Origin: a virus
Virus record (IMG/VR): IMGVR_UViG_3300032236_001128
Coordinates: 1-39,830 of that record
DNA length: 39,830 nucleotides
Reading direction: 5' to 3' (one strand)
Shown here: one piece after another, positions 1 through 39,830 of the stretch
Position numbering within the stretch: the stretch's first letter is position 1
How the letters are laid out: every line of letters starts with the position of its first letter
Notes under the pieces: model-generated
Databases searched by the model: none
Told to the model about the DNA's origin: nothing
What the model saw: only the letters and a program-made list of their open reading frames with translations
Translations under genes and position numbers: made by a program

Positions 1-86
1 CACAAGACAAACACATTGTCGATCTGGCATTCAAGCTGGTATACGCCGAGCGTGGCAATGAGGTAGCAAAGGAGCTAAGTAAATGA
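1..86 (+). CDS. 3' end of an unknown phage gene (partial)
   Basis: An open frame whose codons begin at base 3 runs to a TGA at 84-86 and gives 27 residues ending in VAKELSK. The true start lies left of the window. Its stop overlaps the ATG of the next gene (ATGA at 83-86), the tight spacing seen along this whole arm, which supports it being a real gene end. Too little is present to suggest a function. Confidence 0.5.
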   Translation, partial: QDKHIVDLAFKLVYAERGNEVAKELSK

Positions 87-256
87 CCACCTTCACCACA
101 CAAGACCGGCAAGATGCGCAACGCACCCCGTTGACACCAGAACAATTAGATGACATAGCTCAACAGTGCTGGGTTTATCCGCAAGGAGAGCAAGCTATTT
201 TTAACCAATACAAGTTCGCCCGCGCCATCGAACGCGCCCACGGAATAGGAGAATAG
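83..256 (+). CDS. small hypothetical phage protein, 57 aa
   Basis: An ATG at 83 overlaps the stop of the preceding frame and opens 57 codons ending in TAG at 254-256. The product is soluble-looking and polar, with a helical-looking C-terminus (FARAIERAHGIGE) of a kind common in small early phage proteins. The next ATG follows after one base (258), so it appears to be part of the same early operon. I recognise no functional family. Confidence 0.55.
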   Translation: MTTFTTQDRQDAQRTPLTPEQLDDIAQQCWVYPQGEQAIFNQYKFARAIERAHGIGE

Positions 257-257
257 G

Positions 258-437
258 ATGATAGTGATTGACGAAAGCATACAAATTAACTTATACAAAA
301 CAGCGTGGTTTGCCGGCACACCATTCCAGTGGAACAACAAGAGACTTAATGGTGGCGACATGTATTCCTGCTACCGATTTGGACCATTGTTAATTCACGT
401 ACGAACCAAACCAAGACAGTATGAGTGGAAACCATGA
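258..437 (+). CDS. small hypothetical protein, 59 aa
   Basis: This frame opens at ATG 258, one base after the previous stop, and closes with TGA at 435-437, which overlaps the next ATG at 434. The product is rich in aromatic residues and Arg/Lys near its end (RTKPRQYEWKP). The chain of coupled starts and stops is the main evidence. No domain is recognised. Confidence 0.5.
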   Translation: MIVIDESIQINLYKTAWFAGTPFQWNNKRLNGGDMYSCYRFGPLLIHVRTKPRQYEWKP

Positions 438-553
438 GCTTCACCATCTACCAAGCAGACGGGCTCAAAGTCATCCAGTGGTTTTGGACAACCGATGAGC
501 TCATAGCCAGCATGTTACGCAACCCACACGATAGGTACCACAGAAATGATTGA
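434..553 (+). CDS. very small hypothetical protein, 39 aa
   Basis: ATG at 434 overlaps the upstream stop (ATGA) and the 39-codon frame ends with TGA at 551-553, just inside the next gene, which starts at 546. The product is polar with several Trp and His residues. It is supported only by its place in the run of overlapping small genes, and could be non-coding. Confidence 0.4.
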   Translation: MSFTIYQADGLKVIQWFWTTDELIASMLRNPHDRYHRND

Positions 554-737
554 ATTTGTATTAGGCTTTATGGTCGGATTTGTAATTGGGCTTTACGTCA
601 AACCAAAAGACAAAGACCTTGTAGAACAGCAACAAATATATGACGAAAAATTAGCCAAGTACGAGCAAGATTTGCATTATTATAAAGATCTATGTAAATG
701 GCACGCAGAAAGGAAACAAAATGGCAACAAAGATTAA
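546..737 (+). CDS. small membrane-anchored protein with charged helix, 63 aa
   Basis: Residues 1-18 form a hydrophobic segment (FVLGFMVGFVIGLYV), followed by a charged, probably coiled-coil tail rich in Lys, Glu, Gln and Tyr. This suggests a single-pass inner-membrane protein with a cytoplasmic helix. The end overlaps the next gene by 17 bases. The coding sequence contains a copy of the phage promoter-like motif at 671-688 (encoding the residues around LHYYKDL), so the next gene can probably be transcribed from within it. Function unknown. Confidence 0.6.
   Translation: MIEFVLGFMVGFVIGLYVKPKDKDLVEQQQIYDEKLAKYEQDLHYYKDLCKWHAERKQNGNKD
671..688 (+). promoter_or_regulatory. phage promoter-like motif, copy 1 (inside a coding region)
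   Basis: The first 14 bases, TTTGCATTATTATA, match the nine-copy consensus exactly, and AAGA follows. It lies inside the 546-737 gene, 33 bases before the ATG at 721. Orientation agrees with transcription of the arm. Confidence 0.6.
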
Positions 738-1005
738 AGTAATTGAACCAGCAGTCAAAGAGAAATCAGGCAAAGTCATCAAAGGCACGCCTGCTTACTC
801 GCACGAAGAGATCGAGAAGAAAGCCGGACGTAAAAAGAATGCAGACGAGCGTGGCTTTGTGTTATCCACTGGCGAGTTTGCTGGACGTGAGAAAGCAGCC
901 AAGGTGGCCAAGGCTGCCGGCGAAGTAAAAAAACCAGGCAAGAAACTGCACTCACATGAATTGCGTGAGGCCCTCAAAGTTAAAAAGGCAAAGGAGCCAA
1001 AATGA
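721..1005 (+). CDS. basic conserved phage protein, 94 aa
   Basis: ATG at 721 is preceded by AGGAAAC, a good ribosome binding site. The product is highly basic (many Lys/Ala). Its core GFVLSTGEFAGREKAAKVA followed by LHSHELR resembles a motif I recall from small phage proteins of unknown role (a glycine-phenylalanine-x-x-S-T-G segment, a helix rich in Ala, then LxSxxL). It overlaps the following gene by 4 bases (1002-1005). Nucleic-acid binding is plausible from the charge, but this is inference. Confidence 0.6.
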   Translation: MATKIKVIEPAVKEKSGKVIKGTPAYSHEEIEKKAGRKKNADERGFVLSTGEFAGREKAAKVAKAAGEVKKPGKKLHSHELREALKVKKAKEPK

Positions 1006-1223
1006 AAAAGCCGCCGTTCAAAGTAACATTCGAGGAGGGTTGTTTTGATGACATCGAAGACGACCTTACAGAAGAAGAGATGGAAAAGTTAATTCGGGGT
1101 ATCTTTGAACTGGCGGAGACCGGTGAGATCTTTGATAACTCTACACCAGTGGACGAACTGCCCGAAGATGAACAGGCGCAGATTATTGAAATGCTATCAC
1201 GTAAAAAGAATACGAGGCACTAA
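1002..1223 (+). CDS. acidic hypothetical protein, 73 aa
   Basis: It starts at the ATGA overlap with the basic protein upstream (AGGAGCCAAAATG gives a good binding site). The product is strongly acidic (Asp/Glu runs such as DDIEDDLTEEEMEKL) with a short basic end. An acidic protein directly coupled to a basic one could be a binding partner or DNA-mimic type protein, but nothing shows this directly. The next gene starts at its stop (TAATG). Confidence 0.55.
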   Translation: MKKPPFKVTFEEGCFDDIEDDLTEEEMEKLIRGIFELAETGEIFDNSTPVDELPEDEQAQIIEMLSRKKNTRH

Positions 1224-1354
1224 TGAGAAATATTTATATCGTAATGGTTGCCGTTTGCGCAACGATCGCTATTGTATCACTTAATAACCTGATTGGCTTT
1301 ACCGGCTGGCTTAGTGCTGCACTGGCCTATGGCCTGGCGGCAATGGAAAGATAA
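1223..1354 (+). CDS. 43-aa hydrophobic membrane protein
   Basis: ATG at 1223 overlaps the preceding TAA (TAATG), and TAA at 1352-1354 overlaps the next ATG in the same way. The 43-residue product is mostly hydrophobic, with two probable membrane segments (residues about 4-20 and 23-40) and a short MER tail. Small membrane proteins like this are frequent in phage early operons and usually lack known function. A second one lies at 9389-9532. Confidence 0.55.
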   Translation: MRNIYIVMVAVCATIAIVSLNNLIGFTGWLSAALAYGLAAMER

Positions 1355-1938
1355 TGGTAAAAAAGAAAAAGAAGTATAACTATTACAAGCTGGACGTCGG
1401 GTTCTTTCCTGACGTCATTAAGCTATGTTTTGATGACAAGGTATTCCAACAGATATTAAAGGACCATGATGTTACGCTCAAAGCTAGTGCATTGGATAGC
1501 GGAATTGCTGAGACGCATCTTATTGGCGATGGTAAAGATGCGCTTATTATTCTTGTCTTTGATATGTCTTTGGTTAATGACAACCTGGGTGAACTCGTGG
1601 ATACTATCACACATGAAGTTTCCCATGCGGTGGATCATTTAGCCGAGCACATCGGTGAAGAGGATAATTTTGTAAACGAAACCCGTGCATATCTTTCCGG
1701 CCATCTTGCCGGACAGATCTTTAAAATCTGTATGCACGAAAAGGAAAAGTATGTTAGAAAAGCAGGTAGAAAAATACTTAGTAAAAAGAGTCAAGGAGTC
1801 GGGGGGCCTAACATACAAGTGGATCTCAACAGTGTCGGGAGTGCCGGACAGAATAGTGTTCCTCAACAACCAAATACACCTGGTGGAACTGAAAACGTTA
1901 ACTGGAGTACTGTCACCAAGACAGATCCTGGTGTTTGA
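1354..1938 (+). CDS. zincin-like metalloprotease-fold protein with long 3' overlap
   Basis: Residues 87-91 read HEVSH, a HExxH zinc-binding motif, in the context THEVSHAVDHLAEHIG. Glu109 (FVNETRAYL) lies about 18 residues on and could be the third ligand, as in gluzincin-type proteins. Residues 1-140 look like a compact domain with balanced composition. The last 60 or so residues (Gly, Asn, Ser, Pro rich) are encoded in a region that also encodes the start of the VRR-NUC gene in another frame (188 bases, 1751-1938), so the true protein may be wholly or mostly the first domain. Peptidase activity is inferred from the motif alone. Confidence 0.6.
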   Translation: MVKKKKKYNYYKLDVGFFPDVIKLCFDDKVFQQILKDHDVTLKASALDSGIAETHLIGDGKDALIILVFDMSLVNDNLGELVDTITHEVSHAVDHLAEHIGEEDNFVNETRAYLSGHLAGQIFKICMHEKEKYVRKAGRKILSKKSQGVGGPNIQVDLNSVGSAGQNSVPQQPNTPGGTENVNWSTVTKTDPGV

Positions 1939-2017
1939 CGAACTGGGCGAACAGGGCTTTCCGGTTCATGTACTAAGATCATACGATGACATAGAGGAAT
2001 TTTTGCGTGGAAAATAA
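1751..2017 (+). CDS. VRR-NUC domain nuclease
   Basis: I place the start at ATG 1751, preceded by AAGGAAAA, and not at an upstream in-frame ATG at 1685, because family members begin at this point. The 88-residue product shows the VRR-NUC pattern: Glu7 in VEKYLVKRVKE, GVPDRI with Asp33, and VELKT with Glu46 and Lys48 as the PD-(D/E)xK catalytic set. The length is normal for stand-alone phage VRR-NUC proteins. Such nucleases usually sit beside SNF2 helicases and DNA polymerase genes in phages, as here, and probably act on branched DNA during replication or recombination. It overlaps the zincin-like gene by 188 bases and the next gene by 11. Confidence 0.85.
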   Translation: MLEKQVEKYLVKRVKESGGLTYKWISTVSGVPDRIVFLNNQIHLVELKTLTGVLSPRQILVFDELGEQGFPVHVLRSYDDIEEFLRGK

Positions 2018-2678
2018 AGACTGGCGTAAAGCCTACCTGGCAAGTAAACGAGGACACTTGACCAGGTTTTTGGCAAAAACCAAAGAACGTGCCAAAGCGC
2101 AAAACCTGCCGCACGACATTGACCTAGAATATTTAGAATCTATTGCTGGTCTGCACTGCCCAGTGTTTGGCACGCCGTTTGTTTGGGGCCAAGGTAACGG
2201 TGCGCACCCTTACCGGCCATCAGTAGATCGCATCATACCGGAACTGGGATACGTCAAAGGCAACGTGGCTTTTATCTCACTGAAAGCAAACACGATTAAG
2301 CAGGACGTCACAGAAAAAGAATTGTACGCAGTAGCAGATTGGCTGCATGAGGCTAGAAAGAAAGTAAATGTTAACGAGAGACCAGCTACACCCGTATCAG
2401 AAGGAACTGATAGCCAAAGCGAGCACGATGCCAAACGTCGGGCTCTTCTTGCCGCCCGGCTTAGGGAAGACCGCAACCACCCTGACAATCATAGCGGAAC
2501 AATTCCAGGGCAAGACGCTGATCATCGCGCCCAAGCGAGTAGCGGAGACAGTGTGGGACAGCGAGGTGAAGAAATGGGAACATTTGAAATCCTTGAAAGT
2601 CTCGAAAATTTTAGGGACGCTTACGCAGAGGCTGCAGGCCTTAGACCAAGAGGCAGACGTATATCTGATAAACCTTGA
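2007..2678 (+). CDS. HNH-type endonuclease-like protein with out-of-frame tail
   Basis: The likely start is GTG at 2007 with GAGGA at 1994-1998. Residues 50-110 hold the pattern CPVFGTPF, then PSVDRIIPELGYVKGNVAFI and KANTIKQDVT. This is typical of a phage HNH-like family (Cys-Pro-x-hydrophobic-Gly, Asp-Arg-Ile-x-Pro, Gly-x-Val-x-Gly-Asn-Val, Ala-Asn-x-x-Lys). It probably cuts or nicks DNA. Homologues, as I know them, end near the ADWLHEARK helix, about residue 118. Here the frame stays open a further 100 residues while the helicase gene, in another frame, has already begun at 2368. The extra part is Arg/Asp/Ser rich and may be an accident of frame. Confidence 0.65.
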   Translation: MENKDWRKAYLASKRGHLTRFLAKTKERAKAQNLPHDIDLEYLESIAGLHCPVFGTPFVWGQGNGAHPYRPSVDRIIPELGYVKGNVAFISLKANTIKQDVTEKELYAVADWLHEARKKVNVNERPATPVSEGTDSQSEHDAKRRALLAARLREDRNHPDNHSGTIPGQDADHRAQASSGDSVGQRGEEMGTFEILESLENFRDAYAEAAGLRPRGRRISDKP

Positions 2679-3711
2679 GAACGTGGTATGGCTCTGTGGC
2701 CTTTCAGATAAGTTAGTGTTCACTAACTTAGTAATAGATGAGAGTAGCCGTTTTAAGGATCCTAGCACCAAGCGATTTAAGGCACTCAAAAAGCATTTAA
2801 AGGGCTTCCAGAGGCGTTTAATTCTCACCGGCACACCTACCCCTCAGGGCATGCAAGATCTCTGGTCCCAGGTGGGTATATTGGACTTAGGCGAGCGTTT
2901 GGAGACCAGCTTGACCCGCTTTAGGGATAAGTATATGCAACCAGACCAAATGAACCGCCATACACGTGTGGTATATAGCTGGAAATTTAAGAGTGGATGC
3001 GATGAGATTGTTAAGAATAAAATTTCAGATATTTGTTTTAGTCTTAAGGCTGAGGATTATCTGCAGTTACCTAGCTGTACTTCGCTTTATCATAAAATTG
3101 AAATCGACAAAAACGTAAGGGCAAAATACGATGAACTTAGAAAAGACATGGTCGTTGACATCAAGAAAGAAAAGATCACAGCTCCAACAGCAGCGGCATT
3201 GGCGAACAAGCTCCTCCAGTTTACATCGGGAGCGGTTTATAACGAAGAAGGACAGGCTCAAGAAGTACACCGTTCTAAACTGGAATATCTTGAGTCGATC
3301 ATGGAAGAGTCCTCTTCCCCTACATTGGTATTCTACCATTTCAAACACTCCCTCGACAGGATACGCCTTTCGTTCCCGCAGGCTGTGGTGCTGGACGATG
3401 ACAACATTGAAGCGTGGCGTAGTGGCAAGATTCGTATGCTCCTTGCCCATCCCCAAAGCGGAGGAATCGGGCTCAATCTTCAGTGCAACATTGGAGACAC
3501 AGCACAAACGGTGTGGTTTGATCTACCATGGAGCTCAGAGAATTACATCCAAGCCAACGCACGTATTTACCGCCAAGGGCAAGAAAAACCGGTTATTATA
3601 CACCACCTAACATTGTCTAATAGTATTGACGAACAGGTGGTCAAAGTTTTGGACGGTAAAATAAATTTGCAAGACGCCCTTTTAGACACCCTAAATTTTG
3701 CATTATTATAA
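2368..3711 (+). CDS. SNF2/DEAD-type helicase
   Basis: This 447-residue protein has a full superfamily 2 motif series. Walker A is PPGLGKT (Lys34), motif II is DESS at 124-127, motif III is LTGTPTPQ at 153-160, motif V is GGIGLNL, and motif VI is QANARIYRQGQ near residue 400. The HPYQ near the N-terminus is the Q-like motif of SNF2 proteins. It is the usual length of compact phage SNF2 helicases that travel with VRR-NUC and family A polymerase. It probably remodels or unwinds DNA during replication or recombination. The last codons (TTTGCATTATTATAA, residues FALL then stop) are also a copy of the phage promoter-like motif. The ACP gene starts two bases after the stop. Confidence 0.92.
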   Translation: MLTRDQLHPYQKELIAKASTMPNVGLFLPPGLGKTATTLTIIAEQFQGKTLIIAPKRVAETVWDSEVKKWEHLKSLKVSKILGTLTQRLQALDQEADVYLINLENVVWLCGLSDKLVFTNLVIDESSRFKDPSTKRFKALKKHLKGFQRRLILTGTPTPQGMQDLWSQVGILDLGERLETSLTRFRDKYMQPDQMNRHTRVVYSWKFKSGCDEIVKNKISDICFSLKAEDYLQLPSCTSLYHKIEIDKNVRAKYDELRKDMVVDIKKEKITAPTAAALANKLLQFTSGAVYNEEGQAQEVHRSKLEYLESIMEESSSPTLVFYHFKHSLDRIRLSFPQAVVLDDDNIEAWRSGKIRMLLAHPQSGGIGLNLQCNIGDTAQTVWFDLPWSSENYIQANARIYRQGQEKPVIIHHLTLSNSIDEQVVKVLDGKINLQDALLDTLNFALL

Positions 3712-3714
3712 GCA
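3697..3714 (+). promoter_or_regulatory. phage promoter-like motif, copy 2 (over helicase stop codon)
   Basis: TTTGCATTATTATA is exact, followed by AGCA. The motif encodes the last residues and stop of the helicase and ends at the first base of the ACP start codon. Transcription from here would give an ACP message with almost no leader, or would start inside the ACP gene, so it may mainly serve the ketosynthase and the genes after it. Confidence 0.6.
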
Positions 3715-3998
3715 TGGACAAATTAGAACTCTTTAACGCTTTGATCACCGTGGTGACGCCCGTCAATTCAATGGGCGCCCATGCTGATTCATTGGACCAA
3801 CCACTAGCAGAGACAGGCCTAGACAGCCTGGACCTGTTGATGATGGCTATCTATCTGAGCGATCTATGGGGCGCTCCTGAGGAGGCCGTTAAAGACATGC
3901 AGCCAGTTACCGTGGGCGACATGATTGATTATATTATTGCGCATAAAACTAAAGAGCCGCCTGCAACGATTGCAGAGGCCCTGGAGTTAGTGTCGTGA
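3714..3998 (+). CDS. acyl carrier protein
   Basis: The 94-residue product has the phosphopantetheine attachment motif GLDSLDLL, with Ser38 placed as in bacterial AcpP (about residue 36). Acidic helices II and III surround it, and a hydrophobic helix (VTVGDMIDYIIAH) lies near the end. The holo form would carry acyl groups as thioesters in the cytoplasm. It should need the host phosphopantetheinyl transferase, since none is visible here. The C-terminus is about 15 residues longer than AcpP (EPPATIAEALELVS), possibly a docking tail. The stop TGA overlaps the GTG start of the ketosynthase (GTGA at 3995-3998), so the two are translationally coupled and almost certainly work together. The family is clear; the substrate is unknown. 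Confidence 0.85.
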   Translation: MDKLELFNALITVVTPVNSMGAHADSLDQPLAETGLDSLDLLMMAIYLSDLWGAPEEAVKDMQPVTVGDMIDYIIAHKTKEPPATIAEALELVS

Positions 3999-5101
3999 AT
4001 ATTTACCTTACAGATTATCGTACGGCGTCAACCACTCAGACAGAGATGCTTGAGGACGTTGACTATCCGCAGCGTGTGCACTGGTTCCCTGAGACGTATG
4101 CCAAGACAAAGACTGGCTTAGTCTATGCACCGCACAAGTTAGCCGATAAAGTTTTAGATCCTAAGCTGTTAGAAGACTTGCGCAGCCGTCCAGGTAAGAC
4201 AGGTTTTATCCTGGCAGCAGGTAACTCACATTTTGCTGGGATCAACCCAAAAGATCCGCCTGAGAATCGTTTAACGTACGACTATAAGTTTTTAGCGTTA
4301 ACATTGACCCAGGTATACGCCGGACGTATAGCGCAGGCGTGTGGTGCAAACGACATGGTAATTACAGATGCCAGCGCATGCGCATCATCGTTGAAGGTAA
4401 TGATGAACGTCATAGAGATGTTTAGACTGTATGGCTTTGATCGTGTGATTGTATTAACCGTGGAAGATTGCGTAAGCAATTTAGTCTTAAAGTTTTTTGG
4501 TGAATCAAAAGCCAGTCTTACAAAAGATTTAGAAGACCAAGGCATCAAGCCATCGGCTTTTGATGACGTGAATTATGGCTTTAACATCGGCCAGGGAGCC
4601 GCCCTGGCAGTCTTTGAAAATGCTAAGTACGCACATAACTCTAAGGCACAACTCCTAGGTGCCTACAGTGCGTCAGAGATTAGCACCAACGCAATTGGTC
4701 AGCGTGAGGATGGTCAAGGATTTGTCAGGGCGGCAGCCGGTGCTCTTCAGATAGCTAATATATCATCGAGTGATATACAAGTCGTCAAGGCACACGGCAC
4801 CGGCACAAAGTCAAACAACGCTGCAGAGAAAGCAGCGATACAACAGATTTTCCACCACAAGCCCGTGGTCACATCGTTCAAGCAACGTATTGGCCACACG
4901 ATGGGTGCAAGTGGATTGTTAGAGACGCTGTTGTTACTAGACAGTATTAAGATTGGTCTAGTACCAGCGATTCTTAACCGCACCAGGGAAGACCCGGTGT
5001 TTTTGTCAACAGGAGCGGAGATAGACGGAAGTGCAAACATTCTTAGTCTTGCCGCAGGTATGGGCAACATTTACTCAGCAGCAATTTTTAAAACATTATG
5101 A
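3995..5101 (+). CDS. beta-ketoacyl-ACP synthase (KAS I/II type)
   Basis: This 368-residue thiolase-fold condensing enzyme carries the whole KAS I/II catalytic set: nucleophile Cys129 in DASACASS, His267 in AHGTGT, Lys296 in SFKQR and His301 in GHTMGASG. It should join an acyl group held on Cys129 with malonyl-ACP. The N-terminus differs from FabF (the first 60 residues look unrelated) and the protein is some 40 residues shorter than E. coli FabF. The usual GFGG gatekeeping loop near the C-terminus is replaced by AAGMGNIYS, so Met stands where Phe is expected by my alignment. The start is GTG 3995, overlapping the ACP stop; GGAG lies at about 3983. Its stop overlaps the next ATG (ATGA, 5098-5101). 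No reductase or dehydratase gene is nearby, so it probably feeds on or diverts host fatty-acid intermediates. Confidence 0.88.
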   Translation: MNIYLTDYRTASTTQTEMLEDVDYPQRVHWFPETYAKTKTGLVYAPHKLADKVLDPKLLEDLRSRPGKTGFILAAGNSHFAGINPKDPPENRLTYDYKFLALTLTQVYAGRIAQACGANDMVITDASACASSLKVMMNVIEMFRLYGFDRVIVLTVEDCVSNLVLKFFGESKASLTKDLEDQGIKPSAFDDVNYGFNIGQGAALAVFENAKYAHNSKAQLLGAYSASEISTNAIGQREDGQGFVRAAAGALQIANISSSDIQVVKAHGTGTKSNNAAEKAAIQQIFHHKPVVTSFKQRIGHTMGASGLLETLLLLDSIKIGLVPAILNRTREDPVFLSTGAEIDGSANILSLAAGMGNIYSAAIFKTL

Positions 5102-5409
5102 GAACAAAAACCAAACACAAAGTAAACGCAATTGCACCAAGACTATCAGATGAAGACATTGACCCGATTGAACAAGACGATAGCGACAACATATCGACTT
5201 TGGTTGTTGAAGGTTGGCTCCCCTGGGATCCGGAAGATATTTTAGACATCAAGCGTTTAATTGTAGATAAGATGCCATCAAAACAGCAGTACATTTTAGA
5301 ATCATTTTTAGATGGCCTTAACTACATGGACCTGGGTGTTACTGAAAAGTATTGGCGTTATCATTTTGCAAAAGGCGTTGAGTTTATTAAAAAGGAATTA
5401 AAGCTATGA
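5098..5409 (+). CDS. small sigma-70 region 4-like helix-turn-helix protein
   Basis: In this 103-residue protein, residues 1-45 are polar and acidic. Residues 58-102 (MPSKQQYILESFLDGLNYM, then DLGVTEKYWRYHFAKGVEF) follow the layout of sigma factor region 4: a helix ending in an xxQxxILxxFLxG turn, a recognition-type helix with WRYH in place of VRYH, and a final basic helix. No region 2 is present, so it is not a full sigma factor. It could bind RNA polymerase or the phage promoter-like motif, but that is inference. Start and stop overlap both neighbours (ATGA), so it is coupled to the ketosynthase. Confidence 0.5.
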   Translation: MRTKTKHKVNAIAPRLSDEDIDPIEQDDSDNISTLVVEGWLPWDPEDILDIKRLIVDKMPSKQQYILESFLDGLNYMDLGVTEKYWRYHFAKGVEFIKKELKL

Positions 5410-5600
5410 GTCACTTTATTGTAGAGCATAGATACAAGGGAAATTATGTTATGGAAACCATTACTGGTGTGGAGGATCTCGACACTAGCCGCTTTGAAAA
5501 TTTATTGGGGATCTGGGTTTGTGACAGCTTCGAAGAGCTACAGATCATGGAGAAAGAACTTAGGGAGATGAGACATGCAAGATCCGGTAAACCATCCTAG
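5406..5600 (+). CDS. hypothetical protein, 64 aa
   Basis: The ATGA overlap at 5406-5409 couples it to the upstream gene. The product starts with a short beta-like segment (FIVEHRYKGNYVMETITG) and ends in a charged helix (EKELREMRHARSGKPS). Its last 26 bases overlap the start of the DUF3310 gene. No family recognised. Confidence 0.55.
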   Translation: MSHFIVEHRYKGNYVMETITGVEDLDTSRFENLLGIWVCDSFEELQIMEKELREMRHARSGKPS

Positions 5601-5805
5601 ACATTACACAGAACATCCAAGCGGCATCGAGTGTATTCAAATCACCGAGCACATGGGTTTTAATCTTGGTAATGCGCTAAAGTATATTTGGCGTTGTGAT
5701 CTAAAGTTAGATGCCATTGAAGATTTACGTAAAGCCCGCTGGTACATTGATCGTGAGATTGCCAAGCGAACCAAAATTGCAGTTGACCCGGAGTGTGGAA
5801 AATGA
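5575..5805 (+). CDS. DUF3310 family phage protein
   Basis: The 76-residue product matches the DUF3310 (SaV-like) pattern from end to end: VNHPRHYTEHPSGIECI, then GNALKYIWRCDLK, then EDLRKARWYIDREI. The family is widespread in tailed phages, often near replication genes. Some members have been linked to nucleotide kinase names, but the biochemical role is poorly known. It overlaps the preceding gene and shares ATGA with the next. Confidence 0.88.
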   Translation: MQDPVNHPRHYTEHPSGIECIQITEHMGFNLGNALKYIWRCDLKLDAIEDLRKARWYIDREIAKRTKIAVDPECGK

Positions 5806-6038
5806 TTATAGAAATTGATGACGATTGTGTGGATATGATTATCCAGGCTGCGCTGGTAAAAGATTACGTTTATTTAACAGGTGATCTTAAAGCCGAAAAG
5901 AAAAACCCGGGCCACCTGCATGAAGAGGATGCCGCCGCTTACCAAGAAGTAGTTAAAGGTATTGAGGTTCTTGCAAAATGGTATTTTGTTAATGGCGAGT
6001 TTGAAAAAGCTGTTAAGAAAGCAAGGAAGGCAAAATGA
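5802..6038 (+). CDS. hypothetical phage protein, 78 aa
   Basis: I chose ATG 5802, which overlaps the upstream TGA (ATGA), over a GTG nine bases earlier. GGAAA lies just before it. The product begins with an acidic stretch (MIIEIDDDCVDMIIQAAL) and ends in a basic helix (KKARKAK). Several phages carry small proteins of this layout after DUF3310. The role is unknown. The stop overlaps the next ATG. Confidence 0.6.
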   Translation: MIIEIDDDCVDMIIQAALVKDYVYLTGDLKAEKKNPGHLHEEDAAAYQEVVKGIEVLAKWYFVNGEFEKAVKKARKAK

Positions 6039-6349
6039 AATTATTTTCCCGGTATGACCGATTTGATTTAGAGCAAGACATTATGAAAGCGTGGAGTGTT
6101 ACTGAATTAATAGAAGAATTAATTCGACAACATTTAGATCGACCAGAAGGTGCATTTGACGAAGATGAGCTGGCTAATCGATTACAAGCAATTCAATATG
6201 TCACCGAGATGAATTTTCAGCGTTTGTGGGATGGCTTTGAGGTGATGTTAAAGAACGGCCAGTTTACAAGAATTGGCGAGGCAGTGCCCCATACGGATAA
6301 TGATAAATTATTTGAGATTTTAACTAAAAAGAAAGGTAAGAAAAAATGA
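6035..6349 (+). CDS. conserved hypothetical phage protein, 104 aa
   Basis: The N-terminus (YDRFDLEQDIMKAWSVTELI) resembles a family of small proteins shared by cyanophages and other aquatic phages, where a FDLEQQIM-like helix is followed by a TxxI helix. It is mostly helical and ends in a Lys-rich tail. It is coupled by ATGA overlaps on both sides. Function unknown. Confidence 0.65.
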   Translation: MKLFSRYDRFDLEQDIMKAWSVTELIEELIRQHLDRPEGAFDEDELANRLQAIQYVTEMNFQRLWDGFEVMLKNGQFTRIGEAVPHTDNDKLFEILTKKKGKKK

Positions 6350-6600
6350 GTCAAGATGTTAATCAAATGTTAGACGGATTTGCAATTAATTTAGAGTTTA
6401 CTGTGCAAGAAGTAAATGCACTACTAAACATTTTAAACACACCGCAACAAGTGCCGGCAACAACTCTAGTGGGTTTTATTACAGCAATTCAAAAACAAGC
6501 TGGCCCACAAGTCGAGCAAGCACAATCCAATCTTAAAGCAGTATTCGAGGCAGCTAAAAACGCAGACGGAGTGCCTAAAGATATGGAAGGTAAAAACTAA
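6346..6600 (+). CDS. hypothetical protein, 84 aa
   Basis: The start overlaps the preceding stop (ATGA). The helical product is rich in Gln, Ala and Asn, with a middle segment LVGFITAIQKQAGPQVEQAQ. It may be a small oligomerising or scaffold-like protein, but no family is recognised. Its stop shares a base with the next ATG (TAATG). Confidence 0.6.
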   Translation: MSQDVNQMLDGFAINLEFTVQEVNALLNILNTPQQVPATTLVGFITAIQKQAGPQVEQAQSNLKAVFEAAKNADGVPKDMEGKN

Positions 6601-6830
6601 TGAATTTAAAACAGCTTTTAAAACGAGCTGGTGTTAGCAACAACATCATTGCAGAGGTCGAGCGTAAGGCTAAGATGACTACTGCAGAGCAGGAGATTGA
6701 GCATCAGGAAAAGGCTGCAGCAATGGCCAAGATGATGCTCAATGATGTTATGCCCCACCTGCATAGTGCACTGAACAAAACCCTTCCATCTAAGCCTAAA
6801 AAGACGATTATTGTTCCGGACGACATGTAG
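6600..6830 (+). CDS. hypothetical helical protein, 76 aa
   Basis: It begins at the TAATG overlap with the upstream gene. The product is Lys/Met rich and helical, with a possible coiled coil (TAEQEIEHQEKAAAMAKMML) and a short extended end (KKTIIVPDDM). It is the last gene before a fresh promoter-like motif at 6849. No function can be assigned. Confidence 0.6.
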   Translation: MNLKQLLKRAGVSNNIIAEVERKAKMTTAEQEIEHQEKAAAMAKMMLNDVMPHLHSALNKTLPSKPKKTIIVPDDM

Positions 6831-6848
6831 GGCGGAATGAGGCAATAG

Positions 6849-6866
6849 TTTGCATTATTATATATA
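6849..6866 (+). promoter_or_regulatory. phage promoter-like motif, copy 3
   Basis: TTTGCATTATTATATATA matches the consensus exactly. It lies in the 157-base gap between the 6600-6830 gene and the gene at 6988, leaving a leader of about 120 bases, longer than at other copies. Confidence 0.75.
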
Positions 6867-6987
6867 GGACACGTCGTGAGACGCTCCTATCCCCACACTG
6901 GTCGTAAATAAGGCCACAGGATGCCAGCGCTCCTGCATAGAACACTGGCAATACACACTATACACACAACACACAGGAGAATTAACT

Positions 6988-7248
6988 ATGGTATCCCCAT
7001 TTGAACTACGCTTTTCTATTTTTAACACAGCTAAAGATCTAATGATTAAGCAGCATGAGGCCAACTTGGCAGCATGGGAAGTGCTTAACAAGACATCAAA
7101 AGAAGCGGCTGAGCTGGCTCCAAAGTTCCCGACAACTGAAGAGATCATCGACAAGGCTATTGAGATCAATACCTTTATCAGCGGTCAGACAACAAAAGAA
7201 CTAGCCAACGTAGCTAAAAAGCTGGCAGGCGTTTCAGTAATATTTTAA
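6988..7248 (+). CDS. conserved helical phage protein, 86 aa
   Basis: ATG 6988 follows CAGGAGAATTAACT, a strong ribosome binding site. The product is helical and Ala/Lys rich. Its N-terminus (MVSPFELRFSIFNTAKDLM) resembles a small protein shared by cyanophage-like myoviruses and other aquatic phages that starts MVxPFExRxxIL. A TEEIIDKAIEIN segment suggests a second helix. It is the first gene after the motif at 6849 and the last before the structured spacer at 7253-7340. The role is unknown. Confidence 0.7.
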   Translation: MVSPFELRFSIFNTAKDLMIKQHEANLAAWEVLNKTSKEAAELAPKFPTTEEIIDKAIEINTFISGQTTKELANVAKKLAGVSVIF

Positions 7249-7252
7249 TGGT

Positions 7253-7340
7253 TTATTGATAAATCGAGGCCACCTGATACAACAGGGAATCGTAGGGCTG
7301 GATAGGATTGATAAGCCTCAACCCAGCCCGTTATCAATAA
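7253..7340 (+). other. structured intergenic element (nested inverted repeats)
   Basis: TTATTGATAA at 7253-7262 is perfectly complementary to TTATCAATAA at 7331-7340. Directly inside the right arm, CCAGCCC (7323-7329) pairs with GGGCTGG (7295-7301). A further GAGGC near 7266 could pair with GCCTC near 7315, as an alternative or pseudoknot. There is no T-tract after it, so it is not a standard terminator. It could be a regulatory RNA leader, a processing site or a DNA site. Confidence 0.55.
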
Positions 7341-7370
7341 CTTTACAATAACTTATAAAAACTTTACAAT
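7339..7370 (+). repeat. short direct repeat AACTTTACAAT before a start codon
   Basis: AACTTTACAAT occurs at 7339-7349 and again at 7360-7370, 21 bases apart (two helical turns). The second copy ends one base before the ATG at 7372. No clear ribosome binding site is seen, so the repeats may be a protein site or may affect translation. Confidence 0.35.
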
Positions 7371-7371
7371 C

Positions 7372-7779
7372 ATGGCAACTAAACCCGGCTTGTACGCAAA
7401 TATTCATAATAAACAGGAGCGCATAAAAAATGGCTCCGGCGAAAAGATGCGCAAACCTGGAACAAAAGGCGCCCCAACCGCAGCGGCATTTAAAGAATCA
7501 GCAAAGACTGCAACCATGAAAAAAGGTGGCAGCGTGTCATTGGCCGTAGGCCGTGGCGAAAAACTACCAGTGTCACAGGGCGCTGGATTAACAGCCAAAG
7601 GGCGTGCTAAGTATAACGCGGCCACCGGCTCGCATTTAAAAGCCCCACAACCTCAAGGTGGCGCTCGTAAAGACTCATTCTGTGCTCGTATGAGCGGCGT
7701 AAAAGGCCCTATGAAAGACGAGAACGGTAAACCAACCCGCAAAGCAGCAGCTCTAAAAAGGTGGAAGTGTGGTAGCTAA
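7372..7779 (+). CDS. DUF6321-like basic phage protein
   Basis: The 135-residue, very basic product contains GLTAKGRAKYNAATGSHLKA, SFCARMSGVKGPMKDENGKP and a closing LKRWKC. I associate this series with DUF6321 proteins of aquatic phages. Its N-terminal half (GLYANIHNKQERI, GSGEKMRKPGTKGAP) is also a recurring phage segment. Residues 49-55 read MKKGGSV, the same GG-x-V tag seen in several virion genes of the other arm, which hints at a virion or DNA-packaging role. No enzyme motif is visible. Confidence 0.7.
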   Translation: MATKPGLYANIHNKQERIKNGSGEKMRKPGTKGAPTAAAFKESAKTATMKKGGSVSLAVGRGEKLPVSQGAGLTAKGRAKYNAATGSHLKAPQPQGGARKDSFCARMSGVKGPMKDENGKPTRKAAALKRWKCGS

Positions 7780-8164
7780 AAAGTCACCCCCAAACAAAAA
7801 ACAATTTACCAAGGAAATGGCAGCCGTCGTTTTAGATCTTGGTAAGCTAGGCGCATCACAAAAAGCCATGTATGCCGCAATCGGTATCAGTAAGACCACT
7901 GCAGCTAAATGGAAACAAGACGATCCATTCTTTGCAGAAACCATGGACCTGGCAACAACCCATGGCCAGGCGTACTGGGAAAACATGATGCTGGCAAACA
8001 TCGACAACCGTGGTTTTAACAGCCGGGTTGCGGAGATTGCCCTACGTGGACAGTATCCCGATGATTATAAAGACAATCGGGAAATCAAGGCAAACATTAA
8101 GCAAGAAATTGTGGTCGATTTTAATAAAGAGATTAGTGAATTAATCACCGCCCTTAAATCTTAA
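7769..8164 (+). CDS. terminase small subunit-like DNA-binding protein
   Basis: The frame opens with GTG at 7769, overlapping the previous gene by 11 bases; ATG at 7817 after AAGGAA is an alternative. Residues 17-50 form a helix-turn-helix (LGASQKAMYAAIGISKTTAA with KWKQDDPFF). The C-terminal half (LRGQYPDDYKDNREIK, then VVDFNKEISELITALK) resembles phage small terminase subunits, in which an R-x-x-P-x-x-[WY] segment and a final oligomerisation helix follow the DNA-binding domain. It would recognise the packaging site. No large terminase gene is in the window, so the call rests on protein pattern only. A terminator follows. Confidence 0.55.
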   Translation: MVAKKSPPNKKQFTKEMAAVVLDLGKLGASQKAMYAAIGISKTTAAKWKQDDPFFAETMDLATTHGQAYWENMMLANIDNRGFNSRVAEIALRGQYPDDYKDNREIKANIKQEIVVDFNKEISELITALKS

Positions 8165-8193
8165 GAATATATTTTTTCAGTTTTATCCAAAAA

Positions 8194-8218
8194 GGCATCC
8201 CAAAAGGGTGCCTTTTTT
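8194..8218 (+). terminator. intrinsic terminator after the small terminase-like gene
   Basis: GGCATCCC, loop AAAA and GGGTGCC form a stem (one bulged base) followed by TTTTTT. The T-tract is at the same time the first bases of the promoter-like motif at 8216. Confidence 0.75.
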
Positions 8219-8233
8219 GCATTATTATATATA
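8216..8233 (+). promoter_or_regulatory. phage promoter-like motif, copy 4
   Basis: TTTGCATTATTATATATA, an exact consensus match, shares its first T bases with the terminator T-tract. It lies 25 bases before the DUF2800 start at 8259. Confidence 0.75.
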
Positions 8234-8258
8234 CGATAAACAGACATGAAAGACTTAA

Positions 8259-9392
8259 ATGACCGCACATGCACTCCTCAGCGCATCAGGATCCAAACGA
8301 TGGCTATCCTGCACCCCCAGCGCTAAACTTGAGGCAACCCTCCCAGAACCAAAGAAAGGCAACGGCGCTTTTGACTTCAGTCAAGAAGGCACTATGGCCC
8401 ATTCCCTGGCAGAGGCTAAATTAAGACACTACTACAACCAAATTGGAATAGAGGAGTATCAGCATGAAGAGGCAATTATCAAAGCAACACCCTACTACAA
8501 CGACGATTTCGAGGCTCACGTCGATAGTTACGTTCTATATGTCCGTTCTCAGATCGGCGAAGGAGACACTCCGCTCTTTGAGCAACGAGTTGATTTTAGC
8601 GATTGGGTTCCCGACGGCTTTGGTACAGCGGACGTGGTCATCCTTTCTAAGCATGCCATTCGTGTCATCGATCTCAAGTTCGGCAAGGGAGTTCCTGTAT
8701 CGGCAATTGATAATACCCAGCTACGACTATACGCTCTCGGAGCATGGTCAAAGTTTAAAGAAGAATATCCAGATATTAAAGAAGTATCCTACACGATCCA
8801 CCAGCCTCGCCTGGACAGCATATCAACTGATGGGACTACCGTTGCTAAACTTGTCGATTGGGCAAATTACTTTGTCAAGCCTAAAGCCAAGAAGGCTTGG
8901 GCCGGAGCTGGTGAGTTCCTCCCAGGTGATTGGTGCCAATTCTGCCGTGCAAAAGCGCAATGCCGAGCTCGCAGCGATTACAATACAGAACTCGCTAAGC
9001 AGGAGTTCAAAGCGCCAGCGCTTTTAGACGAAGAAGAGATCAGTGAAGTTTTAGTAAAAGCTCAGAACTTACGCACCTGGGTTAACGACGTAGAAGAGTT
9101 TGCACTTAATCGTGCCGTTGAAGAAAACGTGGTGCCTCCAGGTTACAAGCTCTCTACCACAGTAACCCACCGTAAGATCGCGGACAACGCTTTAGCGGCC
9201 ACCGTTTTGGTTGAGAAGGGTATGGACCCACAAGTTATTTGGGAGCAGCCTAAGCTCAAATCAATCGCCGCATTAGAGAAGTTAGGACCAAAGGGCCAGA
9301 TCACAGCATGGCTGGGTGACCTGGTAATCCGTCCGGAAGGACAACCAAAACTAGTGCGTGTCAAAGAAAACGCCAAGGAAGATTTCTCATGA
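8259..9392 (+). CDS. DUF2800 Cas4/AddB-like PD-(D/E)xK nuclease
   Basis: This 377-residue protein opens with SASGSKRWLSCTPSAKLE and EGTMAHSLAEAKLR, the usual start of DUF2800. The nuclease core has His48, Asp125 (GTADVV) and Asp138-x-Lys140 (VIDLKFGKG), with QLRLYALGAW after it. Four cysteines (C18, and C226, C229, C235 in WCQFCRAKAQC) are placed to hold an iron-sulphur cluster, as in Cas4 and AddB. It is expected to be a DNA exonuclease for replication-linked recombination. Phages usually pair it with a DUF2815 protein and a family A polymerase, both present downstream. Length is typical. The stop overlaps the next small gene. Confidence 0.9.
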   Translation: MTAHALLSASGSKRWLSCTPSAKLEATLPEPKKGNGAFDFSQEGTMAHSLAEAKLRHYYNQIGIEEYQHEEAIIKATPYYNDDFEAHVDSYVLYVRSQIGEGDTPLFEQRVDFSDWVPDGFGTADVVILSKHAIRVIDLKFGKGVPVSAIDNTQLRLYALGAWSKFKEEYPDIKEVSYTIHQPRLDSISTDGTTVAKLVDWANYFVKPKAKKAWAGAGEFLPGDWCQFCRAKAQCRARSDYNTELAKQEFKAPALLDEEEISEVLVKAQNLRTWVNDVEEFALNRAVEENVVPPGYKLSTTVTHRKIADNALAATVLVEKGMDPQVIWEQPKLKSIAALEKLGPKGQITAWLGDLVIRPEGQPKLVRVKENAKEDFS

Positions 9393-9532
9393 GTACTTGG
9401 CTAATTGCAGCAATGGGTGTGGTGTACTTTATCGTAGCCTGCGATCAGTTTTACAAGGGCGGTATCGGTACTGGCATCATGTTTTTAGGGTACGCAATGG
9501 GCAACATAGGATTGGTGATGGTGGCAAAATGA
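9389..9532 (+). CDS. 47-aa membrane protein
   Basis: ATG 9389 overlaps the upstream stop (ATGA), and TGA 9530-9532 overlaps the next ATG. The product is hydrophobic, with two probable membrane segments either side of a CDQFYKGG turn. Residues such as FLGYAMGNIGL resemble a tiny membrane protein carried by many phages. Function unknown. Compare the similar small gene at 1223-1354. Confidence 0.6.
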   Translation: MSTWLIAAMGVVYFIVACDQFYKGGIGTGIMFLGYAMGNIGLVMVAK

Positions 9533-9786
9533 TGGTAAAATACTATGATTCAGAATTTGAAATACCAGACCTTTTAGTAGATAAGTACACAAAAGACTTT
9601 GATGGTTTACCAGGTAGCGGACAATATGATGCACTGTGTCAATTGCGTGGTTCGATTAATGAAATCATGGATATTGTAGCAGACGAGCCCGAGATCATTC
9701 ATGAGCCAGAATATTTGCATGATTTTATTAGGGCCCTGGCAATGAAACAAGCTCTTCAAAACCATGGAATTTTATATGACGCCTGA
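9529..9786 (+). CDS. acidic hypothetical protein, 85 aa
   Basis: I start it at ATG 9529 (ATGA overlap with the membrane protein); ATG 9532 is equally possible. The longer in-frame extension back to 9358 would lie inside the nuclease gene and looks non-coding. The product is acidic and helical (YYDSEFEIPDLLVDKYTK, then DEPEIIHEPEYLHDFI). No domain is recognised. Confidence 0.6.
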   Translation: MMVKYYDSEFEIPDLLVDKYTKDFDGLPGSGQYDALCQLRGSINEIMDIVADEPEIIHEPEYLHDFIRALAMKQALQNHGILYDA

Positions 9787-9901
9787 GCAAAAGAAAGAGC
9801 AGCAAAAAATGTTGTATAAAATGCGTAACAAAAATGAAAAAACTTTAGCCGATTACTACCGGAAAAAACTATTTCATATCGTGGAACCAAAAAGTAGTTA
9901 G
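9776..9901 (+). CDS. 41-aa basic helical protein
   Basis: ATG 9776, with GGAA six bases before it, opens 41 codons to TAG at 9899-9901. ATG 9764 in the same frame would add four residues. The product is Lys/Gln rich (MTPEQKKEQQKMLYKMRNK) and probably one long helix. It sits exactly between the previous gene and the next promoter-like motif, whose T-run starts at 9902. A small, low-certainty gene. Confidence 0.45.
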   Translation: MTPEQKKEQQKMLYKMRNKNEKTLADYYRKKLFHIVEPKSS

Positions 9902-9903
9902 TT

Positions 9904-9921
9904 TTTGCATTATTATGTGTA
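9904..9921 (+). promoter_or_regulatory. phage promoter-like motif, copy 5
   Basis: TTTGCATTATTATGTGTA differs from the consensus at only one or two positions. It starts three bases after the stop at 9901 and lies about 60 bases before the DUF2815 start. Confidence 0.7.
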
Positions 9922-9983
9922 TGGGTAGACAGGCTGGCCCCAACTGAAGTCCAGTCTTAATGTTTAAAAAGGAATTAAAGATT

Positions 9984-10502
9984 ATGGCATCAAAATCTAT
10001 CAAGACCAAGTTTGTAACTGGCAAAGTACGTTTCTCTTATGCTAACGTTTTCCAACCAGCTGAGACACCGAACGGTACTTTAAAGTATTCTGTTTCTATT
10101 CTGATCCCAAAATCAGATACAGATACTGTAAATCGTTTTAAGAAGGCATTTGAGGACACCAAGGTAGCTAACGCTGCAGTATGGGGCGGTTCGGTTCCTA
10201 AGTTACTTAAAGGCGGTTTACGTGATGGTGATGCAGAGAAAGATGATCCAGCATACGCAGGTCATTATTTTATCAACGCCAGCTCTAACGAAAAGCCTGG
10301 TATCGTTGACCAAGATTTGAACCCAATCATTGACACCAGCGAGTTTTACAGCGGTTGCTATGGTCGTGCTTCGATCACATTGTATCCATACGATACAAGC
10401 GGTTCCAAGGGTATCGCTGCAGGTTTGAACAACGTGCAGAAGTTAGAAGACGGCGAGAAGTTTGGTGGAACCACTTCCGCAGCAGCAGACTTCGCAGTTT
10501 AA
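9984..10502 (+). CDS. DUF2815 phage protein, probable ssDNA-binding
   Basis: The likely start is ATG 9984 (MASKSIKTKFVTGKVRFSYA), with AAGGA about 11 bases before; ATG 9960 would add eight residues. The 172-residue product shows the DUF2815 pattern: RFSYANVFQP, YSVSILIPKSD, LRDGDAEKDDPAYAGHYFIN, then SGCYGRASITLYPYD and GIAAGLNNVQ. The family has an OB-fold-like character and is thought to bind single-stranded DNA in phages with the DUF2800 nuclease and PolA. The Ala-rich end suits a flexible tail. It has its own promoter-like motif upstream and a structured gap downstream. Confidence 0.85.
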   Translation: MASKSIKTKFVTGKVRFSYANVFQPAETPNGTLKYSVSILIPKSDTDTVNRFKKAFEDTKVANAAVWGGSVPKLLKGGLRDGDAEKDDPAYAGHYFINASSNEKPGIVDQDLNPIIDTSEFYSGCYGRASITLYPYDTSGSKGIAAGLNNVQKLEDGEKFGGTTSAAADFAV

Positions 10503-10518
10503 GTCTTATGGGGGAAAA

Positions 10519-10562
10519 GGGTGAGCGCCGGCGTGTAGGCTCTTTCATGGATCACGTCACCC
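10519..10562 (+). other. inverted repeat in the gap after the DUF2815 gene
   Basis: GGGTGA at 10519-10524 can pair with TCACCC at 10557-10562, enclosing a GC-rich loop with GCGCCGGCG. It precedes a clear terminator. It may fold in the message, or may only mark a more GC-rich stretch. The 160-base gap otherwise holds the terminator and a leader. Confidence 0.35.
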
Positions 10563-10595
10563 CCACCAATTAGCAGTAACCCAGTAGATGGGCAT

Positions 10596-10627
10596 GGCCC
10601 GGCATAGAAACTGTGTCGGGCCTTTTT
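10596..10627 (+). terminator. intrinsic terminator before the ribonucleotide reductase gene
   Basis: GGCCCGGCA (10596-10604) pairs over nine bases with TGTCGGGCC (10614-10622), with one G-U pair. The T-tract is 10623-10627. A strong rho-independent terminator. Confidence 0.85.
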
Positions 10628-10662
10628 GCCCCTTATTAACCATATAACAAAGAGAACAATAA

Positions 10663-12537
10663 ATGGATCAGTATCAAGAGTACATTGCCGCCAGCCGTTA
10701 CGCACGTTTTGTCGATGACAAACAACGACGTGAGACATGGGGCGAAACAGTAGACCGCTACGTGGATTATATCTTTAGTCGTACACCAGCAATCGCTGAC
10801 AAAACAGATTTAAAAACAGAAATTCGTAGTGCCATTTATAATCTTGATTTAATGCCGTCCATGCGTGCCATGATGACGGCTGGAAAGAGCGCAGACCGTG
10901 ATAATACTTGTGTGTATAATTGTAGTTATTTGCCTGTCGATGATGTTAAGTCGTTCGACGAAGCAATGTTTATCTTGCTTTGCGGAACCGGTGTCGGTTT
11001 TTCGGTGGAGTCCAAATATATATCCCATTTGCCGGAAGTGCCGGAGAAACTTTATGAATCAGAACACGTTATCAACGTTCACGACAGCAAAGAAGGATGG
11101 GCAAAAGCATTACGTTTACTCCTCGCTCACCTCTGGGCTGGAGAAATTCCGAAGTGGGACGTGTCCAATGTCCGTGCTGCCGGAGCACGACTCAAAACAT
11201 TTGGCGGAAGAGCTTCCGGGCCGCAACCATTAATTGATTTGTTTCAATTTACTGTAGCTACATTTAAACACGCACAAGGTCGCAAGCTAAACAGCTTAGA
11301 GTGCCATGACTTGATGTGCAAAATTGGTGAGGTGGTTGTAGTAGGTGGTGTACGCCGCTCTGCAATGATCTCGTTGTCTGATCTTGATGATGAAAGGATT
11401 CGTCATGCTAAAGCAGGACCTTGGTGGGAAACCGCTCCTCACCGTGCACTCGCCAATAATAGCGCGGTGTATAATGAAACTCCTACAGTGGGCAAGTTTA
11501 TGGAAGAGTGGCTATCTCTCTACAATAGTCATTCGGGAGAACGGGGCATTTTCAATCGTGAAGCCGCCAAAAAAACTGTTGAGAAATACGGTCATCGTGA
11601 CCCTAACTACGAATTCGGTACTAATCCTTGTAGCGAAATTATTCTTCGTCCGTATCAATTTTGCAATCTTACCGAGGCGGTTGTAAGACATGACGACACC
11701 AGAGAAACGTTACTGCGCAAAGTGCGCATCGCCTCTATCTTGGGTACCATCCAGTCTACCTTTACAAAGTTCCCCTATTTGCGGAAGGTGTGGCAGAGAA
11801 ATACTGAAGAAGAGCGGTTACTGGGTGTTTCCCTCACCGGCATCTATGACAACCCCCTTTTGGTTAAACAAGGAGACGAATTAAATGGATTACTTACCGA
11901 GCTTAGAGAGGAAGCTAGAAGAGCCAATGAGGAGTTTGCGGGACTGCTTGGAATACCTAAGAGTAGCGCAATTACTTGCGTTAAACCCTCCGGAACAGTC
12001 AGTCAACTTGTTGATAGCGCTTCTGGAATCCACCCGCGCCACTCTAAATTCTACATCCGCAGAGTTAGAGGAGATAAGAAAGACCCTCTCACCCAATTTT
12101 TAATCACACAAGGAGTTCCAAATGAAGCATGCGTTTACAAACCTGATCAAACGGTTGTTTTCAGTTTTCCAATCAAAGCGCCAGACGGTATCACTCGATC
12201 CGACGTCACTCCAATTGATCACCTTTCTCTCTGGCTTACGTACCAAAGACACTGGTGTGAGCACAAGCCGTCGGTCACGATCTCCGTCGAAGAAAAAGAC
12301 TGGCCAAGCGTCGGCGCCTGGACGTGGGAAAACTTCTCAGAAATTTCCGGAGTTTCCTATCTCCCGTACGACGGAGGCACCTACCGCCAAGCCCCGTACG
12401 AAGAGTGTAGCCAAGAAGACTACGAAAGCCTCAAAGCCAGCATCCCCAAAATCAACTGGGAAGAGCTCAAAGAAAACACAGACAACGTCGAAGGTGCGCA
12501 GCAGCTAGCATGCTCTGCCGGCGTCTGTGAGATCTGA
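10663..12537 (+). CDS. nrdJ: monomeric class II (adenosylcobalamin-dependent) ribonucleotide reductase
   Basis: This 624-residue enzyme makes deoxyribonucleotides for phage replication. The layout is that of the Lactobacillus-type monomeric ribonucleoside-triphosphate reductase. NPCSEI holds thiyl-site Cys323 and Glu325. Cys334 lies 11 residues on (QFCNLTEAV), the same spacing as Cys408/Cys419 there. NCSYLP holds a probable partner Cys87. The C-terminal CSAGVC holds shuttle cysteines 617 and 622, again with the known five-residue spacing. It should need host-supplied B12 coenzyme and thioredoxin, neither encoded here. It has a leader after the terminator at 10596-10627. The last 400 bases appear more GC-rich than the rest. 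The DUF1289 gene starts three bases after the stop. Confidence 0.93.
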   Translation: MDQYQEYIAASRYARFVDDKQRRETWGETVDRYVDYIFSRTPAIADKTDLKTEIRSAIYNLDLMPSMRAMMTAGKSADRDNTCVYNCSYLPVDDVKSFDEAMFILLCGTGVGFSVESKYISHLPEVPEKLYESEHVINVHDSKEGWAKALRLLLAHLWAGEIPKWDVSNVRAAGARLKTFGGRASGPQPLIDLFQFTVATFKHAQGRKLNSLECHDLMCKIGEVVVVGGVRRSAMISLSDLDDERIRHAKAGPWWETAPHRALANNSAVYNETPTVGKFMEEWLSLYNSHSGERGIFNREAAKKTVEKYGHRDPNYEFGTNPCSEIILRPYQFCNLTEAVVRHDDTRETLLRKVRIASILGTIQSTFTKFPYLRKVWQRNTEEERLLGVSLTGIYDNPLLVKQGDELNGLLTELREEARRANEEFAGLLGIPKSSAITCVKPSGTVSQLVDSASGIHPRHSKFYIRRVRGDKKDPLTQFLITQGVPNEACVYKPDQTVVFSFPIKAPDGITRSDVTPIDHLSLWLTYQRHWCEHKPSVTISVEEKDWPSVGAWTWENFSEISGVSYLPYDGGTYRQAPYEECSQEDYESLKASIPKINWEELKENTDNVEGAQQLACSAGVCEI

Positions 12538-12540
12538 TCC

Positions 12541-12732
12541 GTGGGATTGTCCTCCGCTCAATCTGCTCAACTGGAACCTGGCGTGGACGTGGCAAGTCCA
12601 TGCGTGGGAAAATGCGAGCTCAACTTCTCTAGCGTATGCAAAGGTTGTAAGAGAACAAGAGATGAGATTGCGGCATGGACACGCCTATCAAACAGCGAAA
12701 AGCAACAGGTAATTGACCGGATCTTTAATTAA
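12541..12732 (+). CDS. DUF1289 family cysteine-rich protein
   Basis: The start appears to be GTG 12541, three bases after the reductase stop. The 63-residue product has the DUF1289 pattern: SPCVGKCELNF, VCKGCKRTRDEI and AAWTRLSNSEKQQVIDRI. Cys21, 25, 33 and 36 would bind a metal or iron-sulphur cluster. The family is common in proteobacteria and some phages, with no proven function. Being tied to the reductase gene, it might help its redox or cofactor state, but that is a guess from position. A UUCG terminator follows. Confidence 0.8.
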   Translation: MGLSSAQSAQLEPGVDVASPCVGKCELNFSSVCKGCKRTRDEIAAWTRLSNSEKQQVIDRIFN

Positions 12733-12755
12733 GTATTTCACATGGTGGTGAATTT

Positions 12756-12781
12756 GGGGCTCTTCGGAGCCCCTCTTTTTT
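12756..12781 (+). terminator. UUCG-loop intrinsic terminator
   Basis: GGGGCTC, loop TTCG and GAGCCCC form a perfect seven-pair stem with a classic C(UUCG)G tetraloop, followed by TCTTTTTT. The T-tract runs straight into the promoter-like motif. Confidence 0.9.
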
Positions 12782-12796
12782 GCATTATTATATGTA
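12779..12796 (+). promoter_or_regulatory. phage promoter-like motif, copy 6
   Basis: TTTGCATTATTATATGTA is fused to the T-tract of the terminator at 12756-12781. It lies 32 bases before the polymerase start, which has its own AAGGAG at about 12818. Confidence 0.75.
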
Positions 12797-12828
12797 TGCC
12801 GATACGTCGGTTTGCCTAAGGAGCATTT

Positions 12829-14763
12829 ATGATTTACTCAATTGACTTTGAAACCCGCAGTAAAGCCAACCTGCCAGATGTCGGTCTTGACATCTACGCC
12901 AACGACGATACAACAGAAGTGTTGTGTATTGCGTTTGGCACCCAACCTGACAATGTGTTAGTTAAGCAACCTGTACCTACAGGTCAATACCACGTTAAAG
13001 ATGAACTCCACGATTTATTAACACACGTTGCCTTCGGTGGCAAAATCCAAGCATGGAACGCCATGTTCGAGTACGCTATCTGGAACTGCGTCTGTGTGCC
13101 TAAGTACGGCTGGCCAAAGCTAAAGCTAGAGCAGTGCATCGATACCATGGCTATAGCGGCAGCCAATAACGTTCCACAGAGCTTGGATGACGCTGGTACC
13201 TTTATGGACTCTGAGCACAAAAAAGACGCTGTGGGTAAGCGCCTGATTATGAAGCTATCTAAGCCCAGTATTAAAGGAGTCTTTAATAACGACCCGGAAT
13301 TGATGCAGCAGTTGTTTGATTATTGCGCACAGGACGTACGCACAGAAATGGCCATAGGAAGCGTTTTAAGGCCCCTTAGCGACGTCGAACAGGAAGTCTG
13401 GACCCTTACCCAGCGGATCAATACAAGAGGCGTACCGGTCGATCCTACAGAGCTCCAGAACGCCGTCTTGGCAGTGGAAAGGGCTCAGGGTGCCATCGAT
13501 GCCGAATGCGTCGCCTTGACCGGTTTTAAGCCGTCTGAGAGGGCTAAATTGCTGGGATGGTTAAATGTCCAAGGTGCTGATCTGGCCGACTTGACCGAGA
13601 AGACCGTTACAGCTAAGTTAGTAGACACTAACTTACCACAGAAGATTCGCAGGGCGTTAGAGCTGCGACAAGAAGGAAGCCAAACTAGCGTGGCTAAGTA
13701 CGCTAAGATGATGGAGATACAACGTGAAGGAAAGATTCGGAATACACTGGTATATCATGGCGCTAGTACTGGCCGCTGGGCGAGCCGTGGTGGGCTTAAC
13801 CTCCAAAATATTGCTCGTCCCACAATCGAAGATGAAGCTATTGAACTTGCGATACCTAGGGTATTTAATGCAGCAACCGGAAATATGCAAGAGCTCAGTT
13901 CTCTTGTCCGATCAGCTATCGTCGCTCCTCAAGGAAAAACCTTCGTTGACGTGGATTTTAGCTCAATTGAAAACCGAGTTGGAGTTTACTTGGCTGGACA
14001 AAAAGACAAAGTAGAATTGTTTAGAAAGGGATTAGATGAGTACAAAGTGTTTGCTAGTGAAAGCCTTTACCGAGTGCCTTACGACGAGGTTACAAAAGAC
14101 ATGCGACAAGTTTCTAAATCCGCTGTACTTGGGGCCATGTTTGGACAAGGCGCAAAAGGCCTTGTCAAGTATGCAGAAGGAATGGGAGTTACACTGTCAG
14201 AAGGACAGGCAAAGAATGCAGTAGATAATTATCGAGCGTCCTACTTGCATGTGAAGGAGCTATGGGCGAAATGCGAGACCGCTGCGATTCAAGCAACACA
14301 GAATCCCGGAAACCCTTTTCGTGCCGGAGACAAACTGGTTTTGAAAGTTGCCAAAAATGCTCTGTGGATGCAATTACCATCAGGGCGCCTTATCTGCTGG
14401 CAGCGGCCAGAGCTCGAGCTGCTCACCACTCCGTGGGGTAGTCAGAAAATGGGCGTTGTCGTCCACAGTCAAAACACTTACACTAGGCAGTGGGGCAGGA
14501 ACGCTTTGATTGGTAGTTCTATCTTTCAATCCGCTGTACAAGGTACCGCCAGAGATTGTCTTGCCGTGGCTATGATTAACCTTGAAAAAGCCGGTTACTC
14601 GGTGATCAACAGTATTCATGATGAAGTACTACTCCTGGTTGAAGAACAAAACGGGGAGTCCGCACTGGCCGATGTAATCAAGATTATGACTACACCACCA
14701 ACGTGGGCGCCCGATTTTCCTCTCGCAGCGGAGGGATGGTTTGGCAAACGCTACAGAAAATAA
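12829..14763 (+). CDS. polA: family A DNA polymerase with 3'-5' exonuclease domain
   Basis: This 644-residue replicative polymerase starts at ATG 12829 after a strong AAGGAG. The exonuclease domain begins with SIDFETRS (Asp6, Glu8) and runs to about residue 180, with YCAQDVRTE near 165-173. Polymerase motif A is DVDFSSIENR (Asp376). Motif B is Arg426-QVS-Lys430 followed by SAVLGAMFG. Motif C is HDE at 597-599. Counting from Arg426 and Lys430 as in E. coli Arg754 and Lys758, the residue equivalent to Phe762 is Leu434. There is no 5' nuclease domain, as in other phage enzymes. It works with the helicase, nucleases and DUF2815 protein of this arm. Its stop abuts the last - strand gene. Confidence 0.95.
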   Translation: MIYSIDFETRSKANLPDVGLDIYANDDTTEVLCIAFGTQPDNVLVKQPVPTGQYHVKDELHDLLTHVAFGGKIQAWNAMFEYAIWNCVCVPKYGWPKLKLEQCIDTMAIAAANNVPQSLDDAGTFMDSEHKKDAVGKRLIMKLSKPSIKGVFNNDPELMQQLFDYCAQDVRTEMAIGSVLRPLSDVEQEVWTLTQRINTRGVPVDPTELQNAVLAVERAQGAIDAECVALTGFKPSERAKLLGWLNVQGADLADLTEKTVTAKLVDTNLPQKIRRALELRQEGSQTSVAKYAKMMEIQREGKIRNTLVYHGASTGRWASRGGLNLQNIARPTIEDEAIELAIPRVFNAATGNMQELSSLVRSAIVAPQGKTFVDVDFSSIENRVGVYLAGQKDKVELFRKGLDEYKVFASESLYRVPYDEVTKDMRQVSKSAVLGAMFGQGAKGLVKYAEGMGVTLSEGQAKNAVDNYRASYLHVKELWAKCETAAIQATQNPGNPFRAGDKLVLKVAKNALWMQLPSGRLICWQRPELELLTTPWGSQKMGVVVHSQNTYTRQWGRNALIGSSIFQSAVQGTARDCLAVAMINLEKAGYSVINSIHDEVLLLVEEQNGESALADVIKIMTTPPTWAPDFPLAAEGWFGKRYRK

Positions 14764-14773
14764 TTAGTCTGTA
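14752..14773. terminator. small hairpin across the convergent gene ends (weak)
   Basis: TACAGA at 14752-14757 pairs with TCTGTA at 14768-14773 around the two stop codons. The stem is only six pairs and the A/T tracts are broken, so its strength as a two-way terminator is doubtful. No other terminator is seen where the arms meet. Confidence 0.3.
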
Positions 14774-15879
14774 ACTTTCTTTACTTCGGTAGGATGGAAT
14801 AAAAGGCCTACGTCATCATTGGCGTAGCCTTTATAACCAGCACCTTTAATGAGCCGCTCTAGCTCATTAAGGTGTGCTGCCGGATCAACTACCTCACGAC
14901 CAAACTGCATCATATAGGGGTCAATTGCTTTTTGTTTTGCGATGGAACCAAAACCAGCTGGGTCTTCATGCAGCGGATAAATATCTTCTGCAACACCAGC
15001 ATACTTATGTGGTCCCAGGCCTTGTTCTGGGCGCATAGTATCTGCACCCTTATCTACATAAAAGTAAGAACGTGGCTTGATGTCTGGTGCGTCTTTAAGG
15101 CGTGCAGCCTCAGCACCTTTAATGCCGGTGCCATACATCTGTGGTTCCAGGCGAGAAATATTTGGCGCTGTAGAGTAATGCACAAACGGCAGCTTCTTAG
15201 CAAACTCTAAAGCCTTCTTGGCCAAGCTAACACCACCCGATTGGAAATTCTGAATCGAGCCACCAGCTGCCTTCATGAAGTCTGGGTTGGCTGCTTCTGC
15301 AGGATTGTACTCAGCAAACTTACCACGAATCTTAGAAGGATCTAGTACTCCTACATTAGGGTATCCACCCTCATTTACAGCAAACGATGTATGGCCGGTA
15401 TCTCGTAAATGTTGCAAGAAAGATGGGGATTCCATTGTGGTCCAATTAGAATGTGGGTCTAATATTCTAGACTTAAACTTCTCTGCCATCTTTGGATCAT
15501 CAGCATATTTTTTAGCTACATAATCACGAACAACATCAAACCCCGCTGGCGTTGTTGGATCAAAATGATTAGATAGATCTACACTCACGGGATACATTGT
15601 AGCACCTTTTGTGTAAGATTGGGCCGGAACAGCATCACCAGTTTTTAAGCTAATATAAGGACCTTTACCATTAGTAAAACTATCAGCAAAATTTGGACTT
15701 TTTGTAACAAATGTAACACCTGGCGTAACAAAATCTGTATCACGCACAGTTGACTTCATCGGGTCAAATGCTTTGATATTTGGATTAGGACTACCGTGGT
15801 AAAAGCCGGGCGTAAACTTAGACTTAAACGCCTCAACGGCAGCTTTCATTTCAGCGGGTGTTGGTAGCTTTTTTGGCAT
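14764..15879 (-). CDS. protein with two ADP-ribosyltransferase-like domains
   Basis: The 371-residue product seems built of two related units. Residues 25-190 begin FYHGSPNPNIKAFDP, continue GVTFVTKSPNFADSF and end near YPNVGVLDPSKI. Residues 231-370 begin FVHYSTAPNISRLEP, include GTGIKGAEAARLKD and RSYFYVD, and end GYKGYANDDVGLLF. Such His-containing openings followed by a GxxF[VY] strand and a YxG-V-hydrophobic ending are typical of ADP-ribosyltransferase-fold domains in phage polyvalent proteins. Between them lies a GG-tag segment (AAGGSIQNFQSGGVS, residues 204-218). It is probably packaged and injected to modify host proteins, though activity is unproven. It is the last gene of the virion arm and overlaps its neighbour by TAATG. 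Confidence 0.55.
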   Translation of the reverse strand: MPKKLPTPAEMKAAVEAFKSKFTPGFYHGSPNPNIKAFDPMKSTVRDTDFVTPGVTFVTKSPNFADSFTNGKGPYISLKTGDAVPAQSYTKGATMYPVSVDLSNHFDPTTPAGFDVVRDYVAKKYADDPKMAEKFKSRILDPHSNWTTMESPSFLQHLRDTGHTSFAVNEGGYPNVGVLDPSKIRGKFAEYNPAEAANPDFMKAAGGSIQNFQSGGVSLAKKALEFAKKLPFVHYSTAPNISRLEPQMYGTGIKGAEAARLKDAPDIKPRSYFYVDKGADTMRPEQGLGPHKYAGVAEDIYPLHEDPAGFGSIAKQKAIDPYMMQFGREVVDPAAHLNELERLIKGAGYKGYANDDVGLLFHPTEVKKVTD

Positions 15880-18800
15880 TATTTTTTCTTAGCCTTGCCG
15901 CCTTTTTTAAAGGTTGGGCTGTTAGGATCTTTAGGGTTTAATCTAAACTGAGGATCATCCGGGTGTGCTTTGACAGGCTTTTTAGCAAGTACCAAAGGAC
16001 CAACCTGGAGCACTTCTTCAGCGCCGGTAACTGGGGCCATATCAGCCTTGTCATAGAAGTAGCTATGACGGAATGGGTTCATGCCTACCTGAGCCCACTC
16101 AGGATTGTTCATAAGCTCCTGGGCGCGTTTGTAGACCTCTTCTGGATGGGTATCCTGCCAGTCACCATGAATACGCGCATAGGTCTCTTTATTGATCTTA
16201 CCAGTGGCAATTGCATGACCGGCTTTTGGAGGTGCTGTAAACTGAATAGGACCAGCTAAGTGTGCTGTTTGACCATAGCCCATAGACTTACCGGCGTTCT
16301 CTGGATCATGCAGCGACACAATCCAGGTATCATAGTTATCGTACGCTGGAATGTCTAAACGAGAAGACACACGGGTGCCTTGGGGAATCTGTTTATTAAC
16401 ACCAACAATTCCAGTCTCTACCTGATTGTTTTTTAGGGCCGATGCCATATCAGTATGACTTGGCATTGGTGGCACTTCTGTCAATGGTTTAATTGGCATG
16501 TGCTCACGAACCAAAGCACGGTATTGCTCAGGAGTAACATCACCCTTGCCAAGATCAATTGCAGCTTGTTGCAAGATTGGGTTACGTGTTTGGCGTTGGC
16601 TTACTTTGTTTGCGCTCTTCCAAGCCTCAATCATTTTGTCAGTAAGGCCTAGTTTTTTAAACGCCTCACCAAGCACTTCACCACCAACACCATAGTGACC
16701 AACCTCGCCACCTTCAGCAAACGGAATGGTGTAATTCATTCTTGCACCTTGAATGTGACCACGACCAGGAACAGGATTAATAGAGCGGTTTGCGCTAACA
16801 TCTAAGCGGCCAGGGCCAACAGGAATATTAGCACCAACATCCATTTGGCCTGGCATTACTTTAACACCAGATTGACCAGGAATAGCCATTCCCATAGCAG
16901 ATACACCAGCACGTAAACGAGCCCTGTCTTCTAATTCTTTTTCTAATTGCAAGCGAGCCATAGCACCTTGTGGTGTTTGCATATAGCCAACACCAGGTTG
17001 ACCAGTCATACTTGGCATGCTACGAGCATCTACGCTAACATCAGGCAATACAGAACCACCATCAGAATAAGCACCCGGTTTGTTTAAATAGTCTAACGCA
17101 CCTTTAATGTCGTTAAAGTCATACTTACCTTGCTCTAATCCATGCTGATAAGCACTAATTCTATTAAGTGCTTTTTCATCCATCAACTGAGACACGCCTT
17201 CGTTACGGCGCTCTAATGCACCAGTAGCCATGTCATGGATTTGCTGCCAGGGTTTATTTGGATAGCGTGCTTGCATCTCGGCAAACATTTGGCTGTATGG
17301 ATCATTCATCACAACAGCAGCAGGAATGTCACCAGTGTCAAAATGGCCACCAGGTTTACCAGCAAAGTTGGTGTTGTAAGTAATGTTATTTGACGGGAAT
17401 GTTTTGGCGCCCGGCACAGTCTCGATGATATTGCCACCAAGATAGCCACGTGGCAAATCAACCGTGTTAGGGTCTGTTAATGCAGCACGAATGTCTTCAG
17501 AGTTTGCACCAAGAATACGTTGGTTTTCTTTTAGCTTTTGTTGCTTGATAAAAGCCTTACGCATATCGCCGTTGTTTAAAAATTGCTGAACAACTTCTGG
17601 ATGATCAAGGTCAAGCATATCCGCAAACGGGAACTTTACAGCCTTTGTTTTTGGATTGGTTTTAGATATAGAACGAATTGCATCGCTATATTCTTTAATT
17701 GCGTTTGGATTGTGCTCTGCTTGCTTAAACAAGTCATAATATACTTGCCATGTTGGCACAGCAAAGTCTTCGCCACCACGTCCCATAGAACTTGGCAACA
17801 TAATTGTTTGACCAGAGCCACCCATACGCAAGTTTTCATCTCTAGCAATGTCAGTTCTTTTTTGAATACGGTTTGCAATTGCTCGACCGGAAGCACCACC
17901 AACGCCTTGTTCTTTGTGCACTATGTCATTAACATAGTCACGGCCGCCGTGGCTGTAAATGTCTTCTGTTAAAGGACGACCAGATACGCTAAGGATTTGT
18001 TTGTTGCGATGAGTTGCGTCATAAGGAACCAAGGTGACCATTGCATCTTTATAGTCTTTCCATGATTTTTCTGTTGATGGCGCAATACCGCCTAAGTCTT
18101 TTACATCAAAGCGGGTTCCAACCAACGGATTAGGTTTTGTTGGTGTGTGCTCGAGAAACCCGCTTACGACCTTTTTTACTACGCTCTCTCCTGCTTTAAA
18201 ATGCTGGATAGCACCGCCGGCAGCTTTTTTCTCTTCTGGCTCTGGAGGAGGATTAGTAAACTTATCAAACAAACGGTTAACGATTGGAGCAGCTGCAGAA
18301 ACAACAGCGCCAGCACCACGCACTTTAGCAGGTAGCTTTTTAACAAACGGCGCTGCAGAACCCAACAAACCTAAACCGCTTACGGTAGATTGAACTGGAT
18401 TACCTGCACGAATTTGTTGTGCTAAATCTAATGCGTTAGCACCAGCTGTTAAACCAGCGACTGGTTTGTTTGTGCCAATATTAGCAGCATGTGTTAAAAC
18501 AGTTTGACCTGGGGTTGGTGCTTTAGGCTGTAAGTGCTCTGGATTTGCACGAGTAAAGCCAGGATATTTTTTGCTTAGTTCAGTGTCACGGCGAACTGCC
18601 TTAGCAGCTTCGTTTTGTGCATCAGCATAAGTACGCCAGTTTTGAATGCTCTCTTCGACAGAAGAGCCACGTGGATTGTATCCAGTGAAAGGGCTTTGAC
18701 CTTTGCTTAATTGATCAATAGCATTAATAATGTTTTTGCCCTTAGAGCCAACAGCAGCTGCAGTACCAACAGTAGCGCCAAGAGCGCCACCGATAGCAGG

Positions 18801-18971
18801 CAAAGCACCGCTGGTTGTTGGTGCAGAAGTACCAACAGGTTCAGAAGACTGTTCAGCTTGTTTGGCTTTTAAGGTCTCAATGTAGTCTGCAATCTGGGTA
18901 GCGTGCTCGACGTTACCTGCGTCGTGCGCAGCTTGAAGCGCATCGTACGCATCCTTTAACTGTTCATCCAT
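15879..18971 (-). CDS. very large polyvalent/internal virion protein, 1030 aa
   Basis: The N-terminal 45 residues form a helix hairpin (ALQAAHDAGNVEHATQIADY). A Gly/Ala hydrophobic stretch follows (residues 55-80), then an unknown region. Residues 248-263 hold the tag AAGGAIQHF. A domain from about 280 to 620 contains SVSGRPLTEDIYSHGGRDY. Further tags are YSDGGSV and FAEGGEVGHYGVGGEV. The C-terminal part (SRLDIPAYDNYDTWIVSLHD, GYGQTAHL, VGMNPFRHSYFYDK, LQVGPLVLAKK) resembles a domain I recall from large proteins of aquatic phages. It ends KKGGKAKKK. No catalytic motif is certain. Size, tags and position suit an internal virion protein ejected into the host. TAATG overlap downstream; two-base gap upstream. 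Confidence 0.6.
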   Translation of the reverse strand: MDEQLKDAYDALQAAHDAGNVEHATQIADYIETLKAKQAEQSSEPVGTSAPTTSGALPAIGGALGATVGTAAAVGSKGKNIINAIDQLSKGQSPFTGYNPRGSSVEESIQNWRTYADAQNEAAKAVRRDTELSKKYPGFTRANPEHLQPKAPTPGQTVLTHAANIGTNKPVAGLTAGANALDLAQQIRAGNPVQSTVSGLGLLGSAAPFVKKLPAKVRGAGAVVSAAAPIVNRLFDKFTNPPPEPEEKKAAGGAIQHFKAGESVVKKVVSGFLEHTPTKPNPLVGTRFDVKDLGGIAPSTEKSWKDYKDAMVTLVPYDATHRNKQILSVSGRPLTEDIYSHGGRDYVNDIVHKEQGVGGASGRAIANRIQKRTDIARDENLRMGGSGQTIMLPSSMGRGGEDFAVPTWQVYYDLFKQAEHNPNAIKEYSDAIRSISKTNPKTKAVKFPFADMLDLDHPEVVQQFLNNGDMRKAFIKQQKLKENQRILGANSEDIRAALTDPNTVDLPRGYLGGNIIETVPGAKTFPSNNITYNTNFAGKPGGHFDTGDIPAAVVMNDPYSQMFAEMQARYPNKPWQQIHDMATGALERRNEGVSQLMDEKALNRISAYQHGLEQGKYDFNDIKGALDYLNKPGAYSDGGSVLPDVSVDARSMPSMTGQPGVGYMQTPQGAMARLQLEKELEDRARLRAGVSAMGMAIPGQSGVKVMPGQMDVGANIPVGPGRLDVSANRSINPVPGRGHIQGARMNYTIPFAEGGEVGHYGVGGEVLGEAFKKLGLTDKMIEAWKSANKVSQRQTRNPILQQAAIDLGKGDVTPEQYRALVREHMPIKPLTEVPPMPSHTDMASALKNNQVETGIVGVNKQIPQGTRVSSRLDIPAYDNYDTWIVSLHDPENAGKSMGYGQTAHLAGPIQFTAPPKAGHAIATGKINKETYARIHGDWQDTHPEEVYKRAQELMNNPEWAQVGMNPFRHSYFYDKADMAPVTGAEEVLQVGPLVLAKKPVKAHPDDPQFRLNPKDPNSPTFKKGGKAKKK

Positions 18972-18973
18972 GC

Positions 18974-20758
18974 TTAATCAGCCTTTTTGTTCTTAGATTT
19001 GTATCTGTCTACTAACGCTGCGCCAGGATGATCATCTGGGCCTGCTGTCAATGGTTTTACAATGCCTTTGTATGTGTTTAAGAAATGCTGTTCGGCTTTC
19101 TTGCTAAACGCAAGATACTCTGGGCTGGTTTCAAACTTATTAAAGTCTGCAAATTCACCACCGTGGGTCTCAGCCCATCTTTCAAACATTTCGTTCTTCT
19201 GTTGTTGGAAGTCTGCAGCATCACGAATCAATGCAGCATTTTGTTTGTTTACTGCAGCAGGCATTTCGGTACCAATACCTTTGGCGCCCATAGCCATCTT
19301 CTCAAGGCCAATACCCATACGAGCGCCTTTGAACACGTCAGCAGCAAAGTCAATACCTAACTTCTGTGCAGCGCTTTGTACGTCCTTATATGCTTTTCTT
19401 TCTGTGTCATTCAGATAGTTAGAGTACAATGCTTTTTCTGTTTTGTCTGCGCCAACACCAGGGATAAAGTCACCGATTGTGGTAAGACCAGTTGCAATAG
19501 AATCTGAACCGTGTGCAAAGCCCATAACCTTATTAAGTTTTGGATTGTCTGCAATATCAATAACGACCTGTGCGGTTGGCTTAGTAGTTCTTGCTGCTTC
19601 TGCCAATTCACGCATCTTAGTCAAACGCTCACCAGCGCCTTCTTCAGACTTAGCCATTTGTTTACCACGGCTAGTAACCAATGTCTCACCAGCTTTAGCA
19701 CGAATCTCATTAGCTTCTTTAGATGTTGGATCTAAACCAGCTGCACGGATTTGAGCCTCAACAGGTGATTCTGCTGCAGTTGGTGCGTTGATTTTAGGAA
19801 TTGGTGTTGTGTGCGGCAGTGCTGGCTTTGCCGCTGCAGGTGCAGCAGGAGCCGCTGCAGGAGCTGCGGTAGGTGCTGCCGCCGGGGCTGCTGCGGGTGC
19901 TGCTACAGGAGCTGCTACAGGAGCTGCAGGACGAGCCGCTGGGGCTGCTGCAGGTGCACCAGCTGCAGGTGCACCACCTCTTACAAATGCTCCGGCTGAA
20001 CCTAATGGTGTTGTTTGCATTGTGCCAGTTGCACCACGTACGTCGTGTGGAGTAAATGCACTTGCGCCTACAGCTTCGGTCAGCATAATTTGTGGAACCA
20101 TTGACTTATCAATCATGCCATTTTGTAGCATGTAGTTAACCTTCTTGATAATGTCTGGGTTCTTAGCGTTTGCTGCTAAATAAGATTGAATTGCTTTTTG
20201 TGCGCCAACTTGATCAGTCTGTGCTTGAACAGCAATAGATTGTCTTAAACCGGGATCTTGAACTAAGTCTAACAAACCACCACTTGCTTGTGGGGCTGCA
20301 CCAACGCCAGGTGCGCCTGTTGGGGTTGTTGAACCAGCTGCGCCAGGGGTGCCACCAAACAATTGACGTTGTAAATTTTGTGCTTGTTCTTGTGCCACTT
20401 TGTATTGGGCCAAGTCACGCTTCATGCCAAACGTAGTTAAGGCTTGCTCTTCACGCTCTTTAGCACGACGAGACAACGCTTCACCAGGGCCTTGAACGCC
20501 ACCAGACCACCAGGCTGTTGCATCTTTTAAATTCTCCATAAAGCTGTTGCGTTGAGCTTCACGCTCTGCAATCATCTTTTGCATGTTTTCTAAAAGCTCC
20601 GGAGTTACTCCAGTACCAGGACCAGTTGGTGTTGGCAAGAATTTTGAAGCTGCTGCTTTTGCAGAAAGAGGAGCTTGTTTTTCTGTAGACGTGTCTTCAG
20701 TGTCAGCCTCAACAGTGCTGCCAGCAGCATATTTTTTAATGTTGTCTAATCCAGCCAT
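18974..20758 (-). CDS. internal virion-type protein with Ala/Pro linker, 594 aa
   Basis: I use ATG 20758 because GGAGAAGG lies just before it; a start six codons earlier is unlikely. The N-terminus (MAGLDNIKKYAAGSTV) resembles the [YF]-A-x-G-G-x-V tag of neighbouring genes. Residues 50-135 are charged helices with a probable coiled coil. Residues 261-316 are an almost pure Ala/Pro linker. The C-terminal 280 residues are helical and may form a second domain (KLGIDFAADVFKGARMGIGL, EMFERWAETHGGEF). The two-domain, flexible-linker design and its place among similar genes suggest an ejected internal protein. No enzyme motif seen. Confidence 0.55.
   Translation of the reverse strand: MAGLDNIKKYAAGSTVEADTEDTSTEKQAPLSAKAAASKFLPTPTGPGTGVTPELLENMQKMIAEREAQRNSFMENLKDATAWWSGGVQGPGEALSRRAKEREEQALTTFGMKRDLAQYKVAQEQAQNLQRQLFGGTPGAAGSTTPTGAPGVGAAPQASGGLLDLVQDPGLRQSIAVQAQTDQVGAQKAIQSYLAANAKNPDIIKKVNYMLQNGMIDKSMVPQIMLTEAVGASAFTPHDVRGATGTMQTTPLGSAGAFVRGGAPAAGAPAAAPAARPAAPVAAPVAAPAAAPAAAPTAAPAAAPAAPAAAKPALPHTTPIPKINAPTAAESPVEAQIRAAGLDPTSKEANEIRAKAGETLVTSRGKQMAKSEEGAGERLTKMRELAEAARTTKPTAQVVIDIADNPKLNKVMGFAHGSDSIATGLTTIGDFIPGVGADKTEKALYSNYLNDTERKAYKDVQSAAQKLGIDFAADVFKGARMGIGLEKMAMGAKGIGTEMPAAVNKQNAALIRDAADFQQQKNEMFERWAETHGGEFADFNKFETSPEYLAFSKKAEQHFLNTYKGIVKPLTAGPDDHPGAALVDRYKSKNKKAD
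19811..19978 (-). repeat. Ala/Pro low-complexity linker repeat
   Basis: This encodes residues 261-316 of the 594-residue protein, built from AAPAA/VAAPAA-like units. At DNA level, GCAGCTGC- and GCTACAGGAGCT-type units recur, so the tract may vary in length between relatives. Confidence 0.75.
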
Positions 20759-20760
20759 GA

Positions 20761-21915
20761 TTAGCCTTCTCCCCAATTGCTTCCACTATAATCTATATTA
20801 CCAGAGCTATCAGTTGGCATAGATGGCTCAATGGTTGGAACAGGAGTATCACTACCACTGTTTGGAATACTACCATCCGGTAAATAATATTGGCCAGGAC
20901 CACCACCCGCTGGAGTAATGTATTTGCTTCCATCCGGATTAACAGTCATTTGACCACCATCAGCTAATGTATATGTACCAGGGTTTGCGTTACCGCTAGT
21001 ATCTGTTGTAATGCCAGATCCAGTACTACCGCTGCTTGGATTTGTGTTAGAACTACCACCAAACAAATTACCTAATGGGCCGCTTGAGCTAAACAAACCA
21101 CCAGCAACAGCAGGCTTATAGTTTGGATTTGGGGTTTTTCCGTCAGCTAAATAGGGACTACCTTGAGCAGGGGTACCAGAACCAAACAATGAACCTAATA
21201 AGCCGGTTGGGTTTTGACCACCAAGTGCAGTTACCAAACCAGCTACTTGGTTTAGTGGAGATAATTGTGTTTGATTTTGTACGGTTGTAGGAGCTTGGAT
21301 ACCACCCAATACTTTACCGTAGTTAGATACGTTAGTAAATGGAGCAGCTTGTTGGTATTGACCAACGGTAAGAGCATTGTTAATACCTTGTTGTGCAACG
21401 TTACCAGCACCAATACCAGCTTGCACACCTGTTTGTTGGTTAGACAATGCAGCTTGCATTTGTGCAGCTTGTTGTTGGGCAACGGCGTCACCGATAGCTT
21501 TGTTGTATGCTGTATCGCCACGCAAGCTACCAAAGTTACCAGAGGCAATAGAAGCAGCATCAACAGGGGCTGTAATGTTTGGCATTAACTGCTTAAGTTG
21601 TTGGTCCTGAGCTTGGAACAAACCACCTAAAGCAGTTTGTGTATTAGGAGTTACTTGACCAGATGCGCTAGTAATCCATGGATTGGCTGCGCCAGAAGCA
21701 ATATTTTGCAGCGTGCCTTGGGCTGTTGTAAAGGCATTAGTTGGACCAGACAGCTGATTAACAGCTTGTTGCGCCACAGTATTTTGTGGTGTAGGTGCTT
21801 GGCCTAATGCTTGGCCAGCTTGGTTAACAACGTTCTGTTGCGCGGTATCGAACCACGCGGGCATTGTGGTTGTTTGTTGCGCTGTGTTTGATATAATATC
21901 GTTTAAGCCAGCCAT
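20761..21915 (-). CDS. Gln/Ala-rich internal virion-type protein, 384 aa
   Basis: The product is rich in Gln, Ala, Asn, Gly and Thr. The first 220 residues look helical (AGQALGQAPTPQNTVAQQAV, QQQAAQMQAALSNQQ). The rest is Gly/Ser/Pro rich and probably unfolded (SSNTNPSSGSTGSG), ending in NIDYSGSNWGEG. Proteins of this composition lie beside the tail genes of podoviruses with P22-like ejection proteins. Function by analogy only. It starts two bases after the 960-residue gene ends and begins MAGLNDII, similar to the MAGLDNIK start of the next gene. Confidence 0.55.
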   Translation of the reverse strand: MAGLNDIISNTAQQTTTMPAWFDTAQQNVVNQAGQALGQAPTPQNTVAQQAVNQLSGPTNAFTTAQGTLQNIASGAANPWITSASGQVTPNTQTALGGLFQAQDQQLKQLMPNITAPVDAASIASGNFGSLRGDTAYNKAIGDAVAQQQAAQMQAALSNQQTGVQAGIGAGNVAQQGINNALTVGQYQQAAPFTNVSNYGKVLGGIQAPTTVQNQTQLSPLNQVAGLVTALGGQNPTGLLGSLFGSGTPAQGSPYLADGKTPNPNYKPAVAGGLFSSSGPLGNLFGGSSNTNPSSGSTGSGITTDTSGNANPGTYTLADGGQMTVNPDGSKYITPAGGGPGQYYLPDGSIPNSGSDTPVPTIEPSMPTDSSGNIDYSGSNWGEG

Positions 21916-21917
21916 GA

Positions 21918-24800
21918 TTATGCTTTCATTGTCCGTTTTGCATCTAATAAATAGGCCAATGGGCCTTTACTTTTTGGAGGTAATTCTTCGCCGTTTGAAT
22001 TAGCGTCTTTTCTTACTACTTTTAAAAACTGATCTAATACACTTGCGCCGGCTTCATTACTGCCGTTGCCAAGTTTAGACACTACATCCGCCGGGATTAC
22101 AAACTCACCGTTTGCCAACATGGCAGCAACAGAGTCGCTTGTACCGTCACCTTCGCCTTGAACGTAACGGTTGTCCATGGCGTTCAAACCGCCTTCAGAG
22201 AAAAATGTTGGGTTATGTCCTTCTGGACCAATCTCGCCACCTTCAGCATGTGACTGAATAGCAGCGCCAGGTAAGCCAGTAAGGATATAATTAATCTGTG
22301 CCTTGGTTAAACCAGGTGTTAATGACTTGTACAAACCAGAACTTACGCTGTCACCTGATGAACCAGCAGCAAAAGGATCATAGCCAGTAGAACCACCGCT
22401 TGCAAAATTAGGTTCTGGGCTCGATGTTTCCTGTATGTTAGGAATGCCAGTTAAGTTGTAATCCATTCTTTGTGTCAATCCAGGTGTTAGGTTTTGTATT
22501 CCGCCAGTTGGGCTTTGTTGTAAAGCACTTGTTGTGGTTGTCGCTGGTGCAGTTGTAGTTGCTCCACCAACAACAGGAGCTGTTATCGCTGGTAATGTCC
22601 AAGGTGTTGCTGGAGCAGTTGCTGGAGCAGTTGTTTTAACAGGCAAAGTATTCATTTGCCCGCCGCCACTACTTGGTGCTGTTGTTGTACCGCTGCCACT
22701 ACCAATTGCGTTATATACTTTACCAAGATCTACGCCGCTACCACCGCTTCCGGTGCTTGGCGCTGTTCCATCGCCAGTACTTGGTGCTGGTGTTTCACTA
22801 GCCAATCCAGGGCCGCCAGGTGCTGGTGGTTGATCTGCTATTGGCTGTGGGTTTGCAACATCTTGCTTCCAAGCATCATACGTCGCTGGAACCATATCAA
22901 TAGCTGGACGAATAGATCCGTCAGGATTTGTGCCACCTTGGAACTGAGCCAAGTATTCTTGGTATGCTGGATCATCTTTACCGGCAGCATACGGATCCAC
23001 TGGTGTAGTATCCGCAGCGGGTGCGTTAGCATCCACTGGTGGTGTGTTAGGGTCAAATGACGGAGGCGGGCTTGATACAGTTACTGTGCCTTTAGGGGTA
23101 TTTGGATCTGTTACCACTGGTGTGGTTGGCCCTGCGCCAGCGTCTGTTACAGAGCCAGTGGTATTTGCTGATGCCACTGCAGTATTGTCAACCGGTGCGC
23201 TGGTTGGTGTTGTATCTTGTTGGCCAAACAATTGAGCCAATGTGGCATTAATCGTTGCAGTCTTTTCATCTTGACCGCTTTTCAATGAATCTAAATAAAC
23301 GTTCTGAGCACGCTCATCTAATCCAGAAATATTTGGTGCTACTTTTATTGCACTTGCATCATCTAATCCAGTAGTAATAGCTGTCTTATATGCTGTTTGA
23401 TCTGTGGTAGATAAATTATTAACCTGATTAGCAATATCTAATGATGCTGTTAAATCGTTGGAGCTATTGTAGTTACGAGTAAATGTGCTTTGTGCAATAG
23501 TAGACATATCATTTACTTTAGTAGATGTGTCTAATGCCGTTGTTACATCTGTGCCGTTACCATAAATGCTGGTAAATGCTTTTTGTGCATCTGGTGACAT
23601 TGCAGCTACTTTAGTTGCTGCATCAGTTAATGCTGTTGATTCTTTATTTAGTAAATCGTTCTTAGCTGTGTAGTCTGATTTAATGGTATCTAACTGAGAA
23701 GCAGCATCGGCTAACTTACTGTTACTTGCATTAAATGTATCTAGCTTAGTTTGGTAAGTAGCAGCATCTGTGTTATACTTATCAGTAGCGGCATTTAATG
23801 TTGGGATCATGGCGTTAGCCTGATCTGCTAAACTATTTGCTAAATCTGCATTACCAGCAGCTTTTGCATCATCATATTGCTTTTGTAAATCAGCAAACTT
23901 ATCAGCTTGTACTTTGTATTCATCGTAAGAAGCCTTAGCTGTGTCTTGTGCTGCTTGAGCTTCTTTTTGTGCTGGAACAACTGTGCTGTCCAACATGTCT
24001 TTGGTTTGAGCAAATTGTTGATTGTACTTATCAGCAATACTGTTTACATCATTCCAGGCTGATTTAATTTGACTACCAGCTTGGCTTAAAGTTGTGGAGA
24101 TAATATTGTTAACAATATTAGCTGTAGGATCTTTGCCAGTAATTGCACCTTTAGTTAAAGCACCGCCAATAGTACCAGCAAGTTTTGAACCGGTTGCGTC
24201 TGTTATTTCACCACCAACATAAGTACCAGCACCAGAAGTTAAACCAGCTGTCAATGCTTTAGTTACGTCGCCAGTTACTGCCAGATTAGTTGCAGCACTT
24301 GCTGCAGCATTACTAATTGCCGCATTTAATGGGCCAGTAATAGTCGTTGGGTTAGTAAAGGTTGTCTCACCGCCCGCTGTTTGCGTCATAGTGCTGCCGT
24401 CACTATAGTTGTAAACTGTAGAACCATCGGCTCCAGTTTCAACAGAAGTTAATGTAGACTCAGCACCAGAAGCGAGCATATCACTTACACCACTGGCAAT
24501 ACCCATACCTGCGTATGAGATACCAGCAGATAGCGCAGCTTGACCTAAGTCTCCACCATGCGCTAATACATCGACTGCAGAAATAGCCGGTAATAAATAC
24601 AATTGGCCCGTGGCCACAGCAGCTACTTTTGCAATCGTACCAATAGGATCATTTACCGCAGCTTGACCCACTTGTTCTAGTACATGACCAACAGAACTCG
24701 CGGCTCCTTCTACAGCTTGCACAGTATCTTGTGCAATTGTGCCGATTGTTTGACCTACGTCACTAATTGCGTCACCAATCGATTCAACCACTCCACCCAT
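21918..24800 (-). CDS. large internal virion protein with coiled coil, 31-aa repeats and tape-measure-like C-terminus
   Basis: In this 960-residue protein, residues 1-110 are Gly/Ala/Val rich and could insert into membrane. Residues 255-400 form a long coiled coil (Lys/Asp/Gln/Ala heptads). Residues 401-524 are four tandem 31-residue repeats. Residues 530-800 are Pro/Thr/Ser/Gly rich and probably disordered. The last 130 residues carry tags (HAEGGEIGPEG, FFSEGGL) and GTSDSVAAMLANGEFVIPAD, a motif frequent near the C-terminus of tail tape-measure proteins. The combination suggests a structural protein that spans or is ejected through the tail. TAATG overlap with the gene upstream. Confidence 0.6.
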   Translation of the reverse strand: MGGVVESIGDAISDVGQTIGTIAQDTVQAVEGAASSVGHVLEQVGQAAVNDPIGTIAKVAAVATGQLYLLPAISAVDVLAHGGDLGQAALSAGISYAGMGIASGVSDMLASGAESTLTSVETGADGSTVYNYSDGSTMTQTAGGETTFTNPTTITGPLNAAISNAAASAATNLAVTGDVTKALTAGLTSGAGTYVGGEITDATGSKLAGTIGGALTKGAITGKDPTANIVNNIISTTLSQAGSQIKSAWNDVNSIADKYNQQFAQTKDMLDSTVVPAQKEAQAAQDTAKASYDEYKVQADKFADLQKQYDDAKAAGNADLANSLADQANAMIPTLNAATDKYNTDAATYQTKLDTFNASNSKLADAASQLDTIKSDYTAKNDLLNKESTALTDAATKVAAMSPDAQKAFTSIYGNGTDVTTALDTSTKVNDMSTIAQSTFTRNYNSSNDLTASLDIANQVNNLSTTDQTAYKTAITTGLDDASAIKVAPNISGLDERAQNVYLDSLKSGQDEKTATINATLAQLFGQQDTTPTSAPVDNTAVASANTTGSVTDAGAGPTTPVVTDPNTPKGTVTVSSPPPSFDPNTPPVDANAPAADTTPVDPYAAGKDDPAYQEYLAQFQGGTNPDGSIRPAIDMVPATYDAWKQDVANPQPIADQPPAPGGPGLASETPAPSTGDGTAPSTGSGGSGVDLGKVYNAIGSGSGTTTAPSSGGGQMNTLPVKTTAPATAPATPWTLPAITAPVVGGATTTAPATTTTSALQQSPTGGIQNLTPGLTQRMDYNLTGIPNIQETSSPEPNFASGGSTGYDPFAAGSSGDSVSSGLYKSLTPGLTKAQINYILTGLPGAAIQSHAEGGEIGPEGHNPTFFSEGGLNAMDNRYVQGEGDGTSDSVAAMLANGEFVIPADVVSKLGNGSNEAGASVLDQFLKVVRKDANSNGEELPPKSKGPLAYLLDAKRTMKA
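23229..23600 (-). repeat. four tandem 31-residue coding repeats
   Basis: Units start MSPDAQKAF, MSTIAQSTF, LSTTDQTAY and LDERAQNVY. Each has a Gln at position 6, an aromatic residue at position 9, and Asn/Gly/Asp residues around 15-18 before a second helix. They are exactly in register at 31 residues (93 bases). Confidence 0.7.
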
Positions 24801-25297
24801 TATAGAGCTCCTTGTGGTTGTGGGGCTGCTTGATCTGGCAACGCACCCTGTTGTTTAGTGTCACCTAGGTTTACAACAACCTGGTATTGACCATCTTTGG
24901 TTTTCTTGACGTTGTATCCCATGTTAGGAAATGGTTGATTGCGCCTAACATAAGCAAAAATGTTTAAAAGGGATGGCTCTTTAAATTGGGTAATAAGTTG
25001 TTTAAAACCAGCTACTCCAATAGCTTTTGTAAATGTCAAACAGTTTTTTAAATAGTTTGGCATGGTGTCTGCATTAATAGCACGGAAAATGCCAATGTTT
25101 GCTTGAACCGGTGAAGGGTGCACCATAAATAAAGTGTTGCCCTCACGTATCAAAACACCCTTCATGTTGTAGCATTCAGAAGCTAAGCTCGCCTTAATCT
25201 GCTCGGCAGTATGCCCGCCGCCAATTTCCTTGGCAGCGATGGCTATAATCTCATCCTGTGTGAGCTTTTGGTGCTTTGAATCTACAAAAGAAGACAT
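24800..25297 (-). CDS. hypothetical virion-associated protein, 165 aa
   Basis: The product begins with a polar helix (SKHQKLTQDEIIAIAAKEIG). A mixed alpha/beta region follows (VLIREGNTLFMVH, NIGIFRAINADTMPNYLKN, FAYVRRNQPFPNMGYNV), reminiscent of an acetyltransferase-size fold but without a clear CoA motif. It ends in a Gln/Pro/Ala tail. It overlaps neighbours by TAATG on both sides, so it is co-translated with the large internal protein. Possibly a chaperone or core protein; unproven. Confidence 0.55.
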   Translation of the reverse strand: MSSFVDSKHQKLTQDEIIAIAAKEIGGGHTAEQIKASLASECYNMKGVLIREGNTLFMVHPSPVQANIGIFRAINADTMPNYLKNCLTFTKAIGVAGFKQLITQFKEPSLLNIFAYVRRNQPFPNMGYNVKKTKDGQYQVVVNLGDTKQQGALPDQAAPQPQGAL

Positions 25298-25449
25298 TAC
25301 GCAGTAATGTTTTTTGCCTTAGCGGCCAATGCCTCTTCTACTGCCTTAGCAAAAGCTGGGTCTACTTTTTGATTATCTTTGTTACGAGCCATGATAGCAT
25401 CAGCTACCGCTTTGTCGTTTAGATATTTCATGGTTTGTTGGCCGTGCAT
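25297..25449 (-). CDS. 50-aa basic helical protein, first gene after a promoter-like motif
   Basis: ATG at 25449 is preceded by an ideal AAGGAG (25456-25461). The 50-residue product starts MHGQQTMKYLNDKAVADAIM and ends VEEALAAKAKNITA, Ala/Lys rich and helical. Its TAA shares bases with the next ATG (TAATG). It lies 27 bases downstream of the promoter-like motif at 25476-25493. Strong signals make it a real gene; no family is recognised. Confidence 0.75.
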   Translation of the reverse strand: MHGQQTMKYLNDKAVADAIMARNKDNQKVDPAFAKAVEEALAAKAKNITA

Positions 25450-25475
25450 TTTGACTCCTTGGGTTGGGTTTCTTC

Positions 25476-25493
25476 TATATATAATAATACAAA
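25476..25493 (-). promoter_or_regulatory. phage promoter-like motif, copy 7 (- strand)
   Basis: The - strand reads TTTGTATTATTATATATA, one base different from the consensus (T for C). It follows a terminator T-tract and precedes the internal virion protein genes. Confidence 0.7.
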
Positions 25494-25513
25494 AAACAGG
25501 GGGTTAGCGCCCT
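25494..25513 (-). terminator. intrinsic terminator fused to promoter-like motif (- strand)
   Basis: On the - strand AGGG, an eight-base loop and CCCT are followed by GTTTTTT. The stem is short (four pairs), but it lies directly after the stop of the 25516-25767 gene, and its T-tract runs into the motif, as at three other places. Confidence 0.5.
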
Positions 25514-25515
25514 AT

Positions 25516-25767
25516 TTATTTAGTTGGACCGTTGATAATCATGGTAAATTGGTAAGCCCAATCGTCCCATTTATCGAACAAATCCGGGTCTGGAACGGGG
25601 TAAACCTCGAACCTTGGAAGCTGAGAAACGTTCTTGGCAACTATTTTCCAATTGTCTTCCTGGCTGTGGCCAATCGGTTCTGTGCCAAAATACAAAATTA
25701 GATTGCCGTTCCAGTCTTCCCAGCTCATATTAACTGGAACAACTGGAAAAAATATCTGCTCAGCCAT
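25516..25767 (-). CDS. small virion-cluster protein, 83 aa
   Basis: The product is rich in Trp, Pro and Asp (MSWEDWNGNLILYFGTEPIG, WDDWAYQFTMIINGPTK) with a mixed beta character. It is coupled to the upstream virion gene by TAATG and ends at a terminator, so it is the last gene of its transcription unit. Such a compact protein next to tail genes may be a minor structural or assembly protein. I do not recognise the family. Confidence 0.6.
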   Translation of the reverse strand: MAEQIFFPVVPVNMSWEDWNGNLILYFGTEPIGHSQEDNWKIVAKNVSQLPRFEVYPVPDPDLFDKWDDWAYQFTMIINGPTK

Positions 25768-27911
25768 TATGGGCGCTCATCGCCGTATTCTGCAGTAATC
25801 AATAAACGGCCCATTTCGTAGTTACCGTCAATTACGTTAGAAGTAAATGTTAAAGTTAATTCACGATGCTCTACACGCAGGTCAATCTTACCAGTATCTG
25901 GATCAAAGTAAAATGGTCCTGAGTTTTCTACTGGTCCTCTGGCAAACTTACGACCATCTACTTCCATAGTCATAGTACCAGTCTGTACAAAGTCTGGCTC
26001 TACACGACGTAAGTGCATACGGCGATTTGGACCAGAGGTTGTATCTTGGGAGGGCGTACCACCAACCCAACTAATATCGCAAGTAGTAAAACTAGAAGTA
26101 ATAGCTGTTTCACTAGATAGGCTTACCTTATTGTAACCATACTCTTGTTGCCAAATTGGATAGCCACCCTCCATGTAGTACACCACATCGCCAGCAATTA
26201 CACCAGGCACAAAGTTAGTTGTTGCAGTTACCAAAGTAACGCCAGGTGCTGGAACATAACTATCAATAATTAATTGACTGTTATCTACTGTATAAACTGG
26301 AGTCGCTGGGTTACCAGCGTTTGAGAATGAGAAATGGTCGCCGGGAGAGAATGATGGAGTCTGGTCACCAGCTAAATAAAACTGATTAGCGGCAGGAGCA
26401 GGCTCACCACTTGGAGTAGCAATTAAAGTTAATGGTTGGCTATAGGTTACATCATAATCCCAACCAGCCCAGATAGGTGATGGGAAAATCTCTGTTGTGT
26501 AACCACAAGAACGGCGAGCGCCATCTGCTTCTCCAGCGTCATACCAGATCTTATCTTTTACGTTATAGATAATTGCATCAGTACATTCTGTAGCTGAACC
26601 GCGTGGATAAAAGAACCAGATCTCGTTGTAGCGCGGTACCTTAGTGGCCCATACTTTTTGGCGTTGGGTAAAGTTGATATTATCAAATATCCAGTTTACG
26701 TTTTTGTCATTAGGTAGGACGCTTACCACACCGTTGTATTGATAGAAACGGTCAACGCCTAACCAATAGTACACGCCGTCCATCTCAACAAAGCAAGACG
26801 AGGACATAGTTGAGATCTGGCTAGAAATAATATCATAGCGCCAATATAAGCCAGTTTGGCCAGTAAATGACACACGAATTAATGAGTCAGTAGCCCAAAA
26901 CAAACCAGATGGTGAGTTTGTACCACCACGAACCGGAATGCCTTTAACAATCTTAGAAGAAGACATATTAATCTGGTTGGCAGTTGCACCGTTCCAGTCG
27001 GTCAATGTCTGTGTTCCGTAAGCTGTCTCTACGTGGTTGTTTGCAATATAGCCGTTATCACCATATACAAAGATATAAGGATACAATACACAAACACCGC
27101 CATTAACACTAATAGGTTTATATGTTGGATTTTGACCGGTGCTGTCTGCAAGCCCATAGAAGTTCCACACACCAGCGCTGGCTGGTAAAATATCGCCTAC
27201 TAAAACTTGCGTCTCTTCGGCATTGTCAATGTTTTGTAAATTTAAACCAGGATGTGCTAATACTTTTAAAGCGCCGCCCACCGGAGAATATTGTAGGTCA
27301 AATTGCCATAGATTGCGTGAGTCTGGCGTATAGTGTGTGTTGTATAACCACACATTTGACTTAGTTCCAGTGATCGTTTCAGTAACTGTTACAACCGTAT
27401 TAGGGCTTGTAAAAACAGAACCAGTTACATTATATACTGTTGCTGGGTTTGTCTGAGCAAATATAACTTTAGTGCCAGTTGGAAATACTGATGTGTAATC
27501 TTTTGGTGTGGTAGCACCACCGTAAATTGTAAAGGTGTGCGCTGTGTTAGATGCCACAGCAAATTGAGAATACCCTGGTAATATGTTAGCAAGATATGGT
27601 CCGGAACCAACACCGATGGTGTTACCAGTAATAAATACATCTAATCCTGTTGCGTTACCAACAAAGATATAGTTAACGCCGTTGTACGGGCTAACAATCA
27701 TACCACGAGGAACACCAGTAAATGTACCAAAAATCTGACGATAGCCACCTATTTTTCTAGGTGTGCCACGCTGAAAACGGCACCATACGCCATCTTCATA
27801 TTCACGTGATTCAAAGTTTGTACCGTCACGCTTAATACCTGGTTGTACTCCAAGGGTATAAACTAAGTTATACTGTTCTTGTGATGTTCCAGAATCTTGT
27901 TGCTGTGCCAT
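25767..27911 (-). CDS. large beta-rich virion protein, possible tail stabilisation or needle-complex protein
   Basis: This 714-residue protein is rich in Gly, Tyr, Val, Asn and Trp, typical of beta-propeller or beta-helix virion proteins. Near the N-terminus, CRFQRGTPRKIGGYRQIFG followed by YNGVNYIFVGNATGLDVF resembles P22 gp10-type packaged-DNA stabilisation proteins, which open with a path of short beta blades. The C-terminal part has GPNRRMHLRRVEPDFVQTG and a final TAEYGDERP. It lies between adaptor-like proteins and the internal virion genes. The family is uncertain; structural role is likely. Confidence 0.55.
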   Translation of the reverse strand: MAQQQDSGTSQEQYNLVYTLGVQPGIKRDGTNFESREYEDGVWCRFQRGTPRKIGGYRQIFGTFTGVPRGMIVSPYNGVNYIFVGNATGLDVFITGNTIGVGSGPYLANILPGYSQFAVASNTAHTFTIYGGATTPKDYTSVFPTGTKVIFAQTNPATVYNVTGSVFTSPNTVVTVTETITGTKSNVWLYNTHYTPDSRNLWQFDLQYSPVGGALKVLAHPGLNLQNIDNAEETQVLVGDILPASAGVWNFYGLADSTGQNPTYKPISVNGGVCVLYPYIFVYGDNGYIANNHVETAYGTQTLTDWNGATANQINMSSSKIVKGIPVRGGTNSPSGLFWATDSLIRVSFTGQTGLYWRYDIISSQISTMSSSCFVEMDGVYYWLGVDRFYQYNGVVSVLPNDKNVNWIFDNINFTQRQKVWATKVPRYNEIWFFYPRGSATECTDAIIYNVKDKIWYDAGEADGARRSCGYTTEIFPSPIWAGWDYDVTYSQPLTLIATPSGEPAPAANQFYLAGDQTPSFSPGDHFSFSNAGNPATPVYTVDNSQLIIDSYVPAPGVTLVTATTNFVPGVIAGDVVYYMEGGYPIWQQEYGYNKVSLSSETAITSSFTTCDISWVGGTPSQDTTSGPNRRMHLRRVEPDFVQTGTMTMEVDGRKFARGPVENSGPFYFDPDTGKIDLRVEHRELTLTFTSNVIDGNYEMGRLLITAEYGDERP

Positions 27912-29194
27912 TAAAATGTCCCGCCAAGCACACCGCCGGTTGCGGTAATTGTTTTAGTTGTTGAAACTGATGCAACAGTGCTTATTGCTGGTGTACTTGG
28001 AGTAGACCCATCTAATGTCATTATATTAGCACCGTTTGCTGTAAGGCCAAGCACTCCAACAGATGATAAATACATGCCTGTTGTAGTATCAGACAAGAAT
28101 GAGAACGTCGGTAATGTCGCAGAACCATCAGCACCGTAATAAAAAGTAGATGAATTTTGCGATAAAATAATTAACTGGTTGCCATCAGACAGTGCTGTAA
28201 TAATTTGACCAGGAGCTAATGCGGTAGGCGAAGCACTGGAACCAGAAATACTAAATGTTATATCATACGACGTAGTTGTTGTGTCATTAATTAAAATGTA
28301 CAACGCTGTTGTTGCTGGTAGTATAACATTTAAAGTTGTTGTCCTTGTGCCGGATAAAGACACATAGGTTTGAATAATTGGAGCAAAGCTAACAAGGCTT
28401 AATGTTGGCCCAAGAATATTATCAACGTCATATACCGCAGAGGTAAACGTTACGTTGGTTGGTGTTTGCAATCCAATCGTATAAAACTCAGAGGTAGATG
28501 CTTGATAAAAAATAAAACCAGAACCACCAGGCTGTACGCTGACGTTAGCTACTCTATTAATTTTAGCGCCATCTGGTGTGGTTAAAGCCAACGCCCCAGT
28601 GCCGTTATTTCTAAAACCAATCCACCATCCAGCAGATAGAGACGCTGTGGCAGGAAGAACATACGTGCCATTACCACCAATCCAAGTGTAAGTATTAGCC
28701 CTGCTTGAATCAGTTAGTGTTGGTACGCTTGCAGATGTTAATGGGTTTTGTGTTACCGCTAATTTACCAGAGATAGCAGCCAGACCAGCACCGGCTAGGG
28801 TTGCCGCGTCAGCAGATGACGTGCCAGTGCCAAACGTTACGTTTTGCCATACGCCAGCCTGTGTGCTGTTATCTGACAAGTAAAAGTATTTAGATACGCC
28901 GGCAGGAATTGCTACAGAGCCAGATCCACCGTATTGCGCAACGTAAAATGTCTGTGAGCCAAAGTTACGGAACAGAATATCAATACCAGTTGAGCCTTGT
29001 GAAGCGTCTGGTAAAAATACTGTTAAGCCACTGGTAGACGGCGTGCAGTCCATAATACGTGAGGCAGGAACCTGCAAGCCATTAAGCACAGAAGGCCAAT
29101 ACAACTGCGTATTGGCACTAAATGCTAAGGCGTAATATGTAACGTCTGTTTGTTGAACAACGTCACCAGTAAATGGCGATACGTAAGACGGCAT
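27911..29194 (-). CDS. beta-rich virion/tail protein, 427 aa
   Basis: The product is Thr/Ser/Gly/Ala rich with short beta strands throughout (GIDILFRNFGSQTFYVAQYG, WWIGFRNNGTGALALTTPDG). It looks like a tail spike or neck fibre with repeated small beta sandwiches. It ends GVLGGTF, nearly the same as the end of the fibre gene at 38777 (GVTGGTF), so the two may share a C-terminal element. Role inferred as structural. TAATG overlap to the next gene. Confidence 0.6.
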   Translation of the reverse strand: MPSYVSPFTGDVVQQTDVTYYALAFSANTQLYWPSVLNGLQVPASRIMDCTPSTSGLTVFLPDASQGSTGIDILFRNFGSQTFYVAQYGGSGSVAIPAGVSKYFYLSDNSTQAGVWQNVTFGTGTSSADAATLAGAGLAAISGKLAVTQNPLTSASVPTLTDSSRANTYTWIGGNGTYVLPATASLSAGWWIGFRNNGTGALALTTPDGAKINRVANVSVQPGGSGFIFYQASTSEFYTIGLQTPTNVTFTSAVYDVDNILGPTLSLVSFAPIIQTYVSLSGTRTTTLNVILPATTALYILINDTTTTSYDITFSISGSSASPTALAPGQIITALSDGNQLIILSQNSSTFYYGADGSATLPTFSFLSDTTTGMYLSSVGVLGLTANGANIMTLDGSTPSTPAISTVASVSTTKTITATGGVLGGTF

Positions 29195-29197
29195 GGA

Positions 29198-29818
29198 TTA
29201 AGGTTCCTGTACTGTAGTATTGCGGTCAATACGACGTGAATCGTCTTCTTTCTTAAGGGCTGCGATACAATCAGTGTAGTATTGTTTCCATACTGGCAAT
29301 TTGTCTAGTGCCTTTAAATAGCCTTGAGCTTGCAACAGTGTGCCAAATAACATCGCTTGTGGTGCAATTTGGGTAAACAAATTTGTCTGATTGGTTGAGT
29401 CTAATGGTTGAACCAAGCTGTAGTAAATAATTTCTACTGGATAGTCTTGGTCTGGAACCGGGGCAAAGTTCCAGTTGTTATAATCATACTCAGCATAAAA
29501 CTGTGGTTGACCAGCAGAGGCTTCAGAGTTATATTGTGCAATATAATCTTGTGAGCGCATGACCACAGGCTTACCATTAATCTTCATGGAGATGGTTTTT
29601 CTCCAGCGAGTAGGCTTGGTCAGCACTGGATTAGTTGCTGTCAATGTTGTCTCTACCACAACCAACTGGAGCAATGTTTTTAATTCAGCCGCAATAGCAG
29701 ACTCAGCCAAACCAATAAGGGTTGGGATCATTGCCACAAAGTCGGCGTCGTCACGCTCCATGTAGTTGATTACATCAGCTACAAGATTGTCATAGGTTTG
29801 AACGTATGCTGTGGTCAT
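29198..29818 (-). CDS. head-to-tail adaptor protein
   Basis: The 206-residue product follows the podovirus adaptor layout: a helix YDNLVADVINYMERDDADFV, IPTLIGLAESAIAAELK, a beta region with LTKPTRWRKTISM, GQPQFYAEYDYNNWNFAPVP and VEIIYYSLVQPL, then helices QAMLFGTLLQAQGYL and VWKQYYTDCIAALKKEDD. This matches adaptor proteins that bind below the portal ring in P22-like or SU10-like short-tailed phages. The start overlaps the previous stop (ATGA at 29815-29818). It should form a ring between portal and tail. Confidence 0.75.
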   Translation of the reverse strand: MTTAYVQTYDNLVADVINYMERDDADFVAMIPTLIGLAESAIAAELKTLLQLVVVETTLTATNPVLTKPTRWRKTISMKINGKPVVMRSQDYIAQYNSEASAGQPQFYAEYDYNNWNFAPVPDQDYPVEIIYYSLVQPLDSTNQTNLFTQIAPQAMLFGTLLQAQGYLKALDKLPVWKQYYTDCIAALKKEDDSRRIDRNTTVQEP

Positions 29819-30894
29819 CGTGTGTAGTAGCTAATATTAGGTTGGAAGTAGATCGGTGACTTGTCACGATCTTCGTCTTCAAATTCAGTACGTGCCTGTA
29901 ATGCTTGCTGTTCCAAATAGCTTACACGGCCCATATCAACACCAGGTAACTGTAAAGCTAATTTGTGTGACAAGGCTGCTTGGAAGTAATTTAATGCACG
30001 ATCTGGCATGTACAAATCGTTAGTCAACGAGCCAACGTCTTGTGGCTGGCATTCCAAGATTAATGAAAACGCTTGGAAGTTGTTGTTAGGTACAGGCCAT
30101 AGATACATCTCTGGATCAACCTGACGATTGAACCAGTATTGTAATGTACGTTGACTTGGGAATTGCTTGTTAGGCAAAGAGAAGTAATCAGTACGGTTCA
30201 AACGAGCCATAGGGATTACTTGTTGTGATTGAGCAAACTGCATAGCACGCAAAGACATTGTGCTGCCAGTGTTGCGATTGTTTAGGCGATAGTAATTAAA
30301 CGCCTGAGTTGTGTTGATACCATAGTACTGCCACTGGCGATCTGCCAATGTTACAGATGGGAATGATTCCCAAGTAGTCCAAGTTACGCCATCGTTACTT
30401 ACTTGAAAATCAAGATTGTAAGTAGCACTGCCGCCAGGAGCATAAGCATTAAAGCCAACATAAAATAACCTCGTCGCTTGAGAATAAGCTGCACCAAAGT
30501 AATTCTTAGCCAATGAAGTAGTGGCGTGTTGATTTAGATCAGCATTACCTGTCTGATCAAATAGTGTGTAAACTGCTGGATTGTCTGTCGGTAGTGTGGC
30601 AGAAAATGTTGGGTTAACAATATAGATCCAGTTTGCTTCCAGTACGTCAACCGTATTGGCTGGCATAGAAAGAACTTGCTGGTTTGTCTGTGCACCCATG
30701 ACTACAATTTCTTGTAGCCAAATATTAATACCACGATTAACAGAGTTTTGTAAAATGTAAAAGAGTGCCTGTTTGGCAGCCTGTACATACTCTGGGGTCA
30801 TCTCTTCCGAGGTTTTCCCTGCGTCACGATACGCATAGGAAATTAACTGATCAACATTGACCTTAGTCTGATTGTATGTGCCAGAATATGCCAC
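29815..30894 (-). CDS. second adaptor/tail accessory protein with discoidin-like insert
   Basis: In this 359-residue protein the N-terminal helical part (LISYAYRDAGKTSEEMTPEY, QALFYILQNSVNRGI) and the C-terminal part (RTDYFSLPNKQFPSQRTLQY, MYLWPVPNNNFQAFSLILEC, then DRALNYFQAALSHKLALQLP) resemble P22 gp4-like tail accessory factors. Residues about 110-215 form a beta domain (FQVSNDGVTWTTWESFP, INTTQAFNYYRL) like a discoidin/F5-8-type sugar-binding fold inserted in the adaptor. This may decorate the neck and touch the host surface. Adaptor role likely; the insert is inference. Confidence 0.65.
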   Translation of the reverse strand: MAYSGTYNQTKVNVDQLISYAYRDAGKTSEEMTPEYVQAAKQALFYILQNSVNRGINIWLQEIVVMGAQTNQQVLSMPANTVDVLEANWIYIVNPTFSATLPTDNPAVYTLFDQTGNADLNQHATTSLAKNYFGAAYSQATRLFYVGFNAYAPGGSATYNLDFQVSNDGVTWTTWESFPSVTLADRQWQYYGINTTQAFNYYRLNNRNTGSTMSLRAMQFAQSQQVIPMARLNRTDYFSLPNKQFPSQRTLQYWFNRQVDPEMYLWPVPNNNFQAFSLILECQPQDVGSLTNDLYMPDRALNYFQAALSHKLALQLPGVDMGRVSYLEQQALQARTEFEDEDRDKSPIYFQPNISYYTR

Positions 30895-30897
30895 AGA

Positions 30898-31065
30898 TTA
30901 CCTTCCGCGGCCAACGGCTCGCTTTTGTACTTTTTGTGGCAAGTTTGGTTTAGCTTTACCAGCCTTAACAAATTCCTTACCAACTTTTTTAGGAATGCCG
31001 ATGGTTGACTTACCTTCAGCAGCGGCATACATAGCGCCTAGTTGTGCTTTAGATTTGATCGGCAT
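30898..31065 (-). CDS. small basic protein, 55 aa
   Basis: I start it at ATG 31065, which overlaps the upstream stop (TAATG). A longer frame back to 31107 would lie inside the previous gene. The product reads like a recurring phage segment: [20 protein letters not shown], then [12 protein letters not shown], with a very basic end ([12 protein letters not shown]). Similar segments appear in small virion-associated proteins. Function unknown. Confidence 0.7.
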
Positions 31066-31805
31066 TAGCAGACCTTTCCACCACGCTTCATTTTGCCACC
31101 GCTGCACTTACCAACAGGGGCAGATGGGGCATCAGCTTTGCCGCCTAAGAACTTGGCTAATTTAGAACCTTGAGCAGCTTGTTTGTCCAGGTTGGCTTGT
31201 GCTGTTGCATTTTGCTCTGGTGTACCCATAAGGTTATTTTTGAGATCAGTACCAATAGCTTTAACAGTGTCAATAAAACCACCGGCTGCATACTTTTTAA
31301 TCTTACCACCTTTTTTGTAAGCATCAGGGCCTTTAGCGCCAGATGGTGCAGCTGCAGTCTTACCAGACTCTTTGCTCTTAATGTACGGGTCTTTGTGGCC
31401 TGATGGCTTAGCAGCTTGTTTGCTAAGGTTATCAATCGGAGCAACGGCTGCTCTTGATGGCGCTGCTGCTTTACCTGGAACGATGTCTTTGGTTTTGCGG
31501 ATGTTATCCAAGTCACCGGAAGACTTCTTAGCTTCGTAAACGTTTGTTACTTGGCCACCAGCTTTGTACTTCTTAACTGTGCCTTGGGCCTTCTTAGCAC
31601 GGCCGCCTTTTTTGAGTTTGGAGAGATCAGTCTTCTCACCATGGTGCTCTTGCTTGTCGTGCATTGCAAATGCTTTTTTGATGATCTTTTTGTCCTGAGC
31701 GATGTCCTCGCTCATCTCGCGCTTTTCGGAATGGCGGGATTTATACACCGAGCCTCCCTCTTTGTAGCACTTGACTCCCTTAGCTAGTGTTTTAAAGCCT
31801 TCCAT
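31065..31805 (-). CDS. basic protein with repeated GG tags, 246 aa
   Basis: The start is ATG 31805 after GAGGATTGAAA, preferred over a TTG six bases earlier. The Lys/Ala/Gly-rich product carries many copies of the tag: [38 protein letters not shown] and RGGKVC. Between them lies a His/Lys segment ([18 protein letters not shown]) that I recall from aquatic phage proteins. It ends in Cys. It may bind DNA or tether virion proteins. It is the first gene after the motif at 31831-31848. Confidence 0.65.
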
Positions 31806-31830
31806 TTTCAATCCTCAAGGTTAATTGTTC

Positions 31831-31848
31831 TATTTATAATAATGCAGA
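31831..31848 (-). promoter_or_regulatory. phage promoter-like motif, copy 8 (- strand)
   Basis: The - strand reads TCTGCATTATTATAAATA. It follows a terminator T-tract and precedes the GG-tag and adaptor genes by about 25 bases. Confidence 0.65.
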
Positions 31849-31868
31849 AAAACGGGGTTTTACGCCCC
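31849..31868 (-). terminator. terminator over the lysozyme stop codon (- strand)
   Basis: On the - strand GGGG, a seven-base loop that includes the lysozyme TAA, and CCCC are followed by GTTTTT. The stem is short but all G-C. Its T-tract joins the promoter-like motif. Confidence 0.55.
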
Positions 31869-32378
31869 TAAAAATAACGCTCTTTCACGTTTACGACGGT
31901 TTACTAATACTTCTGGCTTATTCCACATCAAAATGGCGTCAGCTGCTCCTGCCAAGTCATTTTCGTTGATTTTCTTAACCACGGTAGACTTGGCAAAATT
32001 AGTGCCTCCAATATTGAAGCAGAGGCTGTATAAGGCGTCGTATTGGTTCTGGGTAAGGGGTACCTTCACCGAGCTCTCAACGGCCTCGCTACACCACTTT
32101 AAATCGCTTCTGAGGAGCTCTTCTACCTGTTCGTCTGTTAGGGTTGCGGTGATGAGGTGCTGTTCATCGGCTTTGATGAGGTGACCCACCCCAATGGTCC
32201 ATAGGCCCTTGGAGTCTTTGTATGCCTTGTTACGGGCGCCTTCTTCTTTGGTAATAAAGGCTAGAGTGGATTTTGCGATTGCCATAATATTTTCTTCAAT
32301 TTGGGTATATCGGTCTGTAAAGTGGATTGCTGCTACAATGCCCAGCACCCACATTAATACTACAAATAGCTTTTTCAT
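31860..32378 (-). CDS. endolysin, glycoside hydrolase family 24 lysozyme with signal-anchor
   Basis: This 172-residue muramidase has Glu46, Asp55 and Thr61 in the catalytic arrangement of T4/P21-type lysozymes (KEEGARNKAYKD, then GLWTIGVGH). The fold continues through LTQNQYDALYSLCFNIGG and ends RRKRERALFLGA. Residues 3-20 are a hydrophobic segment with no clear cleavage site, so it is probably a signal-arrest-release endolysin held in the inner membrane until the membrane is depolarised. AAGGAG precedes ATG 32378. A promoter-like motif at 32394-32411 lies directly upstream, so lysozyme can be made separately from the spanins. Confidence 0.9.
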   Translation of the reverse strand: MKKLFVVLMWVLGIVAAIHFTDRYTQIEENIMAIAKSTLAFITKEEGARNKAYKDSKGLWTIGVGHLIKADEQHLITATLTDEQVEELLRSDLKWCSEAVESSVKVPLTQNQYDALYSLCFNIGGTNFAKSTVVKKINENDLAGAADAILMWNKPEVLVNRRKRERALFLGA

Positions 32379-32393
32379 CTTTACTCCTTACTT

Positions 32394-32411
32394 TGCATAT
32401 AATAATGCAAA
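32394..32411 (-). promoter_or_regulatory. phage promoter-like motif, copy 9 (- strand)
   Basis: The - strand reads TTTGCATTATTATATGCA. Its two TGCA ends make it partly palindromic. It lies 16 bases upstream of the lysozyme start and just after the spanin stop. No hairpin is seen before it. Confidence 0.7.
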
Positions 32412-32419
32412 TTGGGGGT

Positions 32420-32833
32420 TTATTTTATGCTTAGTGCGTCGTATTGTTGGTAGCAGGCTGAGAGGGCTGATCGCAGGATATCTGCTCTGGCAGCTTCCCT
32501 GTCAAGAAAAGTTGCATCCTCGGCAGAAAGGGACAGCCCAGTTCCACCTTGTCCATTGCTGGAGCTTTGGGAGCGATTGGGACGGTCGTGCAACTTGACA
32601 AGAGCATCAGCCAGGTTGTTGTTAATAGAAGCGATTTGCGCATCTTTTTCTTTCCTTATTTGGTCGGCGGCTGCTTGATGTAGTTCTTGAGCTTTTTGCG
32701 TTGCCTCGATTTGCGCAGCTTTGTAACGCTCAAAACGACTGGCCTCGATAGAATAGCCAGTATAGCCAGCGCCAAGTAACAGTATAGCAACCAGTCCAAT
32801 TTTGACATAAGTGATGATTCCAAGGGGAAACAT
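32420..32833 (-). CDS. inner-membrane spanin (Rz-like)
   Basis: The 137-residue product has one N-terminal membrane helix (about residues 6-26) and a long periplasmic coiled coil (SRFERYKAAQIEATQKAQEL, QIRKEKDAQIASINNNLADA). This is the layout of Rz spanins, which link inner and outer membrane and help fuse them after the wall is cut. A lipoprotein outer spanin is nested in another frame. It follows a small membrane protein by TAATG-type overlap. Confidence 0.85.
   Translation of the reverse strand: MFPLGIITYVKIGLVAILLLGAGYTGYSIEASRFERYKAAQIEATQKAQELHQAAADQIRKEKDAQIASINNNLADALVKLHDRPNRSQSSSNGQGGTGLSLSAEDATFLDREAARADILRSALSACYQQYDALSIK
32431..32643 (-). CDS. outer-membrane spanin lipoprotein (Rz1-like), nested
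   Basis: The 70-residue frame lies wholly inside the Rz-like gene in a different frame. It has a basic start (MRKS), a hydrophobic stretch and a lipobox LSSC with Cys18, then a Pro-containing mature part (TTVPIAPKAPAMDK). Nested Rz1 lipoproteins of this size and composition are typical of Gram-negative phages. The mature protein should sit in the outer membrane and bind the Rz-like tail. Confidence 0.85.
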   Translation of the reverse strand: MRKSLLLTTTWLMLLSSCTTVPIAPKAPAMDKVELGCPFLPRMQLFLTGKLPEQISCDQPSQPATNNTTH

Positions 32834-33063
32834 TATTGTGGTTCCGCACCAGACATTTGTTTACCAGCAACAGAAGCAGCACCAGAGCCAGATACGATGC
32901 CCAAGGCACCAGCTAACTCAGTTAAGCTGATCTCTTTGCCAGCATAGATTAGATAGATGGCAGAGGCACCAATCAGGATAAAACCACCAAGCCACGCCCA
33001 ACGGGCAATGTCATGGGTCTTGTTATCTTTGCCAGTTAATATATGAGTAAATATTTCGTTCAT
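32833..33063 (-). CDS. small membrane protein, candidate holin
   Basis: The 76-residue product has a hydrophobic segment at about 23-42 (WLGGFILIGASAIYLIYAG) and a weaker one at 48-66 (LAGALGIVSGSGAASVAG). It lies immediately before the spanin gene, where holins often lie. One or two membrane passes and a short charged start suit a holin or anti-holin, but there is no sure family match. Start and stop overlap both neighbours. Confidence 0.5.
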   Translation of the reverse strand: MNEIFTHILTGKDNKTHDIARWAWLGGFILIGASAIYLIYAGKEISLTELAGALGIVSGSGAASVAGKQMSGAEPQ

Positions 33064-33513
33064 TTATTTAATACCCCAAGTAAGATACCACGCAATGATC
33101 GCAGCAAGTGCAAAACAGTAGAACTGCACTCTTCTAACCTCTTTAAGGTCATGTTGAAATTCTTCGTTATTCTTTCGTTCAAGGTTTTCAATGTCCAATT
33201 TAATTTTGAGTAAGGCTTCCCACTCTTTGGCTCCGTACTTTTTGACAAAGTCAATCTTGAGTCTGGCCTCTTCTTCGGAGATTTGTTTTTTACGCTTCCA
33301 CTCATCAAGTGCTTTGATGAGAGCGTTTTGTTTTTTAAATTCAGCCTCACGTCTGGCACGGATGCGCTCGTTGGCTCTTTGGTTTGCCAGATCGACGGCA
33401 TCTTTTTGGACACCTTCGATTGACTTGCTTAGTTGTTTAGATCCTTGCCGGGCAGAGTCTATGCTCTGTGCAAGGGCTTTCGTGCCCTCTGTTATTCCGA
33501 ATGGGTCTGTCAT
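33064..33513 (-). CDS. coiled-coil protein with C-terminal membrane anchor, 149 aa
   Basis: Residues 10-125 are almost continuous charged helix (RANERIRARREAEFKKQNAL, LKIKLDIENLERKNNEEFQ). A single hydrophobic segment follows at the end (FYCFALAAIIAWYLTWGI). This is a tail-anchored coiled-coil protein in the lysis region. It may regulate the holin or link membrane and wall. Function unknown. Confidence 0.55.
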   Translation of the reverse strand: MTDPFGITEGTKALAQSIDSARQGSKQLSKSIEGVQKDAVDLANQRANERIRARREAEFKKQNALIKALDEWKRKKQISEEEARLKIDFVKKYGAKEWEALLKIKLDIENLERKNNEEFQHDLKEVRRVQFYCFALAAIIAWYLTWGIK

Positions 33514-33519
33514 TACGCA

Positions 33520-33753
33520 TTACTTATCCCGCAATGCGTCCAGCTTGTCCTCAATGCGATGGACAGCTTTGAGAACTTCTTCCCAACGACTGGAGAAATC
33601 ATCTTTGCGCATGTAATTATCTGCTAGGTGATTTCGTAGCTCAGACACGTCTTCTTTAAGAGACTGGACCGCAGTCCAGAGCTCTTTACAAAACCATCCG
33701 ATAACAACACAGATCAGCGGCAGTATGGTGTTTATTAAAAATTGAAGATCCAT
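33520..33753 (-). CDS. small membrane/coiled-coil protein, possible lysis regulator
   Basis: The 77-residue product starts with a membrane segment (residues 5-22, LINTILPLICVVIGWFC) and continues as a coiled coil (SLKEDVSELRNHLADNYMRK, VLKAVHRIEDKLDALRDK). This layout is frequent among small proteins beside phage lysis genes. It may be a holin partner. It starts just after the glycine-rich fibre gene. Confidence 0.55.
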   Translation of the reverse strand: MDLQFLINTILPLICVVIGWFCKELWTAVQSLKEDVSELRNHLADNYMRKDDFSSRWEEVLKAVHRIEDKLDALRDK

Positions 33754-33755
33754 AG

Positions 33756-34754
33756 TTAGGCTGTGTATGTACCAGATGTTGTGAACTTAATAATTGTATT
33801 GGAACCGCTGGTTGTAATAGTTGGGCTACCAGTTGTGATACCAGAATAGTTTGCTGTTGGTACTGAAAGAATGACTACACCAGAACCACCGCCACCAGAT
33901 GTAACAGAACCACTATTTCCAGCTCCAGAGCCACCGCCACCTCCTCCAGTGTTGGCGGTTCCGGATGTGCCGTTGCCTAAATATGCACCACCTGCGCCAC
34001 CACCACCATTACCACCAGAACCCGCAGTTGCTGGTTGGGCAGAAGCACCTCCACCGCCGCCACCTGCGTAATAAACAGAAGAACCTGTTATAGATGATGC
34101 AACACCAACGCCACCTGCTCCAGAAGCTCCACTTGAACCATTATTACCAACAGCACCAGCTCCGCCACCGCCACCAGCACCACCAGCGGTGCCAGTGCCT
34201 CCAGCGTTACCTTGACCAGAAGTTCCTGATCCTACAGAACTAGAGTTTGCTGCACCACCACCAGAACCCCCAGATTTTCCAACACCGGTACCAGTACCAG
34301 ATCCGGGACCCGCCGCACCACCACCACCACCAACCGCAGTAATAGTTGTTATATTTGAAGATGAAAGTGTAGAATTGCTTCCGTTCGTTCCATCAGCGTT
34401 AGCATTACCAGATGAAGCAGTTCCTGATGCACCAGCACCAACAGTTGCTGTGTAAAGAACGCCGGCTGTTAGAGTAACTGTACCTGTCAATAATCCACCA
34501 GCGCCGCCTCCGGCTTCGCAAGTAGTATTGTTATTTGATCCAGAACCACCAGAACCACCACCAGCTGCAATTAGATATGATGCACTATATGTTGGAGCAG
34601 AATAGGTTCCAACCCATGAAGTACCGTTGTAATACTCCATCACATTTAATGTAGAGTTGTATCCTTGCTGCCCAGCAGAAGGAGATGCAGGGCGACCTGC
34701 AGTGGTCCAAGAAGGAAATGTTTGCCCGTTGGTACCGTCTAAAATTATTGCCAT
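33756..34754 (-). CDS. glycine-rich tail fibre/adhesin protein 1
   Basis: In this 332-residue protein the N-terminal module has AGRPASPSAGQQGYNSTL, then YLIAAGGGSGG. Most of the rest is Gly/Ser/Ala rich with GGGGG tracts, as in phage adhesins built of polyglycine-II helices that place receptor loops at their tip. It ends with a short beta motif (GVVILSVPTANYSG, then IIKFTTSGTYTA). Two related proteins lie upstream at 35148 and 36853. It is probably a receptor-binding tip or fibre. The start follows the 34768 gene closely. Confidence 0.7.
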   Translation of the reverse strand: MAIILDGTNGQTFPSWTTAGRPASPSAGQQGYNSTLNVMEYYNGTSWVGTYSAPTYSASYLIAAGGGSGGSGSNNNTTCEAGGGAGGLLTGTVTLTAGVLYTATVGAGASGTASSGNANADGTNGSNSTLSSSNITTITAVGGGGGAAGPGSGTGTGVGKSGGSGGGAANSSSVGSGTSGQGNAGGTGTAGGAGGGGGAGAVGNNGSSGASGAGGVGVASSITGSSVYYAGGGGGGASAQPATAGSGGNGGGGAGGAYLGNGTSGTANTGGGGGGSGAGNSGSVTSGGGGSGVVILSVPTANYSGITTGSPTITTSGSNTIIKFTTSGTYTA

Positions 34755-34767
34755 GATAGCCCTTTAA

Positions 34768-35121
34768 TTAAGCTGCTACTACTTCAACCCAGTTTTTGGT
34801 TGTTTCATTCCATTCGTAGACCTTACCATCTGTAGGACAAGCTACAGGAGCTTGCCATGTCCAAGTTGTCTCATTCAGAGTCCAGCTTGCGAATGGCTGT
34901 GGTGCGTAGAACACGTCATGAGTTCTATCGTATGTGTAACCAATACCAGCGTAGTTGCCACGTAATGGTGTGCCACCATTGGTATGTTGGTTACCAACAG
35001 TGTTGTAAGATGTTTGAATCCACTCACCGGGAGAAGAGTCAACGAATGTTGTGAAAAACTCAGGCTCGGCCACAATCACTTGTGTAACTTTGCCATCTAC
35101 TACTTTTGCGAAATGTGACAT
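34768..35121 (-). CDS. conserved aquatic-phage protein, 117 aa
   Basis: The sequence MSHFAKVVDGKVTQVIVAEP, IQTSYNTVGNQH, GTPLRGNYAGIGYTYD, FASWTLNETTWTWQAPVACP and YEWNETTKNWVE matches a protein that I recall from many cyanophages and other aquatic phages next to structural genes. It is beta-rich and of unknown role, probably virion-associated or a small assembly factor. It lies between two glycine-rich fibre genes. Confidence 0.75.
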   Translation of the reverse strand: MSHFAKVVDGKVTQVIVAEPEFFTTFVDSSPGEWIQTSYNTVGNQHTNGGTPLRGNYAGIGYTYDRTHDVFYAPQPFASWTLNETTWTWQAPVACPTDGKVYEWNETTKNWVEVVAA

Positions 35122-35147
35122 GTTTAATACTCCTGTTGAAAAATTTG

Positions 35148-36197
35148 TTAAGCGGTATAAGAACCGGAAGATGTAAACTTCATAATTGTGTTAGAACCAG
35201 AAGTTGTAACTGTTGGAGAGCCTGTTGTTGTTCCTGTATAGTTTGCTGTAGGAACAGAAATAATAACAACACCAGAACCTCCGGCGCCAGCGGTATATCC
35301 GTTTGGAGATGCACCACCACCGCCACCACCACCTGTGTTGACTGTACCTGATGTAGCTGGTATGCTATTGCCGTTATTACCACCGTTACCACCGCCACCA
35401 GAACCACCAGTTGCTATAGTGGATTGGTCTGAACCACCGCCACCACCGCCAGCATAATAAACAGCAGAACCCGTAATGGATGATTGAAGACCAGCACCGC
35501 CGGGTCCGCCTAATGGTGCAACAGATGCCACATTGGTACCCGCAGCTCCTGCACCACCACCTCCAGCTCCAGCACCGCTTCCGTTATTACCACTACCACC
35601 AGCGTTTCCTTGACCACTAGTTCCAGAACCTCCGGGACCACTATTATAAGTTCCACCGCCTCCTGATCCACCAGAAACACCAGAAGAGTTACCTGTTCTT
35701 GAACCACCGCCACCGCCACCTATTGCGGTTTGTCCAAATGCCGTACTATTTGATCCAGCTAGTCCTTGATTACTACCAGAATTAGCAGAAGCACCAGCTC
35801 CTACAGTAAATGAATAGTTTGTGCCAGCCGATAAAATTTGGTTACCTGTAATAAGACCACCAGCGCCACCGCCACCACCTGCATATCCACCACCCGAACC
35901 ACCACCAGCAACAATTAAATAAGTGGCTGAATATGCAAAACTAAATGCTAACCAGTTACCACCTTGATAAACTTCGTTTACACTAAGGGTCGTGTTGTAA
36001 CGCATTTGACCATTTTGTGGAGATGCTGGGCGTTGTGCTGTGGTACCAGATGGCAACCACATAGCACCAGTCACGTTATTCATGTTGACAAGGCCGCTTG
36101 TCGCTTGGAGTTCAAGTGTTCCGCTGCTGTCAGACGTGGTCGTGACTCCAGTAACGCCGGAAATCGACCCGTTGTCTGCCTTGATGATTGATGTCAT
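35148..36197 (-). CDS. glycine-rich tail fibre/adhesin protein 2
   Basis: This 349-residue paralogue of the 33756 protein has the N-terminal module GTTAQRPASPQNGQMRYNTT, then YLIVAGGGSGGG. A long Gly-rich body follows. The end is GVVIISVPTANYTG and IMKFTSSGSYTA, almost the same as in the first protein. Unlike that protein it starts with an extra segment (SIIKADNGSISGVTGVTTT) shaped like a capping domain shared with larger fibres. GGAATAG precedes ATG 36197. It is probably part of the host-recognition apparatus. Confidence 0.7.
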   Translation of the reverse strand: MTSIIKADNGSISGVTGVTTTSDSSGTLELQATSGLVNMNNVTGAMWLPSGTTAQRPASPQNGQMRYNTTLSVNEVYQGGNWLAFSFAYSATYLIVAGGGSGGGYAGGGGGAGGLITGNQILSAGTNYSFTVGAGASANSGSNQGLAGSNSTAFGQTAIGGGGGGSRTGNSSGVSGGSGGGGTYNSGPGGSGTSGQGNAGGSGNNGSGAGAGGGGAGAAGTNVASVAPLGGPGGAGLQSSITGSAVYYAGGGGGGSDQSTIATGGSGGGGNGGNNGNSIPATSGTVNTGGGGGGGASPNGYTAGAGGSGVVIISVPTANYTGTTTGSPTVTTSGSNTIMKFTSSGSYTA

Positions 36198-36207
36198 TTA
36201 CTATTCC

Positions 36208-36810
36208 TTATTTAAACGGTTTGCCTGTAATCCAAGCAACAAGACTGTATCTTGTACCCTCGGTAACTGGACGAACTTCATGCAATACGTAGCTTGGGAA
36301 AACTAATAATTTACCTTGCTCTTTGGGCATCAATTCAGCTTCTTTGCCAACTTGAAGAGCTAACTCTCCACCTTCATAATCTTCTGGTGCCGATAACTGA
36401 ATGGTTAAAGACAGTTTACGAACCACGCCATTAAGAATCTTATCGACGTGCATACCATAGTAGCCTGTTGGTGCATCGTAGCGAGTAAACTGAAAGCCTT
36501 CTGCAAAACCAAACAAATCAAAATTAAAAAACTGATTGTTTAGATTTGTAATTGCATCAGTTACGCGGCGAAAAGCCCATTCCATATTATCTACGCTATA
36601 CAACCAAGCAACTTTGCTATCACGCACACTGTCTGTGCTTTCTACATCAACTGTTGTTGCTTTATCTAATAATTTACTTTCACCAATTGCAATAATTTGA
36701 GCACACTCTTCTGGTGTAAAGAGCTTATCCATATAAGCCCAATTTTGAATTCTGTCAAGATCAAATGCCCATGAAGCGTTTGCGGTTACTGGTTGTTTAG
36801 TATTATCCAT
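36208..36810 (-). CDS. 2-oxoglutarate/Fe(II)-dependent dioxygenase
   Basis: The 200-residue product carries the iron ligands His121-x-Asp123 (YGMHVDKIL) and His177 (YVLHEVRPV), with Arg187 (GTRYSLVAWITG) to hold 2-oxoglutarate. It resembles the PKHD-type (PiuC-like) prolyl/lysyl hydroxylase family. Phages of cyanobacteria and other aquatic bacteria often carry such genes among structural genes. Here it lies between two glycine-rich fibre genes, so it may hydroxylate a fibre protein or a host target. Substrate unknown. Confidence 0.85.
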   Translation of the reverse strand: MDNTKQPVTANASWAFDLDRIQNWAYMDKLFTPEECAQIIAIGESKLLDKATTVDVESTDSVRDSKVAWLYSVDNMEWAFRRVTDAITNLNNQFFNFDLFGFAEGFQFTRYDAPTGYYGMHVDKILNGVVRKLSLTIQLSAPEDYEGGELALQVGKEAELMPKEQGKLLVFPSYVLHEVRPVTEGTRYSLVAWITGKPFK

Positions 36811-36852
36811 AATTTACGTTATCTGGTTGGTTGAAAACACCAGTGTATCACA

Positions 36853-37893
36853 TTACGCAGTGTATGTGCCAGATGATGTAAATGTGTGGTAAGTATAACC
36901 ACCAGATGATGTTATTGTACCACCGGTTCCACGTTGGGATCCAGCGTAACGAACAATTACAATACCAGAACCACCAGCTCCACCAGATTCAGATGCAGAA
37001 TATGAAGAAGAACCACCACCACCACCACCAAGGTTGCCGGAACCATTTGATCCATTAAAGTTTTGGGCTGGGGCACCATTACCACCACCACCTAGACCAC
37101 CGGCGCCACCAGAACCACTTGAGTTTCCGCAACCGCCACCGCCGCCGCCGGCGTAGTATGTGCCTAATGACTGCCAATTTAACCCGGCACCGCCTGCTCC
37201 TGCTTGAGATGATGATTGATAATTTTGACCTACTGCGCCTGCTCCGCCGCCACCGCCGCCTACAGTAGTTCCAGTATCACCATATCCACCGTTATTGCCT
37301 TGGCCAACTGTTCCAGATCCAAATGAATAAGAAGGGTAACCTCCTCCTCCACCACCTGATCCACCAGAAGCACCATTGATATGATATCCTCCGCCACCGC
37401 CTCCGCCAATTGCTGTTGCAAGGCTACCTAATACGCTGTTTGAACCATTACCACCAACAGCATGCCCGGGACCATTTGTTGATCCTCCGGCGCCAACTGT
37501 TGCTGCGTAAGCTGTACCCGGAGTTACTAATACCGTTGACGAAATGTATCCACCAGCACCACCACCTGATGCACCTGTTGTTGATGCCGAAGAAGATCCC
37601 CCAGCACCACCACCGGCAACAACTAAATAATCAATTGTGTATGTTGTGGATACAAGCGTTTGCCAAATTCCATCATATACTTCAACAGTAGATGCTGTTG
37701 AATTATATCTAAACATTCCATTTACTGGTGTTCCCGGGCGTTGCGCTGTTGTACCTGTTGGTAATGTTAAAGCACCTGTTGTTGTACTTGCATCAATAGT
37801 ACCACCATCGGCAGTTAAAATTAAGTTGCCAGTTGTGTCGCCAGTTGTTTGAAGAGCTGTAGTAGTAGTTGTTCCGGCTCGTATTGTACTCAT
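36853..37893 (-). CDS. glycine-rich tail fibre/adhesin protein 3
   Basis: This 346-residue third paralogue opens with a short cap (TLPTGTTAQRPGTPVNGMF) followed by RYNSTASTVEVYDGIWQ and YLVVAGGGAGG. The body is Gly-rich with many GGGGG tracts (more divergent than the other two). The end is GIVIVRYAGSQRGTGG and YHTFTSSGTYTA. AAGGAA precedes ATG 37893. It is probably a receptor-binding protein. The Gly tracts create long antisense Pro-rich frames that are not genes. Confidence 0.7.
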   Translation of the reverse strand: MSTIRAGTTTTTALQTTGDTTGNLILTADGGTIDASTTTGALTLPTGTTAQRPGTPVNGMFRYNSTASTVEVYDGIWQTLVSTTYTIDYLVVAGGGAGGSSSASTTGASGGGAGGYISSTVLVTPGTAYAATVGAGGSTNGPGHAVGGNGSNSVLGSLATAIGGGGGGGYHINGASGGSGGGGGGYPSYSFGSGTVGQGNNGGYGDTGTTVGGGGGGAGAVGQNYQSSSQAGAGGAGLNWQSLGTYYAGGGGGGCGNSSGSGGAGGLGGGGNGAPAQNFNGSNGSGNLGGGGGGSSSYSASESGGAGGSGIVIVRYAGSQRGTGGTITSSGGYTYHTFTSSGTYTA

Positions 37894-37902
37894 GTTTTTT
37901 CC

Positions 37903-38763
37903 TTAAACTAAAACTTGTCGGCTTCCTGCCGGTAGAGTGAATGTTGCACCTGATGCAACTGTCCATGGTCCGACAGTTAATACGTTAGCATTTGTTGGAA
38001 CAGTATAACTTGAAGTTACTTGGTTTGCTTGTGCAAACACACCGTTGCTTGAATAAAACTCAGGTGACTGTAACTGACCAGTTGACGGTGTATATAGGTA
38101 TTTTGCATTAGATGTGTAAACAGTTAACGCAGTGCCAGATGTAGCATTAGCAAACAATGGATAAACTGCAGTAGCAGTTGATGTGTCGTTGCTAATTGCA
38201 GCGCCACCAACAGAGCTCCATGCTGTGCCGTTGTAGCCTTCAAACTGACTTGTGTCAGAGTTAAAACGCAAGTAACCAGACGCGCCAGTTGGGCGTTGTG
38301 CCGTTGTACCAACTGGTAACAACATTGCGTCAGTACCAACAATAGATAACTTAACTGCTGGTGAGCTTGTACCAATACCTAGACGGTTGTTTGTGCCATC
38401 CCAGAAAAAGTTTGTTGAGTTACCAAAAGCTGATGTGCCGTTACCGAACGGAATATAACCAGCTGTCAAAGATGTAAGACCTGTACCGCCTGATGCTACA
38501 CCTAATGTACCAGCTAATGTTACAGCACCAGTTGTGCTTGTGCTAGGAGTTAATCCAGATAGTGAAGTCTGAAAAGATGTTACGGGAGTGCTTGCACCAT
38601 TAGACGCTAATAACTTAACTGTACCAGTGTTATCTTTGTAATATAACTTACCATCAGTAATGTTAATGGCCAACTCACCGTTGACCAGATTGGTATTAGT
38701 CGGTACTGCTGACGCAGTAGTCGAGTAATACAGCGATATGGGTGTGTAGCCTGTAGCTGCCAT
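37903..38763 (-). CDS. tail fibre protein, 286 aa
   Basis: The N-terminus (TPISLYYSTTASAVPTNTNL, VNGELAINITDGKLYYKD) is a common phage fibre segment that probably forms a trimer cap. A central LGIGTSSPAVKLSIVG and LPVGTTAQRPTGASGYLRFN follow; the latter is the same module as in the glycine-rich proteins. The end is PWTVASGATFTLPAGSRQVLV, a short beta strand cap. Structural protein of the tail; specificity not predictable. Confidence 0.7.
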   Translation of the reverse strand: MAATGYTPISLYYSTTASAVPTNTNLVNGELAINITDGKLYYKDNTGTVKLLASNGASTPVTSFQTSLSGLTPSTSTTGAVTLAGTLGVASGGTGLTSLTAGYIPFGNGTSAFGNSTNFFWDGTNNRLGIGTSSPAVKLSIVGTDAMLLPVGTTAQRPTGASGYLRFNSDTSQFEGYNGTAWSSVGGAAISNDTSTATAVYPLFANATSGTALTVYTSNAKYLYTPSTGQLQSPEFYSSNGVFAQANQVTSSYTVPTNANVLTVGPWTVASGATFTLPAGSRQVLV

Positions 38764-38776
38764 GTCTTATTCCTAG

Positions 38777-39830
38777 TTAAAATGTTCCGCCGGTGACACC
38801 ATAAATTGTGCCAGTTCCGCCGTTTGCAGTTGCTAATGTGCCAGCCAATGTTACTGCGCCAGTAGTAGATGTATTTGGTGTAAAGCCTGTTGTACCGGCA
38901 CTAAATGATGTAACACCAGTTGCAGGAGCTGCCACCCAAGTTGCTGTAGTGCCGTTAGATGTCAACAAATATCCGTTAGCACCAATTGGCAATCTTGTAG
39001 CGCTGTTAGTGCCGTTACCAATAATCAAGTCACCAGTTGAGGTGATTGGTGATAAAGCGTTAAACGCAGCAGATGCTGTTGTCTGACCTGTACCACCATT
39101 ACCAATTGGTAATGTGCCTGTCACGCCTGTTGTTAATGGCAAACCAGTTGCATTTGTAAGCGTTACAGATGTTGGTGTACCTAACACTGGAGTTACCAAT
39201 GTTGGAGATGTGTTTAATACGTTGCTACCAGAACCTGTGCTTGTAGTTACTCCAGTACCGCCGTTTGTTACAGCTAATGTACCAGTCACACCGGTTGTCA
39301 AAGGCAATCCAGTTGCATTTGTCAGTGTTACAGATGTTGGTGTGCCTAACACTGGAGTTACCAGTGTAGGACTTGTAGCTAATACGTTTGCACCAGAGCC
39401 TGTTGTTGATGTTGCTCCAGTACCTCCATAAGCAACTGGAACCGCACCCGAAGTAATTTGTGAACCAGCGATAGCGATACTGGTATTAGAAGCTGCAGTT
39501 AACTGACCTTGAGCGTTAGCTGTAAATGTTGGTACAGAGCTTGCAGAACCATAAGAATTTGCTGTTACTGCTGTGTTGGCAATGCTAAACTGTGTGCCAG
39601 TGAGTGATAAACCAGTACCAGCTGTGTATGCACCTGGACCAGCAATTTGTGCAAATACGATTGGTGTTGTGCCAATTGTAATTGGCAAGTCTGTGGTCTG
39701 AACCCATTGAGTTCCGTTATTTACAGTACCACTAATAATGTATGTTGTATCACCTGGTGCAATTTCATTTTGACCAGTACCAACTTGGTCATAGTCAGTT
39801 GCACGGGTAAGCACCCAACCTACTGATCCA
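38777..39830 (-). CDS. tail fibre protein with tandem repeats (5' end cut by window)
   Basis: The frame stays open to the right edge (in-frame residues GSVGWVLTRATDYD precede the GTG at 39814), so the start lies outside. At least 350 residues are present. Two 55-residue repeats (residues about 131-240 of the visible part) each contain LVTPVLGTPTSVTLTNATGL and PLTTGVTGTL. Fibre-type GGTGxT turns surround them. It ends GTGTIYGVTGGTF. It is a trimeric beta-type fibre shaft, probably with its base at the missing N-terminus. Confidence 0.8.
   Translation of the reverse strand, partial: GSVGWVLTRATDYDQVGTGQNEIAPGDTTYIISGTVNNGTQWVQTTDLPITIGTTPIVFAQIAGPGAYTAGTGLSLTGTQFSIANTAVTANSYGSASSVPTFTANAQGQLTAASNTSIAIAGSQITSGAVPVAYGGTGATSTTGSGANVLATSPTLVTPVLGTPTSVTLTNATGLPLTTGVTGTLAVTNGGTGVTTSTGSGSNVLNTSPTLVTPVLGTPTSVTLTNATGLPLTTGVTGTLPIGNGGTGQTTASAAFNALSPITSTGDLIIGNGTNSATRLPIGANGYLLTSNGTTATWVAAPATGVTSFSAGTTGFTPNTSTTGAVTLAGTLATANGGTGTIYGVTGGTF
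39095..39424 (-). repeat. two tandem 165-base coding repeats in the tail fibre gene
   Basis: Each unit encodes 55 residues running from GTG through the shared block TSPTLVTPVLGTPTSVTLTN to the next NGG. Units differ at few residues. Such repeats allow change of fibre length by recombination. Confidence 0.8.

Follow-up and report, generated by a model that had tools for sequence, protein, structure and literature searches.

The question raised by this locus is what an acyl carrier protein and a condensing enzyme, encoded side by side, would do for a phage. The window, that is, the whole stretch of DNA analysed here, comprises 39,830 nucleotides (positions 1 to 39,830 of IMG/VR virus record IMGVR_UViG_3300032236_001128), and the two genes, whose open reading frames share a GTGA overlap, are as follows.

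3714-3998, plus strand: phage acyl carrier protein (ACP), 94 aa, with phosphopantetheine site Ser38 in GLDSLD and a conserved C-terminal extension (TKEP...EEAL)
3995-5101, plus strand: phage beta-ketoacyl-ACP synthase (KAS), 368 aa, with a GTG start, C129/H267/K296/H301 and the gate motif GMGN instead of GFGG

Against the Pfam PP-binding model the ACP scored 14.9 bits (E 0.032), below the cut-off of 20.8. A profile of the phage ACP matched solved ACPs (best E 1e-5), and hhalign placed its Ser38 on the DSLD serine of E. coli AcpP. The D37-S38 dipeptide was invariant, with Ser38 retained in 80/80 ACPs found beside KAS homologues. The AF2 model (pLDDT 90) predicted a helical, ACP-like bundle (helices 3-14, 38-52, 56-60 and 67-76) with an extra C-terminal helix (86-93). 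The protein is thus classed, on sequence and profile matches, as a divergent member of the acyl carrier proteins.

The KAS exceeded the gathering score of 20.8 for both Pfam domains (Ketoacyl-synt_C, 1.9e-19, 70.2 bits; ketoacyl-synt, 3.4e-12, 47.0 bits), and profile and multiple alignments equated its C129/H267/K296/H301 with C163/H303/K335/H340 of E. coli FabF, the profile alignment spanning KAS residues 98-334 at 28% identity. Across 82 KAS homologues H267, K296 and H301 were invariant, C129 was present in 81/82, and the gate motif was GMGN throughout, not the GFGG that contains Phe400 in FabF, with Met356 invariant in all 82. The AF2 model (pLDDT 88.9) adopted a thiolase/ketosynthase fold; among solved structures its top match was 1tqy (KS/CLF), and this structure and FabF both matched at E 1e-21 to 1e-20 with a TM of about 0.8. 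These matches assign the KAS to the beta-ketoacyl synthase superfamily (FabB/FabF-like). Its best NCBIfam model was fabF (5e-33), and orthology with FabF (KAS II) was not supported, given a score of 114 bits that lies far below the 493.75 cut-off of the fabF equivalog TIGR03150 and the absence of the GFGG gating motif. A single replacement of Cys129 by Arg, possibly a sequencing error, was seen on an AcpS-carrying contig (L048, 5720-6829). The preliminary description of this DNA had reported an ACP and KAS pair with all key residues and a GTGA overlap, on which reading frames, the KAS Pfam matches and the FabF and AcpP alignments now agree.

That description had also supposed such a pair to be rarely reported in phages, a view that the size of the family overturns: a single-sequence scan of IMG/VR recovered 323 viral KAS relatives and a profile scan at least 569, and members were already present in databases. 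The named record MW202545 (Caudoviricetes sp. ctpbd312) encodes a KAS of 63% identity annotated as 3-oxoacyl-ACP synthase, and its ACP is labelled 'hypothetical protein' in the deposited record. The deposited start of that KAS (20154; gene at 20001-21098) lies about 50 codons late relative to the conserved start. A further relative is held in BFVD (A0A6J7X0R1), and phrog_35856, whose function is listed as unknown, matched the KAS along 307 residues (E 6.6e-29). Additional KAS matches in records named 'Listeria', 'Enterococcus' or 'Staphylococcus phage' (OR846916, OR846591 and others) were set aside as ordinary bacterial FabF-like genes in unverified assemblies; these records also carry AcpS-like genes and probably reflect host contamination.

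The search for the pair in related phage genomes found the ACP directly upstream of the KAS in nearly all relatives examined, and all 29 of 29 virus records carried a single KAS. One contig of 37514 bases (G027; L113, L114) gave two KAS matches, which are the end fragments of one gene, one at each contig end; this suggests a near-complete, circularly permuted genome cut within the KAS. Median pairwise dN/dS was 0.066 for the KAS (281 pairs) and 0.18 for the ACP (197 pairs), values that place both genes under purifying selection. Decay into pseudogenes is ruled out for the family by these ratios, the exceptions being remnants in L341/L343 and the Cys129 replacement noted above. The broken remnants named earlier as a possible sign of a non-functional module were confined to that one small lineage, with hundreds of intact copies elsewhere, and the portrayal of the pair as a functional-looking two-gene module is upheld by its intact catalytic residues and strong purifying selection.

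In a tree with FabF, FabB and polyketide synthase (PKS) ketosynthases, built from a small taxon sampling, the phage KAS grouped as one clade with support 100, its branch measuring 2.8 substitutions per site against 1.5 for the PKS group. Rather than falling among thiolase relatives without condensing residues, the phage enzymes stand apart as a clade of their own in which every catalytic residue of FabF/FabB is present. In 84,980 species genomes of bacteria and archaea, a scan based on two short conserved peptides, and hence non-exhaustive, returned only one close KAS match. That match lies on contig L083 (JAGYJQ010000016.1), which is binned in a Balneolaceae MAG and carries phage coat/capsid and tail genes in addition to ACP, KAS and the late gene c14 described below, and by this gene content is a binned phage contig or a prophage; no close KAS relative was detected in 296 genomes from the phylum of that MAG. 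Recent capture from a host was rejected, as these scans returned no close cellular relative and the branch is very long.

Two genomic positions were found for the pair. Type A genomes, the window among them, are arranged as helicase c4, ACP, KAS and c2, whilst type B genomes have the order c13, c28, ACP, KAS, c14 and c16 within the late virion (tail/ejection) block. The corresponding features of the window, beyond the pair, are listed here.

2368-3711, plus strand: c4, helicase of the SNF2 type bounding the early slot on the left (context)
5098-5409, plus strand: c2, uncharacterised 103-aa protein bounding the early slot on the right (context); directly behind the helicase in phages without the pair
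25767-27911, minus strand: c13, structural protein of the virion (phrog_3287), adjoining c28 on its left (context)
25516-25767, minus strand: c28, 83-aa protein bounding the late slot on the left (context)
25298-25515, minus strand: vacant late slot, the ACP-KAS site in type B; here just a 50-aa ORF (25300-25449)
24800-25297, minus strand: c14, uncharacterised protein of 165 aa found together with the pair; may serve as acyl acceptor, transferase or another kind of partner
21918-24800, minus strand: c16, large tail/ejection-block protein bounding the late slot on the right, beyond c14 (context)

The pair in the window is surrounded by an SNF2-type helicase upstream and by exonuclease, ribonucleotide reductase and DNA polymerase genes downstream, so its placement in a replication operon stands for the window; as a general home this location does not hold, since most other lineages carry the pair in the tail/ejection block. 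Type A late blocks are otherwise collinear with those of type B, with c28 and c14 either adjoining or flanking a tiny ORF (window 25298-25515; G004 (L150) and G002 (L157)). In the KAS tree, whose deep supports are weak, type B sequences lie at or around the base, and type A comprises a main clade of 61 plus a small clade in which two type A sequences are paired with two of type B. Because type B lies at or around the base, the late position is most simply read as ancestral. The single KAS per record and the collinear vacant late slot imply that the pair was relocated, not duplicated, and its retention after relocation indicates that what selection maintains is the pair and not its place.

The ribonucleotide reductase gene (window 10663-12537) shares 74% DNA identity over 294 bases with Roseobacter phage CRP-4, and c13, a late gene, is similar to its counterpart in Caulobacter phages. 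Together, these two likenesses hint at alphaproteobacterial hosts, a first guess that also fits the infection of Caulobacter by relatives.

The phosphopantetheinyl transferase reported as missing from the window was indeed not found there by a PF01648 search, yet the same search of the window plus 28 related records recovered AcpS in 2/29, where it lies beside the primase; its absence therefore does not extend to all relatives. The enzyme is 121 aa long and is encoded some 4.2 kb ahead of the pair, with a start that overlaps or adjoins the primase stop, and the copy in L047 (5409-5774) scored 54.2 bits against a PF01648 cut-off of 25. Relatives place AcpS about 1.2-1.9 kb upstream of c9, and with c9 starting at 1354 in the window, the expected site falls at or beyond the left contig end. 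AcpS was found again in further lineages. Among 15 longer records picked by helicase and not by KAS, AcpS occurred in 4/4 with a KAS and 0/11 without (Fisher p 0.0007). Over all loci with both sites visible, seven had AcpS and the pair, five AcpS only, three the pair only and 17 neither (p 0.018); both p-values overstate the evidence because the records are related. The five loci with AcpS only belong to one clade, in which the early slot is empty and the contigs stop short of the late slot. Given these AcpS neighbours in relatives, holo conversion of the phage ACP is likely, and most phages with a KAS, being without AcpS, would depend on that of the host.

A second gene that accompanies the pair is c14. 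In the gene-content comparison it was present in 17 of 22 related records with a KAS and in 0/5 without; the slot is off the contig in the remaining five, so that c14 occurs in 17/17 records in which its slot is visible, including six type A records in which it is distant from the pair. A further 79 c14 loci comprised 65 with a KAS directly upstream, 11 resembling type A late blocks and 3 that do not fit, namely L341 and L343, with a KAS remnant, and L319, without the pair. In L341 (4359-5271) and L343 (about 4660-5000) the short remnant lies between the ACP and an intact c14; the ACP is kept in L341, and in L343 its reading frame seems altered at the C-terminus. As c14 occurs without a KAS in G369 and beside a KAS remnant in G367, it is not strictly KAS-dependent.

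Searches of Pfam, PHROGs and PDB profiles returned no family match for c14. In relatives that lack the KAS, the place of c14 is taken by a GNAT-type acetyltransferase (phrog_1249, E 1e-12) or by a SET-domain protein (PF00856, 2e-5), or it is empty, as in two such records and in Caulobacter phage GB2A.

L254 4225-4677, L259 13356-13814 and L257 4652-5533: GNAT acetyltransferase or SET-domain protein at the c14 position in relatives without the pair

This position of the tail/ejection block may thus be a hot spot for protein-modifying enzymes. Profile comparison by hhalign detected no relation between c14 and GNAT proteins, but ACP-dependent GNATs of the RtxC kind would escape such a comparison: the HlyC/RtxC acyltransferases, which draw on acyl-ACP, adopt a GNAT fold although no homology can be detected in their sequences (PMC8339906). 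From its position, its co-occurrence with the KAS and the RtxC precedent, we conjecture that c14 could be an acyl-ACP-using transferase or acceptor.

For the pair itself we favour, at a probability of roughly 0.55, a dedicated phage acyl-carrier and condensation module that makes a phage-specific acyl group and does not boost bulk host fatty-acid synthesis. In support, the ACP and the condensing enzyme, a member of the FabF/FabB superfamily, are both intact and conserved as a unit, with AcpS alongside in several lineages. No FabG-type SDR (PF13561) was found in the window or in the 28 related records, bearing out the reported absence of a ketoreductase from the window, and a private product appears most likely because the phages have their own divergent carrier, sometimes their own AcpS and no FabG-type reductase. 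Under such a scheme, AcpS of host or phage would attach phosphopantetheine to Ser38 of the ACP, host FabD would load it with malonyl, and C129 of the KAS would be acylated from the host acyl pool; H267 and H301 would then decarboxylate the malonyl during condensation, leaving a 3-oxoacyl group on the phage ACP. Held off the host carrier, this phage-specific group could be reserved for a dedicated acceptor, with the co-occurring late protein c14 as the best candidate partner. Weighing against a dedicated module, most genomes with a KAS lack AcpS (2/29 have it, and three loci have the pair but not AcpS), one clade has AcpS with an empty early slot, and host FabG/FabZ/FabI could process the product, which would make the pair a fatty-acid module after all.

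Because host reductases could still act in this manner, the tuning of host membrane lipids persists as a rival, one to which we give a minority chance. The KAS would elongate host acyl chains and host FabG/FabZ/FabI would complete the cycle, shifting chain length or unsaturation in favour of replication or release. The closest characterised relatives in sequence and fold are FabF/KAS II and KasA, and a Rhodobacteraceae prophage fabG-acpP-fabF cluster has been interpreted in this way (PMC8224337), but that cluster includes fabG whereas no FabG-type SDR lies alongside the phage pair. An elongation booster would need neither a divergent ACP of its own nor AcpS, and the very long KAS branch, the altered GMGN gate and an inferred ancestral position among virion genes also argue against lipid tuning. 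That late slot, between c28 and c14, is consistent with a further reading, ACP-dependent protein acylation in phage assembly, in which the ACP and KAS (with AcpS) would supply an acyl group that c14 transfers to a virion or ejection protein, or receives as one. The constant presence of c14 where its slot is visible, type A included, its absence from relatives without a KAS, the GNAT-type or SET-domain genes that take its position there and the HlyC/RtxC precedent are all in keeping with this. We nevertheless regard it as improbable, for c14 has no family match and no profile relation to GNAT, occurs without a KAS or beside a remnant, is associated with the KAS in type B partly through mere adjacency, and has an empty slot in two KAS-lacking records and in GB2A. 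The full acylation pathway, in which AcpS charges the phage ACP, the phage-only ketosynthase builds an unusual acyl group and c14 passes it on or is itself the virion or ejection acceptor, is similarly doubtful.

Sabotage of the host would have surplus KAS and apo/holo phage ACP drain malonyl and phosphopantetheine, stalling host fatty-acid synthesis. Competition of a foreign ACP and KAS with the host's own is conceivable, and the present early position suits a takeover, but the late ancestral position does not, and a decoy would need neither AcpS nor invariant catalytic residues; we consider this very improbable. Slighter still are the prospects of a diffusible signal, whereby 3-oxoacyl groups would feed an acyl-homoserine-lactone-like molecule affecting lysis timing or neighbours: the 3-oxo group made by a KAS would stay in place if no ketoreductase came with it, but free 3-oxoacyl-ACP is expected to be reduced by host FabG, and the scanned proteins gave no match to a recognised signal synthase, LuxI-type or other.

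Compared with known systems, the phage KAS shares with FabF/FabB (KAS II/KAS I) a thiolase fold, the Cys-His-His and Lys residues and work beside an ACP, but it differs in its GMGN gate, its own deep branch and an identity of 27-28% over 235 residues only, the N-terminal part of the 368-aa protein being shorter and not alignable by profile. The Rhodobacteraceae prophages (PMC8224337) likewise carry a carrier and a condensing enzyme in phage genomes, in the E. coli operon order with fabG included, whereas the pair described here belongs to a phage-only family; identification with a fabG-linked fatty-acid AMG cluster was rejected because the linked ketoreductase is missing (no PF13561 match in 29 records). 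A minimal type II polyketide synthase (KS-CLF-ACP; 1tqy) has a KS and ACP gene pair and a similar fold in common with the phage system, but was discounted as there is no chain-length factor and only a single KAS per record. Caudoviricetes sp. ctpbd312 (MW202545) has the same family and gene pair, followed by c14, with the pair in the late tail/ejection block and not in an early operon. This kind of gene is therefore already known, because individual members have been deposited and fab genes were described from phages before (PMC8224337); no paper describing the ACP-KAS phage family was found in the open-access literature searched, and seemingly new against it are the deep clade confined to phages, the movement of the pair between its two slots, the association with AcpS and the co-occurrence with c14.

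A condensing enzyme with its own carrier is thus a stable and widespread part of an abundant phage group rather than a gene strayed from a host; in some lineages it goes together with a phage AcpS, and it can move between early and late blocks whilst staying single-copy. Should it make a phage-specific acyl group, this would constitute a phage biosynthetic pathway with a product that nobody has looked for, and with AcpS, ACP, KAS and the candidate partner c14 as a defined gene set, the question can be addressed in vitro and by mass spectrometry of virions.
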